This document shows, in pieces, positions 1-64,000 of a stretch of DNA of 64,000 nt. Location: NCBI RefSeq assembly GCF_035975855.1, contig NZ_CP109055.1, forward strand, positions 8,308,001 to 8,372,000. The letters are read 5' to 3'. Position numbers and translations under genes: made by a program. The stretch is from Streptomyces sp. NBC_01304 (GTDB lineage: Bacteria; Actinomycetota; Actinomycetes; Streptomycetales; Streptomycetaceae). Below the pieces are notes generated by a model. That model had not been told where the DNA came from, did no database searches, and worked only from the letters and a program-made list of their open reading frames with translations. Position 1 is the stretch's first letter. Each line of letters starts with the position of its first letter.

Positions 1-207
1 GCCTACCTCGACCGGCAGGACGCGAGAGGCGTCCACCTCACGCCCGAGGACGCCGGCGGGCTCGCCCGCGACGCACGGGTGGCCGAGCTGCTCGTCACCC
101 ACGTCGGGCCGACGCTCACCCCCGAAGCGGCAACCGAACGGGCCGCGGCGGTGTTCGGCGGACGGACCCTGACGGCGCGGCCCGGGCAGCGCCACCAGGT
201 GGGCTGA
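1..207 (+). CDS. MBL-fold metallohydrolase, C-terminal fragment
   Basis: This is the last 68 codons of a gene that begins before the window, read in frame from base 1 to the TGA at 205-207. The segment HLTPEDAGGLARDARV followed by LLVTHVGP, with a Pro/Gly-rich end, is typical of the C-terminus of metallo-beta-lactamase-fold hydrolases of the ribonuclease Z/YycJ kind. In that family the His of the LLxTH segment is a metal ligand. Substrate cannot be inferred from this fragment. Confidence 0.6.
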   Translation, partial: AYLDRQDARGVHLTPEDAGGLARDARVAELLVTHVGPTLTPEAATERAAAVFGGRTLTARPGQRHQVG

Positions 208-274
208 CGGCACGTCGGCCGGACCTGTCCGGCAACGCACCCCACCCCTACGCGGGTTGAGGGATCACCGCATA

Positions 275-344
275 CGATGCGGCATCGCATCCGTCAGGCG
301 ATATCCGTCAGGCGATATCCATATCCGTCATGCGTGATCCGTCA
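275..344. promoter_or_regulatory. palindrome plus CCGTCA iterons upstream of the S37 peptidase gene
   Basis: A perfect 6-1-6 palindrome, CGATGCGGCATCG, lies at 275-287. It is followed by four CCGTCA units at 291, 305, 325 and 339, two of them inside a tandem CCGTCAGGCGATAT duplication. The array ends about 20 bases before the chosen GTG at 366. This looks like a regulator binding region or a promoter-proximal repeat; no regulator can be named. Confidence 0.35.
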
Positions 345-365
345 CTCACCACGAGGGGCCCATAC

Positions 366-1700
366 GTGCGCACCAAGGCCATACCCGCGCTGCTCTGCGC
401 CGGAGTCATATCCGCCACCCTGCTCAGCGGCATCACCCCCGCCGCCGCCGCGGAACGTGCGAGCACCGCCGCCGCCCAGGACATCCGCGACCAGCTGGAG
501 AAGATACCCGGGCTCACGATCGTCAAGGTCGAGGACAAGGGCGGATTCCCCCTCTACACCCTGTCGTTGACCCAGCCCGTGGACCACAACAAGCCCTGGC
601 GCGGCACGTTCCAGCAGAGATTCACGCTCTGGCACAAGGCCACCGCCAAGCCGGTCGTCCACTACACCGGCGGCTACAACCTCTCCTCCAGCACCCGCGA
701 GCCCACCACCATCCTCGACGCCAACCAACTGAGCGTCGAGCACCGCTACTTCATCGACTCCCGGCCCGCGCCCGCCGTCCTCGACTGGGACGACCTGACC
801 GTCTGGCAGGAGGCGAGCGACGAGCACGCCATCGTCGAGGCCATCAAGCCGATCTACGGCAAGTCCAAGTGGATCGGCACCGGCGGCAGCAAGGGCGGGA
901 TGACGCAGACGTACCACGAGCGTTACTACCCGGACGACCTGGACGCCGTCGTCGCGTACGTCGCCCCGAACGACGCCAACAACAAGGACGACCGCGGCTA
1001 CGAGAAGTTCTTCAAGACCGTCGGCACCCCCGAGTGCCGGGCCGCGCTCAACGCCGTACAGCGCGAGATGCTGGTGCGCCGCGAGGCGATGCTGCCGAAG
1101 TTCGAGGCGATGGCCAAGGAGCAGGGCCTCACCTTCAACAACCTCGGATCGACCGACCGGGCCTATGAGTTCGCGGTCCTCGACCAGGTGTGGAACTTCT
1201 GGCAGAGCGGGACGGCCGCCGACTGCCCGACGATCCCCGACGCCAAGACCGTGAGCGACGACGAGCTGTACAAGTGGTCCTCGGAGCACGGTTTCTCCCC
1301 CTACTCCGACCAGGACCCGGGCGACGCCACCTCCGCGCCCTACTACCGGCAGGCCGCCGCCCAACTCGGCTGGGCGGACCTGAAGTTCAAGCACCTCAAG
1401 GACGTCCGCCACTACCCGGACATCTACCAGCCCAACTCGGTGCTGCCCGCCGATCTGCGCACCGAGTACGACGGCCGCGCCATCAAGGACGTCGACCGCT
1501 GGGTCTCCACCCGCGGCAAGCACATCATGTTCGTGTACGGCCAGAACGATCCGTGGAGCGCCGAGCGCTTCAAGCCCAGCAAGCACGACTCGTACCTGTA
1601 CGAGGTGCCCGGCTCCAACCACGGCGCCCGCATCGCGAACCTGCCCGCCGACGAGCGCGCTGCGGCCGAGGCGACGATCAAGCGCTGGGCCGGCCAGTAG
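366..1700 (+). CDS. secreted S37-family (tri)peptidyl aminopeptidase
   Basis: The product is an exported serine aminopeptidase of family S37, which removes tri- or tetrapeptides from protein N-termini outside the cell. The GTG at 366 is preferred over an in-frame ATG at 330. It follows a GAGGGG ribosome site and gives a clean signal peptide: VRTK, a hydrophobic stretch to about residue 22, then an AAAA cleavage region. The mature part contains HYTGGYN and the nucleophile motif GTGGSKGG, with Ser near residue 175. A likely Asp sits in GQNDPW and a likely His in GSNHG near the end, as expected for an alpha/beta hydrolase triad. At about 444 residues the length is normal for the family. The gene stands alone; the next gene starts 86 bases later behind a hairpin. 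Confidence 0.85.
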   Translation: MRTKAIPALLCAGVISATLLSGITPAAAAERASTAAAQDIRDQLEKIPGLTIVKVEDKGGFPLYTLSLTQPVDHNKPWRGTFQQRFTLWHKATAKPVVHYTGGYNLSSSTREPTTILDANQLSVEHRYFIDSRPAPAVLDWDDLTVWQEASDEHAIVEAIKPIYGKSKWIGTGGSKGGMTQTYHERYYPDDLDAVVAYVAPNDANNKDDRGYEKFFKTVGTPECRAALNAVQREMLVRREAMLPKFEAMAKEQGLTFNNLGSTDRAYEFAVLDQVWNFWQSGTAADCPTIPDAKTVSDDELYKWSSEHGFSPYSDQDPGDATSAPYYRQAAAQLGWADLKFKHLKDVRHYPDIYQPNSVLPADLRTEYDGRAIKDVDRWVSTRGKHIMFVYGQNDPWSAERFKPSKHDSYLYEVPGSNHGARIANLPADERAAAEATIKRWAGQ

Positions 1701-1726
1701 AGACGTAACAAGACGAAAACCTGAAC

Positions 1727-1787
1727 TGGCTCTCCCGCGGGCAGAATCCGGCCACCACGACCGGATTCCCGCCCGCGAGGAGAGCCA
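1727..1787 (+). promoter_or_regulatory. long hairpin covering the ribosome binding site of the purine permease gene
   Basis: Bases 1727-1751 pair with 1761-1787 around a 9-base loop. Only a few mismatches or bulges interrupt a stem of about 24 bp. The 3' arm contains the GAGGAGA Shine-Dalgarno and reaches the A of the permease ATG at 1787. A folded leader would hide the ribosome site. It may also or instead end transcription from the peptidase gene, whose stop is at 1700. No canonical purine-aptamer sequence is seen. Confidence 0.55.
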
Positions 1788-3271
1788 TGTCAGGACCATC
1801 GGGATCGTCAGGACCATCGGCATCAGCAGGACCGGAGCTCGGCAAGGCGGACGCGCCACCCCGCCACCCCGTCGACCGCTTCTTCAGGATCAGCGACAGG
1901 GGATCGTCGTACGCCCGTGAGATACGCGGCGGCTTCGCCACGTTCTTCACCATGGCCTACATCCTGGTGCTCAACCCGATCATCCTCGGGAGCGCCGAGG
2001 ACAAGTTCGGGCACCGGCTCGACGGCGCCGAACTGGTCACCGCCACCGCCCTGGTGGCCGCCGTGATGACCGTCGTCATGGGCATCGGCGGCAACCTCCC
2101 GCTCGCCATCGCGGCGGGCCTCGGCCTCAACGCCGTGGTCGCCTTCCAGATCGCGCCGCTGATGAGCTGGCCCGACGCGATGGGCCTGATCTTCGTCGAG
2201 GGCCTGCTGATCTGCGTCCTGGTCCTGACGGGGTTGCGCGAGGCGGTCATGCACGCCATCCCGCAGGAGCTCAAGCACGCCATCAGCGTCGGGATCGGGC
2301 TGTTCATCGCGTTCATCGGCTTCATCGACGCGGGCTTCGCCACCAGGATTCCCGGCGACACCGGGTCCGTGCCGGTCCAACTCGGCGCAGGCGGGCGGCT
2401 GATGGGCTGGCCGATCCTCGTCTTCTGCGTCGGCGTGCTGCTCACCGTCGCGCTGATGGCGCGCAAGGTGCGCGGGGCGATCCTGATCTCGATCGTCGCC
2501 GCCACCGCCGTCGCGATCGTCATCAACGAGCTCGCCGACATCAAGCCGGAGAGCTGGGGCCTGACCGTGCCCGCCCTCCCCGACAAGGTCGTCGACACCC
2601 CCGACTTCGGACTGCTCGGCGCCTTCAGCCCGTTCGGGGCGTTCGGTGCGGCGGGCGTCGGGGTCGTCACCGTCGTGCTGCTCATCTTCACGCTGATCCT
2701 GAGCGATTTCTTCGACACGATGGGCACGGTCGTCGGCATCTCCAGCGAGGCCGGGCTCCTCGACGAGCAGGGCAAGGTGCCGGGCCTCGGGCGCGTCCTG
2801 CTCATCGACGGGGTGGCGGCCGCCGCGGGCGGTGCGGCCTCCGCCTCGTCCAGCACCTCGTACATCGAGTCGGCGGCGGGCGTCGGCGAGGGGGCCAGGA
2901 CCGGGTTCGCCAACCTGGTCACCGGCGGGCTCTTCGCGCTCGCGCTGTTCTTCGCGCCGCTGGCCACGGTGGTGCCCGCGCAGGCCGCCGCGCCCGCGCT
3001 CGTGGCGGTCGGGTTCCTGCTGATGACGCAGGTCAAGCACATCGACTTCGGCCGCTGGGAGATCGGCATCCCGGCCTTCCTGACGATCGTCGTCATGCCC
3101 TTCACGTACTCGATCACCAATGGGATCGGGGCCGGGTTCGTGGCGTACGTCGTCATCAAGGCGGTGCTCGGGAAGGTGCGGGACATCCACTGGCTGCTGT
3201 GGGGCGCGGCGGCGCTGTTCCTCGTGTACTTCGCGATCGATCCGCTGGAGCAGCTGCTCGGCGTGAAGTGA
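1787..3271 (+). CDS. NCS2-family purine permease (AzgA/PbuG type)
   Basis: The 494-residue polytopic inner-membrane protein matches the hypoxanthine/guanine/adenine:proton symporters of the AzgA branch of nucleobase permeases. The N-terminal TFFTMAYILVLNP segment, the SDFFDTMGT segment and the SSTSYIESAAGVGEGARTG stretch around residues 350-370 are family hallmarks. A GAGGAGA site lies directly before the ATG. The first about 35 residues are Ser/Gly/Pro-rich and probably cytoplasmic. The gene appears monocistronic, and the hairpin described at 1727-1787 may control its translation. Confidence 0.9.
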   Translation: MSGPSGSSGPSASAGPELGKADAPPRHPVDRFFRISDRGSSYAREIRGGFATFFTMAYILVLNPIILGSAEDKFGHRLDGAELVTATALVAAVMTVVMGIGGNLPLAIAAGLGLNAVVAFQIAPLMSWPDAMGLIFVEGLLICVLVLTGLREAVMHAIPQELKHAISVGIGLFIAFIGFIDAGFATRIPGDTGSVPVQLGAGGRLMGWPILVFCVGVLLTVALMARKVRGAILISIVAATAVAIVINELADIKPESWGLTVPALPDKVVDTPDFGLLGAFSPFGAFGAAGVGVVTVVLLIFTLILSDFFDTMGTVVGISSEAGLLDEQGKVPGLGRVLLIDGVAAAAGGAASASSSTSYIESAAGVGEGARTGFANLVTGGLFALALFFAPLATVVPAQAAAPALVAVGFLLMTQVKHIDFGRWEIGIPAFLTIVVMPFTYSITNGIGAGFVAYVVIKAVLGKVRDIHWLLWGAAALFLVYFAIDPLEQLLGVK

Positions 3272-3334
3272 CCTCCCGGCGGGGACTCCGGCACGGCCTG
3301 GGACTTGGTGAAGCGAGATAGGTTGTAATCCTGA

Positions 3335-3355
3335 CTAGATGGCTCTACCGTCTAG
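3335..3355. promoter_or_regulatory. imperfect palindrome upstream of the CPBP-like gene
   Basis: CTAGATGG and CCGTCTAG form arms with 7 of 8 matches around a 5-base centre, 24 bases before the ATG at 3379. The position suits an operator for the downstream CPBP/PadR/HAAS genes, and the coupled PadR protein is the obvious candidate. The sequence is not a known PadR consensus, so the link is inference. Confidence 0.3.
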
Positions 3356-3378
3356 GTAGCTTCAGATAGGGGGACCTC

Positions 3379-4128
3379 ATGGACCGCTTCACCATCTCGC
3401 CGGAGTTCGCGACGGCGTCCACGATCATCACGGCCGCTCTGGCCACGTATCTCGCCGTCGGCGAGCCGTGGTTGGGGCGGCGGATGTTCGCCTCGCTCAA
3501 GGCCCGCAGGGACAGCGAGCCGCAGGCGTTGATCCGCTACTACCTCCTCGGGGTGGCGTGCTGGGCGGGCTTCGCGGCCCTCGCCCTGCTCGCCTTCGCC
3601 CTGTCGGACGGCTTCGCGGCCGCCGACCTCGGGTTCGGGGCGCCCGAGCAGCCCGGGTACGCGGTGTTCTTCGGCGCGCTGTTCGTGGTGCTTGCGCTCG
3701 CCACCGGCCGGTCGTTCCACAAGATGGCCGTCGAGGGCAAGCACGTCCCCGGCCTGGACACCCTGGACGCGATGCTCCCGCGCACCGAGCGGGAGCGGCG
3801 GTACGCGGCCGGGATGGCCGTGGCCTCCGGGATCTGCGCCGAACTCGTCTACCGGGGCCTGCTCATCGCCTTCGGCGTCGGCGTGCTCGGGCTCAACCTC
3901 TATGTGGCGGCGGGCATTTCGCTGGTGATCTACGCGGCGGCCGGGTGGTACCAGGGCGGCAAGGGCGTGCTGCTCTTCGGTCTGTACGGGGGGCTGATGA
4001 CCGGGCTCTACCTCGTCACCGGAAGCCTCGCCGTGCCGATCGTCGCGAACGTGGCGCTCGCCCTGCGGGACCTGGTGCTGATCCCGGTGGTCGCAGGCGG
4101 ACGTTCCGCGGCGCCGCGTACGGTCTGA
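3379..4128 (+). CDS. CPBP-like (CAAX protease-related) membrane protein with altered active site
   Basis: The 249-residue protein has about seven hydrophobic segments and the layout of CPBP intramembrane proteases. The family motif 1 (EExxxR) appears as ICAELVYRG, with the first Glu replaced by Ala. In motif 2 the usual His is replaced in YAAAGWYQGG. In motif 3 the usual His-x3-Asn/Asp reads VANVALALRD, with Asn in the His position. It is probably a non-proteolytic relative. A GGGGGA ribosome site precedes the ATG. The PadR and HAAS genes follow after 33 bases, suggesting one regulated unit. Confidence 0.65.
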   Translation: MDRFTISPEFATASTIITAALATYLAVGEPWLGRRMFASLKARRDSEPQALIRYYLLGVACWAGFAALALLAFALSDGFAAADLGFGAPEQPGYAVFFGALFVVLALATGRSFHKMAVEGKHVPGLDTLDAMLPRTERERRYAAGMAVASGICAELVYRGLLIAFGVGVLGLNLYVAAGISLVIYAAAGWYQGGKGVLLFGLYGGLMTGLYLVTGSLAVPIVANVALALRDLVLIPVVAGGRSAAPRTV

Positions 4129-4130
4129 AC

Positions 4131-4142
4131 GTACCCGTGTAC
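4131..4142. promoter_or_regulatory. GTAC-N4-GTAC site before padR-like gene
   Basis: The 12-base GTACCCGTGTAC sequence sits between the membrane-protein stop and the PadR GTG start. It is a short inverted repeat in the position expected for autoregulation by a PadR-family repressor. The match is short, so it could be chance. Confidence 0.2.
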
Positions 4143-4161
4143 AGGTGAAAGGCAGAACACC

Positions 4162-4500
4162 GTGACCACCGATCGCCGGGCCAGCTGGTTCAAGGGCGTC
4201 CTCGACCTGATGGTCCTCGCCGGCCTCACCGGCGGTGAGAGCTATGGCTACGAGATCGCCAAGCAGCTGGCCGCTGCCGGCCTGGGCGAGATCAAGGGCG
4301 GCACCCTGTACCCCGTGCTCAACCGCCTGGAGGAGGCCGGCCTGGTGGCCGCCGAGTTCCGGGCGACCGAGAAGGGGCCGGGGCGGCGCTACTACGCGCT
4401 GACCGACGAGGGCCGGGCGACGCTCGGCGAACAGGGGCGGCTGTGGCTGGCGTTCGACGAGTCCGTACGTTCCGTCCTGGCCAAGGGCGGAGTGGCATGA
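4162..4500 (+). CDS. PadR-family transcriptional regulator
   Basis: This 112-residue winged-helix protein contains the family core GESYGYEIAKQLAAAG, then GTLYPVLNRLEEAGLV and GRRYYALTDEG, the recognition helix and beta-wing of PadR. It starts at a GTG. PadR proteins usually repress small neighbouring operons and respond to ligands or membrane stress. Its stop overlaps the next gene (ATGA at 4497-4500), so it is translated together with a HAAS-type partner. That pairing is common for PadR modules. Confidence 0.9.
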   Translation: MTTDRRASWFKGVLDLMVLAGLTGGESYGYEIAKQLAAAGLGEIKGGTLYPVLNRLEEAGLVAAEFRATEKGPGRRYYALTDEGRATLGEQGRLWLAFDESVRSVLAKGGVA

Positions 4501-5255
4501 GCGGGGATGGCATGAGCAGGGATGGCAGGAGCGGGGGATACCTCGACGAACTGGCCGCCCTGCTGCGGGACAAGGGCCTGCCCGACGACCATGTGGCGGC
4601 GACCGTCGGCGAGTTGGCGGCGCACCTGGAGGAGTCCGGCGGGGACGCGGAGGCCGAGTTCGGGCCGGCCGGCGAGTTCGCCGCGCAGCTCGCGCCCGAG
4701 GGCGGGGAGCGGGCCGAGGCGCCCGAGGGGCGGGTCGAGACCTGGCGCTGGACCGCCGACACCTTCGTGGACGAGGCGCTGCTCAATCGCTTCGGCGACG
4801 AGGGCTGGGAGGTCGACCGGGTCGACGCGCTCGGCCGCTTCGTCAGCCACCGCGACCCGGAGCAGCCCCAACGCTGGGAGTACCGGCGCGAGTTGATCAC
4901 GCGGGGCCGGGAGGGCATCGACGAGAAGCTGGCGCCGGACGGCTGGGAGGAGTGCGGGACCTGGGTGGTGTACGCCTGGTTCAAGCGCCCCAGGGCGGCG
5001 AGCCTCGGCCCGGCGGCGCAGCTCACCGCGCCCGTGCCGCCCGCGCCTGCGCGGTCGTCCTTCTTCAGTCGCCGCTTCTATGCGCTGATCGCGGCGATCG
5101 TGGTCGGTGTGATCGTGGCCGGGTTCGCGGTCGCGCTGTCCGAGGGTGAGGCGAGCACGGGGCTCGGGTTCGCGACGGGGCTGTTGGCGGGGGCGGCGGT
5201 GCCGTTGGGCGCGGTGGTCGGGGTGCGGGTGCTGCGGGAGCGGCGGCGACGCTGA
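4497..5255 (+). CDS. HAAS/DUF2812-like membrane protein coupled to PadR
   Basis: The ATG at 4497 overlaps the PadR stop; an earlier in-frame start at 4443 lies inside padR and is less likely. Residues about 10-65 (YLDELAALLRDKG ... EFAAQLA) resemble the helical HAAS signalling domain found next to PadR regulators. A soluble Trp-rich middle (about 80-165) follows, with WRWTADTF and FGDEGWEVDRVD like DUF2812. Two C-terminal transmembrane segments (about 195-245) finish the protein. It likely senses at the membrane or modulates the PadR protein. The exact function is unknown. Confidence 0.6.
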   Translation: MSGDGMSRDGRSGGYLDELAALLRDKGLPDDHVAATVGELAAHLEESGGDAEAEFGPAGEFAAQLAPEGGERAEAPEGRVETWRWTADTFVDEALLNRFGDEGWEVDRVDALGRFVSHRDPEQPQRWEYRRELITRGREGIDEKLAPDGWEECGTWVVYAWFKRPRAASLGPAAQLTAPVPPAPARSSFFSRRFYALIAAIVVGVIVAGFAVALSEGEASTGLGFATGLLAGAAVPLGAVVGVRVLRERRRR

Positions 5256-5411
5256 ATCCCCGGGCAGGAGCGGCGGCGCTGAAACCCCCGGATCGAGTGG
5301 GTGAATCGTCACCTCACTCATTGCGGCACGGTCCCACCCGCCACGAGCATGAAGGGGGTGGTCGTCGGGAAGACGTCCTGCGCCGTCCACTATCGACTGG
5401 GGTGAACACCC

Positions 5412-5780
5412 ATGCCCAACAAAGGCATTGAGAAGGTCTACGCCGTCGTCTGTGTCGCCGACTTCGAGGCGGCGCTCCGCTGGTACGAGGGCCTCCTCGG
5501 CCGCAGTCCCGACCACGCCCCCGCGGATGGTCTCGCCGAGTGGCACCTGGGCGGGCACGCCGCGATCCAGGTGTATCTGGACCCGGACCGGGCCGGGGAC
5601 TCGCTGCTCACGCTCTCCGTGAGCGACGTGGACAAGTACGCCAAGGTCATCGCGGGCAACGGCCTCGACCCCGAGGAGCCGGAGAACACCGACGGCGGCT
5701 ACCGCGTCAGCACGCTCGCCGACCCGTCGGGGAACACGGTGACCCTCGCCCAGCCCGTCGTGCCAGACTCGGCCAGGTGA
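5412..5780 (+). CDS. VOC (glyoxalase/bleomycin resistance) family protein
   Basis: This 122-residue single-domain protein shows the beta-alpha-beta-beta-beta VOC fold pattern: VYAVVCVADFEAALRWYEGLLG near the start and a terminal LADPSGNTVTLAQP. It most resembles small VOC proteins of unassigned substrate. The GTG of the following acetyltransferase overlaps its stop (GTGA at 5777-5780), so the two are translationally coupled. Confidence 0.8.
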   Translation: MPNKGIEKVYAVVCVADFEAALRWYEGLLGRSPDHAPADGLAEWHLGGHAAIQVYLDPDRAGDSLLTLSVSDVDKYAKVIAGNGLDPEEPENTDGGYRVSTLADPSGNTVTLAQPVVPDSAR

Positions 5781-6334
5781 TCGACAACGGCAGCAGCAAC
5801 GGCAGCAGCAACGGCGGCACCATCGAGTACCGCACCGCCCGCCCCGCCGACCGGCCGCAGCTCGACGGCCTCGACGACTCGTTCCGCACCGCCGAGGTGT
5901 TCGTCGTGACCGCCCGCGAGGACGGCTTCGACCTGCGCCCCGTCCCCGTCGACCCGCCGCTGCACAAGAAGTACCCGCAGGACGACGACCTGGACGAGGC
6001 CGAGCACACCGTCGTCGCCGTCGAGGGCGGGCGGATCGTCGGGTTCGTCGCGCTCGGACACGAGGAGTGGAACCGCCGCCTCGCCGTCCGGCAGATCACG
6101 GTCGCCGACGCCCACCGGGCGCGGGGCATCGGCCGGGAACTCATGGCCAGGGCCGAGGCGTACGGGCGTGAACTGCGCGCCCGTACGCTCTGGCTGGAGG
6201 TCACCAGCGTCAACGCCCCCGCCGTCAGGGCGTACCGGCGCCTGGGCTTCGCCCTGAGCGGGCTCGACACCACGCTCTACACCGGCACGCCCGCGGAGGG
6301 CGAGATCGCGCTGTTCATGAGCAAGGCGCTCTGA
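5777..6334 (+). CDS. GNAT-family N-acetyltransferase
   Basis: The GTG at 5777 overlaps the VOC stop. The first about 13 residues are a low-complexity Ser/Asn/Gly run (SSNGSSNGG) from a short tandem repeat. The body has the GNAT signature: ITVADAHRARGIGRELMARAEAYGRE is the acetyl-CoA pyrophosphate loop, and NAPAVRAYRRLGFALSG follows. Substrate is unknown; an extended FDLRPVPVDPPLHKKYPQDDD region precedes the core. The gene converges on the penicillin-binding protein gene, with only four bases between their ends. Confidence 0.85.
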   Translation: MIDNGSSNGSSNGGTIEYRTARPADRPQLDGLDDSFRTAEVFVVTAREDGFDLRPVPVDPPLHKKYPQDDDLDEAEHTVVAVEGGRIVGFVALGHEEWNRRLAVRQITVADAHRARGIGRELMARAEAYGRELRARTLWLEVTSVNAPAVRAYRRLGFALSGLDTTLYTGTPAEGEIALFMSKAL

Positions 6335-6338
6335 ACGG

Positions 6339-7823
6339 TCAGCCCTTGAGGTAGGCCTGCATCATCGCCTTCGCGACCGGCGCCGCGAGCCCGTTGCCGC
6401 TGACCTCCGAGCGCGCGGCGTCCGAGTCCTCGATCAGGACGGCGACCGCGATCTGCTTGCCGTCCGAACCCTTCGCGTAGGACGTGAACCAGGCGTACGG
6501 CGTCTTGCTGTTGTTCTCGCCGTGCTGCGCGGTACCCGTCTTGCCGCCCACCGTCGCACCGGAGATCTGCGCGTTGGTGCCGGTGCCCTCCTTGATGACC
6601 GTCTCCATCGCCGACTGCAGCTCCTTGGCGGTCTGCTCGCCGACGATGCGCTTCGAGGACGCGTCCCCGTCGAAGTTCTGCAGCGAGTTGCCGTCGGCGT
6701 CGTTGATCTGGGACACCATGTGCGGGTCCTTCAGCTCACCGCCGTTCGCGATCGCCGCGGTCACCATCGCCATCTGCAACGGCGTGGCCGTCACGTCGAA
6801 CTGCCCGATGCCCGAGAGCGCGGTCTGCGCCTTGTCCATGCCCGACGGGTAGACGCTTTCCGAGGCCCGCACGGGGACGTCCTGCTTCTTGTCGTTGAAG
6901 CCGAACTTCTCCGCCATCGCCTTGAGCTTGTCCTGCCCGAGGTCGACCGCCATCTTGCCGAAGACGTTGTTGCAGGAGTACTGCAGCGCGGTCCGGATCG
7001 AGGCGTTCTCGCACGGCGCCGACGCGCTCTCGTTCTTCAGCGGCGTCGTGGTGCCGGGCAGCATGTAGGGGTTCGGGCTGTTCGTCTTCTCGTCCGCCGA
7101 CGAGTAGAGCCCGTCCTCCAGGGCGGCCGCCGCGACCACCAGCTTGAAGGTCGAACCCGGCGGCAGCGGCTGCCGCAGCGCCCGGTTGACCAGGGGCTTG
7201 TCCTCGTCCCCGGACAGCTTCTTCCAGGCGTCGCCGTCCGAGCTGCCGCTGATCTTCGAGGGGTCGTACGACGGCGTCGAGACCACGCCGAGGATCTTGC
7301 CGGTCGCCGGGTCGATGGCGACGGCCGCGCCCTTCTTGTCGCCGAGCGCCTTCTGCGCGGCCTTCTGTACGGCCGGGTCGATGGTCGTCAGTACGTCGCC
7401 GGGGTCGGCGCGCTTGTTGGCGAGGGTGTCGAGCGGGTTCTTCAGCCGGTTGTCCGTGCCGTCGAGGAGCTTCTGGTAGATGCCCTCGAGCTGGGTCGCC
7501 CCGTACACCTGCGAGCTGTACCCGGTCACCGCCGAGTAGAGGCTGCCGTCCTTGTACGTGCGCTTGTACGCGAGGTCGCCGCTCTTCGTCCTCTCCGATC
7601 CGGTGACCGCCTCGCCGGCCACGATGATGTTCCCGAGCGGGTACGCGTACTGCGAGATCGCGTTCCGCCGGTTGTTCTTGTTGTCCGCGAGGGCCTGACC
7701 TTCGTAGAACTGCACCCAGGTCGCCCTGATCAGCAGGGCGAGCACGAGCAGCAGCGTGAAGACCGAGGCGCGCCTGATCGTCTTGTTCATCGCACTGAGA
7801 GGGACGAACCGGGCGGAGGGCAT
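6339..7823 (-). CDS. class B penicillin-binding protein (PbpA-like transpeptidase)
   Basis: The 494-residue membrane-anchored DD-transpeptidase cross-links peptidoglycan. One N-terminal transmembrane helix (about 19-34) is followed by a non-catalytic domain. The penicilloyl-serine domain has all three motifs: GSTFK with Ser224, SCN near residue 280 and KTGTA near 427. No PASTA repeats are present. The ATG at 7823 has a good AAAGGA site six bases away. An internal ATG at 7790 gives the more usual MNKTIRR start but has no such site, so the longer form is preferred. The gene is not linked to an ftsW/rodA partner here. Confidence 0.85.
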   Translation of the reverse strand: MPSARFVPLSAMNKTIRRASVFTLLLVLALLIRATWVQFYEGQALADNKNNRRNAISQYAYPLGNIIVAGEAVTGSERTKSGDLAYKRTYKDGSLYSAVTGYSSQVYGATQLEGIYQKLLDGTDNRLKNPLDTLANKRADPGDVLTTIDPAVQKAAQKALGDKKGAAVAIDPATGKILGVVSTPSYDPSKISGSSDGDAWKKLSGDEDKPLVNRALRQPLPPGSTFKLVVAAAALEDGLYSSADEKTNSPNPYMLPGTTTPLKNESASAPCENASIRTALQYSCNNVFGKMAVDLGQDKLKAMAEKFGFNDKKQDVPVRASESVYPSGMDKAQTALSGIGQFDVTATPLQMAMVTAAIANGGELKDPHMVSQINDADGNSLQNFDGDASSKRIVGEQTAKELQSAMETVIKEGTGTNAQISGATVGGKTGTAQHGENNSKTPYAWFTSYAKGSDGKQIAVAVLIEDSDAARSEVSGNGLAAPVAKAMMQAYLKG

Positions 7824-7870
7824 CGTTCCTTTTGGCGCGCCTTTTTAGAGAGTCTTCATATTGCGGCCGG

Positions 7871-7914
7871 ATTCCTTATGCGCCGCCGACGAATTCTTTA
7901 TGCGCTGCCGACGA
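7871..7914. repeat. 22-bp tandem duplication at the 3' end of the response regulator gene
   Basis: Bases 7871-7892 and 7893-7914 match at 20 of 22 positions. The second copy (nearer the gene) contains the last codons and stop of the minus-strand response regulator. The first copy lies just beyond the stop and repeats the same codons plus a second TAA. It looks like a replication-slippage duplication with no coding effect. Confidence 0.6.
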
Positions 7915-8650
7915 AGCCCGCCTCGTACGCGGCGATCACCGCCTGTGTCCGGTCCCGTGCGCCCGTCTTGGCCAGGACCGCCGCGACATGCGACTTCACG
8001 GTGGCGGCGCCGACCCCCATACGCCCGGCGATCTCCGCGTTGGTCAGGCCGGTCGTCATCAGGCGGAGCACCTCTGCCTCGCGCTCGGTGAGCCGGGCCA
8101 CCCAGGGCGGGGCGGCCGGCTTGGCGCGGGCATGCTCGGTGGCCAGGGCGCGGACCGCCGCGGGGAAGAGCAGCGAGTCGCTGCGCGCGACCGTGCGGAC
8201 CGCCTGCACCAGGTGGTCGGCGTCCGCGCGCTTGAGCAGGAACCCGGAGGCGCCGGCCCGCAGCGCGTCGTAGACGTACGCGTCGTTCTCGAAGGTCGTG
8301 ACGACGACGATCCGCGGCGGCTCGGGCATCGAGGCGAGGATCTGCTCGGTGGCGCGGATGCCGTCGATCTCCGGCATCCGTACGTCCATGAGCACCACGT
8401 CGGGTCGCAGCTCCCGCACCACCGACACCGCCTCGGCGCCGGTCGCGGCCTCGCCCACCACTTCCAGGCCCGGCTCGGCCTCGAGGATGACGCGCAGGGC
8501 GGTGCGCACCATGCGCTCGTCGTCGGCCAGGACGATCCGTACGGTCTCGCCCATCGGGCTGCGCGGGGTCTCGCTCATCGGGCTGTGCGCGCTGTCGTTC
8601 ATGGGGCTCCGTGCGGTCTCGTCCGGCCGGGTCTGTGCGGTCTCGTTCAT
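7898..8650 (-). CDS. NarL/LuxR-family response regulator
   Basis: This 250-residue two-component regulator starts at the ATG at 8650, overlapping the kinase stop (ATGA). After an unusual N-terminal octapeptide repeat of about 34 residues comes the receiver domain, with acidic ADDE, phospho-acceptor Asp in VVLMDVRMPEIDG, and Lys in FLLKRADAD. The C-terminal LuxR helix-turn-helix reads LTEREAEVLRLMTTGLTNAEIAGRM followed by VKSHVAAVLAKTGARDR. It pairs with the upstream kinase and probably controls the polytopic protein that heads the same operon. Confidence 0.9.
   Translation of the reverse strand: MNETAQTRPDETARSPMNDSAHSPMSETPRSPMGETVRIVLADDERMVRTALRVILEAEPGLEVVGEAATGAEAVSVVRELRPDVVLMDVRMPEIDGIRATEQILASMPEPPRIVVVTTFENDAYVYDALRAGASGFLLKRADADHLVQAVRTVARSDSLLFPAAVRALATEHARAKPAAPPWVARLTEREAEVLRLMTTGLTNAEIAGRMGVGAATVKSHVAAVLAKTGARDRTQAVIAAYEAGFVGSA
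8546..8641 (-). repeat. four 24-bp tandem repeats encoding the response regulator N-terminus
   Basis: Four adjacent 24-bp units (8546-8569, 8570-8593, 8594-8617, 8618-8641) encode degenerate octapeptides of the type TxRSPMxE between the start codon and the receiver domain. Each unit is eight codons, so copy-number change keeps the frame. Receiver domains normally begin within a few residues of the start, so this is an added leader. Confidence 0.65.
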
Positions 8651-9921
8651 CGGGGGCCTCCCGCGGCGACCGGGAGGTGCACCGCGAGCCGCCACCGGTC
8701 GCCGTCCGGGCCGGCCCCCGAGCGGCCGCCGAGCAGCCGGGCCCGGTCCGCCACGCCCTTGAGGCCGCTGCCGCCGCCGGGCCGGGTGGCCGCGAGTGCG
8801 CCGCCCTTCGGCAAGGGGTTCTCCATCACGATCTCCAACTCCTCGCCGACCCTGGCGATCCGCAGGGTAACCGGTGAACTCCCGGCATGCCGAAGGGCGT
8901 TGCTCAGCCCTTCCTGAACGATCCGGTACGCCTCCCGCGACACCAGCTGGGGCAGCGCGGCCACCTCCACGTCGACCTTCGCCGTCACCGGCGTACCGGT
9001 GGCGCGGGTGCGGGCCAGCAGGCCCTCCAGGTCGTCGGTGAGGGTGGGCGCGGGCGCCTTCGCCGACTCGTCGCCCTCGCGCAACAGGCCGAGCACCGCG
9101 TCGAGTTCACCGACCGTGCGGCGGGTGGTGTCCTCGATCGCGGTCAGGGCCTCGCGTACGAAGTCGGGGTTGGAGTCGAGGACCCGGCGGGCGGCGCTCG
9201 CCTGCAGCGTGACGGCGCTGAGCGCGTGCCCCACCGAGTCGTGCAGCTCCCGGGCAAGGCGGTTGCGCACCGCGAGCTCCGCGGCCCGCTCCTCGGCGAC
9301 GGCGAGGCGGTCCGCCGGGGTCGGCCCGAGCAGCACCGGCGCGTACCGGGCGAGCAGCGCGCCTGCCGCGCTCGCGCAGGCCGCGAGGGCGACGAGCATC
9401 GCGAGGCCGGCGAAGGGAGCCAGCGTCAACACCCAGGCCTGGTCGAGCTGTTGGGGCAGCCGGGCCCCCTCGCGATCCACCCACTCCCGTACTGCGGGAA
9501 TCGGCAGCAGCGTCACCACCACCGCGAACGGCGGCAGCGCCAGCATCGCCCCGGCGAGCAGCCCGCCGACCCCCACGTGCAGCGTGAACCAGCCCGCCGT
9601 ACGCCCCTTCGCGGCCCGCGACCTGGCGGGACCCTCCGCGAACCGGTCGCCCGGCACCCCGCACAGGGCCCGCGCCATCGCCACGCACAGCGGCCGGGTG
9701 AGCGGGAAGAGCCCGGCGACCCAGGCGAGCGGCAACGCGACGGCGTACGCGCCGAACTGCACGCCGAGCGAGTTGGTGAACAGGCTCCCGCTGTCGCTGA
9801 CCGGACCGAACACCACCGTCCCGACCAGCCAGAACGGCATCAACAGGGCGCCGCCCAGGACCAGATGGATCCACCGGAGCCGGGCCACCCGCCCGAACAG
9901 GAACCTCGACACGCGCCTCAT
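8647..9921 (-). CDS. sensor histidine kinase (HisKA_3 type)
   Basis: The 424-residue kinase has about four to six N-terminal transmembrane segments. A HisKA_3 dimerisation region follows, with phospho-acceptor His in LARELHDSVGHALSAV, then an HATPase_c domain (REAYRIVQEGLSNALRHAG, GGGSGLKGVADRA). Its start overlaps the upstream membrane-protein stop by four bases and its stop overlaps the response regulator start. The three genes therefore form one tightly coupled signalling operon. No extracellular sensor domain is obvious; signals are probably sensed in the membrane. Confidence 0.9.
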   Translation of the reverse strand: MRRVSRFLFGRVARLRWIHLVLGGALLMPFWLVGTVVFGPVSDSGSLFTNSLGVQFGAYAVALPLAWVAGLFPLTRPLCVAMARALCGVPGDRFAEGPARSRAAKGRTAGWFTLHVGVGGLLAGAMLALPPFAVVVTLLPIPAVREWVDREGARLPQQLDQAWVLTLAPFAGLAMLVALAACASAAGALLARYAPVLLGPTPADRLAVAEERAAELAVRNRLARELHDSVGHALSAVTLQASAARRVLDSNPDFVREALTAIEDTTRRTVGELDAVLGLLREGDESAKAPAPTLTDDLEGLLARTRATGTPVTAKVDVEVAALPQLVSREAYRIVQEGLSNALRHAGSSPVTLRIARVGEELEIVMENPLPKGGALAATRPGGGSGLKGVADRARLLGGRSGAGPDGDRWRLAVHLPVAAGGPR

Positions 9922-10898
9922 GCGCGGGACTTGGCCGCGACGCGGTCGGCGGTGCGCCCGGCAGTGCGCTCAGCGAAGAAGTAGGCGCCGATGGCGGCGA
10001 CGAGCATCCCGACGATCATCTGCCCAGAGTAGGTCAGGTTCATCAGCGCGGTCGGCCGGTCGGCGGGGTCGTCCACACCGGTCAGCGAGGCGATGTTCAG
10101 CCAGCCGCCCCAGCAGGCGAGCACCGCGGACCCCACCCACGCCATGGCGAGCGGCACCTTCACGGGCAAGGGGCGGCCGATCCGGAAGGCGAGCATCAAG
10201 GCGCCCGCGACGGCGAGCGCGACGAAGGCGACGTCGAGCGCTTCGAGGACGTAGAAGTCGCTCGTACGCTCCTGAGCCCGCCCCTCGCTGAGACCCGCGG
10301 TCGACCCGAGGGCCCACTGCACATGCACGACAAGCGGCAGCAGCGCGAACACGGCCGCGGCCACGGCGACCGTCTGCTGTGCGGGCCGGGTCGGGCTGCC
10401 GGGCAGCTCCCAGACCCGCCCCTGCCACAGGTGGCCCCAGCGGCGGCGTGCGTACGCCACGAACAGCGCGCCCAGGGCCAGGCCCTGCACGATGAAGCCG
10501 GTGTAGACGACGCCGAAGACCCAGCCGTCGAGGAAGGCCTTGCCGGCCGGGTCGTCGGTCTTGACGCTTCCGCCGAGGGCGCGCACCAGGAGCTGTACCG
10601 GGAATCCGGTCATGATCGGGGTGAGCAGGCCGCCGGCGACCCAGACCGGGATCACGAGGAGCCAGGCCTTGGCCCGTTGGCCCCAGGGCCGGGTCAGGAG
10701 CAGGGCCAGCACGATGACGCAGGCGTCCATGAGGACGGTGGCCGTGTTGGCCACGATCATCGCGGAGCGGTGGTCGAGGAGGGTGCTGTTCTCGGGGATG
10801 CCGAGGTGGCTGCCTGTGATCCAGGTGACCTTGAGGGCGAGGTAGGGGAGGCAGGCGGCGATCGCTGTTGCCCGGAGGGCGGTGGTTGCGCGGGTCAT
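9918..10898 (-). CDS. polytopic membrane protein of unknown function, head of two-component operon
   Basis: The ATG at 10898 begins MTRATTALRATAIA; an apparent upstream extension runs back into a repeat element and is not credible. The about 326-residue protein has eight or so hydrophobic segments with short loops and no catalytic motif I recognise. It heads an operon with the kinase and response regulator (four-base overlap at 9918-9921), so it may be the sensed partner or an accessory to the kinase. Confidence 0.65.
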   Translation of the reverse strand: MTRATTALRATAIAACLPYLALKVTWITGSHLGIPENSTLLDHRSAMIVANTATVLMDACVIVLALLLTRPWGQRAKAWLLVIPVWVAGGLLTPIMTGFPVQLLVRALGGSVKTDDPAGKAFLDGWVFGVVYTGFIVQGLALGALFVAYARRRWGHLWQGRVWELPGSPTRPAQQTVAVAAAVFALLPLVVHVQWALGSTAGLSEGRAQERTSDFYVLEALDVAFVALAVAGALMLAFRIGRPLPVKVPLAMAWVGSAVLACWGGWLNIASLTGVDDPADRPTALMNLTYSGQMIVGMLVAAIGAYFFAERTAGRTADRVAAKSRA

Positions 10899-10982
10899 GG
10901 CTCCACGCTGCCGCCGTGGGGGGTCTCTGCACGTCGTGCGTGATGCTGATCCGCCTCCGCCGGGTGGGGGAGAAGGATTTGA

Positions 10983-11106
10983 TCCCCTCCCCGCCCCTTC
11001 CCGAAAGTCCTCAAACGCCGGACGGGCTGACAAAGTCAGCCCGTCCGGCGTTTGAGGACAGTCTTTGAAGCCGGCGGCAGCCTTACGGGAAGGGGCGGGG
11101 AGGGGA
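10983..11106. repeat. dispersed palindromic element, complete copy 1
   Basis: The outer arms 10983-11003 and 11086-11106 are perfect 21-bp inverted repeats, rich in CCCC on one side and GGGG on the other. The inner arms 11007-11030 and 11036-11059 are perfect 24-bp inverted repeats containing ACGCCGGACGGGCTGA, with a 5-base loop. A constant segment, TTTGAAGCCGGCGGCAGCCT, fills 11063-11082. The same design recurs at 14.7, 39.9 and 43.4 kb. It begins two bases from the stop of the acetyltransferase at 11109, so it probably also works as its terminator. Confidence 0.85.
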
Positions 11107-11108
11107 AT

Positions 11109-11600
11109 CTATCCGTCCAGCCGCAGCACAAGCTCGTCGATCTCCTCGCCCCGCGCGTTCGCATACCCCCGGTCCTGGGCGGTCACCGCGAAGCCGCACT
11201 TCTCCAGGACCCGGATCGATCCGGTGTTGTCCGCCGCGGCGCGGGCCCGCAGGGGCCGCTCCGGGACCTCCATGAGCAGCGCCCGCAGGGCGGAGGTCGC
11301 GATGCCCCGCCCCCAGTAGTAGCGGTCGATAAAGTACGTGACCTCACGCTCGCCCGGATCCCCGTACACCGCCGCGTGCCCGACCACGTCCCCGTCCGCG
11401 AGGACCGTGCGCGTGACGTTGTCGGGCGAGGCGAGCACCCGCTCCCAGTGCGCGTCGAAGTCGGCCCGGTCAGTGGGGTCCTTGGCAGTGAAGGCGGCGA
11501 CCTGATTCGACTCGGGGTCGCTCATGTGCCGGAAGAACACGGGCAGATCGCTGGGGTGCACGGGGCGCAGGGAGACGTCCATGGCGTTCGGGGCAGTCAT
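11109..11600 (-). CDS. GNAT-family N-acetyltransferase
   Basis: This 163-residue protein resembles RimJ/RimL-type acetyltransferases. It opens with VSLRPVHPSDLPVFFRHMSDPESN and has YFIDRYYWGRGIATSALRALL as the acetyl-CoA loop, then DNTGSIRVLEKCGFAV. Substrate is unknown. It lies ten bases downstream of the IclR gene on the same strand and may be co-transcribed with it. A palindromic element ends the unit. Confidence 0.85.
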   Translation of the reverse strand: MTAPNAMDVSLRPVHPSDLPVFFRHMSDPESNQVAAFTAKDPTDRADFDAHWERVLASPDNVTRTVLADGDVVGHAAVYGDPGEREVTYFIDRYYWGRGIATSALRALLMEVPERPLRARAAADNTGSIRVLEKCGFAVTAQDRGYANARGEEIDELVLRLDG

Positions 11601-11610
11601 GGCCCCGACC

Positions 11611-12384
11611 CTAGAGTCGCCGCGTCGCGAGCGTCAGCCGGTCCCGCGCATCGAAGAGCGCATCCTTGATCATCTGCTCGTGCGCGGGCGTCAGTCGGGC
11701 CACCGGCACCGAGCAGCTGATCGCGTCCCGGGCCGGGGTGCGGTACGGGATCGCGATGCCGAAGCAGCGCAGGCCGAGGGTGTTCTCCTCGCGGTCCACG
11801 GCGAAGCCCTGCTCGCGCACCAGGTGCAGCTCCTCGATGAGGGCCTCGCGGTCCGTGAGGGTGTGCTCGGTGAGCGGCGCGAGGGTCTCGGGGAGCATCT
11901 TGCGGACCTGCTCGTCCGTGTACGTCGCCAGGAGTGCCTTGCCCAGTGATGTGGAGTGCGCGGGAAGGCGGCGGCCGACGCGGGTGAAGGGCCGCAGATA
12001 GTGCTGGGACTGGCGGGTGGCCAGGTACACCACGTTCACGCCGTCCAGACGGGCCAGGTGGATGGTCTCCGTGGTGTCGTCGGAGAGCCGGTCCAGGGTG
12101 GGCCGGGCGGCCGCGACCACCTCGTCACCGTCGATGTACGAGGTGCCGACGAGCAGGGCGCGTACGCCGATGCCGTACCGCGTCCCTGTGGCGTCCGTCT
12201 CTACCCAGCCAAGCTCTACCAAAGTGCGCAGGAGCATGTACAGACTGGACTTGGGGTACCCGACGGCCTCCTGTACGGCTGCCAAAGAGTGCATACCGGG
12301 CCGGCCGGCGAAGTACTCGAGCAATTCCACGGTCCGCACTGCGGACTTGACCTGCGCCCCACCGCCCGTATCGGCAGCCGACAT
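11611..12384 (-). CDS. IclR-family transcriptional regulator
   Basis: The start at 12384 (MSAADTGG) is chosen because the upstream in-frame residues are unlike the family and an AAGGG stretch lies just ahead. The N-terminal winged helix is VKSAVRTVELLEYFAG ... AVGYPKSSLYMLLRTLVELGWV. The C-terminal ligand domain includes RLPAHSTSLGKALLA and LGLRCFGIAIPYRTP. It is divergent from an aldehyde dehydrogenase of the ketoglutarate-semialdehyde type. IclR proteins often repress such sugar-acid pathways, so control of 12524-14649 is the natural inference. Confidence 0.85.
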   Translation of the reverse strand: MSAADTGGGAQVKSAVRTVELLEYFAGRPGMHSLAAVQEAVGYPKSSLYMLLRTLVELGWVETDATGTRYGIGVRALLVGTSYIDGDEVVAAARPTLDRLSDDTTETIHLARLDGVNVVYLATRQSQHYLRPFTRVGRRLPAHSTSLGKALLATYTDEQVRKMLPETLAPLTEHTLTDREALIEELHLVREQGFAVDREENTLGLRCFGIAIPYRTPARDAISCSVPVARLTPAHEQMIKDALFDARDRLTLATRRL

Positions 12385-12454
12385 CGCCCTTGACCCCTTC
12401 GTTCGCCTGCACATAGCCTCCGGATCATTGCGATCGTTCACCATCGGAGACAGC

Positions 12455-12470
12455 GTTCAGCATATCGAAC
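12455..12470. promoter_or_regulatory. candidate IclR operator in divergent promoter
   Basis: GTTC at 12455-12458 and GAAC at 12467-12470 form an inverted repeat with an 8-base AT-richer centre (AGCATATC). It lies between the divergent IclR and aldehyde dehydrogenase genes. Size and position fit an IclR-type operator; binding is inferred only. Confidence 0.4.
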
Positions 12471-12523
12471 GAGCCTGGTGGGCGGCATCAGATCGGTGAC
12501 ATCACATCTGGAGGAAACCGGCC

Positions 12524-14044
12524 GTGGCAGCAGCACCAGTCTGGAGCGTCGACCCCCGAACCGGGAAGCAGCGCGAGCAGGTTGCCGTGGAGGCGACGGC
12601 CCAGGAGGTCGACCAGATCGTCCGTGCCGCGCATGCCGCGCGAGCGAGCCTGGCCGATCGCACCGTGCGCGCCGCCCTGTTGCGCACCGCCGCCGACCTG
12701 CTCGACGAGTCGGCGGAGCATGTGATCGAGGCGGCGGACGCCGAGACCGCGCTCGGCCCGGGACGCCTCACCGGTGAACTTGCCCGCACCACCACCCAGT
12801 TGCGCTCCTTTGCGGACATAGTGGACGAAGGCTCGTATCTCGACGTCATCATCAGCCACGCCGATGCGACGCAGACGCCGCCCTGGCCGGATCTGCGCCG
12901 CTACAAGGTGCCGCTGGGCGTAGTCGCGGTGTACGCCGCGTCGAACTTCCCGCTCGCCTTCTCCGTCCCCGGCGGCGACACCGCGAGCGCGCTCGCCGCG
13001 GGCTGCCCCGTCGTGGTCAAGGCGCACCCCGACCACCCGGCCACCTCCGAACTGTGCGTCGACGCCCTGCACCGGGCCGCCGTACGCCTCGAACTGCCCG
13101 CCGAAGTCGTGCAGTTGGTGCACGGCTTCGACGCGGGGGTCGAGCTGGTGCGCCATCCGCTGGTCGCGGCCGCCGGGTTCACCGGTTCGGTACGCGGCGG
13201 CCGGGCGCTCTTCGACGCGGCCGCGGCCCGACCGCAGCCCATCCCCTTCCACGGCGAGCTGGGCTCGCTCAACCCCGTCGTCATCACCGAGGCCGCAGCC
13301 GTCGAGCGGGCCGAGCAGATCGGCGAGGGCCTCGCCGGCTCCATGACGCTCGGCACCGGCCAGTTCTGCACCAAGCCGGGCTTCGTGCTCGCGCCGCTGG
13401 GGGACGCGGGGGACGCGCTGGTCAAGTCCCTCACGCACGCCGTCAGCGAGGTCGAGGCGGGCGTACTGCTCGATCACCGGATGCGTCAGGCGTACGTCGA
13501 CGGAGTCGCGGCCCGCGCCGAACTCCCGGACGTGGAGGCCCCGGTGACGCCGGGTGCGGGCGGTGAGCACACGGTGGGTGCCGGATTCCTCACGGTCCCG
13601 GCGGCCCGACTGGCCTCCTCCGGGGAGCACGACCTCCTCATCGAGGAGTGCTTCGGCCCGGTCACCGTCGTCGCCCGGTACGCGGACGAGGCCGAGATCG
13701 GCGCCGTACTGTCCCGGCTGCCCGGCAACCTCACGGCCACGCTGCAGCTCTCCGACGCGGAGGCGGCCGACCCCGCGGGGCGCGGTGCCGCCCTGCTCGC
13801 CGAGCTCACGCCGCTCGCCGGACGCGTCCTCGTCAACGGCTGGCCGACCGGTGTCGCCGTCGCCCCCGCCCAGCAGCACGGCGGGCCCTACCCGGCCACG
13901 ACGTCCACCTCGACGTCCGTGGGCGGCACGGCCATCGAGCGCTGGCTGCGTCCGGTGGCGTACCAGTCGACGCCCGAGGCGCTCCTGCCGCCGGAGCTGC
14001 GCGACGACAACCCGCTCGGGCTGCCGCGGAAGGTCACTCCGTGA
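12524..14044 (+). CDS. NADP-dependent aldehyde dehydrogenase, ketoglutarate-semialdehyde type
   Basis: This 506-residue enzyme matches the branch that oxidises 2,5-dioxopentanoate to 2-oxoglutarate in pentose and sugar-acid breakdown. Visible elements are YAASNFPLAFSVPGGDTASALAAG, the cofactor-loop FTGSVRGG, catalytic Glu in HGELGSLNP and catalytic Cys in GTGQFCTKPG. It starts at a GTG after a GAGGAAA site. The IclR gene upstream and the coupled DUF1349 gene downstream suggest a small sugar-catabolic unit. Confidence 0.85.
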   Translation: MAAAPVWSVDPRTGKQREQVAVEATAQEVDQIVRAAHAARASLADRTVRAALLRTAADLLDESAEHVIEAADAETALGPGRLTGELARTTTQLRSFADIVDEGSYLDVIISHADATQTPPWPDLRRYKVPLGVVAVYAASNFPLAFSVPGGDTASALAAGCPVVVKAHPDHPATSELCVDALHRAAVRLELPAEVVQLVHGFDAGVELVRHPLVAAAGFTGSVRGGRALFDAAAARPQPIPFHGELGSLNPVVITEAAAVERAEQIGEGLAGSMTLGTGQFCTKPGFVLAPLGDAGDALVKSLTHAVSEVEAGVLLDHRMRQAYVDGVAARAELPDVEAPVTPGAGGEHTVGAGFLTVPAARLASSGEHDLLIEECFGPVTVVARYADEAEIGAVLSRLPGNLTATLQLSDAEAADPAGRGAALLAELTPLAGRVLVNGWPTGVAVAPAQQHGGPYPATTSTSTSVGGTAIERWLRPVAYQSTPEALLPPELRDDNPLGLPRKVTP

Positions 14045-14649
14045 ACCTGGAGCTCCCCGAACTGCCCTTCCCGCTGCGCCCGTACGGCCCCGACGGCAAC
14101 TGGTCCCACGAGGACGGCGTCCTCACCGGCTGGGCGGGTCCCCGCCAGGACCGCTTCGTGCCGCCCACCGGGGAGGCGCAGGACACGGCGTCCGACGCGC
14201 CCCGGCTGCTCGGGGCTCCGCAGGGTGACTTCCAGCTGATCGCCCGCGTCAAGGTCGGGTTCCAGGCCGCCTTCGACGCGGGTGTGCTGTACGTCCATGT
14301 CGCCGACCGCGACTGGGCCAAGCTGTGCCTGGAGCGGTCTCCGGACGAGCCGACGATCTGCACGGTCGTCACGCGCGGGCACTCGGACGACGCCAACTCC
14401 TTCGTGGTGGACGGCGATTCGGCCTGGCTCCGGATCAGCCGCACCGGGAAGGCCTTCGCCTTCCACGCCTCGCTCGACGGCAAGACCTGGACCTTCGTCC
14501 GGATCTTCGCCCTCGGCACGGAGCCGGAGGCCGAGTCGGCCCTTGTCGGCTTCATGGCCCAGTCCCCGGTAGGGGAGGGCTGCGTGGTGACGTACGACCA
14601 CATCGAGTTCCGGCCGAACTGGCCCAAGGGGCTGCGGGACGGGAGCTGA
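14041..14649 (+). CDS. DUF1349 (concanavalin-like) domain protein
   Basis: The GTG at 14041 overlaps the dehydrogenase stop (GTGA). The 202-residue protein has the DUF1349 beta-sandwich pattern: FQAAFDAGVLYVHVADRDWAKLCLE, then a stretch ending SAWLRISRTGKAFAFHASLDGKTW. The fold resembles sugar-binding lectins and laminarinase-like domains. It has no signal peptide, so it probably acts inside the cell on a sugar or sugar acid that feeds the dehydrogenase. Enzymatic role is unknown. Confidence 0.8.
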   Translation: MNLELPELPFPLRPYGPDGNWSHEDGVLTGWAGPRQDRFVPPTGEAQDTASDAPRLLGAPQGDFQLIARVKVGFQAAFDAGVLYVHVADRDWAKLCLERSPDEPTICTVVTRGHSDDANSFVVDGDSAWLRISRTGKAFAFHASLDGKTWTFVRIFALGTEPEAESALVGFMAQSPVGEGCVVTYDHIEFRPNWPKGLRDGS

Positions 14650-14774
14650 GGCTTCTTCCCGAAGGTCCTCAAACGCCGGACGGGCTGATGAATCAGCCCG
14701 TCCGGCGTTTGAGGACATCTGTGACAGTCGCTTTGAAGCCGGCGGCAGCCTTACGGGAAGGGGCGGGTAGGGGA
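14650..14774. repeat. dispersed palindromic element, left-truncated copy 2
   Basis: The inner 24-bp inverted repeat is perfect (14665-14688 / 14693-14716, loop TGAA). The right part keeps the TTTGAAGCCGGCGGCAGCCT segment and the G-rich outer arm (14754-14774). The left C-rich outer arm is mostly missing, leaving only CTTCCCG after the DUF1349 stop. It separates two convergent genes, whose stops are at 14649 and 14779, and likely serves as a bidirectional terminator. Confidence 0.8.
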
Positions 14775-14778
14775 AAAT

Positions 14779-16155
14779 TCACCGCGTGCGCAGCCGCACC
14801 GTACCCGCGGCCGTCACCGCGAGCAGCCCCGCACTCACCAGCAGGCAAACCCGCATCCCCGCCTCGAAGTCGCCTGCGATCAGGGAACCGAACGCCGCGA
14901 CAGCGAGCCCCCCGCCCACCTGACGGGCCGAGTTGAGCACCCCTGCCGCAGTCCCGGCACGGGAAGCCGGCACCGCCTCCATCATCGCGGCAGTAAGCGG
15001 CGGAATCGTCAGCCCGCACCCCACCGCCATCGGCAGCATGAGGAAGGCCAGGCCCCACGGGGACCGGTCCGCGGACGCGAAGGCGACCAGGAGCAGCAGC
15101 CCCGCGATCGCCAGGGACTGGCCGACCAGCATCGGCAGCCGGGGCCCGAAGCGGCCGGCGAGCTTGCCGGAGACGATGTTCGCCACCACGATCAGGGCCG
15201 TCATGGGCAGGAAGAGAAGACCGGCCATCAGGGCCGAACTGCCCTGCTCCTGCTGGAAGAAGAGGCTGAAGACGAAGATCATGCCGTAGAAGGTCACGCT
15301 GATCGCCACCCCCGTCGGCACGACGATCGCCACGGTGCGGTTGCGGAACAGGCCGAGCGGCACGACCGGGTGCGGCTGCCGGCTCTCGATCACCGCGAAC
15401 GCGAGCGCGGCAGCCACCGCCACGGCCAGCGAGATCAGACCCGTCGTGCCGCGCTCGATGACCGCGAAGGTCAGAGCGGTCAGCGCGACCACCGCGGTGA
15501 GCTGGCCCGGCAGGTCGAGGGGCGCGGGGCGGGGCAGCGAACGAGGGGCGCGTACCAGCAGGACGAGCGTGAGCGCACCGAGCGGCAGGTTGATGAAGAA
15601 GATCCCGGGCCACCCCCACCACGTGATCAACGCCCCGCCCGCGACCGGCCCGAGCGCAAGCGCCACCGAGCCGCCCGCCGCCCACAGCGCCACCGCGCGG
15701 GCCCGCTGCGCGGCGTCCGGGTAGGCCTGCCGGACCAGCGAGAGCGAGGCGGGCAGCACCACGGCCGCCGCGACGCCCTGCACCACGCGGGCCGCGATCA
15801 GCACACCGAGCGACGGCGCGAAGCCGCACGCCGCCGAGGCCAGCGTGAACAGCGCGATGCCGATCGCGTACGCCCGGGTCGCCCCGGTGCGGTCCGCGAA
15901 GGCGCCCGTGGACAGCATCAGGGAGGCGAACGCCAGGGTGTAGGAGTCCACCACCCACTGCAGCCCGGCCATGCCGGAGCCGAGGTCGTCGGCGATCGCC
16001 GGGAGCGCCACGTTCACGACCGAGGCGTCCAGGGTCATCAGGGCGATGCCGAGGAGTGCGGCGAAGAGGGTGAGGCCGGGGGATCCGGAGCCGCCGGTGG
16101 GCTTGACCGGGGCGGCACCCAAGGTCTGGACCGGGGTGAGGTCTTTCGTTGCCAT
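14779..16155 (-). CDS. MFS drug exporter, DHA2 (EmrB/QacA) type
   Basis: The 458-residue protein has about 13-14 transmembrane helices. It carries motif C-like and DHA2 features: ALMTLDASVVNVALPAIADDL, LQWVVDSYTLAFASLMLSTGAFADRTG, and GPVAGGALITWWGWPGIFFINLPLG. These antiporters export toxic or signalling compounds. It is divergent from a GlxA-type regulator 71 bases away, which may control it. Confidence 0.9.
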   Translation of the reverse strand: MATKDLTPVQTLGAAPVKPTGGSGSPGLTLFAALLGIALMTLDASVVNVALPAIADDLGSGMAGLQWVVDSYTLAFASLMLSTGAFADRTGATRAYAIGIALFTLASAACGFAPSLGVLIAARVVQGVAAAVVLPASLSLVRQAYPDAAQRARAVALWAAGGSVALALGPVAGGALITWWGWPGIFFINLPLGALTLVLLVRAPRSLPRPAPLDLPGQLTAVVALTALTFAVIERGTTGLISLAVAVAAALAFAVIESRQPHPVVPLGLFRNRTVAIVVPTGVAISVTFYGMIFVFSLFFQQEQGSSALMAGLLFLPMTALIVVANIVSGKLAGRFGPRLPMLVGQSLAIAGLLLLVAFASADRSPWGLAFLMLPMAVGCGLTIPPLTAAMMEAVPASRAGTAAGVLNSARQVGGGLAVAAFGSLIAGDFEAGMRVCLLVSAGLLAVTAAGTVRLRTR

Positions 16156-16226
16156 GCCCCTCAGCCTGGCGATCTTCGGCGGGTTACAGTAGTGGCCTGA
16201 ATGCCATACGTCCGGAGGTTCTGGCC

Positions 16227-17219
16227 ATGCCGCAGGTGCCCGCCCCGAAGGAGTCCGTCGTGCGGCCGCACAGGATCGCCGTAATCGCGCCTTCGCCCGT
16301 CTCGCTGTTCAACCTGTCCGTCCCCGACCTGCTCTTCGCGCGGGTCGAGGTGGACGGCCGGCCGGGCTACGAAGTGGTCTTCTGCACCCCGGAGCCCGGC
16401 GCCATCGTCACCACGAGCGGTCTGGAAATGCAGGTCGTCCGGGGCCTGGAGGCGGTGGCCGACGCGGACACCGTGCTCATCGCGGGCACCGGGCACCGCT
16501 ACGAGCCCGATCCGCGCACCGTCGTCGCGGTGCGCGAGGCCGCCGACGCGGGCAAGCGGATCGCGTCGATCTGCAGCGGCGCCTTCGTCCTGGCGGAGGC
16601 CGGACTCCTTCAGGGCCGTGCGGCGACGACGTACCACGGACTCGTCGACGAACTCCGGCAGCGCTATCCGTCCGTCGACGTACGGGGCGACGTCCTCTAC
16701 ATCGAGGACGAGCACATCATGACCTCCTCCGGGTACGCCGCCGGGATCGACCTGTGTCTGCAGCTCATCCGCAACGACTACGGCGCCGCGATCGCCAACG
16801 CCGTGGCCCGGGCCACCCTGGTCGCACCCGTACGGCCGGGCGGGCAGGCCCAGTTCACCGAGACCCCGCTGCCGCCCGAGCGCGGCAACGCCTGTGCGGA
16901 CACCCGGGGTTGGGCCATGCAGAACCTGGACCGGACACTCACGCTCCAGGACCTCGCCCGGCACGCGGGCGTCAGCGTGCGCACCCTGACCCGGCGCTTC
17001 CACGCCGAGACCGGGGTGAGCCCGCTGCAGTGGCTCCTTCACCAGCGCATCGAGCGGGCCAAGGAACTCCTGGAGACCACCAGCCTGCCCATGGACCAGG
17101 TGGCGCGGGCCTGTGGCCTCGGCACGGCCGATTCGCTGCGCCAGCATGTGCACCGCCGGACCGGGCTGACGCCGAGCGGGTACCGGGCGACCTTCAGCCG
17201 GCTCGCCACCGCGTCATGA
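16227..17219 (+). CDS. GlxA-type regulator (DJ-1/PfpI plus AraC HTH)
   Basis: The ATG at 16227 follows a GGAGG site; an in-frame ATG at 16149 would run into the divergent transporter start and is rejected. Residues about 12-180 form a DJ-1/PfpI amidotransferase-like domain with the elbow Cys in RIASICSGAFVLAEAGLL. The C-terminal AraC domain has two helix-turn-helices (LTLQDLARHAGVSVRTLTRRFHAE and MDQVARACGLGTADSLRQHV). It probably activates the divergent MFS gene and/or the coupled acetyltransferase downstream (ATGA overlap). Confidence 0.9.
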   Translation: MPQVPAPKESVVRPHRIAVIAPSPVSLFNLSVPDLLFARVEVDGRPGYEVVFCTPEPGAIVTTSGLEMQVVRGLEAVADADTVLIAGTGHRYEPDPRTVVAVREAADAGKRIASICSGAFVLAEAGLLQGRAATTYHGLVDELRQRYPSVDVRGDVLYIEDEHIMTSSGYAAGIDLCLQLIRNDYGAAIANAVARATLVAPVRPGGQAQFTETPLPPERGNACADTRGWAMQNLDRTLTLQDLARHAGVSVRTLTRRFHAETGVSPLQWLLHQRIERAKELLETTSLPMDQVARACGLGTADSLRQHVHRRTGLTPSGYRATFSRLATAS

Positions 17220-17695
17220 GTGGCGTGACCGGAGCGGGCCACGGGCGGGTGGAGATCAGACGGGCCGGGGCTGCGGACGCCCCGGCCGTCGCCGCGCTGC
17301 ACGCCCGGGCCGCCGGCCGGCCCGACGACGGCATGGAGGGGTTGCACTCCTGGGAGCGCGCCATTCTCGACGGGAACGGCCGTGTCGTGTGCGCGGCCCT
17401 GGACGAGGCCGTCGTCGCGGTGGCCGCCTTCTCCCGGGGCGAGGGCCGGCTCGAGGACACGGTGACGCTCACCGAGCTCCACGTCGACCCGGCCCATCAG
17501 GGGCGCGGCATCGGCTCGCGGCTGCACGCGGCGTGTCTCGCGCACTGGCGGGCGGAACTGATCGTGCAGGCCCAGCTGTTCGTGGACCGGGACAACCACC
17601 GGGCCCGGGAGTTCTATCTGAGCCAGGGCTGGTTCTCGCTCGACACCGACCCCGACCAGGTGCTTCTCCACCTGGACGTGGAGTCGGTCGGCTGA
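17216..17695 (+). CDS. GNAT-family N-acetyltransferase
   Basis: The ATG at 17216 overlaps the GlxA stop. The 159-residue protein has LTELHVDPAHQGRGIGSRLHAACLAH (acetyl-CoA loop) and FVDRDNHRAREFYLSQGWF, clear GNAT motifs. Substrate is unknown. Coupling to a GlxA regulator and an MFS exporter fits a small detoxification or export module. Confidence 0.85.
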   Translation: MSGVTGAGHGRVEIRRAGAADAPAVAALHARAAGRPDDGMEGLHSWERAILDGNGRVVCAALDEAVVAVAAFSRGEGRLEDTVTLTELHVDPAHQGRGIGSRLHAACLAHWRAELIVQAQLFVDRDNHRAREFYLSQGWFSLDTDPDQVLLHLDVESVG

Positions 17696-17747
17696 CGGGG
17701 CCCGGCCGCGAAGCGCTCCGCGAGAAGGGGGGCTGCCCCGGGAGCAC

Positions 17748-19214
17748 TCAGCCGTCCCACTCCACCCACAGCGCCGCAGGCGACCAGTGGATCAGTGTGG
17801 GCAGCATCTCCGCCTTCTCGTCCGCCACGAGCCGCAGCGCCGGCAGCCGCCGGGTCAGCAGCTCGAGGGTGATGCGCAGCTCCTCGCGGGCCAGCGTCGC
17901 GCCCGGGCAGCCGTGCGTGCCGTGGCCGAAGCCCAGATGGCGGGCCGGCGGGCGGGCCGGGTCGAAAGTGTCGGGGTCCGGGGTGAGGGCCGGGTCCCGG
18001 TTCGCGGCGGCGTACGCGACGAACAGGGCGGTCCCCGCCGGGAGTTCGGTGCGGCCCAGGGTGACCGGGCGGGTGGTGATCCGGCGGAACCCCTGCACGG
18101 GCGCGCCCCAGCGGGCCGCCTCCTCGATCGCGGCGGGGATCAACTCCGGCTTGGCACACAGGAGTTCCCAGCCCTCGCGGTCCAGGAGCAGCCGGTGCAG
18201 GACCGTGCCGATCAGCGCGGTGGTGGTGAGGTGGCCGGCGATCAGGAGGTTCTGCAGATTCGAGACGACCTGGCCGAGCCGCTCACCGACCAACTTCCTG
18301 CCGTCCGGTACCGCGCCCGACTCCCCGCCGTCCGGCACCGCGCCCGACCCGCCGCCGCTCGGTTCCGCACCCGATTCCCAGCTGTCCGGTTCAGCTCCCG
18401 GTTCCCCGGCGAACGGTTCCGCTCCTGCCTCCCTGCTGCCCGGCCGCGCATCCCGTTCCCCGGCGAACGGTTCTGCCCCCGACTTCCCGCCGTCCGGCCG
18501 CGCCCCCGATTCCCCGCCGTCCGGTACGAGGCCCCGCAGGGTCTCCGCCGTCAGGTCGGTTCCCGCGCGAGCCCGGGGGCGTACCGCATGAGCGGCGAGG
18601 GCCCGTTGCATCGCCACCACGTCCCGTGCCGCCCGCACCTGCTCGGCCACCGGCAGCGGGCGGAAGAGCAACTGCTCGGCGCGGAGGCTGCCGTGCAGCG
18701 CGACCGTCAGCGCGTCCCCCGCGAGCCCCAGCATGCGGCCGATCACCTCGCCGGGCAGCGGCCGCGCGAAGTCCGCCATCAGCTCGGCCCGGCCACGCCC
18801 CGCGAAGCCGTCGATCAGGGCCTCGGCCCGCTCCCGTACGAACGGCACCGTCTGCGCGACCCGCGCCGCGGACAGCCCGCGCACCAGCGGCGCCCGCAGG
18901 TCCTGGTGGACCCGGCCGTCCGAGGTGACGACGACGGGGCCGCCCCGGACGCCCTCGGCGAGCACCGCCATCGCCTCCGGCGCGGGCAGCACGTCGGGGC
19001 GCAGCACATTGGCCGACGAGAAGTCCTCCGGGCGGCGCAGCACCTCCCGTACCTCCGCGTACCGGGTCACCAGCCACGCGTCCAGCTCGGGCACGAAGGT
19101 GAGCCCCTGCGCGTCGCGGGCCTGTGCGTAGCGCGGGTACGGGTCGCGCTGCAGGGCGTCGAGAGCCTCGAAGCCCGGAGGCGGCGCCTGGGAAGTGTCC
19201 TCGCCTGCGGTCAT
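17748..19214 (-). CDS. cytochrome P450 with internal nonapeptide repeat
   Basis: The ATG at 19214 (MTAGEDTS) is chosen; the upstream in-frame sequence is not P450-like. The 488-residue enzyme has the heme-binding [11 protein letters not shown] with the Cys ligand and the K-helix ExxR in IEEAARW. Its I-helix reads [13 protein letters not shown], with Leu where many family members carry an acidic residue before TT. Between about residues 228 and 308, just before the I-helix, is an inserted run of nine 9-residue repeats. This makes it about 80 residues longer than typical bacterial P450s. No ferredoxin gene is adjacent, and the substrate is unknown. Confidence 0.85.
18291..18533 (-). repeat. nine 27-bp tandem repeats inside the P450 gene
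   Basis: Nine consecutive 27-bp units begin at 18291, 18318, 18345, 18372, 18399, 18426, 18453, 18480 and 18507. They encode nonapeptides of the form GAxPxxxES, such as [27 protein letters not shown] and GARPDGGKS. All are in frame and hydrophilic, so they should form a surface loop between helices H and I. The units differ from each other at several bases, so the array is not a recent sequencing artefact. Confidence 0.85.
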
Positions 19215-19389
19215 GGGGTCATCGTGGGGCCCGGGGGGAGGGGCGGACAGGGCGCGATCCGGCCAGCACCAGCCGGGCGGAATGTCTGGCCCCGATTTTT
19301 GGTTGACCGCAGAACAACCATTGAACAGAGGGCGGAAACCACCGCCCGCACCCCGTCCGACCTGGACCGACCCGGAAAGAAGCCCTGAT

Positions 19390-20106
19390 ATGCGCGTCGA
19401 GATCTGGAGCGACATCGCCTGCCCGTGGTGCTACATCGGCAAGGCCCGCTTCGAGGAGGGCCTGGCGGCCTTCGCCCACGGCGAGCAGGTCGAGGTCGTC
19501 CACCGCTCCTTCGAGCTCGACCCGAACCGCGCCAAGGGCGACACCGCACCGGTGATCGAAATGCTGGCCAAGAAGTACGGGCGCACCGTCGAGGAGGCCA
19601 CGGCGATGGAGGAGCACGTCGCGTCCAACGCGCGCGCCGAGGGGCTCGGCTACCGCACCGAGGGCCGCGACCACGGCAACACCTTCGACATCCACCGCCT
19701 GCTGCACCTGGCCAAGGCCCGCGGCAGGCAGGACGAGCTGCTTTCCCTCGCCTACCGCGCGAACTTCGCCGAGGAGCGGTCCGTCTTCGACCCCGAGGTC
19801 CTCGTGACGCTGGCCGTCGAGGCCGGGCTCGACGAGGCCGAGGCGCGGGCGGTGCTCGCCGACGAGTCCGCGTACGCCGACGACGTACGGGCCGACGAGC
19901 GGGAGGCCGCCGAACTGGGCGCCACCGGCGTGCCGTTCTTCGTCCTCGACCGCAAGTACGGGGTCTCCGGCGGGCAGCCCGCCGAGGTCTTCACCCAGGC
20001 CCTCCAGCAGGCGTGGGGCGACCGGGCGCCGCTGCAGACGCTCGGCGACGGGGAGACCTGTGGGCCGGACGGCTGTGAGGTACCGCAGGTCAAGGGCGAC
20101 GTATAA
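19390..20106 (+). CDS. DsbA-family (FrnE-like) thiol oxidoreductase
   Basis: The ATG at 19390 gives [25 protein letters not shown]; earlier in-frame codons run into the divergent P450 promoter. CPWC near residue 11 is the redox-active pair. [23 protein letters not shown] is the cis-Pro loop of the thioredoxin fold, with a helical insert between. The 238-residue cytoplasmic protein is of normal FrnE length. A late CGPDGC pair near the C-terminus is also present. It may be involved in redox handling of small thiols or polyketide-type substrates. Confidence 0.85.
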
Positions 20107-20121
20107 GCATCGCTTAGCGGT

Positions 20122-20160
20122 AACCGCCAACTTTATGCAATAGACGGATAGTTGGCGGTT
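20122..20160. promoter_or_regulatory. 10-bp inverted repeat upstream of aminotransferase gene
   Basis: AACCGCCAAC (20122-20131) and GTTGGCGGTT (20151-20160) are perfect inverted repeats 19 bases apart, ending 16 bases before the likely ATG at 20177. The spacing suits an operator bound by a dimeric regulator. A hairpin with a large AT-rich loop is the alternative. Confidence 0.4.
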
Positions 20161-20176
20161 GCCGCACAGTGGGCGC

Positions 20177-21229
20177 ATGGACTCTCTCCCCGAGGGCGCC
20201 TTCGCGCCGCAGACGACGCATCTGAACACCGCGAGCTTCGGGCTGCTGCCGCAGTCCGGGGTACGCGCCCTGCAGGAGGCGGTCGCGGCTGCGGCCGCCG
20301 GTCGCCCGACGGACATGTTCGCCGACGTGGAGGCCTGCCGGGCCGCCTTCGCCCGGATCGCCGGGGTCCCGGTGGAGCGGGTCGCGGCCGGTTCCTCGAT
20401 CACCGAGTACACCGCGCTGATCGCCGCCGCGCTGCCCGAGGGCGCCGAAGTCCTGCTCGCCGAGGCCGACTTCGCCTCCCTGGTCAATCCCTTCCACATG
20501 CGGCGCGACCTGAAGATCCGCACCGCGCCCCTGGAATCCCTCGCCGACGAGGTGCGTCCGGACACCGCCCTGGTCGCGGTCAGCGCCGCCCAGTCCGCGG
20601 ACGGCCGCATCGCGGACCTGGCCGCGATCCGGGAGGCGGCGCGCAGGCACGGCGCCCGTACGCTCGTGGACGCCTCGCAGTCCGCCGGCTGGCTGCCGGT
20701 GACGGACGCCGACTACACCGTGGCCGTGACCTACAAGTGGCTGCTCTGCCCGCGCGGCATCGCGTTCTTCATCGCCCCCGAGGACCCCGAACTCTTCGCC
20801 GGGCTCAATCCGTTGCTGTCGGGCTGGGTGGCCGGCGAGAACCCCTGGGACAGCTGCTACGGCCCGGTCCAGGACTTCGCCCGTTCCGCCCGCCGCTTCG
20901 ACATCAGCCCCAGCCTCTTCTCCTACGTCGCCGCGCGGCACGGTCTCGCGCTCATCGAGCAGCTTGGCGCGGCCGCCGTACGGGAACACGACGTGGCCCT
21001 CGCGGACCGCTACCGCGCGGGGCTCGCGGACCTCGGCATCACGCCGGTCCCGTCGCCCGGATCCCCGATCGTCTCCGTGCCCGGACTCGGCCGACTCCAG
21101 CCGGAGCTGAGCCGCGCCGGGCTCGAACTCTCCAACCGGGCAGGGAACTTGAGGGCCGCGTTCCATGTCTACAACACGGCGGCGGACGTCGACCGGCTAC
21201 TCGGGGTTCTCGCGGACGCATCCCGCTGA
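20177..21229 (+). CDS. class V aminotransferase-family PLP enzyme
   Basis: The 350-residue enzyme begins MDSLPEGAFAPQTTHLNTASFG. Fold-type I features are visible: LVDASQSAGWLPV with the PLP-binding Asp and VAVTYKWLLCPRGIAFF with the Schiff-base Lys. It resembles isopenicillin-epimerase/cysteine-desulfurase-like proteins, but the substrate is unassigned. An alternative ATG at 20159 would lie inside the inverted repeat. The TGA stop at 21227-21229 is also the first three bases of a terminal inverted repeat of the element that follows. Confidence 0.8.
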   Translation: MDSLPEGAFAPQTTHLNTASFGLLPQSGVRALQEAVAAAAAGRPTDMFADVEACRAAFARIAGVPVERVAAGSSITEYTALIAAALPEGAEVLLAEADFASLVNPFHMRRDLKIRTAPLESLADEVRPDTALVAVSAAQSADGRIADLAAIREAARRHGARTLVDASQSAGWLPVTDADYTVAVTYKWLLCPRGIAFFIAPEDPELFAGLNPLLSGWVAGENPWDSCYGPVQDFARSARRFDISPSLFSYVAARHGLALIEQLGAAAVREHDVALADRYRAGLADLGITPVPSPGSPIVSVPGLGRLQPELSRAGLELSNRAGNLRAAFHVYNTAADVDRLLGVLADASR

Positions 21230-21446
21230 GAGCCTGTCTTTGAACCCCTGTCGTCGGCGCGGAGCGCGGGCGTAGCGGCGGTCGGTGCGTGCGATCGGCG
21301 TGCGGCGTCGCAGGTCATGAATGGGGTCTCCCCTGCTCGAGCGAAGTCGAGAGCTTGGGGAAGGAGCCACCTGTCCTGGGGCGCCGTGCGGTGAGGGTGC
21401 GTGCCGGGCGTCGGGGCGCAGGCGGGGGTTCAAAGACAGGCTCTCA
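21227..21446. mobile_element. MITE-like element with 21-bp perfect terminal inverted repeats
   Basis: The termini 21227-21247 and 21426-21446 are exact inverted complements (TGAGAGCCTGTCTTTGAACC plus one C, and its reverse complement). The 220-bp interior has no open frame of gene quality. It contains a hairpin around CTCGAGCGAAGTCGAG at 21337-21352. No clear target-site duplication is seen. A non-autonomous miniature element or a structured dispersed repeat fits best. The left terminus supplies the stop codon of the aminotransferase gene. Confidence 0.65.
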
Positions 21447-21494
21447 ACCCCTGGCGCGGGGCGCGGCGGAGCGCTAGGAATGCACCACTGAGGG

Positions 21495-22106
21495 GTGGTG
21501 CCGGTGGAGCTCAGCAACGCACCCCCGGACGCCGAACTGCACCGGCGTCTGGTGTACGGGGACGAGTCCGCCCTGGCCGAGGCGTACGGCACCTACGGCG
21601 GTCTGGTCCGGCGGGTGGCCCTGCGGGTGACGCGCTCGCCGGGCGCCGCCGAGGAGGTCGCGCAGGAGGTCTTCGCCCATCTGTGGTCGAGGCCCTACGC
21701 CTTCGACACGGGCCGCGGCACGCTGCGCACCTGGCTGTCCATGCTGGCCCACCGGCGGGCCGTGGACTGGGTGCGCAGCGAGGAGCGGCACCGCAAGGCG
21801 GCGCACACGGACGAGGACGCGCTGTACGCCATCCCGGCGCCCGGTCCCGCGCCGGACGAGGTCGTCCTCGACATGGAGCGGGCGTTCCTGCTGCACTGCG
21901 CCGTCGCCGAACTCCCGCTGCCCCAGCGGGAGGCGGTGCACTTGGCCTACTTCGGCGGCCGAACCTATCGTGAGGTCGCGACCGAGCTTGGCATCCCCGA
22001 GGGAACTGCCAAGACCCGACTGCGATCCGCCCTGCGCCGACTGGCCGAACTCCTTGCAGAGCCGCCGGACTCGTCGGCGTCGGAGTCGGTGGAGAAGGGA
22101 GCCTGA
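21495..22106 (+). CDS. ECF RNA polymerase sigma factor (SigK/RpoE-like)
   Basis: The product has the sigma-70 region 2 pattern (LAEAYGTYGGLVRRVALRVTRSPGAAEEVAQEVFAHLW ... TWLSMLAHRRAVDWVRSEERHR) and region 4 (LPLPQREAVHLAYFGGRTYREVATELGIPEGTAKTRLRSALRRL). Several GTG starts (21495, 21498, 21504) are in frame; the last has the best GAGGGG spacing. The stop overlaps the following anti-sigma start (TGATG). The pair is therefore a co-translated sigma/anti-sigma switch. Confidence 0.9.
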   Translation: MVPVELSNAPPDAELHRRLVYGDESALAEAYGTYGGLVRRVALRVTRSPGAAEEVAQEVFAHLWSRPYAFDTGRGTLRTWLSMLAHRRAVDWVRSEERHRKAAHTDEDALYAIPAPGPAPDEVVLDMERAFLLHCAVAELPLPQREAVHLAYFGGRTYREVATELGIPEGTAKTRLRSALRRLAELLAEPPDSSASESVEKGA

Positions 22107-23182
22107 TGACGGTGGACCACGAGGGCGTACGCGACCTCATCGCGGCCTGGACCCTCGGCGCGACCCTGCCGACGGACGAGCCCCGCCTCCTCGCACACCT
22201 GGCGGAGTGCGAGCGGTGCGCTGCGGAGGCCGATCAATTGCGGGAAGCCGTAAGGCTGTTGGACGGTGAGCCGCAGGCATCGGGGGTGCCGGGGGCCGCC
22301 GATTCCGGGGAAGGTGCGCACGCCATGCCGGTCGACCCGACCCGGACCACCCCTGTCGCAAGCATCCTCGCCACCGCCCTACGCTCCCGCCCCGCCACAC
22401 CCCGGGTCGCCCCCCATGCCGCGCCCTACGCCGCCGCCGTGTCCGGACTGCTGGCCCTGTTGCGGGAGTTGGGGGAGGAGGGTCCCTGGAGCACCCCTGT
22501 CGTCCACGACTGGGACGTTCACGCCACCCTCGCCCACCTCGTCGCCGCCGACGAACCCCTCGGCCTGCACCTGGGCCTGCCCCCGTGCAAGCCCCGCTCC
22601 GTCGTGCGGGGCGATGCGCCCTGGCAGGACGCCTGGGCGGCGCGCACCGGTGAAGTGATCGCCCATGAGCACCGGCGCGCCCCCGGGGCCACCGTCGCCA
22701 CCTGGCAGGAACGGACCGCCCGGCTGCTCGCCGCCCCGGAAGCCCTGGACCCGCAACTCGCCGCGCCCGCCGCGACGTTGCTCGGCGTGCGCATGCCCGT
22801 CGCCGAGCACTATCTGGTGCGGGCCTTCGAGACCTGGGTGCACACCGACGACATCGGCCGGGCACTGGGACGGTCCGTACCGCCGCCGCCCGACCCCCAG
22901 TTGTGGCAGCTGGTGACGCTCGCCGTACGCATCCTCGACCTCGCCCTCGGCAGCACCGCCCCGCCCGTCCTGCTCACGGTGTCCGGCGCGGGCGGCGAGA
23001 CCCAGTGGGTGCTCGGCTCGGAGGCCGACCCGGTGGCCGCCGAACTCGTCCTGGACCCGGTCGACTTCTGTCTCCTGATCGGCGGCCGGTACGCCCCGGC
23101 CGACGTACCGCGCGGCCTCGCCGGCGACCCCGACGCAGGTCAGGGCGTACTGGAACGGGCGGCGTCCTTGGCCTGGCTGTGA
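22106..23182 (+). CDS. zinc anti-sigma domain fused to DinB/mycothiol maleylpyruvate-isomerase-like domain
   Basis: Residues 1-55 carry the ZAS anti-sigma motif HxxxCxxC (His31, Cys35, Cys38) of redox-sensing anti-sigma factors. A variable linker follows. From about residue 105 comes a domain like mycothiol-dependent maleylpyruvate isomerase. HATLAHLVAADE includes His144, and FETWVHTDDIG includes Glu242 and His246. These three match the metal triad known for that family. The last about 90 residues resemble its C-terminal domain. No transmembrane segment is seen, so it should act in the cytoplasm. The start overlaps the sigma gene. A thiol-sensing or detoxifying role is inferred. Confidence 0.8.
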   Translation: MTVDHEGVRDLIAAWTLGATLPTDEPRLLAHLAECERCAAEADQLREAVRLLDGEPQASGVPGAADSGEGAHAMPVDPTRTTPVASILATALRSRPATPRVAPHAAPYAAAVSGLLALLRELGEEGPWSTPVVHDWDVHATLAHLVAADEPLGLHLGLPPCKPRSVVRGDAPWQDAWAARTGEVIAHEHRRAPGATVATWQERTARLLAAPEALDPQLAAPAATLLGVRMPVAEHYLVRAFETWVHTDDIGRALGRSVPPPPDPQLWQLVTLAVRILDLALGSTAPPVLLTVSGAGGETQWVLGSEADPVAAELVLDPVDFCLLIGGRYAPADVPRGLAGDPDAGQGVLERAASLAWL

Positions 23183-23208
23183 GCCAGACCAAGGACGCCG
23201 CCCGTTCC
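23152..23208. terminator. 27-bp hairpin terminator spanning the anti-sigma stop codon
   Basis: Bases 23152-23178 pair with 23182-23208 with one mismatch and a 3-base loop (GTG). The left arm is the final coding sequence of the anti-sigma gene; its TGA stop (23180-23182) spans the loop and the first base of the right arm. The stem is followed by no T-run. It lies between convergent genes (anti-sigma and ectD) and should stop transcription from both sides. Confidence 0.7.
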
Positions 23209-23251
23209 GTCGCGGAAGCCCGTTCCGTTACGGAAAGGCGCAGCCGCAGAC

Positions 23252-24145
23252 TCAGCCGACGGGGGTGAAGTCCCGCGCCCCGATGTACTCGGGCCGCCGG
23301 ATCGGCGCCGCGAAGGGCTCCACCGCGGCGTTCTCCACGCTGTTGAACACGAGGAAGAAGTTCGACCGCGGATACGGGGTGATGTTGTCCCCCGACCCGT
23401 GCATCGCGTTGCAGTCGAACCAGGTCGCCGCGCCCGCCTCGCCGGTGAACAGCCGGATCCCGTGCTGCGACGCCAGCGACTTGAGCGCCTCGTCCGAAGG
23501 GATCCCCGCGTCCTGCATCTGCAGCGACCTCTTGTAGTTGTCCTTCGGCGTCGCGCCCTCACAGCCCAGGAACCGCTTGTGCGACCCGGGCATGATCATG
23601 AGCCCGCCGTTGGTGTCGTAGTTCCGGGTGAGCGCGATCGACACGGACACGGTCCGCATGTTCGCAAGCCCGTCCTCCGCGTGCCAGGTCTCGAAGTCGG
23701 AGTGCCAGTAGAACCCCGAGGCGCCGAAGCCCGGCTTCACATTGATCCGCGACTGGTGGACGTACACGTCCGAGCCGAGGATCTGCCGGGCCCGGCCCAC
23801 CACGCGCGGGTCGGCGGCGAGCCTGCCGAACAGCTCGCTGATCCTGTGCACTTCGAAGATCGAGCGGATCTCCTGGGAGCGCGGCTCCACGATGGAGCGC
23901 TCGTTCGCCCGCATCGCGGGGTCGTTGATCAGCCGCTCCAGCTCCGCGTGGTACGTGCCCACTTCCTCGGGCGTGATGAGCTGCTCGACCGCGGCGAAGC
24001 CGTCGCGCTCGAATCCGGCCAACTCCTGCGTGGAGAAGGGGCCTTGGGCATCCGGCGCGGACCACACCACGGGGTCCTTGCGGTCCGTGAACACCTCTGC
24101 AGCGCCCCGGGTCGGGTACAGGTCGGTGCGGGTGGCGGTCGCCAT
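23252..24145 (-). CDS. ectD: ectoine hydroxylase EctD
   Basis: The 297-residue non-heme Fe(II)/2-oxoglutarate dioxygenase converts ectoine to 5-hydroxyectoine. The iron-binding HxD lies in FYWHSDFETWHAEDG, and the signature region continues LANMRTVSVSIALTRNYDTNGGLMIMPGSHK. The distal His is in NAMHGSGDN. An AGGAGG site lies at the end of ectC, three bases before the ATG. It is the last gene of the ectABCD operon. Confidence 0.95.
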   Translation of the reverse strand: MATATRTDLYPTRGAAEVFTDRKDPVVWSAPDAQGPFSTQELAGFERDGFAAVEQLITPEEVGTYHAELERLINDPAMRANERSIVEPRSQEIRSIFEVHRISELFGRLAADPRVVGRARQILGSDVYVHQSRINVKPGFGASGFYWHSDFETWHAEDGLANMRTVSVSIALTRNYDTNGGLMIMPGSHKRFLGCEGATPKDNYKRSLQMQDAGIPSDEALKSLASQHGIRLFTGEAGAATWFDCNAMHGSGDNITPYPRSNFFLVFNSVENAAVEPFAAPIRRPEYIGARDFTPVG

Positions 24146-24148
24146 GGC

Positions 24149-24571
24149 TCAGGCCTCCTTGGCAGCAGTTTCGGGCTCGGGTTCGGTCAGCAGCGGGTAT
24201 ACGCCGTTCTCGTCGTGGTCCTCGCGTCCCGTGACGGGCGGGTTGAAGACGCACAGACAGCGGAAGTCCTGCTTGATCCGCATGGTGTGCTTCTCGTGCC
24301 CGTCCAGGAGGTACATGACGCCCGGCGTGATGGTGTGCTTCTCGCCGGTCTCGTCATTGGTCAGCTCGGCCTCGCCCTCGGTGCAGACGACGGCCTCGAT
24401 GTGGTTCGCGTACCACATCGAGGTCTCGGTGCCCGCGTAGAGCACGGTCTCGTGCAGCGAGAAGCCGACCCGCTCCTTGGCGAGCACGATGCGCTTGCTC
24501 TCCCAGGTGCCGGACGCCGCCTTGACGTGCCGGTCGGTGCCTTCTATGTCCTTGAACGAACGGACGATCAC
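24149..24571 (-). CDS. ectC: L-ectoine synthase EctC
   Basis: This 140-residue cupin closes N-gamma-acetyl-2,4-diaminobutyrate to ectoine. Family features include [16 protein letters not shown], the [23 protein letters not shown] strand (here [13 protein letters not shown]), [13 protein letters not shown] and [12 protein letters not shown] with metal-region His. It begins at a GTG about 108 bases after ectB and is followed within three bases by ectD. Confidence 0.95.
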
Positions 24572-24679
24572 GGTGAGTTGGTTCCCTTCCTCTTACGTGT
24601 CTTGCGGTGCCGGGCCGGGGTGTGCGGGCCCCGGCCCGGCGGTGGCGCGGGGCCTCGGGCGGTGCGGTGGCCCGAAGCC

Positions 24680-25948
24680 TCAGGCGGTTTCGCGCACCGC
24701 GCGGGCGAGGATCCGAAGACCCTCGTCCAGCTCCTCGGGCGTGATGGTGAGGGCGGGCAGCATCTTGACGACCTCGCTCTCCGGGCCGGAGGTCTCGATC
24801 AGCAGACCGAGCTCGAAGGCCCGGGCCGCGATGCGGTTCGCGCGGTCCTTCTCGTGGAACTCCAGGCCCCAGACCAGGCCGCGGCCCCGGTACTCCTTGG
24901 ACGCCTCGGGGTGCTCGGCGCGGATCGCCTTGAGGGCGGCCTCGACCTGCTCGCCACGGGCGAGGGTCTGCTTCTCCATCTGGCCGTCGGCCCAGTAGGC
25001 CTCGATCGCGGCGGCCGCGGTCACGAACGCGGGGTTGTTGCCGCGGAAGGTGCCGTTGTGTTCGCCCGGCTCCCAGATGTCGAGCTCCGGCTTGAACAGG
25101 CAGAGCGACATGGGCAGTCCGTAGCCGCTGATCGACTTCGAGACGGTGACGATGTCCGGCACGATGCCCGCCTCCTCGAAGGAGAAGAACGCACCGGTAC
25201 GGCCGCAGCCCATCTGGATGTCGTCGACGATGAGCAGCATGTCCCAGCGCTTGCAGACATCGGCGAGCTGGCGCAGCCACTCGACGCGCGCGACGTTGAT
25301 GCCGCCCTCGCCCTGCACCGTCTCGACGATCACCGCGGCGGGCTGGTTCAGGCCGGAGCCGGAGTCCTCCAACAGCCGCTCGAACCAGATGAAGTCGGGG
25401 GTCTGCCCGTCGAGGTAGTTGTCGAACGGCATCGGCGTGCCGTGCACCAGGGGGATGCCCGCGCCGGCCCGCTTGAAGGCGTTGCCGGTCACGGCGAGCG
25501 AGCCGAGCGACATGCCGTGGAAGGCGTTGGTGAAGGACACGATCGACTCGCGGCCCTTGACCTTGCGGGCCAGCTTCAGCGCCGACTCGACGGCGTTGGT
25601 GCCCGTCGGGCCCGGGAACATGACCTTGTACGGCAGGTCGCGCGGGCGCAGGATCGAGTTCTGGAAGGACTCCAGGAACGCCCGCTTGGCCGTGGTCGAC
25701 ATGTCCAGGCCGTGCGTGACGCCGTCCCGCTCGATGTAGTCGATCAGCGCGCGTTTGAGGACCGGGTTGTTGTGTCCGTAGTTGAGCGAACCGGCGCCGG
25801 CGAAGAAGTCGAGGTACTCGTGACCGTCCTCGTCGTACATGCGGGAGCCCTGCGCACGGTCGAAGACGGTGGGCCAACCGCGGCAGTAGCTGCGCACCTC
25901 CGACTCAAGGGTCTCGAAGACGCTCAGATCAGGCTGGGTGATGGTCAC
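24680..25948 (-). CDS. ectB: diaminobutyrate-2-oxoglutarate transaminase EctB
   Basis: The 422-residue class III aminotransferase makes L-2,4-diaminobutyrate from aspartate semialdehyde. It opens with FETLESEVRSYCRGWPTVFDRA and has the PLP-binding DDIQMGCGRTGAFFSFEEAG and VTVSKSISGYGLPMS with the catalytic Lys. The GTG start follows a GAGGAG site ten bases after ectA. Length and layout are standard for EctB. Confidence 0.95.
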   Translation of the reverse strand: MTITQPDLSVFETLESEVRSYCRGWPTVFDRAQGSRMYDEDGHEYLDFFAGAGSLNYGHNNPVLKRALIDYIERDGVTHGLDMSTTAKRAFLESFQNSILRPRDLPYKVMFPGPTGTNAVESALKLARKVKGRESIVSFTNAFHGMSLGSLAVTGNAFKRAGAGIPLVHGTPMPFDNYLDGQTPDFIWFERLLEDSGSGLNQPAAVIVETVQGEGGINVARVEWLRQLADVCKRWDMLLIVDDIQMGCGRTGAFFSFEEAGIVPDIVTVSKSISGYGLPMSLCLFKPELDIWEPGEHNGTFRGNNPAFVTAAAAIEAYWADGQMEKQTLARGEQVEAALKAIRAEHPEASKEYRGRGLVWGLEFHEKDRANRIAARAFELGLLIETSGPESEVVKMLPALTITPEELDEGLRILARAVRETA

Positions 25949-25958
25949 AGCAAACTCC

Positions 25959-26477
25959 TCAGGCAGCGGGGGAGGTCAGGGGGCCGATGCGGTACAGCAC
26001 TTCGGGGTCGTGTGCCGCGCCGTCGGGGAAGTCTTCGACGCCGAACAGGACTTCGCGGGCGCAGGGGGCGCCGTGCCGTTCGGCGAACGAGGTGAACAGA
26101 CGCTCGGAGGCGGTGTTGCCCGGGGTGATCGTGGTCTCGATCGTCCGCAGGCCGTGCGTGATGCCGACCCGCTGCGCGAGCCCGTCGAGCATGGAGCCGG
26201 CGAGGCCCCGGCCGCGGTACTCGGAGTCCACGGCCACCTGCCAGACCAGGAGCGTCTGCGGGCGCTCGGGTCGGATGTAGCCGGTGATGAACCCGACCGG
26301 CTCGCCCTGCTCGTCGCGTGCCACCACTGAGGTGCCGGCGAAGTCACGGCACCACAGGAGATAGCTGTACGAAGAGTTCAGATCGAGGGTCTTCGAGTCA
26401 CGCGCAATGCGCCACAGCGCGGCTCCGTCCTCCACCTTCGGGATGTCCAGAAGCAATTCTGCTTGTCCAGCGGTCAT
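25959..26477 (-). CDS. ectA: L-2,4-diaminobutyrate acetyltransferase EctA
   Basis: The ATG at 26477 (MTAGQAELLLDIPKVEDGAALWRIA) gives a normal 172-residue EctA; the upstream in-frame stretch from 26540 is unlike the family. It is a GNAT enzyme with VAVDSEYRGRGLAGSMLDGLAQRVG and the typical LDLNSSYSYLLWCRDFAGTSVVA substrate segment. It acetylates diaminobutyrate at N-gamma. No Shine-Dalgarno is visible before the ATG and an AT-rich TAAATT lies just upstream, so the mRNA may have a very short leader or none. Confidence 0.95.
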   Translation of the reverse strand: MTAGQAELLLDIPKVEDGAALWRIARDSKTLDLNSSYSYLLWCRDFAGTSVVARDEQGEPVGFITGYIRPERPQTLLVWQVAVDSEYRGRGLAGSMLDGLAQRVGITHGLRTIETTITPGNTASERLFTSFAERHGAPCAREVLFGVEDFPDGAAHDPEVLYRIGPLTSPAA

Positions 26478-26738
26478 GCGGATTGAATTTACAGAGCAAA
26501 AATCAAAATTGCATCGCGGGATGGGGTTACGCGAACGCACTCGTTGTGTTATCCCGCGGGGGTGTGCGCCCGCGCGAGCCGCCTCTGAAAAGCGCCGATC
26601 TGTCCGGGAATTACGGGATGAAGTGGGCGCGATGTGGGGTCGGTCACAGACTCGTAACTCCGTCGAGATCTGCCCGAATTAGGCGTTTGGCGTTCGCAGA
26701 ATCTTTGCGTTTAGGTTCCGGGAAACCGGGCAGAAGCC
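26478..26738 (-). promoter_or_regulatory. ectABCD upstream region
   Basis: This 261-base stretch holds no gene. On the minus strand an AT-rich block (about 26482-26515, containing TTTTGATTTTTGCTCTGTAAATT) stands out from the surrounding GC-rich DNA and is the most likely ectA promoter, with TAAATT as a possible -10. No regulator site is recognised. Confidence 0.4.
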
Positions 26739-26774
26739 AAACGGGAAGCTGCTCGATAAAGCAGCTTCCCGTTT
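26739..26774 (-). terminator. 15-bp hairpin terminator after the aminotransferase gene
   Basis: AAACGGGAAGCTGCT (26739-26753) and its perfect complement (26760-26774) enclose a 6-base loop, CGATAA. The hairpin lies about 30 bases beyond the stop of the minus-strand gene at 26806, and insulates it from the ect promoter. Confidence 0.75.
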
Positions 26775-26805
26775 AACGAATTCTTTATGGAATTACGCCA
26801 TGGTC

Positions 26806-27855
26806 TTACGCCGTGGCGTCGAGGGCGGCGGCAAGGGCCGCGAGGCTGTCCCGCACGACCTCGAGGCTCGCGTCGGGCCCGTAGTGATTCACCCGGATCA
26901 TTTCCTTGGCCAGCGCGCCCCCGCCCGCCACCAGCGGCAGTCCGGGATGCCCGCTCAGGGCCTTGGCCACGAGCTCGGACGCATCGATGCCCGCCGGGGT
27001 GCGCAGGGTCGTCGCGACCGGTGCCGCGTCCGCCTCCTCGTACACATACGGCTCGAGTCCCTTGCCCAGCGCCACCGCCCCGGCCCGCGTCGCCGCGGCG
27101 GCGCTCGCGTGCCGCGCCATCACGGCATCCAGGCCATCGGCCTCGATCCGCTCCAGGCAGGCGTCGAGGGCGAGCATCTCCAGCTGCGCCGGGGCGTGCG
27201 GCAGCGCCTTGCGGCCGCCGTCGACCCAGCGCTCCTTCCAGTCCAGGAGCGAGAGGTAGGAACGGCGCGGCGCCTGCGGGCTGTCCGCGAACCGCTGCCA
27301 GGCCCGCTCGCTCACCAGCGCGGCCGACACCCCGGCCGGACCGCCCATCGCCTTCTGCGCCCCGATCACGCACAGGTCCACGCCCCACGCGTCGGGCAGC
27401 AGCGGCTCGGCGCCCACCGAGGCGACCGCGTCCAGGTAGAAGAGTGCGCCGTGGGTGCGTACGACCGCACCGATCTCCGCGACCGGGTTGGTGTTGCCGG
27501 TCGCGGCCTCCGCGTGCACCAGGGAGACGAAGTCGATGTCCGGGCGGGCCGCGAAGGCCTCCTCGACCTGCGCGGCGGTGACCGCCGTGTGGAACGGCAC
27601 GGCGAGGTCGATCACCTCGGCGCCGCAGTCCCGCAGCCAGTTGCCGAAGGTCTGCCCGTACGGCCCGGTGATCAGGTTCAGGGCCACCGTCCCCGGCCGG
27701 GCGGCCGAGCGGATGCAGCCCTCCAGGGGGAGCAGCGCCTCGCCCTGCATGATCACGACGTCCTGCTCGGTGGCGAGCAGCCGGGCCACCCGGTCCTCGA
27801 TCGCGGCGAACTGCGCGGCGGTCATCGGGGGCAGGTCGAGGAAGGGGTGCGTCAC
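26806..27855 (-). CDS. class V aminotransferase (alanine-glyoxylate type)
   Basis: The GTG at 27855 (VTHPFLDLPPMTAAQFAAIEDRVARLL) is chosen over an upstream extension. The 349-residue PLP enzyme has FYLDAVASVGAEPLL, VDLCVIGAQKAMGGPAGVSAALVSE with the Schiff-base Lys and RVNHYGPDA near the end. These are typical of the alanine/pyridoxamine/ureidoglycine-glyoxylate aminotransferase group. The exact amino donor is unknown. It is divergent from an amidohydrolase gene and lies next to the ect operon, but a metabolic link to ectoine is not shown. Confidence 0.8.
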   Translation of the reverse strand: MTHPFLDLPPMTAAQFAAIEDRVARLLATEQDVVIMQGEALLPLEGCIRSAARPGTVALNLITGPYGQTFGNWLRDCGAEVIDLAVPFHTAVTAAQVEEAFAARPDIDFVSLVHAEAATGNTNPVAEIGAVVRTHGALFYLDAVASVGAEPLLPDAWGVDLCVIGAQKAMGGPAGVSAALVSERAWQRFADSPQAPRRSYLSLLDWKERWVDGGRKALPHAPAQLEMLALDACLERIEADGLDAVMARHASAAAATRAGAVALGKGLEPYVYEEADAAPVATTLRTPAGIDASELVAKALSGHPGLPLVAGGGALAKEMIRVNHYGPDASLEVVRDSLAALAAALDATA

Positions 27856-27956
27856 GGCGGTGCTCTCTTCACTTGCGAGGTACTCGTGCGTGGTACCGGC
27901 GAGATGGTTGTGGGCTGCACCCACGAGCGTACCCAGAGGGTTCTACGCTTCGTCAC

Positions 27957-29048
27957 ATGAGCGATCAGGGCGTGCTGCGGGTGAAGGGGCGGGTCCTCGT
28001 CGGGCCCGAGGACGTACGGGACAAACTGTGGGTGATCGGGGGACGGATCTCGTACGAGCGGCCCGCAGGCACCCGCGACGTGACGACCGTCGAGGGCTGG
28101 GCGCTGCCCGGCCTGGTCGACGCGCACTGCCATGTGGGGCTCGACCAGCACGGCCCGGTCGCGCCCGATGTCGCCGAGAAGCAGGCGCTCACCGACCGGG
28201 AGGCCGGCACCCTGCTCCTGCGCGACGCGGGCTCGCCCTCCGACACCCGCTGGATCGACGACCGCGAGGACCTGCCGAAGATCATCAGGGCCGGGCGGCA
28301 CATCGCCCGCACCCGCCGTTACATCCGCAACTACGCGTACGAGATCGAGCCCGAGGACCTCGTCGCGTACGTCGCCCAGGAGGCGCGGCGCGGCGACGGC
28401 TGGGTCAAGCTCGTCGGCGACTGGATCGACCGCGGCACCGGGGACCTCTCCGCGTGCTGGCCGCGCGCCGAGGTCGAGGCCGCCATCGCCGAGGCGCACC
28501 GCCTCGGCGTCCGGGTCACCGCGCACTGCTTCGCCGAGAACTCGCTGCGGGACCTGGTGGAGGCGGGCATCGACTGCGTCGAGCACGCGACCGGCCTGAC
28601 CGAGGACACCATCCCGCTCTTCGCCGAGCGGGGCGTGGCGATCGTGCCGACCCTCGTGAACATCCAGACCTTCCCCAGGCTCGCCGAGGCCGGGGACGCC
28701 AAGTTCCCGATCTGGGCCGACCACATGCGCCGCCTGTACGACCGCCGTTACGACACCGTCCGTGCGGCCTTCGACGCGGGCGTCCCGGTCTTCGTCGGCA
28801 CGGACGCGGGCGGCGCCCTCGCCCACGGCCTCGCGGCGGCGGAGGTCGCCGAGCTGACCAAGGCCGGGATCCCCGCCCTGGACGCCCTCTCGGCCACCAC
28901 CTGGGGGGCCAGGCAGTGGCTCGGACGGCACGGCTTGGAGGAGGGCGCACCGGCCGACCTGGTGGTGTACGACGCCGATCCGCGCGCCGATGTGCGCGTC
29001 CTTGCGGACCCCCGGCGCATCGTCCTCAACGGTAGGGTCGTCGGCTGA
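27957..29048 (+). CDS. imidazolonepropionase-like amidohydrolase
   Basis: The ATG at 27957 gives a 363-residue amidohydrolase-superfamily protein. Metal ligands are visible: LVDAHCHVGL (HxH), WVKLVGDW (likely carboxylated Lys), RVTAHCFAE, VEHATGLT and the Asp of FVGTDAGGALAHG. The C-terminal GAPADLVVYDADPRADVRVL is the small beta-sandwich. Relatives hydrolyse cyclic amides or dipeptides; the substrate here is unknown. It overlaps the next gene by one base (TGATG). Confidence 0.8.
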   Translation: MSDQGVLRVKGRVLVGPEDVRDKLWVIGGRISYERPAGTRDVTTVEGWALPGLVDAHCHVGLDQHGPVAPDVAEKQALTDREAGTLLLRDAGSPSDTRWIDDREDLPKIIRAGRHIARTRRYIRNYAYEIEPEDLVAYVAQEARRGDGWVKLVGDWIDRGTGDLSACWPRAEVEAAIAEAHRLGVRVTAHCFAENSLRDLVEAGIDCVEHATGLTEDTIPLFAERGVAIVPTLVNIQTFPRLAEAGDAKFPIWADHMRRLYDRRYDTVRAAFDAGVPVFVGTDAGGALAHGLAAAEVAELTKAGIPALDALSATTWGARQWLGRHGLEEGAPADLVVYDADPRADVRVLADPRRIVLNGRVVG

Positions 29049-29377
29049 TGAGACTCGTACTGACCCGGGACAGCGTCGCCATGGGTGACGACGCCGACGC
29101 CCCGCATGAGCAAGTGATCGAGAGCGACGGCGAGTTGACGCTCGCCGGTTTCCTCTCCGACGTACGTACCCACCGCTACCTCGCCTCGATCGCGGGCGGC
29201 CGGGCCACCTGGGTCCTCTACGAAGGTGCGGAGACCCTCGCGGTCATCGCCCAGGAGTGGGGCATGCCCCGCTTCCTCGCGGACTCCAGGCGGACCTTCC
29301 GGGGTCAGGTGGTGCGGCTGCACTTCCGGTACGAGGCCCAGCAGGACCCGGACGAGGTGTACAACCAACTCGCCTGA
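29048..29377 (+). CDS. small hypothetical protein coupled to amidohydrolase
   Basis: The 109-residue soluble protein starts at the ATG overlapping the amidohydrolase stop. It is mixed alpha/beta with LTLAGFLSDVRTHRYLASIAGGRATWVLYEG in the middle and no signal peptide. I do not recognise the family. Coupling suggests it works with the amidohydrolase. Confidence 0.65.
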   Translation: MRLVLTRDSVAMGDDADAPHEQVIESDGELTLAGFLSDVRTHRYLASIAGGRATWVLYEGAETLAVIAQEWGMPRFLADSRRTFRGQVVRLHFRYEAQQDPDEVYNQLA

Positions 29378-29759
29378 GGCGGTGCATGGTTCGACCCGAG
29401 GGGCCTCGGGTTGACGGAGCGTAACGCCAGAGGGTGCCGGCTCGTTGTTCAGGAATTTCCGTGCTCCGGTGAGGTCAACCGGCGCATTCGGACAGAAGCG
29501 GTGGCTCGGGTGACGTGAGGGAACACCCGTGCCGAAAGATTCGAATGCGAGGGCGGAAACCCCACGTTGGGGTGAACTCACGCCGTGAAGCTGCCAGTTC
29601 ACTCTCTGTGCGTAAAACTTCCCGGTGTCGAGATCGTCGGCGCCCGCACATGTCCCCGTGCGGGGTGTCGGCGACTCGTGTCTTCACCTGTCCTGTGTTC
29701 TTCGCGTCTCACGCGTTTCGCGTTCCACGCGTTCTGTCTCCAGTGGGGGTCCCACCACC
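29378..29759. other. 382-base leader/intergenic region before the LAETG protein gene
   Basis: No credible gene lies here. It holds the end of the preceding unit and a long 5' region of the surface-protein gene, with a short CCCCACGTTGGGG palindrome at 29562-29574. The last 60 bases are pyrimidine-rich with repeated GCGTTTCGCGTTCCACGCG-like runs and a GTGGGGG ribosome-site-like sequence near the ATG. I see no known riboswitch pattern. Confidence 0.4.
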
Positions 29760-30680
29760 ATGAACAGCAACACCTTCCGCATGCCCGCACGCCGCATGCC
29801 CGCACGCCGCCTCGTGACCGCCGCGGCCGCGACGGCCATGGCCGCAGGGCCCGCGGTACTGCTCGGCGCCGGCTCCGCCCATGCCACGGGCGGCCACGGC
29901 GAGGGCAAGGCGAGCGCGGTCGTGCTCCGCGCCGGGCTCGACGTCTCCCTGCTCAACAAGACCGTCCAGGTCCCCCTGAACGCCTCGCTCAACGAGGTGC
30001 AGGCGCCCAGGAGTTCGGAGCGGACCGCCCTGACCGTCAAGCTCGACGGGGTCGACCAGGGCCGCCCGTTCAGCCTGCTGCGGGCCGACGTCGCCACCGC
30101 GAAGGCCACCGTCGACAAGCACCGGGCGGAGGGCTACAGCAACCTCGCGCACGCCAAGGTCCATGTGCCCGGCCTGCCCCTGCTCTCCGTCATCGAGGTC
30201 GAGAAGGTCACCTCCAAGGCGGTCTGCGAGGCGGGCAAGCGGCCCGTCGCCGAGTCCAACCTGCTCGGTGCCGTGACCGTCCTCGGCAAGAAGGTCACGC
30301 TCTCCACCGGCGGCACGACCCGGGTCGAGGTCCCCGGCGTCGGCGAGGTCCGCCTCGACCTGTCCAAGACCCACACCACCTCGCGCACGGCCGCGGCCGC
30401 CGCGCTCGAACTCAAGGTGTCCATCAACCCGTTGAAGCTGAACGTCGCCGAGGTCGAGGGCACCGTCACGCTCGCCGGCGCCACCTGCGAGTCGCCCGCC
30501 GCGCCGCCGAAGAAGGAGCCCGTGGTCAAGCCCCAGGGGGGTGCGGTGCCCGCCGCCGAGCAGAACCTCGCCGAGACCGGCGGCAACTCCATGACGCCGT
30601 ACCTCGCGGGCGGCGCCGTGGTGCTGCTCGCGGCGGGCGGCGGGGCGCTGATGCTGGCGCGGGGCCGCAGCCGGGGCTGA
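29760..30680 (+). CDS. secreted LAETG-anchored surface protein (SCO1860-like)
   Basis: The 306-residue protein has a Sec signal (MNSN ... two PARR repeats, a hydrophobic run, SAHA cleavage) and a repeat-free extracellular part (about 45-265). At the C-terminus NLAETGG is followed by a hydrophobic segment and RGRSRG. LAxTG is the recognition motif of actinobacterial class E sortases, so the protein should be covalently linked to peptidoglycan. It matches what I recall as the SCO1860-type family next to ect/cob genes. Two Cys (in KAVCEAG and ATCESPAA) may form a disulfide. Role unknown. Confidence 0.8.
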   Translation: MNSNTFRMPARRMPARRLVTAAAATAMAAGPAVLLGAGSAHATGGHGEGKASAVVLRAGLDVSLLNKTVQVPLNASLNEVQAPRSSERTALTVKLDGVDQGRPFSLLRADVATAKATVDKHRAEGYSNLAHAKVHVPGLPLLSVIEVEKVTSKAVCEAGKRPVAESNLLGAVTVLGKKVTLSTGGTTRVEVPGVGEVRLDLSKTHTTSRTAAAAALELKVSINPLKLNVAEVEGTVTLAGATCESPAAPPKKEPVVKPQGGAVPAAEQNLAETGGNSMTPYLAGGAVVLLAAGGGALMLARGRSRG

Positions 30681-30697
30681 TGCCCGGCTCATGAACG

Positions 30698-30736
30698 CGA
30701 GGGGGAGGCGGAAATCCCTGTGCCGCCTCCCCCTCG
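30698..30736. terminator. 14-bp GC hairpin terminator
   Basis: CGAGGGGGAGGCGG (30698-30711) pairs perfectly with 30723-30736 around an 11-base loop, 18 bases after the surface-protein stop. A T-poor tail follows. It separates that gene from the haemoglobin gene. Confidence 0.75.
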
Positions 30737-30793
30737 TACATACGTTTCGTATGTGTGTTCTGAATGAGGGATTCAGCAGTTATCTTCGGCCCC

Positions 30794-31156
30794 ATGGACA
30801 AGCTGAGCATCTTCGAGCGCATCGGCGGTGAGCCCGCCGTCGCCGCGGTGGTGGACGTCTTCTACCAACGGGTCCTCGCGGACGAGCAGTTGGCCCGCTA
30901 CTTCGCCGACACCGACTTCGCCGCGCTCAAGGCGCACCAGCGCAGCTTCATCGGCCACGCCCTCGGTGCCACCACGTCCTACGACGGACGCGCCATGGGC
31001 GACGCCCACGCCGAACTCGACATCACCGAGGGCGACTTCGACCGGGTCGTCGGCCACCTCGCGGTCGCCCTCGCCGACTGCGGAGTGGACCAGGCCACCA
31101 TCGCCGACATCGCCCTTGCGCTGGTGCCGCTGAAGGGCGCCATCGTCACCGGCTGA
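30794..31156 (+). CDS. group I truncated haemoglobin
   Basis: The ATG at 30794 gives a 120-residue 2-on-2 globin: MDKLSIFERIGGEPAVAAVVDVFYQRVLAD, then RSFIGHALGATTSYDGRAMGDAHAELDI. In this segment the proximal His lies in the DAH region, and the early VFYQR carries the B10-type Tyr. Group I truncated globins (GlbN) bind oxygen and detoxify nitric oxide. It is transcribed toward cobC. Confidence 0.85.
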   Translation: MDKLSIFERIGGEPAVAAVVDVFYQRVLADEQLARYFADTDFAALKAHQRSFIGHALGATTSYDGRAMGDAHAELDITEGDFDRVVGHLAVALADCGVDQATIADIALALVPLKGAIVTG

Positions 31157-31177
31157 GCCGCACCGGGAGGCGGGCGC

Positions 31178-32257
31178 TCAGCGGCTCGTCAGGCACAGCG
31201 CCTGGTCGAGGGCCTGCAGAAACCGCCCCGTGGTCGCCCGGTCCCGCACCGCGAGCCGCAGCCACTCGGGGCCGAGGCCCGGAAACGTGTCGCCGCGCCG
31301 TGCCGCGAACCCGAGCCGGCGCAGCCGTTCCCGTACGTCGTCCGCGCGGCGCAGCCGGATCAGCACGAACGGGCCCGCCGCGTCCGCCACGGCAGTCACC
31401 TCGTCGAACTCCGCGAGCCCGGCGAGGAGATGGGCCCGGTCGGCGGCCACCCGATGCGCCGCATGCCCCGCCTCCGCGAGGGCGCGCGGCGTCATGCACG
31501 CCTCGGCCGCCGCGAGCGCCGGAGTCGACACCGGCCACAACGGCTGGGCCCGCTCAAGGGTGGCGATCATCTCCGGGGCGGCGAGAACGTATCCGATTCG
31601 CAGCCCCGCAAGCCCCCACGTCTTGGTGAGGCTCCGCAGCACCACCAGACCCGGCACGTCCACCCGCCCGGCCAACGCCTCGCACTCGCCCGGCACCGCG
31701 TCCATGAAGGCCTCGTCGACCACCAACACCCGCCCGGGGCGGGCGAGTTCGGCGATGAGGGCGGCCGGATGCAGCACCGACGTCGGGTTGGTCGGATTGC
31801 CGATGACGACCAGATCGGCGTCCTCGGGCACGGCCTTCGGGTCGAGCCGGAAGCCGTCCTCGGCGCACAGCAGCACCCGCCCGACCTCGTGCCCCGCGTC
31901 CCGCAGCGCCGCCTCCGGCTCGGTGAACTGCGGATGCACGACCACGGGCCGCCGCGCCCGCACCGCCCGCGCGATGAGCACGAACGCCTCCGCCGCCCCC
32001 GCCGTGAGCAGCACCCGCTCCGGCGCGAGCCCGTGTCGCCGCGCCACCGCCGCCCGCGCCGCCCGGCCGTCCGGGTAGGCGGCGAGGGAGGTCAGCGAGG
32101 CGGCGATGTGCTCGCGCAGCCAGGGCGGGGGAGTGTCCGCGCGGACGTTGACCGCGAGATCGGTCAACGCCGCGCCGGTGCCCCGGACTTCGGCGTCCCC
32201 GTGGTGGCGCAGGTCATGCGCCTGAGGGGCCCCGGCCGGTTCAGTGTGCGTGTGCAT
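31178..32257 (-). CDS. cobC: CobC-like PLP enzyme (Rv2231c family)
   Basis: The 359-residue class I/II aminotransferase-fold enzyme resembles L-threonine-O-3-phosphate decarboxylase CobD/CobC, which makes the aminopropanol linker of cobalamin. Visible are VIGNPTNPTSVLHP, VVDEAFMDAVPGE and the Lys in LRSLTKTWGLAGLRIGYVLA. Its first codons overlap the His-rich end of cbiX by 17 bases in another frame, giving an N-terminus of MHTHTEPAG. It ends the cobM-cobC transcription unit and converges on the globin gene. Confidence 0.8.
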   Translation of the reverse strand: MHTHTEPAGAPQAHDLRHHGDAEVRGTGAALTDLAVNVRADTPPPWLREHIAASLTSLAAYPDGRAARAAVARRHGLAPERVLLTAGAAEAFVLIARAVRARRPVVVHPQFTEPEAALRDAGHEVGRVLLCAEDGFRLDPKAVPEDADLVVIGNPTNPTSVLHPAALIAELARPGRVLVVDEAFMDAVPGECEALAGRVDVPGLVVLRSLTKTWGLAGLRIGYVLAAPEMIATLERAQPLWPVSTPALAAAEACMTPRALAEAGHAAHRVAADRAHLLAGLAEFDEVTAVADAAGPFVLIRLRRADDVRERLRRLGFAARRGDTFPGLGPEWLRLAVRDRATTGRFLQALDQALCLTSR

Positions 32258-33194
32258 GACCGCCGTGGTGGTGTCCGTGGTGACCGTGCCCGCCGTGTCC
32301 GTGTCCGTGTCCGTGGTCGTGCCCGTCGTCGTCCGGGTGGAAGTGCGGCTGCTGCGGCAGGCCCACCTTGTCCTCGAAGCCGGGCAGCGCGATGCGGTAC
32401 ACGCACGAGTCGCAGTTCATCCGCAGATCGCCCTTGACCGCCTCCCGGTAGCGCTCCATCACCAGGTCCAGGAGCTCCGGCTCGGGGCCGATGACGTTCG
32501 CCGACCGCACCTCGACCTCCGGGTGCGCGGACGCCCAGCCCTCGGTCTGCTGCCGTACGCGGTCCGGCAGGATCCCGGTGAACAGGAAGTACGGCAGGAC
32601 GACGACACGCTTGGCCCCGAGCTTCACGCACCGGTCGAGCCCGCTCGGCACGTCCGGCGCCGCGAGCGACACGAACGCGGTCTCGACGCCCGCGTACCCA
32701 CGCCCCTCCCACAACAGCCTTGCCGCCTTGTGTACTTCGGCGTTGGCGTCCGGGTCGGTCGAGCCGCGCCCCACCAGCAGGACCGTGACGTCGGCCCGGT
32801 CCTCGGGCGAGCGGACGCTCTCGCCGAGCGCCTCGTCGAGCCGCCGCTCAAGGACCTTCAGCAGGCTCGGGTGCGGGCCAAGGGGGCGGCCGTAGGTGTA
32901 CGAGATCCCCGGGTGCCGCTCCTTCTCGCGGGTCAGCGCCGCCGGGATGTCGCCCTTGGCGTGCCCCGCCGACACCAGCATCAGCGGCACCGCGGCGAAC
33001 CGCGTCACGCCCCGCTCCACCAGCTCGGCCACGGCCTCGCCCAGCGGCGGCGGCGACAGCTCGATGAAGCCGCCCGCGACGGGCAGTTCGGGGTGACGCT
33101 CACCCAACGTACGGACGAAGTCCCGGAAGGCCTCGGCGCCCGCCTCGTCCCTGGTGCCGTGGCCTGCGATCAACAGGGCCGGTGCGGTGGTCAC
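32241..33194 (-). CDS. cbiX: sirohydrochlorin chelatase, long CbiX type with His-rich tail
   Basis: The 317-residue protein has two CbiX-type half-domains (LLIAGHGTRDEAG and LMLVSAGHAKGDIPAAL with the catalytic His residues; a second, degenerate copy from about 135). An MxCxxC motif (MNCDSC, near residue 259) comes next. The C-terminal 34 residues contain 16 His. This combination is the known long CbiX form of Bacillus, where MxCxxC binds an iron-sulfur cluster. It inserts Co(II) (or Fe(II)) into sirohydrochlorin. It sits between cobH (4-bp overlap) and cobC (17-bp overlap). Confidence 0.85.
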   Translation of the reverse strand: MTTAPALLIAGHGTRDEAGAEAFRDFVRTLGERHPELPVAGGFIELSPPPLGEAVAELVERGVTRFAAVPLMLVSAGHAKGDIPAALTREKERHPGISYTYGRPLGPHPSLLKVLERRLDEALGESVRSPEDRADVTVLLVGRGSTDPDANAEVHKAARLLWEGRGYAGVETAFVSLAAPDVPSGLDRCVKLGAKRVVVLPYFLFTGILPDRVRQQTEGWASAHPEVEVRSANVIGPEPELLDLVMERYREAVKGDLRMNCDSCVYRIALPGFEDKVGLPQQPHFHPDDDGHDHGHGHGHGGHGHHGHHHGGHAHAH

Positions 33195-33775
33195 GCGTTC
33201 TCCTCGGAAGTGGGGTGGTACAGCAGGGCGTTGAGCGCCGCCGCGGCGACGGCGGAGCCGCCCTTCTCGGATACGTTGCTGACGGCGGGCAGTCCGCTCT
33301 CGCGCAGCGCCAGCTTCGACTCGGCGGCGCCGACGAAGCCGACCGGCAGGCCGATGACGAGCGCGGGCTCGGCATCGAGGGTGAGCAGTTCCTCCAGGGC
33401 GGTCGGCGCACAGCCGATCACCCAGAGCGCTCCGGGCCCGACCTGCTCGTACGCGAGCCGGATCGCGTGTGCCGAACGGGTCAGCCCAGGGCCGGACTTG
33501 GCGTCCTTGAGGTGACAGACGGTCTCGCGCCTGGTGATGCCCGCGGCGACCATCTCGACATCGACCACGACGGGGGCGCCGGCGTGCAGCGCCTTGTGGC
33601 CGCGTACGAGGGAGTCCTCGTCGGTCACGAGATCGTCCGCGTATTCCAGGTCGGCCGCGGAATGGATGACCCGCTCCACGACCGCCCTCGTCATGGGCGC
33701 GAAGTGGGAGGTGTCCAGGCGGGTGCGGAGCCGGCGGAAGGACTCCTGCTCGATGGGGTGGACGATGCGGTTCAC
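33191..33775 (-). CDS. cobH: precorrin-8X methylmutase CobH/CbiC
   Basis: The 194-residue enzyme moves a methyl from C-11 to C-12, forming hydrogenobyrinate. Typical segments are RVIHSAADLEYADDL with the catalytic His, VVVDVEMVAAGITR and VIGLPVGFVGAAESKLAL. It starts at a GTG overlapping the cobJ stop by four bases. It is slightly shorter than many homologues but complete. Confidence 0.92.
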   Translation of the reverse strand: MNRIVHPIEQESFRRLRTRLDTSHFAPMTRAVVERVIHSAADLEYADDLVTDEDSLVRGHKALHAGAPVVVDVEMVAAGITRRETVCHLKDAKSGPGLTRSAHAIRLAYEQVGPGALWVIGCAPTALEELLTLDAEPALVIGLPVGFVGAAESKLALRESGLPAVSNVSEKGGSAVAAAALNALLYHPTSEENA

Positions 33776-35547
33776 GCCGACTCCTCGGGGGTCTCGCGGC
33801 CCGTCTCGCCGTGCTGCCAGCGGTAGCCGCGCGGGGTCACCATGCGGCCGGCGATGTTCCGGGTCGCGGTGTTGCCGACCGTGACGACGGTCATCATGTC
33901 GACGATGGCCGGGTCCAGCGTGCCGAGCGTCGCGACCCGTGAACTCTCGTCAGGGCGCGAGGCGTTGCGTACGACTCCGACGGGAGTGCCGGGCTCGCGG
34001 TGCTCGGCGAGGATGCCGAGGGCCTTGGGCAGCTGCCAGTCGCGGCCGCGGCTGCGCGGGTTGTAGAACGTCACGACGATGTCCGCCTCGGCCGCGGCCC
34101 TGACCCGGCGCTCGATGACCTCCCACGGGGTGTGCAGGTCGGAGAGACTGATCGACACGTGGTCATGGCCGAGGGGTGCCCCGAGGATGGCCCCGGCGGC
34201 GAGCGCGGCGGTCACGCCGGGCACCCCGACGACGTCGATGTCGTCGCTTGCCTCGGCAAGGGCGGGCGAGGCCATGGCGTACACGCCCGCGTCCCCGGAG
34301 CCGATGAGCGCGACGGCCTGCCCCTTGGCGGCCTCGGCGACGGCGGTACGGGCCCGCTCCTCCTCGGCGCCCAGGCCGGACTCCAGGATCCTCGTGCCCG
34401 GCCGGAGCAGGTCCCGGATCTGGTCCACGTACTGATCGAGCCCGACGAGCACCGAGGCCCGGCGCAGCTCGTCCTTGGCGCGGGGCGTGAGCAGATCCCT
34501 CGCACCCGGACCGAGCCCGACCACGGCAAGGCGGCCACGCGGGGCCCGCCGCACGACGGCACAGGTGGCCATGGCGGCCCGGCCTTCGGGGGCCGACTTC
34601 CGCTTGGGGACGATGAGTTCGCCGCCTCGCGCGAGCGCAGCGGCCTCGGCGACGGAGGGCGTACCCACGGCTGCGAGAGGAGCACCGGACGGATTCGGCA
34701 CGTCGACACCCGCCAACTCCTCGGCGGCGTACGTCACGAGGGGCACACCGAAGGCCTCGGCGGCCGCCACGATCCCGGGCTCCTCGGCCTTGGCCTCGAC
34801 GGTGGCGATCTCGGCGACGGAGGCGGAGGAGAGCCCCGCATCAGCCAACGCCCCCCGGACGAGCCCGAGCACTTCCTCGACGGGGGCATTCTTGCTGGCG
34901 CCCACGCCGACCACGAGGGAGGGCGGGCGGAGGACGACTTCACGGTCGGCGAGGGGGACGACCTGATCGGTGACCCTGATGCGCGGCACCCCGACGCCCC
35001 CGGGCTCCCGTGCGCCCTGGGGGAGGGTGGGCGCAGGCGAAGGTGCCGCATGCCGTACGTTCGGCGCCAACGGTGGCAGAGGCCAGGACGCCTCGGCGTC
35101 CAGGACCACCTCCGACCCGTCCAGGATGGCCCGCCCGACCCCAGCCACATCCCCCTCGACCGGCAGCCCGAGCATGTCCAGCCCAGCCGTACCGACGGAG
35201 TCCGTCGCCGTGGTCACCACGGCCTGCGCCCCCAGCACATCCGCGACGGCCAGGGCCAGCGCATTGGCCCCACCCCCATGCCCGCCCAGCAGGGCAACCG
35301 CAAACCGCCCGCCCTCGTCGACGCAGACGACACCGGGATCGGAAGCCTTGTCCGAGAGCAGCGGCGCGACGAGCCGAACCGTCGCCCCGGTGGCCAAGAA
35401 GCACACCACCTGCGAACACTCGCCGAAGGCAAGCCGCACGGCATCCCCGACGGGCCCGTCGTACGCCTTGACCCGGCCGGGCCAAGCCGCCACGAGCCGA
35501 GCCCGCGCACGCGCACCCGCCGCGGTGGCGGAGATGAGGCCGATCAC
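33772..35547 (-). CDS. cobJ: CbiG-CobJ/CbiH fusion (precorrin-3B/Co-factor III C17-methyltransferase)
   Basis: The 591-residue protein fuses a CbiG-like N-terminal half (GPVGDAVRLAFGECSQVVCFLATGATVRLVAPLL, GGHGGGANALA, then a C-terminal CbiG domain VVGVGASKNAPVEEVLGLV) to a CobJ/CbiH methyltransferase from about residue 340 (LAVVGLGPGARDLLTPRA, GSGDAGVYAMASPALA, TFYNPRSRGRDWQL). CbiH methylates C-17 with ring contraction, and CbiG opens the lactone in the cobalt-early pathway. The GTG start overlaps the cobL stop. Both halves look intact. Confidence 0.9.
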   Translation of the reverse strand: MIGLISATAAGARARARLVAAWPGRVKAYDGPVGDAVRLAFGECSQVVCFLATGATVRLVAPLLSDKASDPGVVCVDEGGRFAVALLGGHGGGANALALAVADVLGAQAVVTTATDSVGTAGLDMLGLPVEGDVAGVGRAILDGSEVVLDAEASWPLPPLAPNVRHAAPSPAPTLPQGAREPGGVGVPRIRVTDQVVPLADREVVLRPPSLVVGVGASKNAPVEEVLGLVRGALADAGLSSASVAEIATVEAKAEEPGIVAAAEAFGVPLVTYAAEELAGVDVPNPSGAPLAAVGTPSVAEAAALARGGELIVPKRKSAPEGRAAMATCAVVRRAPRGRLAVVGLGPGARDLLTPRAKDELRRASVLVGLDQYVDQIRDLLRPGTRILESGLGAEEERARTAVAEAAKGQAVALIGSGDAGVYAMASPALAEASDDIDVVGVPGVTAALAAGAILGAPLGHDHVSISLSDLHTPWEVIERRVRAAAEADIVVTFYNPRSRGRDWQLPKALGILAEHREPGTPVGVVRNASRPDESSRVATLGTLDPAIVDMMTVVTVGNTATRNIAGRMVTPRGYRWQHGETGRETPEESA

Positions 35548-36902
35548 TCAACTGCTCCTTCTTGCAAGGGAGTTGTGGGGCGATCGCCCCACAACACGAA
35601 CACCGGATTGGTCGCGGCGAGCCGCGTCACATCCCCCGGCAAGGGCGCCAGCCGCGAAGACTGCAGCAGCACCCCGTCACACAAGAACCCCGCCTCCGCG
35701 AGAGCGCCCCGCACCGCCGGCACCCGGTCCAGCGCGGCCAGCGCCACCACCACGGTCCGGCGCGCCCGCCGGGCGCACACCTTCACGATCGAGGGCAGCT
35801 CGGCGCCCCCACCGCCGATGAACACCGCGTCCGGATCCGCGAGATGGGACAGCACCGTCGGCGCCGACCCGTGCACGGTCCGCACATCGACCCCATGAGC
35901 GGCCGCGTTGGCGCGGATCCGCTCGATCCCGTCGCCGGTCTTCTCCACGGCCACGACGGCCGCCCCGAACCGCGCACACTCCACGGCCACCGACCCGCTC
36001 CCGGCGCCCACGTCCCACACGAAGTCCCCGAGCCGGGGTCCGAGCCGGGCCAGCGCCAGCGCCCGCACCTCGAACTTGGTGATCATCGAGTCGCGATGCC
36101 CGAACTCGTCCTCGTCCAGGGCCCACCGCCCAGGAGTGGGCCGCGGCCCGGCGACGGTACGTACCGGCGAGAGGGTCCTCGCCTCGTCCAGGCAGAGGAC
36201 CACACTGACCGCGGGGCCCCAGTCGCGCTCTGCGGCCTGCGCGGGGGTCACCCGCTCGATCCGCTCGTGCTCCGGATCGCCGAGCGAACTGGCCACGACC
36301 AGCGTCCGGTTCGCGGCCCGGTGCACCAACTCCGCACCGAGCTCCGCGGGCCCGGCCCCGGGACCGGTCAGGATCGCGGTCTTCGGATGCGCACGGCATA
36401 CGTTGACGGCCGTACGCAGCTCACGGCCGTGCGCGCTCACCACGACGGCGTCGTCCCAGGGCAGCCCGGCCCGCGCGAACGCGGTGGCGACGGACGACAC
36501 TCCGGGACGTACGTCCAGCGCGTCCGCACCGAAACGCTCCGCCAGCGCCCGCACGATCCCGAAGAACCCGGGATCCCCGGAGGCGAGCACGACCACTCGC
36601 GCCCGCTCCTCGGAATCGCCGGAATCGCCGGGATCGCCGGAATGCCCGCAATCCCCGGAAGCAGCTGCGGCCAGATGCTTGGCGATCGTCTCCAACGCCG
36701 GGGCGAGCGGCCCGAGTACGACCTGCTCGACCTGCTCCACCCGCGTGCACAGCTGCGCGGCCGCGTCCAGATGCCGCCGCCCGCCCACCACGAGCGTGGC
36801 GGCGTCGAGGAGGCGCAGGGCGGCCGGTTCGAGGGGCGCCCCCGTCCCCGTACCGACGACACTGATGCTCGTGACGCCGGTCATGCCGGTCAGGCCGGTC
36901 AT
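35544..36902 (-). CDS. cobL: precorrin-6Y C5,15-methyltransferase CobL (CbiE-CbiT fusion)
   Basis: The 452-residue protein joins an N-terminal CbiE-type SAM-dependent tetrapyrrole methylase (ISVVGTGTGAP, LASGDPGFFGIVRALAER, VSSVATAFARAGLPWDD) to a C-terminal CbiT domain (GHRDSMITKFEVRALALARLGPRLGDFVWDVGAGSGSVAVE). CbiT also decarboxylates. A short low-complexity loop (SGDCGHSGDPGDSGDSEE) interrupts the CbiE half near residue 80-100, encoded by 12-base repeats. The gene overlaps cobM and cobJ. Confidence 0.92.
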   Translation of the reverse strand: MTGLTGMTGVTSISVVGTGTGAPLEPAALRLLDAATLVVGGRRHLDAAAQLCTRVEQVEQVVLGPLAPALETIAKHLAAAASGDCGHSGDPGDSGDSEERARVVVLASGDPGFFGIVRALAERFGADALDVRPGVSSVATAFARAGLPWDDAVVVSAHGRELRTAVNVCRAHPKTAILTGPGAGPAELGAELVHRAANRTLVVASSLGDPEHERIERVTPAQAAERDWGPAVSVVLCLDEARTLSPVRTVAGPRPTPGRWALDEDEFGHRDSMITKFEVRALALARLGPRLGDFVWDVGAGSGSVAVECARFGAAVVAVEKTGDGIERIRANAAAHGVDVRTVHGSAPTVLSHLADPDAVFIGGGGAELPSIVKVCARRARRTVVVALAALDRVPAVRGALAEAGFLCDGVLLQSSRLAPLPGDVTRLAATNPVFVLWGDRPTTPLQEGAVE

Positions 36903-37717
36903 GGCTTCGCGCCTTGACTGCGCAGCGACTTGCGGGCCTCGGGATCGGCCTTGCGGAAGCCGTGGAAGTGCCCCGGGTGGTACAGGTGCGAACGCGTCCC
37001 GGAGGCGCCGAGGGCCGGGCCGACCAGGAAGAGGGTGTGCTTCCAGAGCTTGTGCTCCTTCACCGTCTCCTCCAGCGTGCCGACCGTGCAGCGCACGAGC
37101 AGCTCCTCCGGCCAGGTCGCCTGGTACGCGACCACGACGGGCGTCGACGTCGGATAGCCGCCCTCGAGCAGCTCACGGGCCAGCTGCCCGGAGCGTGCGG
37201 CGGACAGGAAGAGCGCCATCGTCGTGCCGTGCTTGGCGAACTCGCGGACCTCCTCGCCGGGCGGCATCGGCGTCTTGCCGCCGCCCAGGCGCGTCAGGAT
37301 CACGGACTGCGCGACCTCGGGGATGGTCAGCTCGCGCTGGGCGAGGGCGGCGACGGCCGAGAACGCCGAGACACCCGGAATGATCTCCACCTCGATGCCG
37401 AGCTCCGCACACCGGTCGACCTGCTCCTGGGTGCCGCCCCACAGCGCCGGGTCGCCGGAGTGGATCCTGGCCACCCGCAGGGCTTCCGCCTGAGCCCGCT
37501 CGTACACGGCCATGACGTCCTCGAGCGACATCGTGGCGGAGTCCAGGATCTCGGCCCCTTCCCTCGCGTGCTCAAGGACCTCGGCCTGCACCAGGCTGGC
37601 CGCCCAGATCACGATGTCGGCGTCCGCGATGGCGCGCGCGGCGCGGAAGGTCAGCAGGTCGGCGGCGCCGGGTCCGGCGCCGACGATGGTCACCTTGCCG
37701 GTCGTGGCATCGGCCAT
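36899..37717 (-). CDS. cobM: precorrin-4 C11-methyltransferase CobM
   Basis: The 272-residue SAM-dependent tetrapyrrole methylase shows TIVGAGPGAADLLTFRAARAIADADIVIWA, HSGDPALWGGTQEQVDRC, PGVSAFSAVAALAQRELTIPEV and the typical THR-like C-terminus. It leads the six-gene coupled unit cobM-cobL-cobJ-cobH-cbiX-cobC. Its promoter region is shared with the divergent ZIP transporter (87 bases). Confidence 0.93.
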   Translation of the reverse strand: MADATTGKVTIVGAGPGAADLLTFRAARAIADADIVIWAASLVQAEVLEHAREGAEILDSATMSLEDVMAVYERAQAEALRVARIHSGDPALWGGTQEQVDRCAELGIEVEIIPGVSAFSAVAALAQRELTIPEVAQSVILTRLGGGKTPMPPGEEVREFAKHGTTMALFLSAARSGQLARELLEGGYPTSTPVVVAYQATWPEELLVRCTVGTLEETVKEHKLWKHTLFLVGPALGASGTRSHLYHPGHFHGFRKADPEARKSLRSQGAKP

Positions 37718-37803
37718 GGGATGGGGTCCTCTCGGTCGTACAGCAGCTCAAACGGGTGGATCTTGAATGTGCGGACGGCAGGTCAATCGGCTAGCAAGAG
37801 CCC

Positions 37804-38523
37804 ATGGCGGTGTTCGTCGCGCTCGGCGCGTTCCTGATGACGCTGGTCGGCGGGTGGACGGCGCAGCGCGTCACCGACCGCCGCCACTTGGTGCTCGGCC
37901 TCGCGGGCGGGCTGATGCTCGGCGTCGTGGGCCTCGACCTGCTGCCCGAGGCGCTGCACGCGGCGGGCGACGAGGTGTTCGGGGTGCCGCAGGCGCTGCT
38001 TTTGTTCGTGGGCGGCTTCCTGGCGGCGCACGTCCTGGAGCGACTGCTCGCGGTACGTCAGGCGGGGCACGGCTCCGACGAGCGGGTGCCGCAGGTGGGA
38101 CTCACCGCGGCCGCGGCCATGGTCGGGCACAGCCTGATGGACGGCATCGCGATCGGCGCGGCCTTCCAGGCGGGCGGCGCCATGGGACTGACCGTCGCGC
38201 TCGCCGTCATCACCCATGACTTCGCGGACGGCTTCAACACGTACACGATCACGAGCCTGTACGGGAACGAGCGCAAGAAGGCCCTGATGATGCTCTTCGC
38301 CGACGCCGCGGCCCCGGTGATCGGCGCCGCCTCGACCCTCCTCTTCACCCTGCCGGAGGAACTGCTCGGCAGTTATCTCGGCTTCTTCGGCGGCGCCCTG
38401 CTCTATCTCGCGGCCGCCGAGATCCTGCCCGAGGCCCACCACGACCACCCGGCCCGCTCGACCCTGCTGTGCACGGCCGCCGGAGTGGGCTTCATCTGGG
38501 TGGTGGTCGGCATCGCGGGCTGA
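37804..38523 (+). CDS. ZIP-family metal transporter inside the cobalamin cluster
   Basis: The 239-residue protein has about eight transmembrane helices. Helices 4-5 carry AMVGHSLMDGIAIGAAFQAGG and AVITHDFADGFNTYTI, equivalents of the metal-binding HNxxEG / HExxH ZIP motifs with Asp in place of Glu. It is the only plus-strand gene between cobM and cobI, dividing the cob genes into two units. Co(II) uptake for corrin synthesis is the natural inference; Zn(II) or Fe(II) transport is not excluded. Confidence 0.8.
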   Translation: MAVFVALGAFLMTLVGGWTAQRVTDRRHLVLGLAGGLMLGVVGLDLLPEALHAAGDEVFGVPQALLLFVGGFLAAHVLERLLAVRQAGHGSDERVPQVGLTAAAAMVGHSLMDGIAIGAAFQAGGAMGLTVALAVITHDFADGFNTYTITSLYGNERKKALMMLFADAAAPVIGAASTLLFTLPEELLGSYLGFFGGALLYLAAAEILPEAHHDHPARSTLLCTAAGVGFIWVVVGIAG

Positions 38524-38543
38524 GCCCGCGGCGCCCGGCCCGG

Positions 38544-39281
38544 TCACAGCTTGCCGCCGCGGCCGCCGTCACGGCGCGCGGGCGCGATGAGCGTCGACAG
38601 ATACGGCAGCGGCTCCTCGCCGAGCTCACCGGCCGGCCGGATGGACTCCTCGGGCAGCCCGAGCGCCGACCCCCACACGGCACCCTCGGCCCGCCCGGTC
38701 TCCCGCAGCGCGGCGGCGACCTCGTGCGCGAGCCGCCCGAACTTGTACGCGACGACCGTGCCCGGCCCGTCGAGCGCGTCCTTGAGGACGGCAGCCCCGG
38801 CCGTCACCGGCACCAGCGTCAGCGGCTCGGTGCCCTCCGTGAGTACGGCGCCACTGCGGGCGGCGAGATCCTGCATCGCGGTGATGCCCGGCACGGTCTC
38901 GACGACCGTCCCCGGCAGCAACTCCCCGATGGTCTGCGCGAGATAGGTGAACGTCGAGTACACATTGGGGTCCCCGATCGTCGCGAACGCCACGCTGCCG
39001 TGCGCCCGCAGCAGCTCGGCCACGCGCCCGCCGGCGGCGTCCCAGGCGGCCTCGCGGCGGGCCCGGTCGGACCGCTCGTTGAGCGCGAAGACGACGCGTA
39101 CGACCTTGTCCTGCGGGACGTAGTGCAGCACGGTCGCCTCGGCCCGCCCGCGCTCGCCGGTGTCCATCACAGGCACGACGACGACCTCGGCGTCACGCAG
39201 CGCGTTGACGCCCTTGACGGTCACCAACTCCGGGTCGCCCGGGCCGACTCCGACACCTATCAGCTTGCTGCTGCCGCTCAT
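38544..39281 (-). CDS. cobI: precorrin-2 C20-methyltransferase CobI
   Basis: The ATG at 39281 (MSGSSKLIGVGVGPGDPELVTVKGVNAL) overlaps the cobB stop. The 245-residue SAM-dependent methylase also shows FATIGDPNVYSTFTYLAQ, PGITAMQDLAARSGAVL and VAYKFGRLAHEVAAALRE, the CobI/CbiL pattern. It ends the cobD-to-cobI transcription unit and converges on the ZIP gene. Confidence 0.93.
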   Translation of the reverse strand: MSGSSKLIGVGVGPGDPELVTVKGVNALRDAEVVVVPVMDTGERGRAEATVLHYVPQDKVVRVVFALNERSDRARREAAWDAAGGRVAELLRAHGSVAFATIGDPNVYSTFTYLAQTIGELLPGTVVETVPGITAMQDLAARSGAVLTEGTEPLTLVPVTAGAAVLKDALDGPGTVVAYKFGRLAHEVAAALRETGRAEGAVWGSALGLPEESIRPAGELGEEPLPYLSTLIAPARRDGGRGGKL

Positions 39282-40747
39282 GACGTCCTGCACCTTTCGA
39301 CGAACCTGCGGGCGGTGTCGGGCACGGCCGCCCAATGCGTGTGCAGATAGCTCGCATGCACACCGTCCTGTACGTAGCCCTCGACACGCTTCTCCGGCTG
39401 GTGAAGCCCCCACGCGGGCATGCTGCCCGCGCCCGGCTCGAGGACGGTCCGATGGAACTCGTGCCCGCGCACCCGGGTCCCCGCCTGTGCGAGCACGCTG
39501 TCGGAGAGGGCGACGGCCTCGCGATAGCCGAGGGTCAGCCGCTCCGACATGTGCGCGTCCGCGTCCAGCACACCGCACATCGGCTTCCCGTCCAGGGAGC
39601 GCGCGAGATAGAGAAGCCCGGCGCACTCCGCCGCCACGGGGGCGCCGCTCTGCGCGAGCTTCGCGACTGCCTCGCGCAGGGGTTCGTTGGCGGACAGCTC
39701 CGGGGCGTAGACCTCCGGGAACCCGCCACCGATGACCAACCCCGCGGTCCCGTCGGGAAGTTGCTCGTCCCTGAGCGGGTCGAACGGCACGACTTCGGCC
39801 CCGGCCGCCGTGAGCATTTCGGCGTGCTCGGCGTAGGAGAAGGTGAAGGCGGGGCCGGCGGCCAGGGCAACGACGATTTCCCCTCCCCGCCCCTTCCCGA
39901 AATCCTGCGGAGCTGTGTCCTCAATCGCCGGACGGGCTGATTCATCAGCCCGTCCGGCGATTGAGGACATCTTTGAAGCCGGCGGCAGCCTTTCGGGAAG
40001 GGGCGGGGTGGGGGAAAAGCCCGGCGACCACGGCGAGACGTCCAACGACGGCGCACTCCGCGCCAGCGCAAGCAGCGCTTCCAGGTCGCACCCCTGGCGC
40101 ACCTGCTCGGCCAGCGCACGGACCGCGTCCACCGCCTCCGCCTGCCGCTCGGCAACCGGCACAAGCCCCAAGTGCCGTGAGGGCGTACGGACTTGACGTA
40201 GCCGACGCAGAGTGCCGAGCACGGGAACCCCGGACGAGTCCAGAGCCTCCCGCAACAACTCCTCATGCCGGTCGGACCCGACCTTGTTGAGGATCACCCC
40301 GCCGATCCGCACCTCCGGATCCCAAGACGCAAACCCATGCACAAGCGCCGCCACGGACCGCGACTGCGAAGACGCGTCGACGACCAGCACCACCGGCGCC
40401 CGCAGCAACTTCGAGACCTGCGCCGTGGACGCCAACTCCCCCTGCCCCGACGCCCCGTCGAACAGCCCCATCACACCCTCGACGACCGCAAGGTCACACC
40501 CGGAAGAACCATGCGCGAAGAGCGGAGCAACCAGCTCCGGCCCGCACAGATACGCATCCAGATTCCGCCCGGGACGGCCGCACGCCAGCGCGTGATAGCC
40601 CGGATCGATGTAGTCGGGCCCCACCTTGTGCGGAGACACGGCAAGCCCGGCCTCCGCGAAGGCGGCCATCAGGCCCGTGGCCACGGTGGTCTTGCCGCTG
40701 CCCGAGGAGGGGGCGGCAATCACCAATCGGGGGACGGCGGTCACCAT
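39278..40747 (-). CDS. cobB: cobyrinate a,c-diamide synthase with an in-frame palindromic element
   Basis: The about 489-residue ATP-dependent amidotransferase amidates the a and c side chains of (hydrogeno)cobyrinate. The N-terminal P-loop domain has PSSGSGKTTVATGLM, KVGPDYIDPGYH and EGVMGLFDGASG. The C-terminal glutaminase-like domain has GGGFPEVYAPELSANEPL, the nucleophile Cys in APVAAECAGLLYLAR and a late HTHW. Between them, about residues 245-290, the sequence comes from a dispersed palindromic repeat (translated SSIAGRADESARPAIED). Start at ATG 40747 or the adjacent GTG 40744 overlapping cobO. Both catalytic domains appear complete. Confidence 0.88.
   Translation of the reverse strand: MVTAVPRLVIAAPSSGSGKTTVATGLMAAFAEAGLAVSPHKVGPDYIDPGYHALACGRPGRNLDAYLCGPELVAPLFAHGSSGCDLAVVEGVMGLFDGASGQGELASTAQVSKLLRAPVVLVVDASSQSRSVAALVHGFASWDPEVRIGGVILNKVGSDRHEELLREALDSSGVPVLGTLRRLRQVRTPSRHLGLVPVAERQAEAVDAVRALAEQVRQGCDLEALLALARSAPSLDVSPWSPGFSPTPPLPERLPPASKMSSIAGRADESARPAIEDTAPQDFGKGRGGEIVVALAAGPAFTFSYAEHAEMLTAAGAEVVPFDPLRDEQLPDGTAGLVIGGGFPEVYAPELSANEPLREAVAKLAQSGAPVAAECAGLLYLARSLDGKPMCGVLDADAHMSERLTLGYREAVALSDSVLAQAGTRVRGHEFHRTVLEPGAGSMPAWGLHQPEKRVEGYVQDGVHASYLHTHWAAVPDTARRFVERCRTS
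39878..40016. repeat. dispersed palindromic element, copy 3, inside cobB
   Basis: The inner 24-bp inverted repeat (39917-39940 / 39945-39968, loop TTCA) is perfect. It differs from copies 1-2 by one symmetrical base pair (CAATCGCC for CAAACGCC). The outer C-rich and G-rich arms (about 39878-39902 and 39992-40016) pair with one indel. The 3' part keeps TTTGAAGCCGGCGGCAGCCT. The whole about 139-bp element is translated as part of cobB without a stop. About 30 bases near the left outer arm match copy 4 exactly. Confidence 0.85.
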
Positions 40748-41340
40748 TCGATGCCCCGCTGCCCCTTCTGCCCCGCGTCCATCGGGTGCTTGACCTTGCC
40801 CATGTCCGTCACCAGATCGGCGAACTCCACAAGCCCCGCCGGGGCGTTGCGCCCGGTGATGACGACATGCTGCTGCCCGGGCCGGTCCCGCAGGACGGAC
40901 ACGACCTCCTCGGTGTCGACCCACCCCCAGTGCATCGGATAGGCGAACTCATCCAGCACGTACAGCTGATACGTCTCGGCGGCCAGGTCCCGCTTGACCT
41001 GCTCCCAGCCCTCCCGCGCCTTCTCCTCGTTGTCGAGCTGCGCGTCCCGCTGCACCCACGACCAGCCCTCGCCCATCTTGTGCCAGTCGACGGTCCCGCC
41101 CTCGCCGGAGTCCCCGAGGACCCGCAGCGCGCGCTCCTCGCCGACCTTCCACTTGGCGGACTTGACGAACTGGAACACCCCGATCGGCCACCCCTGGTTC
41201 CAGGCGCGCAGCGCGAGCCCGAACGCGGCCGTCGACTTGCCCTTGCCGATGCCGGTGTGCACGACGACCAGCGGCCGGTTGCGGCGCTGGCGGGTGGTGA
41301 GACCGTCCTCGGGTACGACGGTCGGCTGTCCCTGGGGCAT
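40741..41340 (-). CDS. cobO: corrinoid adenosyltransferase CobO
   Basis: The 199-residue CobA/CobO-type enzyme transfers the 5'-deoxyadenosyl group from ATP to cob(I)yrinic acid a,c-diamide. P-loop VVHTGIGKGKSTAAFGLALRAWNQGW and YVLDEFAYPMHWGWVDTEEVV are diagnostic, and the length is normal. Its ATG overlaps the chelatase stop and its stop overlaps the cobB start. Confidence 0.95.
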   Translation of the reverse strand: MPQGQPTVVPEDGLTTRQRRNRPLVVVHTGIGKGKSTAAFGLALRAWNQGWPIGVFQFVKSAKWKVGEERALRVLGDSGEGGTVDWHKMGEGWSWVQRDAQLDNEEKAREGWEQVKRDLAAETYQLYVLDEFAYPMHWGWVDTEEVVSVLRDRPGQQHVVITGRNAPAGLVEFADLVTDMGKVKHPMDAGQKGQRGIEW

Positions 41341-43373
41341 CAGGCGGCCCTCTGCTTCCTCTGGCTTTGATGAGTTCCCTGTACGTCCCGGACGAGTCCG
41401 GCAATCGCATCCGCCCGCAGCTCGTCCAGCGTGACGACGCTCCCGCCGAGCCCCTGCGCGAGCTGCCCCGCGAGCCCGAGCCGTACGGGCCCCGACTCGC
41501 AGTCGACGGTCACGGACGCGATGCCCTCGGCGGCGAAAAGCCCCGCCGCACGCGCGGCCTGGGCGACCGGCTCGACCCCGCCGGTGGCCCGCCCGTCGGT
41601 GACGACCACGACCAGCGGACGCCGGGCGGGGTCCCGCAAGCGCTCGATCCGCAGCACCTCATGAGCCTTGAGCAGCCCCGCCGCGACCGGCGTACGCCCA
41701 CCCGTCGGCAGCGATTCGAGCCGGGCGGCGGCCGCGTCCACGGACGACGTGGGCGGCAGCGCGACATCGGCCCCCGCCCCCCGGAAGGTCACGAGCCCCA
41801 CCTTGTCCCGCCGCTGATAGGCATCCAGCAACAGCGAAAGCACGGCACCCTTGACGGCACTCATCCGCTGCCGGGCCGCCATCGACCCGGAGGCGTCCAC
41901 GACGAAGAGGACGAGATTTCCCTCGCGCCCCTCCCGCGTCGCCTGCCGCAGATCGTCCCGGCGTATGACGAGCCCCCGCCCGGACCGCCCCCGCGCCCGC
42001 TGATGCGGCGCGGCGGCCTGCACGGTCGCCGCCAAGTGCAGCTTGGTGAGGGCCCCTTGGGGTCGCCTGGACCCGGTGGTCCGCCCGTGCTCGGTGCGGG
42101 CCCGGGACCGCCGCCCGGCGGCACCCTCACCCAGACCGGGAACGCTCAGCGTCTTCGCACGAAAGGGCTCGCCGGCACTCACGGCCTGCTGCTCGCCGGG
42201 CCCGGAGGGAGCCTGGGCAGCGCCCTGTTCGTCGGACGGTTCGGGCTGTACGTCCCCGTCGTCCCCCGCACCGCCTTCGGCGGGGGAGTCGTCGGGCGGC
42301 CCGTCCTGCGGCGGCTGCCCACCACCGGGACCGTCCGGATCGGGGTCGGGGTCCTCGTCCTCGCCCGCGAACTCCTCCAGGGTGTCGTCGAGCTTGTCCT
42401 CGTCAAGTCCCGGAGCATCAAAGGGATTACGCCGCCGCCGATGCGGAAGGGCGAGCAGCGCGGCCTGCCGCACATCTTCGGCGATGACATCACTGCGCCC
42501 GGCCCAGGCGGCGAGCGCCGTGGCGGTCCTCGCCATGACGATGTCGGCACGCATGCCGTCCACCTCGAACGCGGCACACGTCGCGGCGATCTGTCGCAGC
42601 GCACCGTCGCCGAGGCGCACCTGCGGCAGCAGCGCTCGAGCGGCCACGATCCGCGCCCGCACCGCCTGCTCGTCGGCCTCCCACCGGGCGGCGAACTCCT
42701 CCGGCCGGTCGTCATAGGCGAGCCGCCGGCGCACGACCTCGACCCGCTGATCGGGCTCGCGCGAGGCCGCCACCTCGACGGTCAGCCCGAACCGGTCGAG
42801 CAACTGCGGCCGCAGCTCGCCCTCTTCGGGATTCATGGTCCCGACGAGCAGGAACCGCGCGGCATGCCGTACGGACACGCCTTCGCGCTCCACGTACGAG
42901 GCGCCCATGGCGGCGGCGTCGAGCAGCAGGTCGACCAGATGGTCGTGCAGCAGATTGACCTCGTCGACGTACAGGATCCCGCGATGCGCGTCGGCGAGCA
43001 GCCCGGGCTCGAAGGCCTTGACCCCCTCGGCGAGCGCCCGCTCGATGTCGAGCGCCCCGACGAGCCGGTCCTCGGAGGCCCCGACGGGCAACTCGACCAT
43101 GCGCGCGGCCCGCGAGTTCTGCCCCACGACCTCGTGCGGCCCGTCCGGGCACTGCGGATCGGGCGCCCCCGGATCACAGGAGAACCTGCACCCGGAGACG
43201 ACGTCCACCTCGGGCAGCAGGGCGGAAAGGGCGCGTACGGCAGTGGACTTGGCGGTCCCCTTCTCACCACGCACGAGCACGCCGCCGACGGCGGGGGAGA
43301 CGGCGTTGAGCAGCAGTGCAAGCCGCAGGTCGTCCTGGCCGACGAGAGCGGTGAAGGGATAGGGCGTGGTCAT
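41340..43373 (-). CDS. putative cobaltochelatase AAA+/VWA subunit (ChlI-ChlD-like)
   Basis: The 677-residue protein joins a MoxR/ChlI-type AAA+ ATPase (Walker A GEKGTAKST near residue 36; Walker B ILYVDEVNLLHDHLVD) to a C-terminal VWA domain. The linker is acidic and Pro-rich (about 330-400). The VWA domain carries the MIDAS sequence VVDASGSM. It takes the place of CobS/CobT as the ATPase partner of CobN for cobalt insertion in actinobacteria. A GGAGG site precedes the ATG. It overlaps cobO. Confidence 0.88.
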   Translation of the reverse strand: MTTPYPFTALVGQDDLRLALLLNAVSPAVGGVLVRGEKGTAKSTAVRALSALLPEVDVVSGCRFSCDPGAPDPQCPDGPHEVVGQNSRAARMVELPVGASEDRLVGALDIERALAEGVKAFEPGLLADAHRGILYVDEVNLLHDHLVDLLLDAAAMGASYVEREGVSVRHAARFLLVGTMNPEEGELRPQLLDRFGLTVEVAASREPDQRVEVVRRRLAYDDRPEEFAARWEADEQAVRARIVAARALLPQVRLGDGALRQIAATCAAFEVDGMRADIVMARTATALAAWAGRSDVIAEDVRQAALLALPHRRRRNPFDAPGLDEDKLDDTLEEFAGEDEDPDPDPDGPGGGQPPQDGPPDDSPAEGGAGDDGDVQPEPSDEQGAAQAPSGPGEQQAVSAGEPFRAKTLSVPGLGEGAAGRRSRARTEHGRTTGSRRPQGALTKLHLAATVQAAAPHQRARGRSGRGLVIRRDDLRQATREGREGNLVLFVVDASGSMAARQRMSAVKGAVLSLLLDAYQRRDKVGLVTFRGAGADVALPPTSSVDAAAARLESLPTGGRTPVAAGLLKAHEVLRIERLRDPARRPLVVVVTDGRATGGVEPVAQAARAAGLFAAEGIASVTVDCESGPVRLGLAGQLAQGLGGSVVTLDELRADAIAGLVRDVQGTHQSQRKQRAA

Positions 43374-43413
43374 ACGAAGGCCTCCACTTGCGGGTGCGGG
43401 CAGTGGGCATCAT

Positions 43414-43490
43414 TCAGCCCGTCCGGCGTTTGAGGACCCGCCCGGAGGGCGGAAAGCTCCGCAGGATTTCGGGAAGGGGCGGGGTGGGGA
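43414..43490. repeat. dispersed palindromic element, half copy 4
   Basis: Only one inner arm (43414-43437) and the G-rich outer arm (43470-43490) are present. The sequence between them (AGCTCCGCAGGATTTCGGG ...) equals the reverse complement of the left part of copy 3. It occupies the 145-base gap between cobN and the chelatase gene. Without the second arm it cannot form the full cruciform. Confidence 0.75.
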
Positions 43491-43518
43491 AGAAAGCCCG
43501 CCGCAGGCGCAACGGCGC

Positions 43519-47177
<3,659 letters not shown>

Positions 47178-47181
<4 letters not shown>

Positions 47182-48686
47182 GAAGGTGCCCCCGGAGCAA
47201 TGAACGGGAGGCCGGCGGGTGCGCCGGTCTCGATCAGGCGCAAAAGCGCATCCGTATCCGCGTGTTCTTCGATCAGGTCGCCGAGCCGGTCGAGCTGCTC
47301 CTCGCGCAGCGCGCCGAACGACGTGTCCGGGGCCGGCACGAAGCGCCGCCCCGCGGCGGCCGCGACCTCGCGCAGGAAGGCCCGCCGGAACGCGTCGCTC
47401 TCCAGCGACCCGTGCCAGTGCGTGCCCCACACAGCGCCGACGCGGCAACCGTCCAAGAAGCTCTCGCCGCCGAGGACTTCGGCGACGCCGTGATGGATCT
47501 CGTACCCCTCGACGGGCTCGCCCAGGGCCTCGCCCACGGGCCGCTCCAGGGTCTTCTCGCGCGCGAACCGGACGCGTACGGGCAGCAGTCCGAGCCCGTC
47601 CACGGCGCCCGCGCGCGACTCGACGTCGTCCTCGATGTGCTCGCCGAGCACCTGGAAGCCGCCGCAGATGCCGAGCACCGGACGCCCCTCGGCGGCCCGC
47701 CGGGCCAGCGCGTCCGCGAGCCCGCGCTCGCGCAGCCACTGAAGCGCCTTCACCGTCCCGCGCGTCCCCGGCACGATCACCAGGTCCGCGTCCACCAGTT
47801 CCTCGGCGCGGTCGACGAAACGTACGACCACACCCGGCTCGGCGGCGAGCGCGTCCACATCGGTGAAGTTGGACATCAGCGGCACCGCGCACACGGCGAC
47901 CCGCAGCACGTCCTCGCCGACCGGGGGAGCCACGACCGACTCCCGCACGGTGCCGCGCAACGACACCCGGAGCCCGTCCTCCTCGTCGATGCCGAGCCCG
48001 TGCGCGAAGGGCAGCACACCGTACGTACGCCGCCCGGTGAGGTTCTCCAGCATGTCGAGGCCGGGTTCCAGGAGGGACACATCGCCCCGGAACTTGTTCA
48101 CCAAGTACCCGGCCACCAGCGCCTGGTCCTCCGCGCTGAGCAGCGCCGTCGTACCGAAGAAGGACGCGAAGACCCCGCCCCGGTCGATGTCGCCGACCAC
48201 GACGACGGGGAACCGCGCGGCCCGCGCGATGCCCATGTTCACGATGTCCGTACGCCGCAGATTGATCTCGGCCGGACTGCCCGCCCCCTCGCAGATCACC
48301 GCGTCATAGCTGCCCCGCAACTGCTCAAGACAGTCCACGACCGTCCCGAGCAACGCCTCTTGGCGTCCCCCGTGATAGCCGCGCGCGCTCATCTCGCCCA
48401 CCGGCTTGCCCATCAGGACGACCTGGCTGGAGCGGTCGCTGCCCGGCTTGAGCAGCACCGGGTTCATCAGCGCGGTCGGCTCGACGCGGGCGGCCTGCGC
48501 CTGCATGGCCTGGGCACGGCCGATCTCGGCGCCCTCGCGCGTGACGAACGAATTCAGCGACATGTTCTGCGCCTTGAAGGGCGCGACCTTCACGCCACGG
48601 CGGACCAGCCAGCGGCAGATCCCGGCCGTGACGACGCTCTTCCCGGCATCGGAGGTGGTCCCGGCCACCAACAGTCCACCGCTCAT
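47178..48686 (-). CDS. cobQ: cobyric acid synthase CobQ
   Basis: The ATG at 48686 gives 502 residues. CobQ amidates the b, d, e and g side chains of adenosylcobyrinate a,c-diamide. The N-terminal ATPase has [23 protein letters not shown] and [22 protein letters not shown]. The C-terminal class I glutaminase-like domain has the Cys in [16 protein letters not shown] and the His in [15 protein letters not shown]. It is coupled by 4-bp overlaps to cobD and cobN. Confidence 0.95.
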
Positions 48687-49630
48687 GACCTGCACCTCTT
48701 CTTCCGTACGAGGATCCGCGCCGCCGCACACACGGCGAGCGCCCCCCAACTCACCCGCCGCGAAAGCCGCACGGCCCGCTCGATGTCGTCGACCCCCACT
48801 TTGCGCCCGGCCGGGTTGAGCACCGGCCGGTGCTCGACGCGTCCGCCGTACGACAGGGTCCCGCCGAGCCGCACCCCGAGCGCGCCCGCGAAGGCCGCCT
48901 CCACGGGGCCCGCGTTGGGGCTCGGATGCCGGTCCGCGTCCTCGCGCCAGGCCTTGGCCGCACCGCGCCGGTCCCCGCCCGCGACCACCGCGAGCGCCGC
49001 CGTCAGACGGGCCCCAGGCCAGCCGGCCACGTCGTCGAGCCGGGCCGAAGCCCAGCCGTAGCGGCGGTACTTGACCGACTTGTGCCCGACCATCGCGTCG
49101 AGGGTGTTCACGGCCCGGAACCCGACAAGCCCCGGCACCCCGCCGACAGCTCCCCACACGAGCGCCCCGACCACGGCGTCGGAGGTGTTCTCGGCCACGG
49201 ACTCCACGACCGCGCGCGCGATCCCGTCCTCGTCCAGGGCCTGCGGGTCCCGCCCGCACAGATGGGGCAGCCGCTCCCGCGCCACGTCCACGTCACCCGC
49301 GGCCAGCGCGCCCCCGATGGCCCGCGCCTCCCGGCCGAGCGAAGTCCCGCCGACCACCGCCCAGGTGGCGGCGGCCGTCAGCGCGAAAGAGGCGCGACGA
49401 GAGGCACGTACGGCATGCGAAACCAGCGCGGCGGCGCCCACGGCACCCCCCACGCACACAGCGGTGTGCAGCGCGCCCCACCCACGGTGGTCACGCCACA
49501 GCACCCGCTCGACGGCGCCCGCCGCGCGCCCGAAAGCGGCGACCGGATGCCCACGGCGGGGATCGCCGAGCAGCAGGTCGCCGAACAGTCCGGCGGCGGC
49601 GCCGTACGCGAAGTCGCGATCGGCAGGCAC
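48683..49630 (-). CDS. cobD: adenosylcobinamide-phosphate synthase CobD/CbiB
   Basis: The 315-residue integral membrane protein attaches aminopropanol (phosphate) to cobyric acid. It has several hydrophobic segments and family motifs [45 protein letters not shown] and [26 protein letters not shown]. It starts at a GTG and is the first gene after the cobalamin riboswitch. Confidence 0.93.
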
Positions 49631-49756
49631 GGTTCAGCCCGCCGCTACGCCTCGAAGGACCCTGAAACAGGAAGCACTTGACGCACTGGGTGCCCGCAGG
49701 GGCACAGGGACAGCTGAACGGCAGCCGCGCATGGCGAATGTCCTCACTCAGGGTCC

Positions 49757-49935
49757 GCGCCCTGGTTCGACGTGACCGGCGGAGAGAGTTCCTGGCTTCC
49801 GGGGGAGTGAACCCCCGGTGACAGTGGCGGGACCGCGCCGGATTCGCACCGGCTTCCTCTGCTGCCGCCGTAATTGGCTCCGGAAGTCCACCACGCTCCG
49901 CGAGGCCCGTCAACTCGGCTTTGACCTGCGGCTAA
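49757..49935 (-). promoter_or_regulatory. cobalamin (AdoCbl) riboswitch controlling the cob operon
   Basis: Read on the minus strand, the stretch contains GGTGCGAATCCGGCGCGGTC directly followed by CCGCCACTGT, the conserved B12-box core. A CCCCCGG hairpin and GAAGCCAGGA follow in the expected order. This is a clear cobalamin aptamer about 130 bases before the cobD GTG. Between aptamer and gene, GGACCCTGA and TCAGGGTCC (plus-strand 49657-49665 and 49748-49756) are complementary and may form the expression platform. Boundaries of the upstream P1-P3 part are approximate. Confidence 0.88.
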
Positions 49936-49968
49936 AGAGTGTGCCGAGGCCCACACGAGGACACACGA

Positions 49969-50010
49969 GAGCGGCGCCCGGCGACCTCGGAAAGTCGCCG
50001 GACGCCGCTC
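49969..50010. terminator. 17-bp GC hairpin between pit operon and cob riboswitch
   Basis: Bases 49969-49985 pair with 49994-50010 (one mismatch) around the 8-base loop CTCGGAAA. It lies about 57 bases past the stop of the small membrane-protein gene at 50067, and so ends the pit transcript before the cob promoter and riboswitch on the same strand. Confidence 0.7.
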
Positions 50011-50066
50011 GCGTCGCGGTGCTCCGGATCCGTACCGTCAGGTGACGAATCCGTCGATCGCCGCCG

Positions 50067-50288
50067 TCAGGTGACGATCAGGAAGATTCCGTACGAGACC
50101 GCCGCCGCGCACAGTGCGAAGCAGGCGTACGCCCCCGAGCGCGCGAGCGCCGCGGAGCCGCCGGAAGCCGCGGCCTCCTCCTGCTTGGAGAGACCGAGGA
50201 TGCCCAGGGTGAACAGGGCCACCAGGGAGACGGTCGCCAGAAGGCTGACGCCGAAGACGGAGCCGAGAGCTGCCCAGTCGATGTTCAT
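50067..50288 (-). CDS. small membrane protein downstream of pit
   Basis: This 73-residue protein has two transmembrane segments (about 6-33 and 50-72) separated by a short Ala/Gly/Ser-rich loop with KQEEAAAS. I recall homologues next to pit genes in streptomycetes, but no function. It follows the phosphate transporter by 31 bases and should be co-transcribed with it. Confidence 0.7.
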   Translation of the reverse strand: MNIDWAALGSVFGVSLLATVSLVALFTLGILGLSKQEEAAASGGSAALARSGAYACFALCAAAVSYGIFLIVT

Positions 50289-50319
50289 GCTGCTGTCCTT
50301 ACTCTCCGAGCCCGGGGGC

Positions 50320-51606
50320 TCAGACCGTCGCCGTAGCCGGGCGCGCGGGATCCGCGACGGCGGGGGCGGTGGGGGCCGGGATGGTCGTCTTGACGTCCTC
50401 GGACGTCTCGACGGTGGCGGCGGCCATACCGGCCGGCGGCGGGGTGACCGCGGCGATCGCGGTGGTCACGACGCCCGCGGGCTCGGCCTCGGCGACATCC
50501 GTGATCTCGTCGTTCACGACGTTGGTGTGGTCGACGACCTGGCGGCGCGAGATGAACCAGATCGCGGCACAGGACGCGACCAGGAAGACCGCGACGGCCG
50601 CGATGCCCCAGTCGCCCTGCCGGGCCACGAACTCGGCGCCCGCGGCGACCAGACCGGCGGCCGGCAGGGTCAGACCCCACGCGACGAACATCCGGGTCGC
50701 GGTCGACCAGCGCACCACGCCGCCCTTGCGGCCGAGGCCCGCGCCCATCACGGCACCCGAGCAGGAGTGCGTGGTGGAGAGGGAGAAGCCGAGGTTCGAC
50801 GAGGCCAGGATGACCGAGGCGGCCGAGGTCTGGGCGGCGAAGCCCTGCTGCGGCTGCAGATCGGTGAGGCCCTTGCCCATGGTGCGGATGATGCGCCAGC
50901 CGCCGAGGTAGGTGCCCATCGCGATGGCCAGACCGGCCGAGACGATGACCCAGACCGGCGGGTTGGAGCCGGGCGCGAGCGCGCCGCCGGCGACCAGGGC
51001 GAGGGTGATGATGCCCATCGTCTTCTGCGCGTCGTTGGTGCCGTGCGCGAGCGAGACGAGGCCGGCAGAGGCGATCTGGCCGCCGCGGTAGCCCTTCGCG
51101 GAGGACTTCGCGGTGATGTTCTTGCCGAGCTTGTACGTCAGCCGGGAGGCCAGGTACGCGGCGAGACCGGCGACCAGCGGAGCGGCGAGCGCGGGGATCA
51201 GCACCTTGGTGACGACGACACCGCCGTTGACACCGGAGAAGCCGATGGACGCGACCGTGGCGCCGATCAGACCGCCCATGAGGGCGTGCGAGGAGCTGGA
51301 GGGAAGGCCGACCAGCCAGGTCAGCAGATTCCACAGGATGGCGCCGACGAGCGCCGCAAGGATGACTTCGGGCTTGATGCCGTCTTCACTCACCAGACCG
51401 CTGGAGATCGTCTTGGCGACTTCGACGGACAGGAATGCTCCGACGAGGTTCAGCACCGCGGACATGGCCACCGCGGTCTTGGGCTTGAGTGCGCCGGTCG
51501 AGATGGTCGTCGCCATCGCGTTGGCGGTGTCGTGGAAACCGTTCGTGAAATCGAACACGAGAGCTGTCACGATCACAATCGCGAGCAGCAGCGTTATGTG
51601 TTCCAT
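50320..51606 (-). CDS. pit: PiT-family inorganic phosphate transporter
   Basis: The 428-residue transporter has about ten helices. The PiT signatures are FTNGFHDTANAMATTISTGAL near the N-terminus and LVSLAHGTNDAQKTMGIITLAL in the second half, each with the conserved GxxDxxNA/GTNDA element. It couples low-affinity phosphate uptake (as metal phosphate) to protons. The C-terminal about 60 residues are Ala/Thr/Pro-rich and cytoplasmic. A PHO box lies upstream, so phosphate control is likely. Confidence 0.93.
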   Translation of the reverse strand: MEHITLLLAIVIVTALVFDFTNGFHDTANAMATTISTGALKPKTAVAMSAVLNLVGAFLSVEVAKTISSGLVSEDGIKPEVILAALVGAILWNLLTWLVGLPSSSSHALMGGLIGATVASIGFSGVNGGVVVTKVLIPALAAPLVAGLAAYLASRLTYKLGKNITAKSSAKGYRGGQIASAGLVSLAHGTNDAQKTMGIITLALVAGGALAPGSNPPVWVIVSAGLAIAMGTYLGGWRIIRTMGKGLTDLQPQQGFAAQTSAASVILASSNLGFSLSTTHSCSGAVMGAGLGRKGGVVRWSTATRMFVAWGLTLPAAGLVAAGAEFVARQGDWGIAAVAVFLVASCAAIWFISRRQVVDHTNVVNDEITDVAEAEPAGVVTTAIAAVTPPPAGMAAATVETSEDVKTTIPAPTAPAVADPARPATATV

Positions 51607-51653
51607 TTACCCAGGCAATCGCTCGATGTCAGTGGCTGGACGAACGTAAGCAA

Positions 51654-51675
51654 CCTGAGTGAACGGAAGATGAAC
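51654..51675 (-). promoter_or_regulatory. PHO box (two 11-bp PhoP direct repeats)
   Basis: On the minus strand, GTTCATCTTCC (51665-51675) is directly followed by GTTCACTCAGG (51654-51664). Both fit the 11-base PhoP repeat unit of Streptomyces, whose most conserved part is GTTCA. The box lies 48 bases before the pit ATG. Whether PhoP activates or represses cannot be read from the sequence. Confidence 0.7.
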
Positions 51676-51775
51676 TGGGGCGGGCGGTGTGGTGTCCCAA
51701 AGCGGGAGGCCGCCTCTCCCTTCGGTTCGAAAGCGGCGGCACCCGCCCGGGGATCCCGGCGATCCGCCCCCCGGT

Positions 51776-52540
51776 CTAGCCCCGGGCGAACCGCTTGAGC
51801 TGGGTCATCGACCCGTTGAAGAGATTCTGATCACCCGGCAGCCGGCCGCTGCCGTTGTCGTACTGCCAGAAGGTCAGGTAGCCCCAGCCTTTCGGCAGCT
51901 CGCCGGGCGAGGAGCCGTAGCGGGCCAGCCACAGCGCGTGATTGTCACCGAAGCCCGCGTAGTTCCCGGTGCACCGCTTCCACCAGTTCGTGTTGGTGTA
52001 GATCACGGGCCGGCGGCCGGTCTGCCGCTTGATCTCGTTGCTGAAGGACGCGACCCAGCCGACCATCTCGGACTTGCTCAGTCCGTAGCACTTCTTCGAG
52101 CTGTACGGGTTGTACTCGATGTCGAGCGCGGGCGGCAGCGTCCACCCGTCGCGCGACCACCTGCCGCCGTTCCTCAGGAAGTAGGCGGCCTGCGACTTGC
52201 CGGACGACTCGCTCGGCACGGCGAAGTGGTACGCGCCCCGGATGATGCCCGCGTTGCGCGAGCCGTTGTACTGCTGCGAGAAGTAGGGGCTCTTGTACCA
52301 GTTCGACTCGGTGGCCTTCACGTAGACGAACCGCGCGCCCTTGCTCTTGGCCTTCTGCCAGTTGACGTTCTTCTGGTGCGAGGAGACGTCGTGCCCCCGC
52401 GGCTTGCCCGCCGCGTGCGCCGGGATCTCGGCGAGGGCGATTTCCCCCAGGATCAGCGCCGCGACCGTGGCGGTAGCCGCGAGGGCGCGGCGCCTGCTGA
52501 GGTGGAAGCGACGGTGGGACGGTTTGTGATCACGAGCCAT
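51776..52540 (-). CDS. secreted GH25 muramidase (lysozyme)
   Basis: The 254-residue protein begins with a twin-Arg-rich signal (RRFHLSRRRALAATATVAAL ... AHA). It then has the GH25 barrel: GHDVSSHQKNVNWQKAKSKGARFVYVKATES, the catalytic Asp/Glu pair in PPALDIEYNPYS, and YTNTNWWKRCTG and GYLTFWQYDNGSG. It cleaves the glycan chain of peptidoglycan outside the cell. The signal contains SRRRAL, so Sec or Tat export is possible. Confidence 0.9.
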   Translation of the reverse strand: MARDHKPSHRRFHLSRRRALAATATVAALILGEIALAEIPAHAAGKPRGHDVSSHQKNVNWQKAKSKGARFVYVKATESNWYKSPYFSQQYNGSRNAGIIRGAYHFAVPSESSGKSQAAYFLRNGGRWSRDGWTLPPALDIEYNPYSSKKCYGLSKSEMVGWVASFSNEIKRQTGRRPVIYTNTNWWKRCTGNYAGFGDNHALWLARYGSSPGELPKGWGYLTFWQYDNGSGRLPGDQNLFNGSMTQLKRFARG

Positions 52541-52732
52541 ATTTCCCCCCGGATGGCGACGTGCATGACAAATCTCCCCGAGATTACCGGAAGCTCACGT
52601 CATGCCCGCTGATGCCCATCGATCTCCAGCCAATCATCGGTACGGGAGTATCTATCCCCATATGCGGCCTTACGGACTCCTACGCTCCGCACTACAGTGC
52701 CCCGGCGGCTGCCCGCTGGCAGGATCGCGGCC

Positions 52733-53395
52733 ATGGTTGCCATGGATGAGGACATGCGGCGGGCGTGGGACGAGCTGGTCGCGACGGCCCGCAGGACGGT
52801 GACGGACGGCCTTGTCGTCGGCACGTCGGGCAATGTGTCGGTGCGGACCGGGGGGTCCGACGGTCTGATTCTGGCCACTCCGAGCGGAGTGCCGTACGAC
52901 CGCCTCGGTCCGGACGACGCGGTCGCCGTCGACCTGGAGGGCAACCAGCTCATCGGCACGCTGAAGCCCACCAGCGAGCTGCCCCTGCACCTGGAGATCT
53001 ACCGCACCACCTCCGCCGGCGCCGTGGTCCACACCCACGCGGCCCACGCCACGGCGGTATCGACGCTGGTGGACGAGCTGCCCCCGATCCACTACATGGC
53101 AGCGGCCCTCGGCGGCCCCGTCCGAGTGGCCCCTTATGCCCTGTACGGAACCCCCGAATTGGCCGAGAACGTACGCAACGCTCTGCTCGACCGCACGGCC
53201 TGCCTTCTCCAGAACCACGGCACGATCACCTACGCCGACACCCTGCCCACGGCCTACGACCGCACGGCCCAACTGGAATGGATGTGCCGCGTCTGGCTCA
53301 TGTCCCACTCGGTACCGGGCCTGACACCGAGGGTGCTGTCGGAGGGGGAGTTGGGGGAGGCGGGGGAGAGGCTGCGGGGGTATGGGCAGAGGTAG
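52733..53395 (+). CDS. class II aldolase/adducin-family protein
   Basis: The 220-residue protein matches L-fuculose-phosphate aldolase-type enzymes: SGNVSVRTGGSDGLILATPSGVPYDRL, the Zn-binding HTHAAHATAVS, a third His in LLQNHGTITYADT and catalytic Glu in KPTSELPLHLEIY. An AGGA site precedes the ATG at 52733; ATG 52742 is an alternative. The sugar-phosphate substrate is not known. Confidence 0.85.
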   Translation: MVAMDEDMRRAWDELVATARRTVTDGLVVGTSGNVSVRTGGSDGLILATPSGVPYDRLGPDDAVAVDLEGNQLIGTLKPTSELPLHLEIYRTTSAGAVVHTHAAHATAVSTLVDELPPIHYMAAALGGPVRVAPYALYGTPELAENVRNALLDRTACLLQNHGTITYADTLPTAYDRTAQLEWMCRVWLMSHSVPGLTPRVLSEGELGEAGERLRGYGQR

Positions 53396-53690
53396 GGGTG
53401 CGCGCTGCCGTTCCGCTTCCGCTATGGGCAGGCGTTCCGCAGGCCCTTGCCCACCCGCACCCTGTTCCTGCTGTGGGCAGGCGTGCCGCAGGGCGGCACG
53501 GGTGGGCACAGCCCGGAGGTGCCGGACGCCGGTAGATCGGGGCCCGGGTCCAGTCGGCGCCGGATGCCGATAGACGCGGGCCCCGGCCAAGCGGGCGCGG
53601 GATGCTCGCAAGGCAGGGCCCGACCGAACCCGTGCGCCCAAACGCCCCCGCCCACTGGCCGGTAGGCCCAAAGCCCACGAAACTGAACCC
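53396..53690. repeat. 295-base intergenic region with 18-bp direct and inverted repeats
   Basis: No gene is credible here. TGGGCAGGCGTTCCGCAG (53425-53442) recurs with one change at 53474-53491. Flanking GCCCACC / GGTGGGC blocks make inverted arms around them. A further GCCGGTAGATCGG / GCCGATAGACGCGG pair lies at 53531-53585. It looks like a degenerate dispersed repeat between the aldolase and hydrolase genes. Confidence 0.5.
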
Positions 53691-54818
53691 GTGCGCCCCG
53701 CCACCGCAACAGCCGCCGCCCTCTCCGCCGTCCTCGGCGCCGGCGCGGCCGCGATCGCCGCCGGAAGGTTCGCCAGCGACGCCGCGCTCAAGACGCCCCC
53801 GGGCCGCCCGCTCCCCAGCGACCCGGCCCTCACCGTGCACGCCACGGCCGCGGGCCAGATCACCCTCACCCGCTCCCTGGCCTCCCAGCGCCCAGGCGTC
53901 TACGGCCTGAGCGGCGACGGCTGCCACGCCGTCGTCGGCCCCGTCATCGAGAGCGCCCCGCACGCCGCGGACACGGTGGTACGCCGCCTCGAAGGGGTCA
54001 CCCACGGCACCCTCACCGCCGGCGACCGGGTCTGGCTCACCCCCCAGGTCCACCTCGGCAACCCCCGCGACGCCCTCGGCCTCGACCACGCCGACGTGGA
54101 CATCCCCGGTGAACTGGGCGGCCTGCCGGCCTGGTTCGTGCCGGGCATCCGCGACACCTGGGTGATCACGGTCCACGGCCTGGGCACGACCCGCGAGCAC
54201 CCCATGGTCGTCATGGACTTCCTGCACGCCCAGCGCTTCCCGGTCCTCGACCTCGCCTACCGCGGCGACCTCGGCGCCCCGCGCTCCCCGGACGGCCTCG
54301 GCCACCTCGGCGAGACGGAGTGGCGCGACCTGGACGCGGCGATCCGCTACGCGATCCGGTACGGCGCCGAGAACGTGGTCCTGCACGGCTGGTCCACCGG
54401 CGCCTCGATGGCGCTGCACGCCGCCGCGAACTCCGCACTGCGGGACCGGATCAGCGGCCTCGTCCTGGACTCGCCGGTACTCGACTGGGAGGCCACGCTC
54501 CGGGCGCTCGCCGCGGCCCGCCGCACCCCCACGGCCCTGCTCCCGCTGGCGGTACGCGCCGCCCAGGGCCGCGCCGGCCTGCGCGGCGACCGCATGGCCC
54601 AGGCGGCGGACCCGGACTCCCTGAAGGTCCCGACCCTGATCTTCCACGGCCCGGACGACGCCCTCGCACCCTGGACCCGTTCCCGCCAACTGGCCGCGGC
54701 CCGCCCCGACCTGGTCACCCTGCACACGGTCCCGGAGGCCCCGCACGCGGCAATGTGGAACGCCGACCCGGCAACGTACGAGGAAACCCTCCGCCGCTTC
54801 CTCACCCCGCTGATGTAG
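53691..54818 (+). CDS. alpha/beta-hydrolase family protein with N-terminal membrane anchor
   Basis: The GTG at 53691 gives 375 residues. A hydrophobic N-terminus (about 5-26) may anchor or export the protein. The hydrolase core has VITVHGLGTTREHP (oxyanion loop), nucleophile Ser in LHGWSTGASMAL, Asp in FHGPDDALAPW and His in PEAPHAAMWN, a complete triad. It resembles bacterial serine hydrolases/peptidases of unassigned substrate. A MITE-like element follows 33 bases after the stop. Confidence 0.8.
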   Translation: MRPATATAAALSAVLGAGAAAIAAGRFASDAALKTPPGRPLPSDPALTVHATAAGQITLTRSLASQRPGVYGLSGDGCHAVVGPVIESAPHAADTVVRRLEGVTHGTLTAGDRVWLTPQVHLGNPRDALGLDHADVDIPGELGGLPAWFVPGIRDTWVITVHGLGTTREHPMVVMDFLHAQRFPVLDLAYRGDLGAPRSPDGLGHLGETEWRDLDAAIRYAIRYGAENVVLHGWSTGASMALHAAANSALRDRISGLVLDSPVLDWEATLRALAAARRTPTALLPLAVRAAQGRAGLRGDRMAQAADPDSLKVPTLIFHGPDDALAPWTRSRQLAAARPDLVTLHTVPEAPHAAMWNADPATYEETLRRFLTPLM

Positions 54819-54851
54819 CTGCTCAGGTCCGGCCGCCGACAACCCAGGCCC

Positions 54852-55018
54852 TAGGGCCTGTCCGGCGGATCTTCGCGGGCCCACGACGCCTGGCACGCAC
54901 GCTCGCCGCACGCCCGAATCACCCAAGTACGTCCAGTACGAGGGCGATCCGGGCGCACGCCGAGAGCACGCACCAGACGCCGCGGGCTCTTCCGCGAAGA
55001 TCCGCCGGACACGCCCTA
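54852..55018. mobile_element. MITE-like element with 27-bp terminal inverted repeats
   Basis: The ends 54852-54878 and 54992-55018 match as inverted repeats at 26 of 27 positions (TAGGGCCTGTCCGGCGGATC and onward). The 167-bp interior has no gene. The right end read on the minus strand begins TAG, which is the stop codon of the minus-strand gene at 55016. The same arrangement occurs at the element at 21227. No transposase and no clear target duplication are seen. Confidence 0.65.
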
Positions 55019-56392
55019 ACCTCCCGTGTGGACCTGGAACGCCGCCCGCCGCACGGCCTTCGCAAGGGCCGGATCCGGATGGGCCGCGGCCAGCGCGACC
55101 AGGACCTGCACGGTCCGGGGATGCCCCACCGAGCGCACCTCCTGGAGCAGCGCCGGAACCGTCGGCTGGACCGCGGACTCCAGGTGCCGGACGAGGAGTT
55201 GGGCCTCACCGTGGTCGGCGACCGCCGCGGCCGTGTCCACCCACAGCCAGGTCGACTCGGCCCGGGTCAGCACGGCGTGCACGTCCTCGGGATCCGCACC
55301 CTCGTGCTCGGCGAGCCACATCAGCGCATAGGGCCGCAGCGACGGCTCGTGCAGGGCCACCCTGACGTCGGGCTCGGCGGGGGCGCCGACGACCCGCAGC
55401 GCCTCGAAGGCCAGGCCGCGCAGGAGCGCGTCGTCGCCGCGCGCGGTGTCGAGGAGCTCGGAGACGGCGCTGCCGACCGGCCGGGCGGCGAGCCAGGCCC
55501 GGTACTCGGCACGGGCCGCGTTCGGCCGGAGCCGGGCGCAGCCGCGGAGCATGCCGTCGGCGGACTGCTCGATGTTCCCGGCGGGGCTCTGCGCGGCGAC
55601 GATGATCTGCTCGAGCTTCACCCAGACCGCCCAGCTGCCCAGCGGGGTGAGGGTCGCCTGGCCCTCGCCGAGGGTCAGCGCGCCGACGGCGGCGAGGCCG
55701 TCGAGGGCCCACTCCAGGAACGGCAGCAGCGGCAGGGCGGGATCGACCGGCTCGGGCTGCGGGCCGTACGGGATCTCGCAGCGCTCGTCCCGCAGTTCGG
55801 TGACCCGCTGCTCCAGGAGGTCCAGAAGCTGGGGCACGGGCACCGGCCCGGCCGACAGCTGCAGGAAGGACAGCAACTGGGGCACGGCCTCGACGACTTC
55901 GGCGATCGACGCCGGGGCCAGCGCGACCGGCGCGGGATGCACAAGCGACCAGGCGTCGAACAGCGCGACCCAGCCGCGCAGCACGGCGGAGTCGTCCCGG
56001 TCCCAGGCACGCAGCCGCCAGCCGGGGCGGGCGGCGCTGTCGTGCACCTCGACGAGGCCGGCGAGCCGGGCGGTGTCCCAGTCGGTACGTACCTCCTTGA
56101 GCGTCAAGTCCAGGTCGGCGGCGGCCTGTTCGGAGGTGGCCGCGGACAGGATGCCGCCCGGTCCGGGGCGCAGCGTGATGTCGCGGACGCCCACCGCATC
56201 GGCCCAGCGGGCGATCCGCGCGGCCCCCGCGAGACAGCTCCGTGCCAGGCCGGCCAGGACCGCGGGCGCGGGGGTGCCCTCCGGGGGCCGGGGGGCAGGT
56301 CGGCGCGGCTTCGCCACCGCGCGGGGGGCGGCGGTGAGCGTGCGCGGGCGGACGAGTCGGAGCCTGGAGTCGCGCGGGGTACGGGACGTCAC
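55016..56392 (-). CDS. hypothetical protein with helical (HEAT-like) C-terminus
   Basis: The GTG at 56392 gives about 458 residues; a TTG at 56428 is possible. The N-terminal 40 residues are basic and Pro-rich. The middle (about 45-250) is winged-helix-like in feel, with ILSAATSEQAAADLDLTLKEVRTDWDTARLAGLVEVH. The C-terminal 170 residues form repeated helical pairs (LLRGLAFEALRVVGAPAEPDVRVALHEPSLRPYALMWLAEHE). I do not recognise a named family. Its TAG stop belongs to the terminus of the flanking element. Confidence 0.6.
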   Translation of the reverse strand: MTSRTPRDSRLRLVRPRTLTAAPRAVAKPRRPAPRPPEGTPAPAVLAGLARSCLAGAARIARWADAVGVRDITLRPGPGGILSAATSEQAAADLDLTLKEVRTDWDTARLAGLVEVHDSAARPGWRLRAWDRDDSAVLRGWVALFDAWSLVHPAPVALAPASIAEVVEAVPQLLSFLQLSAGPVPVPQLLDLLEQRVTELRDERCEIPYGPQPEPVDPALPLLPFLEWALDGLAAVGALTLGEGQATLTPLGSWAVWVKLEQIIVAAQSPAGNIEQSADGMLRGCARLRPNAARAEYRAWLAARPVGSAVSELLDTARGDDALLRGLAFEALRVVGAPAEPDVRVALHEPSLRPYALMWLAEHEGADPEDVHAVLTRAESTWLWVDTAAAVADHGEAQLLVRHLESAVQPTVPALLQEVRSVGHPRTVQVLVALAAAHPDPALAKAVRRAAFQVHTGG

Positions 56393-56572
56393 GAGGGCAG
56401 TCTTGCCGCTTCTGCCGCGAAAGCCCAAACGGAGGGGTGTGCCGCGCTTTCCCGGGCGCCCCGCCGTCCGCCGGGGCGACGGTCAACCCCGGTGTCCCGC
56501 ACAGCGGTACGGGCACCACCGACGAGCCCTGCCGACGGGGCCCGCCGCCGTGCCCCCGTCCCGTGGCCGGCG

Positions 56573-56974
56573 CTAGCCGCCCACCGCCGGGGCGTACGTC
56601 CCGAAGCTCCACACATTGCCCTCGATGTCCCGCGTCATGTAGTCCCGCGCCCCGTAGTCCTGATCCGTCGGGGGCATCAGAATCTCCACGCCGTGCTCGA
56701 CGGCCTGCTTGTGGTGTGCGTCCACATCGTCCACGTGCACGAAGAGGCCCGCGGGCCCCGCGTCCGCCATCGCCTTGGCGAAGGCCCCGCCGCGGCCCTT
56801 GGAGCCCACCATCACCATGCCGTTCCCGTACGACAGCTCGGCGTGCTCGACCAGGCCGCCCTCACCCTCGTACACCGCGATCTCGGTGAACCCGAAGGCC
56901 TCCGTGAGCTGCAGAATCGCGGCCTTGGCGTCCGCGTACAGCAGTGTCGGGGTGATGCTCGGTGTCTGTGCCAT
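56573..56974 (-). CDS. VOC-family (glyoxalase-like) protein
   Basis: The ATG at 56974 gives 133 residues: ITPTLLYADAKAAILQLTEAFGFTEIAVY, GLFVHVDDVDAHHKQAVEHGVEI and DIEGNVWSFGTYAPAVGG. This PhnB/YxeH-like VOC pattern includes the His-His of DDVDAHH and the Glu of RDIEGN as possible metal ligands. Function within the superfamily is unknown. It lies downstream of the zinc peptidase on the same strand, 86 bases away. Confidence 0.82.
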   Translation of the reverse strand: MAQTPSITPTLLYADAKAAILQLTEAFGFTEIAVYEGEGGLVEHAELSYGNGMVMVGSKGRGGAFAKAMADAGPAGLFVHVDDVDAHHKQAVEHGVEILMPPTDQDYGARDYMTRDIEGNVWSFGTYAPAVGG

Positions 56975-57060
56975 GACGCTCTCCCCTTCCAGGATCCGGC
57001 CAGCGGATTGTGACCTGCGGCACAGTCTTGCAGCAGGGTCTGACAATCCCGGCCGAGCGC

Positions 57061-57951
57061 TCACCGGAAGGTGTTGCACTGCGCCATGTCGCCCGAGCGA
57101 TAGCCCTGGTAGAACCACTGCTGCCGCTGCTGGGCCGAGCCGTGCGTCCAGGATTCGGGGGTGACCCGGCCCTGGAACTTCTCCTGGATCCGGTCGTCGC
57201 CCACCGCGGCCGCCGCGTCCAGGCCGTCCCGGATGTCGGTCTCGGTGAGCTGGGTGATCAGCGGCCTGCCGGTCGCCGGATCGGGCGTCGTCGTCGCGTG
57301 GTGGGCCCACACCCCGGCGTAGCAGTCCGCCTGGAGTTCCACCTTCACGGCGTTGCTGTTCTCGCCGGTGCGGCCGTCCTGGGAGCGCTTCAGCGTGCCC
57401 ATCAGGTCCTGTACGTGGTGGCCGTACTCGTGTGCCACGACGTAGGCCTGTGCGAAGGGGCCGCCGCTGGAGCCGAACTTCGTCCGCAGCTCGTTGAAGA
57501 ACCCCAGGTCGATGTAGACCTTCTGGTCGCCGGGGCAGTAGAAGGGGCCGACCGCCGAGGTGGCCGTGCCGCACGCGGTGCCCACGCGGTTGGTGAAGAA
57601 CACCGTCTGCGCGTCGGTGTAGCGGCCGTTGCGGCGCGGGAACTCCGCCCGCCAGAAGTCCTGGACGCTGTTGACCACCGCGACCAGGCGGCAATCCTCC
57701 TTGGTGTTCGCGTCCTGCCCGGTCTTGCAGGTCTGCTGGACCTGCGCCGCGCTCGACGCGGACGTCGCAGGCTGGTCGTTGCCGGACGTCAGGCCCAGGT
57801 TCTCCGGCCCGACGCCGAAGAAGAGCCCCATGAACAGCGCGATGATGCCCGCCAGGCCACCGCCGATGGTCGCCCTGCCGCCGGGAATCCGGCTGCCCCG
57901 GACGTCCTGGACCTCGGACGTGTCCAGATTGGCGTCGTCGTCGAACTGCAT
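57061..57951 (-). CDS. neutral zinc metallopeptidase (YpfJ family)
   Basis: The ATG at 57951 ([19 protein letters not shown]) is the usual family start; the in-frame extension to 58023 is rejected. One transmembrane helix (about 28-48) anchors an extracellular domain. [37 protein letters not shown] and the HExxH in [16 protein letters not shown] identify the putative neutral zinc metallopeptidase family. [14 protein letters not shown] supplies the further Glu ligand. The physiological substrate is unknown. Confidence 0.88.
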
Positions 57952-58204
57952 GGGCGCACCACCCTCTGCTCCACATCCCGGGCGACGGCCCGCCGCCCTT
58001 CCGCCGAGTATCGGCCACTTCATCCTGCTTTGCCCCTTGACGCGTGGCGTGGGGCGGAGGGCTGAACGGGGGAACGGCCTCGGCCTCCTCCGCCGTGTCG
58101 TCCCCGCCCGCGCCGCCCGCCGCGCGGGCCGCCGCTACGCTCTGCGCCTGATCCGGGGGCCCAATGCCCGCAAGCGCCGAAGAAGTGTGGAAAGGGGGGG
58201 CAAG

Positions 58205-59041
58205 GTGACGGCACTGTCGTCGATCGAGATGACCGGGGTGCGACCCCCCGGTGTCCCGGGGCCCACCCGCCCGTCGCGCCCCCCGCGGCCGCCGCGCCGC
58301 CGCGGCCGCCTGATGCTGCCGGTGGCCGTGGCCCTGCTGGCACTCCCGCTCGCGACCGCCGCCCACGAGGCGCGCCCCGCCCCGTACGGCGACCACCTCA
58401 CGTCCTACGCGCGCGTGGACGACGACGCGGCGCACGCGCGCGTGCCCGATCAAGAGGCCCACGCGCGCGCGGGCGACGGCCGGCCCGAACCCCGGCTGCG
58501 TAAGAGGGGAGCGGCCGTCGAGGCGTACGACCCCGCCACCGGCCGTCCGAGCTGGACCTACACCCGCGAGGACCGCCGCCCGCTCGCCCTGCTTCCGGCC
58601 CCCGGACACGCCCTCACGCTCTGGGACGACGGCCTGGTCACCGACACGGTCCGCGCCGACGGCAGCGCCGTGCGCTGGCACCGCGCCATCCCGGCCGGCC
58701 GGGCCTGGCTGGCCACGCCCGCCGCCCGCGCGGGCACCGGCGTGCTCCGGCACCTGGACCGCGACGCGCACATGATCGCCGTCGTCACGCCCCACCGGAT
58801 CTCCGCCTACCGCACCGCCGACGGCGACCTGCGCTGGGTGCTGCCCGCCCGCCGCGGCTGCGCCTTCGAGCCGGCCAGGGCCGTCCGCCACGGCCACGCC
58901 CTGATCGTCGCCCAGCCCTGCACCGGCCCGAAGGCCGCCTGGCCCGGAGACCTGGTCGCCGTGGACGGCCTCGGCCACATCACCCCGCACCGCAAGCCCC
59001 TGGGCAACGCCCTGCCCGGCGCCGCGACCCGCCCGCGTTAG
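58205..59041 (+). CDS. PQQ-like beta-propeller protein with N-terminal membrane segment
   Basis: The GTG at 58205 follows a GAAAGGGG site. The 278-residue protein has a Pro/Arg-rich cytoplasmic start, one hydrophobic segment (LMLPVAVALLALPLATAAHE) and an extracellular part. That part shows two to three PQQ-like blades (VEAYDPATGRPSWTYTRE, ISAYRTADGDLRWVLPARR). It is short for a complete propeller, so it is either partial or pairs with others. Two Cys (RRGCAFE, AQPCTGP) may form a disulfide. No enzymatic motif is seen. Confidence 0.7.
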   Translation: MTALSSIEMTGVRPPGVPGPTRPSRPPRPPRRRGRLMLPVAVALLALPLATAAHEARPAPYGDHLTSYARVDDDAAHARVPDQEAHARAGDGRPEPRLRKRGAAVEAYDPATGRPSWTYTREDRRPLALLPAPGHALTLWDDGLVTDTVRADGSAVRWHRAIPAGRAWLATPAARAGTGVLRHLDRDAHMIAVVTPHRISAYRTADGDLRWVLPARRGCAFEPARAVRHGHALIVAQPCTGPKAAWPGDLVAVDGLGHITPHRKPLGNALPGAATRPR

Positions 59042-59113
59042 CGGTCCCCGGCGGCAGTCCGCACGGATCAGCCCAGAACAAACGGGTTGCGTACCCCCGT
59101 TAGAATTGGCCCC

Positions 59114-59137
59114 ATGGCCATTCTCCTCGCGCATTAG
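59114..59137 (+). CDS. seven-codon leader peptide MAILLAH before the ABC-F gene
   Basis: An ATG at 59114 opens MAILLAH and stops at TAG 59135-59137, 61 bases before the ABC-F GTG. A TAGAAT -10-like hexamer at 59101-59106 would place transcription start at or near the ATG, so the peptide would be read without a leader. Upstream short open frames control many antibiotic-resistance ABC-F genes by ribosome stalling; that role here is inferred from position. Confidence 0.45.
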   Translation: MAILLAH

Positions 59138-59198
59138 ACGGCGACGACACCGCCTGACCCCGTCCGCCGTCCCTCCCCCCTCTGCCTGGAGTCTGACC

Positions 59199-60797
<1,599 letters not shown>

Positions 60798-61177
60798 TCC
60801 TCCGCCCTGATCCTTTGCCCCTGCAGAGGATTCCCGGCCCTGGTCGAGGCCTGATCAACTCCGTATGGATCATTCGCCTTATGGGTGATCCTTCATCTGA
60901 GTGAGAGCGCCTCGTACCAGGGTGTGTCGTACACGGAATCTGGGGCTGTATCGGCTGTGCGCCCTTGACGCGTCCCGTTCGGGCGCTGACCTGGCCCTTA
61001 GTCGATGAACCCGTTCGGTCGTACGTTCAGAGGTCAGCGGAAGCAGAGATTCCGCTCGTGATGACCGCCCATTCGGCCGCAAACCTTGTGGGACGGACCT
61101 TGCCGAATGGGTGGCCAGGAAGCCCCTGAGGGGTGATCATGAGAAGTCCAGAGCGCACTTCCCATGAGGAGGCACGG
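60798..61177 (+). other. 380-base structured region before the small HTH gene
   Basis: No gene is credible here. Several short inverted repeats occur: GGATCA / TGATCC (about 60866-60892), AGCGGAA / TTCCGCT (about 61036-61056), and CCCATTCGG / CCGAATGGG (61068-61076 / 61103-61111). The length and folding potential suggest a structured 5' leader or a small RNA gene for the following HTH gene. Confidence 0.4.
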
Positions 61178-61399
61178 GTGGCCGAGACTCTGAAGAAGGG
61201 CAGCCGGGTAACCGGCGCCGCGCGCGACAAGCTCGCGGCAGACCTGAAGAAGCAGTACGACTCCGGTGCGAGCATCCGAGCGCTGGCCGAATCGACCGGC
61301 CGCTCGTATGGATTCGTCCACCGGATGCTCAGCGAATCCGGTGTCACACTGCGCGGTCGCGGTGGGGCCACGCGGGGCAAGAAGGCCGCCGCCGGCTGA
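61178..61399 (+). CDS. small conserved helix-turn-helix protein
   Basis: The GTG at 61178 is chosen because GAGGAGG lies six bases before it; it gives VAETLKKGSRVTGAARDKLAADL. The 73-residue basic protein has a helix-turn-helix (QYDSGASIRALAESTGRSYGFVHRMLSESG) and a Gly/Lys-rich tail (RGRGGATRGKKAAAG). It resembles a highly conserved streptomycete family with no assigned role that I know. DNA binding is expected. Confidence 0.85.
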   Translation: MAETLKKGSRVTGAARDKLAADLKKQYDSGASIRALAESTGRSYGFVHRMLSESGVTLRGRGGATRGKKAAAG

Positions 61400-61427
61400 T
61401 CGGGCGGCTCACCGTCTTCGATGGTGG

Positions 61428-61459
61428 CCACCCGGTCGATCCCATGATCGGCCGGGTGG
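61428..61459. terminator. hairpin terminator after the small HTH gene
   Basis: CCACCCGG (61428-61435) pairs with CCGGGTGG (61452-61459), with additional CGAT/ATCG pairs inside. It lies 29 bases past the HTH stop and about 50 bases before the hydratase start. Confidence 0.6.
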
Positions 61460-61508
61460 TTACTGTGCAGTCACTTAATAGCGGCTGCAGTGCCACCGGA
61501 GGCGCCCC

Positions 61509-62306
61509 ATGGCTGTACCTGAGGTAACGGACGTATTCGACAAGGACGGCGTTCGGCTCACCGTCGACGACGCGATCGCCACGGTGACCCTGACCAACCC
61601 GGCCAAGCGCAATGCTCAAAGTCCTGCACTCTGGCGGGCGTTGGCGGAAGCGGGTCGGTCACTGCCGGGCAGCGTCCGCGTCGTGCTGCTGCGCGGTGAG
61701 GGCAAGTCCTTCTCCGCGGGGCTCGACCGCCAGGCGTTCACGCCCGAGGGCTTCGAGGGAGAGCCGTCCTTCCTCGACCTGGCCCGCGGCAATGACGCCG
61801 ACCTCGACGCGGTCATCGCCGAGTACCAGGAGGCATTCACCTGGTGGCGGCGCAGCGACATCGTCTCCATCGCCGCAGTTCAAGGGCATGCGATCGGTGC
61901 GGGCTTCCAGCTCGCGCTCGCCTGCGACCTGCGCGTGGCGGCCGACGACGTGCAATTCGCCATGCGCGAGACGAGCCTCGGGCTCGTGCCCGATCTGACG
62001 GGTACGCATCCGCTGGTGAGCCTCGTCGGCTATGCCCGCGCGCTCGAGATCTGCGCCACCGGACGCTTCGTCCACGGGGCGGAGGCCGAGCGTATCGGGC
62101 TGGCCAACCTCGTCGTGCCCGGCGCCGAACTCGACGCCGCCGCACGGGACTTGGCCGGCGCGCTCCTTGCCGCGCCGCGCGATGCCGTGATCGAGACCAA
62201 GGCGCTGCTTCAGGGTGCCTCGGGACGGTCGTACGAGGAGCAGCGCGTGGCCGAACGTTCCGCTCAGGCGCGGCGGCTGCGGGATCTTGCGGGGCTTGGC
62301 GACTGA
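61509..62306 (+). CDS. enoyl-CoA hydratase/isomerase family protein
   Basis: The 265-residue crotonase-fold protein contains LLRGEGKSFSAGLDRQAF (oxyanion-hole region), IAAVQGHAIGAGFQLALACDLRVAADDVQFAMRETSLGLVPD and AERIGLANLVVPGAEL. The usual second catalytic Glu region reads RETSLGLVPDLTGT, as in family members. A GGAGG site precedes the ATG. Acyl-CoA substrate is not known. It converges on the Asp23-like gene. Confidence 0.88.
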   Translation: MAVPEVTDVFDKDGVRLTVDDAIATVTLTNPAKRNAQSPALWRALAEAGRSLPGSVRVVLLRGEGKSFSAGLDRQAFTPEGFEGEPSFLDLARGNDADLDAVIAEYQEAFTWWRRSDIVSIAAVQGHAIGAGFQLALACDLRVAADDVQFAMRETSLGLVPDLTGTHPLVSLVGYARALEICATGRFVHGAEAERIGLANLVVPGAELDAAARDLAGALLAAPRDAVIETKALLQGASGRSYEEQRVAERSAQARRLRDLAGLGD

Positions 62307-62349
62307 GGCTGGGCCTCGATTTCCGCATGTCGGACGGGCTCGGGCTGAA

Positions 62350-63078
62350 TCAGGGCCCGATGCGCGTGACGAGCACCGCCACGCTCGGCAGCCCGGGCAG
62401 TTCCCGCGACACCTCGCGGCGTACTGACAGGGCAACATCCACAGCGCGATACCCGGTCCGGACGGCCAGCTCGATGCGGACATGGCGTCCGGCGAGCGCG
62501 GCCGCTCCGGGCGGGGTGTCGCGCTGCTCGATGTGCACCGCACGACCCAGATCCTCCGTCAGGCCCGCCACCCCGAGTACGGACCGCGCGGCCGCTGCCG
62601 CTCTTGCCTCGTCGGTGCCGGGCCTCGGTGCGCGGCCGGCCGACGCGGGTGGCTTCCGCTGTACGTCGTCGGGTTCGGGCTCGTGGTCGAGGAGCCCCGT
62701 CACGCGCAGGTCAACTGCACTGACCGCGAGCCCGAGTTGGGTCGTTGCGCACTCCCACAGCTGCGCGCGCAACCGGTCCGCCGTGGTCGGCAACGGAGTC
62801 GTCGCGATCGCTTCGAAGTCAGCCTCGATGCGCAGCGCCCCCGGCGGCAAGGCGCTCGGCGGCGGGGGCACCGCGGGCTCGCCCGTCTCTGCCGGGTCGG
62901 CCAGGCCGAGGCGAAGGGGACCCAGCCGTACGCCGCGTACCCCTGAAGCGGCGGCGGACAGCACCGCGCGGGCCGCGTGTTCCGTGATCCATGCGCCGTC
63001 CCGCGCGTCGCCCAGCGGAAGAAGCCGGCCGAGGCCGAGACTTCGGCGTACCTCCCGCACCCACCCGTCAGCCGTCAT
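62350..63078 (-). CDS. Asp23-like protein divergent from the Asp23/Gls24 cluster
   Basis: The ATG at 63078 (MTADGWVREVRRSLGLGRLLPLGDA) gives 242 residues. The C-terminal part (LGVAGLTEDLGRAVHIEQ, HVRIELAVRTGYRAVDVALSVRREVSRELPGLPSVAVLVTRIG) has the strand-helix pattern of Asp23-type proteins. The N-terminal half has a second, similar pattern. I recall that databases label homologues next to Asp23 genes loosely as nucleopolyhedrovirus P10 family; a virus origin is not implied. Function is unknown. Confidence 0.6.
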   Translation of the reverse strand: MTADGWVREVRRSLGLGRLLPLGDARDGAWITEHAARAVLSAAASGVRGVRLGPLRLGLADPAETGEPAVPPPPSALPPGALRIEADFEAIATTPLPTTADRLRAQLWECATTQLGLAVSAVDLRVTGLLDHEPEPDDVQRKPPASAGRAPRPGTDEARAAAAARSVLGVAGLTEDLGRAVHIEQRDTPPGAAALAGRHVRIELAVRTGYRAVDVALSVRREVSRELPGLPSVAVLVTRIGP

Positions 63079-63175
63079 CTCTCCAGACTGCCCCGTATCC
63101 GGCCCGGCGCGCTGCCGGGCAACCGCACTTACTGTGGTCACAGGAGCGCAACTCACCTCGATGGGGGCGAATGCG

Positions 63176-63637
63176 ATGACCGAGACAGCCGAACAGAGCT
63201 TGTCCGGAACGGAGTTGGCGAAGAGCGGCCCGACCAGGCGCGGTGGCGGGGACCCCGCCACCCGGGGGCGTACCACCATCTCCGACGGAGTCGTGGAGAA
63301 GATCGCCGGGCTGGCCGCCCGTGACGTGCTCGGTGTGCATGCCATGGGCAGCGGCATCGCGCGCACCTTCGGCGCCGTCCGCGACCGGGTGCCCGGCTCC
63401 GCCAAGGCCGTGGCCAGAGGTGTGAAGGCCGAGGTCGGCGAGGTGCAGACGGCGCTCGACCTGGAGATCGTCGTCGACTACGGCGTCTCCATCGCCGACG
63501 TCGCCAAGGCCGTACGGGAGAACGTCATCGCGGCAGTCGAGCGCATGACGGGCCTCGAAGTCGTCGAGGTGAACATCGCGGTCGGCGATGTGAAGCTCCC
63601 CGACGAAGAGGAAGAAGAGCAGGGACGACTGCAGTGA
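63176..63637 (+). CDS. Asp23/Gls24-family envelope stress protein
   Basis: The ATG at 63176 follows a GGGGG ribosome-like site; an ATG at 63161 is the alternative. The 153-residue protein has the Asp23 core: TTISDGVVEKIAGLAARDVLGVHAM, ALDLEIVVDYGVSIADVAKAVRENV and VVEVNIAVGDVKLPDEEEEE, with an acidic C-terminus. Such proteins form a membrane-linked layer in Gram-positive bacteria and respond to cell envelope stress. It heads the cluster that continues off the window. Confidence 0.88.
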   Translation: MTETAEQSLSGTELAKSGPTRRGGGDPATRGRTTISDGVVEKIAGLAARDVLGVHAMGSGIARTFGAVRDRVPGSAKAVARGVKAEVGEVQTALDLEIVVDYGVSIADVAKAVRENVIAAVERMTGLEVVEVNIAVGDVKLPDEEEEEQGRLQ

Positions 63638-63647
63638 GGAGCCCGCG

Positions 63648-63833
63648 ATGAGCATGGCGGTGGTCGGCCTGATGGCGGGCATGGCGCTCGGATTCGCCGC
63701 GTACTTCGGCGGGTTCGGGGCGTTTCTCCTGGTGGCGGCGCTCGGCGCGATCGGATTTCTGGTCGGGCGGTATGCCGAGGGCGACCTCGAGCCCGGTGAC
63801 CTGTTCAAGCCGCGCGGCGACCGGCGACGATGA
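63648..63833 (+). CDS. small membrane protein of the Asp23 cluster
   Basis: The 61-residue protein starts after a GAGGAG site. Two transmembrane segments (about 3-20 and 22-40, MAGMALGFAAYFGGFGAFLLVAA) are followed by a basic/acidic tail. It is translated between two Asp23 genes and probably anchors them, as AmaP-type proteins do in other Gram-positives. Its stop overlaps the next gene by four bases. Confidence 0.75.
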   Translation: MSMAVVGLMAGMALGFAAYFGGFGAFLLVAALGAIGFLVGRYAEGDLEPGDLFKPRGDRRR

Positions 63834-64000
63834 TGGGCGCGGCGCCCGTCGAGCCGGGCGAACGCGGGGCGACCCGCATCGCCGACCGGGTCGTCGCGAA
63901 GATCGCGGCACGGGCCGCGCGCGAGGCCGTCGAGCTGCCCTCGGGCGCAGAGCTTCCGCAGGCCACCGTCACGGTGCACCATGACACCGCCCGGGTCCGC
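63830..64000 (+). CDS. second Asp23/Gls24-family protein, 5' part only
   Basis: The ATG at 63830 overlaps the preceding stop; 63833 is also an ATG in frame. The visible 57 residues (MMGAAPVEPGERGATRIADRVVAKIAARAAREAVELP) match the start of Asp23 proteins, where a helix (ADRVVAKIAARAA) precedes the first strand. The gene runs out of the window. Confidence 0.8.
   Translation, partial: MMGAAPVEPGERGATRIADRVVAKIAARAAREAVELPSGAELPQATVTVHHDTARVR

Follow-up and report, generated by a model that had tools for sequence, protein, structure and literature searches.

A 140-bp near-palindrome lies in frame inside cobB of Streptomyces sp. NBC_01304, between the two catalytic domains of the encoded enzyme. 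It is very probably one copy of a REP/REPIN-like repeat that occurs throughout Streptomyces, whose copies within genes survive only in frame and in flexible joints, and with which such linkers are filled recurrently. The gene lies in the window that we analysed, a stretch of 64,000 nucleotides of the host chromosome. Our computational comparisons show that the stretch is a repeat, that it keeps the reading frame and is sited outside the domains, that further copies lie in frame in other host genes, that the homologues examined lack some of these insertions, and that repeat sequence recurs in orthologues. We infer that the CobB linker has captured the repeat on several independent occasions.

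The palindrome in cobB and its translation

The element is an inverted doublet (Table 1). Its two outer arms, of 32 nt each, are 88% complementary and enclose an inner stem of 26 bp that is 100% complementary. As RNA it folds at -114.4 kcal/mol, with a z of -13.5 against 200 shuffles. The window holds 10 matches to the 15-nt core at up to two mismatches, where 1.35 were expected, and six of the ten lie inside three doublets. The first-pass annotation had given the cobB copy the same architecture as copies at 10983 and 14650. The likeness is approximate: the copy at 10983 has both arms but lacks about 14 nt, and the one at 14650 lacks most of one outer arm. The latter doublet, which we place at 14655, starts 6 nt past a TGA (14647-14649) that closes an open frame of at least 100 codons. 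The G-rich outer arm at 39985-40016 and the host copies carry a G-quadruplex-like motif, one at each doublet end and on opposite strands. Rfam offered no identity for positions 39700-40200: none of the 14 matches, mainly to miRNA families, reached the gathering score.

The host reading frame runs for 489 amino acids without an internal stop and with the element in frame, and the CbiA and GATase_3 domains both score above their cut-offs. When cobB was compared with the other host loci retrieved, all its matches, at 152 distinct places, fell inside residues 239-291. Hairpin, frame and these 152 matches bear out the earlier description of a dispersed palindromic element between two recognisable domains, at residues about 244-290. 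An AlphaFold model of CobB, built on an alignment of 33 sequences, has a mean pLDDT of 85 and a pTM of 0.85; only residues 189-196 and 247-286 fall below a pLDDT of 50, and the second segment is the inserted stretch. As modelled, the doublet would add a spacer of about 47 disordered residues, and both catalytic domains would stay intact. Such a spacer is probably near neutral, and the host enzyme presumably works despite it.

Table 1. Features of the window (nucleotide positions) and in-frame repeat copies in host proteins (residues)
Feature	Position	Strand	Basis or context
cobB, cobyrinic/hydrogenobyrinic acid a,c-diamide synthase, 489 aa + stop	39278..40747	-	NF002204, 519 bits (cut-off 254)
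CbiA nucleotide-binding domain, residues 8-193	40169..40726	-	profile match above cut-off
GATase_3 glutaminase domain, residues 293-473	39329..39871	-	profile match above cut-off
Element-coded linker, residues about 244-290	39878..40018	-	translation, block comparison; predicted disordered at 247-286
Whole palindromic element (inverted doublet) inside cobB	39877..40016, 140 bp	.	arm/stem analysis, block comparison
Outer arm 1, C-rich on + strand	39877..39908	.	T-run/A-run ends common to host doublets
Outer arm 2, G-rich on + strand, four runs of at least 3 G	39985..40016	.	
Inner stem, first half; holds core (one mismatch to 20-nt consensus)	39916..39941	.	
Inner stem, second half; 26/26 complementary	39944..39969	.	
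Sister doublet; both arms present, shortened by about 14 nt beside inner stem	10983..11105	.	
Sister doublet, one outer arm mostly absent	14655..14775	.	
Half element (monomer), upstream of minus-strand ORF 41340-43373	about 43411..43494	.	
CobB copy	residues 239-291		between CbiA 8-193 and GATase_3 293-473
ABC exporter copy	residues 331-358		between ABC_membrane 36-302 and ABC_tran 396-544
NuoE-NuoF fusion copy	residues 170-201		between 2Fe-2S_thioredx 51-163 and Complex1_51K 303-473
Acyl-CoA dehydrogenase copy	residues 139-204		between N domain 7-117 and C domain 238-364
HrpB copy	residues 685-715		between Helicase_C 396-512 and HrpB_C 899-1031
Permease-ATPase copy	residues 492-548		between BPD_transp_2 214-465 and ABC_tran 562-700
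BTAD regulator copy 1	residues 252-319		between BTAD 111-253 and AAA_16 328-463
BTAD regulator copy 2	residues 634-646		past last Pfam match
TraG-like protein copy	residues 142-178		sole domain match weak, 20.2 bits (cut-off 22)

A dispersed repeat with in-frame copies in eight host genes

Each repeat monomer combines an outer arm rich in G/C with a core whose end is CGCCGGACGGGCTGA, and the doublet consists of two such monomers placed head to head. The host genome contains 104 exact core hairpins (none for the reversed control) and 468 occurrences of the 20-nt core CTCAAACGCCGGACGGGCTG at up to one mismatch (control 0). At the same threshold the core is found in 85 of 121 genomes of the genus, again with no control matches. 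Exact hairpins are less common than the core, occurring in 29 of the 121 genomes, with 104 in the host, 59 in G051 and 28 in G079. Among the matches at E 1e-228 or better there was no nearer relative. Two papers print the 12-base core, which in PMC10771470 stands within a primer for SCO2792 (adpA).

Merging the sampled host copies gave 142, with the core on both strands in 98 and on one strand in 44. Among 56 full doublets of 113-179 nt, the base preceding the first arm is T in 46, and the base following the second arm is A in 47. A gene end points at the doublet within 45 nt in 46 of the 56 cases, as against 85 of 1120 random positions in the same loci, and gene ends flank it on both sides in 17 cases, as against 2 of 1120 (gene ends being called by open frame and third-position G+C). 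Gene ends are therefore the normal place of the doublet. This siting suggests a role at the 3' end, for example in bidirectional termination or mRNA protection.

Translation is compatible with the sequence of the element: at least one frame stays open in 52 of the 56 full doublets, although the length is divisible by three in only 17 of the 56. It had been proposed that a single phase is tolerated as protein. Instead, the core is read as QTPDGL or SSNAGRA in the forward direction and as SARPAFED in reverse.

Nor is cobB a lone case. The suggested search for other host coding sequences with the translated core was productive, and at least nine copies lie in frame in eight host genes (Table 1). 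Seven of the nine fall between two Pfam matches and two outside any, the greatest overlap of a copy with a Pfam match being two residues. Each of the eight genes matches 121-152 distinct other places in the host within its repeat block, compared with 0-2 in the rest of the gene. Two of the copies have a near-identical counterpart, at 98.7% over 79 bp for HrpB and at 97.6% over 83 bp for the TraG-like protein.

Codon usage scored above -0.05 on both flanks of five of the 142 copies, and not of the other 137; further candidates came from tblastn with one translated copy, and the eight genes were then settled by homology. Two of the eight genes are less secure: the TraG-like match falls below its cut-off, and at least one flank has low codon scores at the CobB, acyl-CoA dehydrogenase and TraG-like copies. 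The HrpB copy, at -0.06 on one flank, was kept on homology. Solo halves were sampled in part (142 merged copies and 45 clusters among the hits listed), so that nine is a lower bound. We rejected L038, L180, L008, L177, L029, L036 and L146, which have weaker coding scores and no Pfam family, and L171, in which a methyltransferase domain was found but the left flank scored low. L189 (120 aa) scored above -0.05 on both flanks, yet belongs to no family and was left uncounted.

The permease-ATPase gene (C1:2337216, L334) may represent two transporter subunits fused through the element. In several linkers (L147, L313, L061, L076) tandem expansions begin at the end of the core, as if it seeded slippage: the ABC exporter has DELDELDEL, the BTAD regulator has DAPDAP, and CobB has QTPDGLKD repeats in G001 and long ones in G022.

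Short-read assemblies are prone to error at strong hairpin repeats, and a sequencing or assembly error might have put an intergenic repeat into cobB. We give this almost no credence: the reading frame continues between two recognisable domains, eight genes are alike, related linkers recur in other assemblies, and the chromosome is one 10.66-Mb contig.

Repeat-bearing linkers across homologues

Comparison with homologues marks two of the in-frame copies as insertions. The aligned segment of the acyl-CoA dehydrogenase is 64 residues long in the host, as against a median of 12 in the best 119 homologues, none of which carries the repeat signature. The signature is likewise absent from all of the best 120 homologues of the ABC exporter, an 88%-identical protein of Streptomyces sp. 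T-3 included. Since both insertions are absent from the best homologues, new insertions do happen. The homologue sets are the best 120 of 7995, 7994 and 3324, and the signature is a set of peptide motifs picked after the repeats had been seen, with the NuoEF protein outside its linker as control (0 of 119).

The NuoEF linker itself carries the signature in at least 42 of the best 119 homologues, a lower bound because derived-looking rows (P0010, P0011) are missed. Its repeats occur in both orientations and range from half elements up to apparent full doublets; in NuoEF proteins of 607 residues the linker has 48 residues. The linker was cut first by a motif, which matched 52 of 120 rows, and then by an alignment of 119. 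In one comparison (P0003, P0008) Streptomyces sp. T-3, whose NuoEF is 87% identical, shows an apparent full doublet at the place of the half element in the host. The right flanks of the two repeats are identical, pointing to possible turnover in place.

CobB linkers tell a similar story. The 20-nt core is present at up to three mismatches in 38 of 170, comprising 25 of 90 genus genomes (host included; the 90 were drawn from 117 genus genomes with a match) and 13 of 80 other loci. The count may be 36 of 167, because three identical pairs or sets of rows (L052/L210 and L072/L220 with the core, L130/L247 without it) may be the same genome twice. Among the 90 linkers, 25 hold the core at up to two mismatches, one at four and the rest at six or more, and 40 codon shuffles per linker came no closer than three mismatches. 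In one record, titled Microtetraspora glauca NRRL B-3735, the CobB domains are identical to those of a host-genus genome (L247, L130), and the name of the record may be wrong.

The first-pass annotation had suggested checking whether related CobB proteins lack the stretch. The perfect hairpin is absent from all 29 other orthologues checked, but the core is present in those 38 linkers. The same stretch in distant genera, which had been named as the finding that would count against the proposal, did not occur: none of 33 orthologues from other families carries the core.

Linkers range from 81 to 519 nt in length, and in 16 of the 90 genomes the linker is a minimal one of 81-87 nt in which the core is at least seven mismatches off. 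Some coreless linkers nevertheless look like degraded copies of the repeat, L050, L066 and L225 among them. Two repeat-bearing linkers of the 90 are out of frame (L079 of G007, L083 of G027) and one gene holds a TGA (L102, G070); these fit decay, and possibly reflect a broken cobB or an assembly error. In L207, L219 and L234 a recurring peptide, VVPT...LR..CPQP, suggests that a second dispersed repeat family has been captured there.

Could the insert be functional, either as an mRNA hairpin that slows or gates translation between the domains, or as a spacer that tunes the coupling of glutaminase and synthetase? The stability of the RNA fold and the recurrence of repeat-bearing linkers in CobB and NuoEF speak for such a role. 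We nevertheless judge it improbable, as 132 of the 170 orthologues lack the core, linker length varies (81-519 nt) and the stretch is predicted to be disordered.

To place the core-bearing linkers on a phylogeny we used a CobB tree of 168 rows (165 different; L078 and L102 left out). Parsimony requires 23 changes on this tree, and 65 of its 162 inner branches are open; with support this weak, the 23 changes must mix gains, losses and error. The core reads as QTPDGL in 27 of 37 tree rows, as SSNAGRA in eight and in reverse in two. A linker from Actinacidiphila oryziradicis (L234) carries it in reverse.

Linkers were also compared with dispersed copies, for which up to 40 candidates were scored per genome. 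The element in the G085 linker matches the best dispersed copy at 95% in G085 itself, at 89% in G074 and G018, at 85% in G114 and, over near full length, at 82% in the host, where partial matches reach 96% over 44 nt. Within the G001 clade, the linkers of G067, G062 and G097 match the G001 linker at 95-96%, and the dispersed copies of that genome match it at 93-95%. As these three linkers are as close to the G001 linker as the dispersed copies are, they look inherited. Three further linkers of the clade match at 87-90%, below the dispersed copies of their own genomes (92-96%). This mixed pattern suggests that some linker elements are inherited and that others are freshly captured or converted. 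Genomes with a core-bearing linker also have more dispersed copies than the other linker genomes (median 31 versus 4, Mann-Whitney p 3.5e-6), an association that ignores kinship and comprises only three independent pairs on supported branches.

These data can be set against a single ancient insertion in the streptomycete ancestor, from which all repeat-bearing linkers would descend; the differences in phase and length would then be due to indels at a later stage and to conversion with dispersed copies. That history accords with the 95-96% match between the G001 linker and those of G067, G062 and G097, with a core that is forward in 35 of 37 tree rows and reverse in two, and with the degraded-looking coreless linkers, which indicate that losses occur. 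It accords poorly with the 16 minimal linkers, with a G085 element closest to copies in its own genome, with three G001-clade linkers that resemble the G001 linker less closely than dispersed copies do, with the reversed core of Actinacidiphila, and with acyl-CoA dehydrogenase and ABC exporter insertions that are absent from the best 119 and 120 homologues. We consider it unlikely. On balance we lean towards a genus-wide repeat that goes on inserting in many Streptomyces lineages and serves, free of any RAYT, as a recurrent source of linkers, the interdomain joints of housekeeping enzymes such as CobB and NuoEF being refilled independently with the current subfamily of each lineage in any open phase.

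Probable movement of the repeat and its likeness to known systems

That the element moves, as first proposed, we infer from its absence in homologues and from its near-identical copies; no transposase or excision product was found for it. Direct repeats of at least five bases, as expected of a target-site duplication, bound one of the 56 doublets, as against a shuffled mean of 1.84 and maximum of 5.

One candidate for a mover is a RAYT (REP-associated tyrosine transposase) acting in trans on a classical REPIN. The layout is the same, with high-copy inverted pairs mostly at gene ends and solo halves beside doublets, and a Y1_Tnp match is present in the host and in high-copy G079 and G085. However, the only Y1 protein of the host, over a stretch of 121 residues, scores 135 bits as an IS200/IS605 TnpA (cut-off 55) and 24.8 bits as a RAYT (cut-off 80), and none of four exact element motifs occurs at its 3.4-kb locus. 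Moreover, of the 121 genomes the Y1_Tnp profile search matched 33, a set from which high-copy G051, G002, G109 and G074 are missing. We therefore rejected RAYT as the general mover, and hold the classical REPIN explanation to be very improbable.

In layout the repeat resembles REP/REPIN sequences. The parts consulted of PMC3116915 and PMC3733652 describe REPINs as high-copy inverted doublets with solo halves near gene ends, and the Streptomyces repeat shares the copy number, the inverted doublets, the solo halves and the siting. It differs in its longer arms and stem, in having no RAYT association by the Y1_Tnp family search, and in its ends, where most of the 56 doublets have T-run/CCCC and GGGG/A-run rather than the GTAG or CGTC tag; judged on the sequences, its CGTC sits inside the stem and not at the end. 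PMC3733652 also reports REPs lying within genes, among them recB, where two Xanthomonas species carry one at roughly the same position; the part of that paper available to us does not mention Streptomyces.

The repeat also resembles a MITE in being short, in having inverted-repeat ends (the outer arms) and in containing no gene of its own, and differs from one in showing no target-site duplication, direct repeats of at least five bases being no more frequent at the 56 doublets than in shuffles. With the BIME and extragenic 3'-end palindromes of E. coli it shares its siting at gene ends and, in the cobB copy, a predicted, very stable RNA hairpin; unlike these, Streptomyces copies also lie within coding sequence.

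The analogy that the first-pass annotation drew with Rickettsia stands up well in behaviour, and it is by behaviour that the Streptomyces repeat can be likened to Rickettsia palindromic elements. According to the sections available of a review (PMC10969869), those elements are dispersed palindromes of about 150 bp that lie in frame in unrelated genes and are tolerated as extra peptide, nearly half of them being in frame. Here too a dispersed palindrome of about 100-150 bp (in cobB 140 bp, its stem 26 bp; 104 exact hairpins) is inserted in frame in unrelated protein genes (nine copies in eight genes). The differences are that it is actinobacterial and G/C-rich, that in-frame copies are a small minority, that several phases are used and that linkers are hit again across species. 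The remark that no described streptomycete case was known agrees with our own search, which found none among titles and abstract openings in open-licence PubMed Central.

We propose that copies would spread within each genome, their sequences coming to differ between lineages, and would settle mostly at gene ends, most copies in coding sequence being lost. A copy entering a gene would persist only if the frame were kept and it lay in a flexible joint outside the folded domains. Because survival would be confined to flexible joints, the linkers of CobB and NuoE-NuoF would gather repeat sequence again and again.

In-frame capture of this kind is known mainly from Rickettsia, whose genomes are small and under weak selection; here it is found in Streptomyces, which are free-living and have large, GC-rich genomes. 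Its occurrence at the same linkers in many species offers a natural series for testing how selfish DNA turns into protein, and a way to date and count insertions. There is also a warning here: where orthologous enzymes differ in their linkers, the difference may be repeat DNA and not adaptation.
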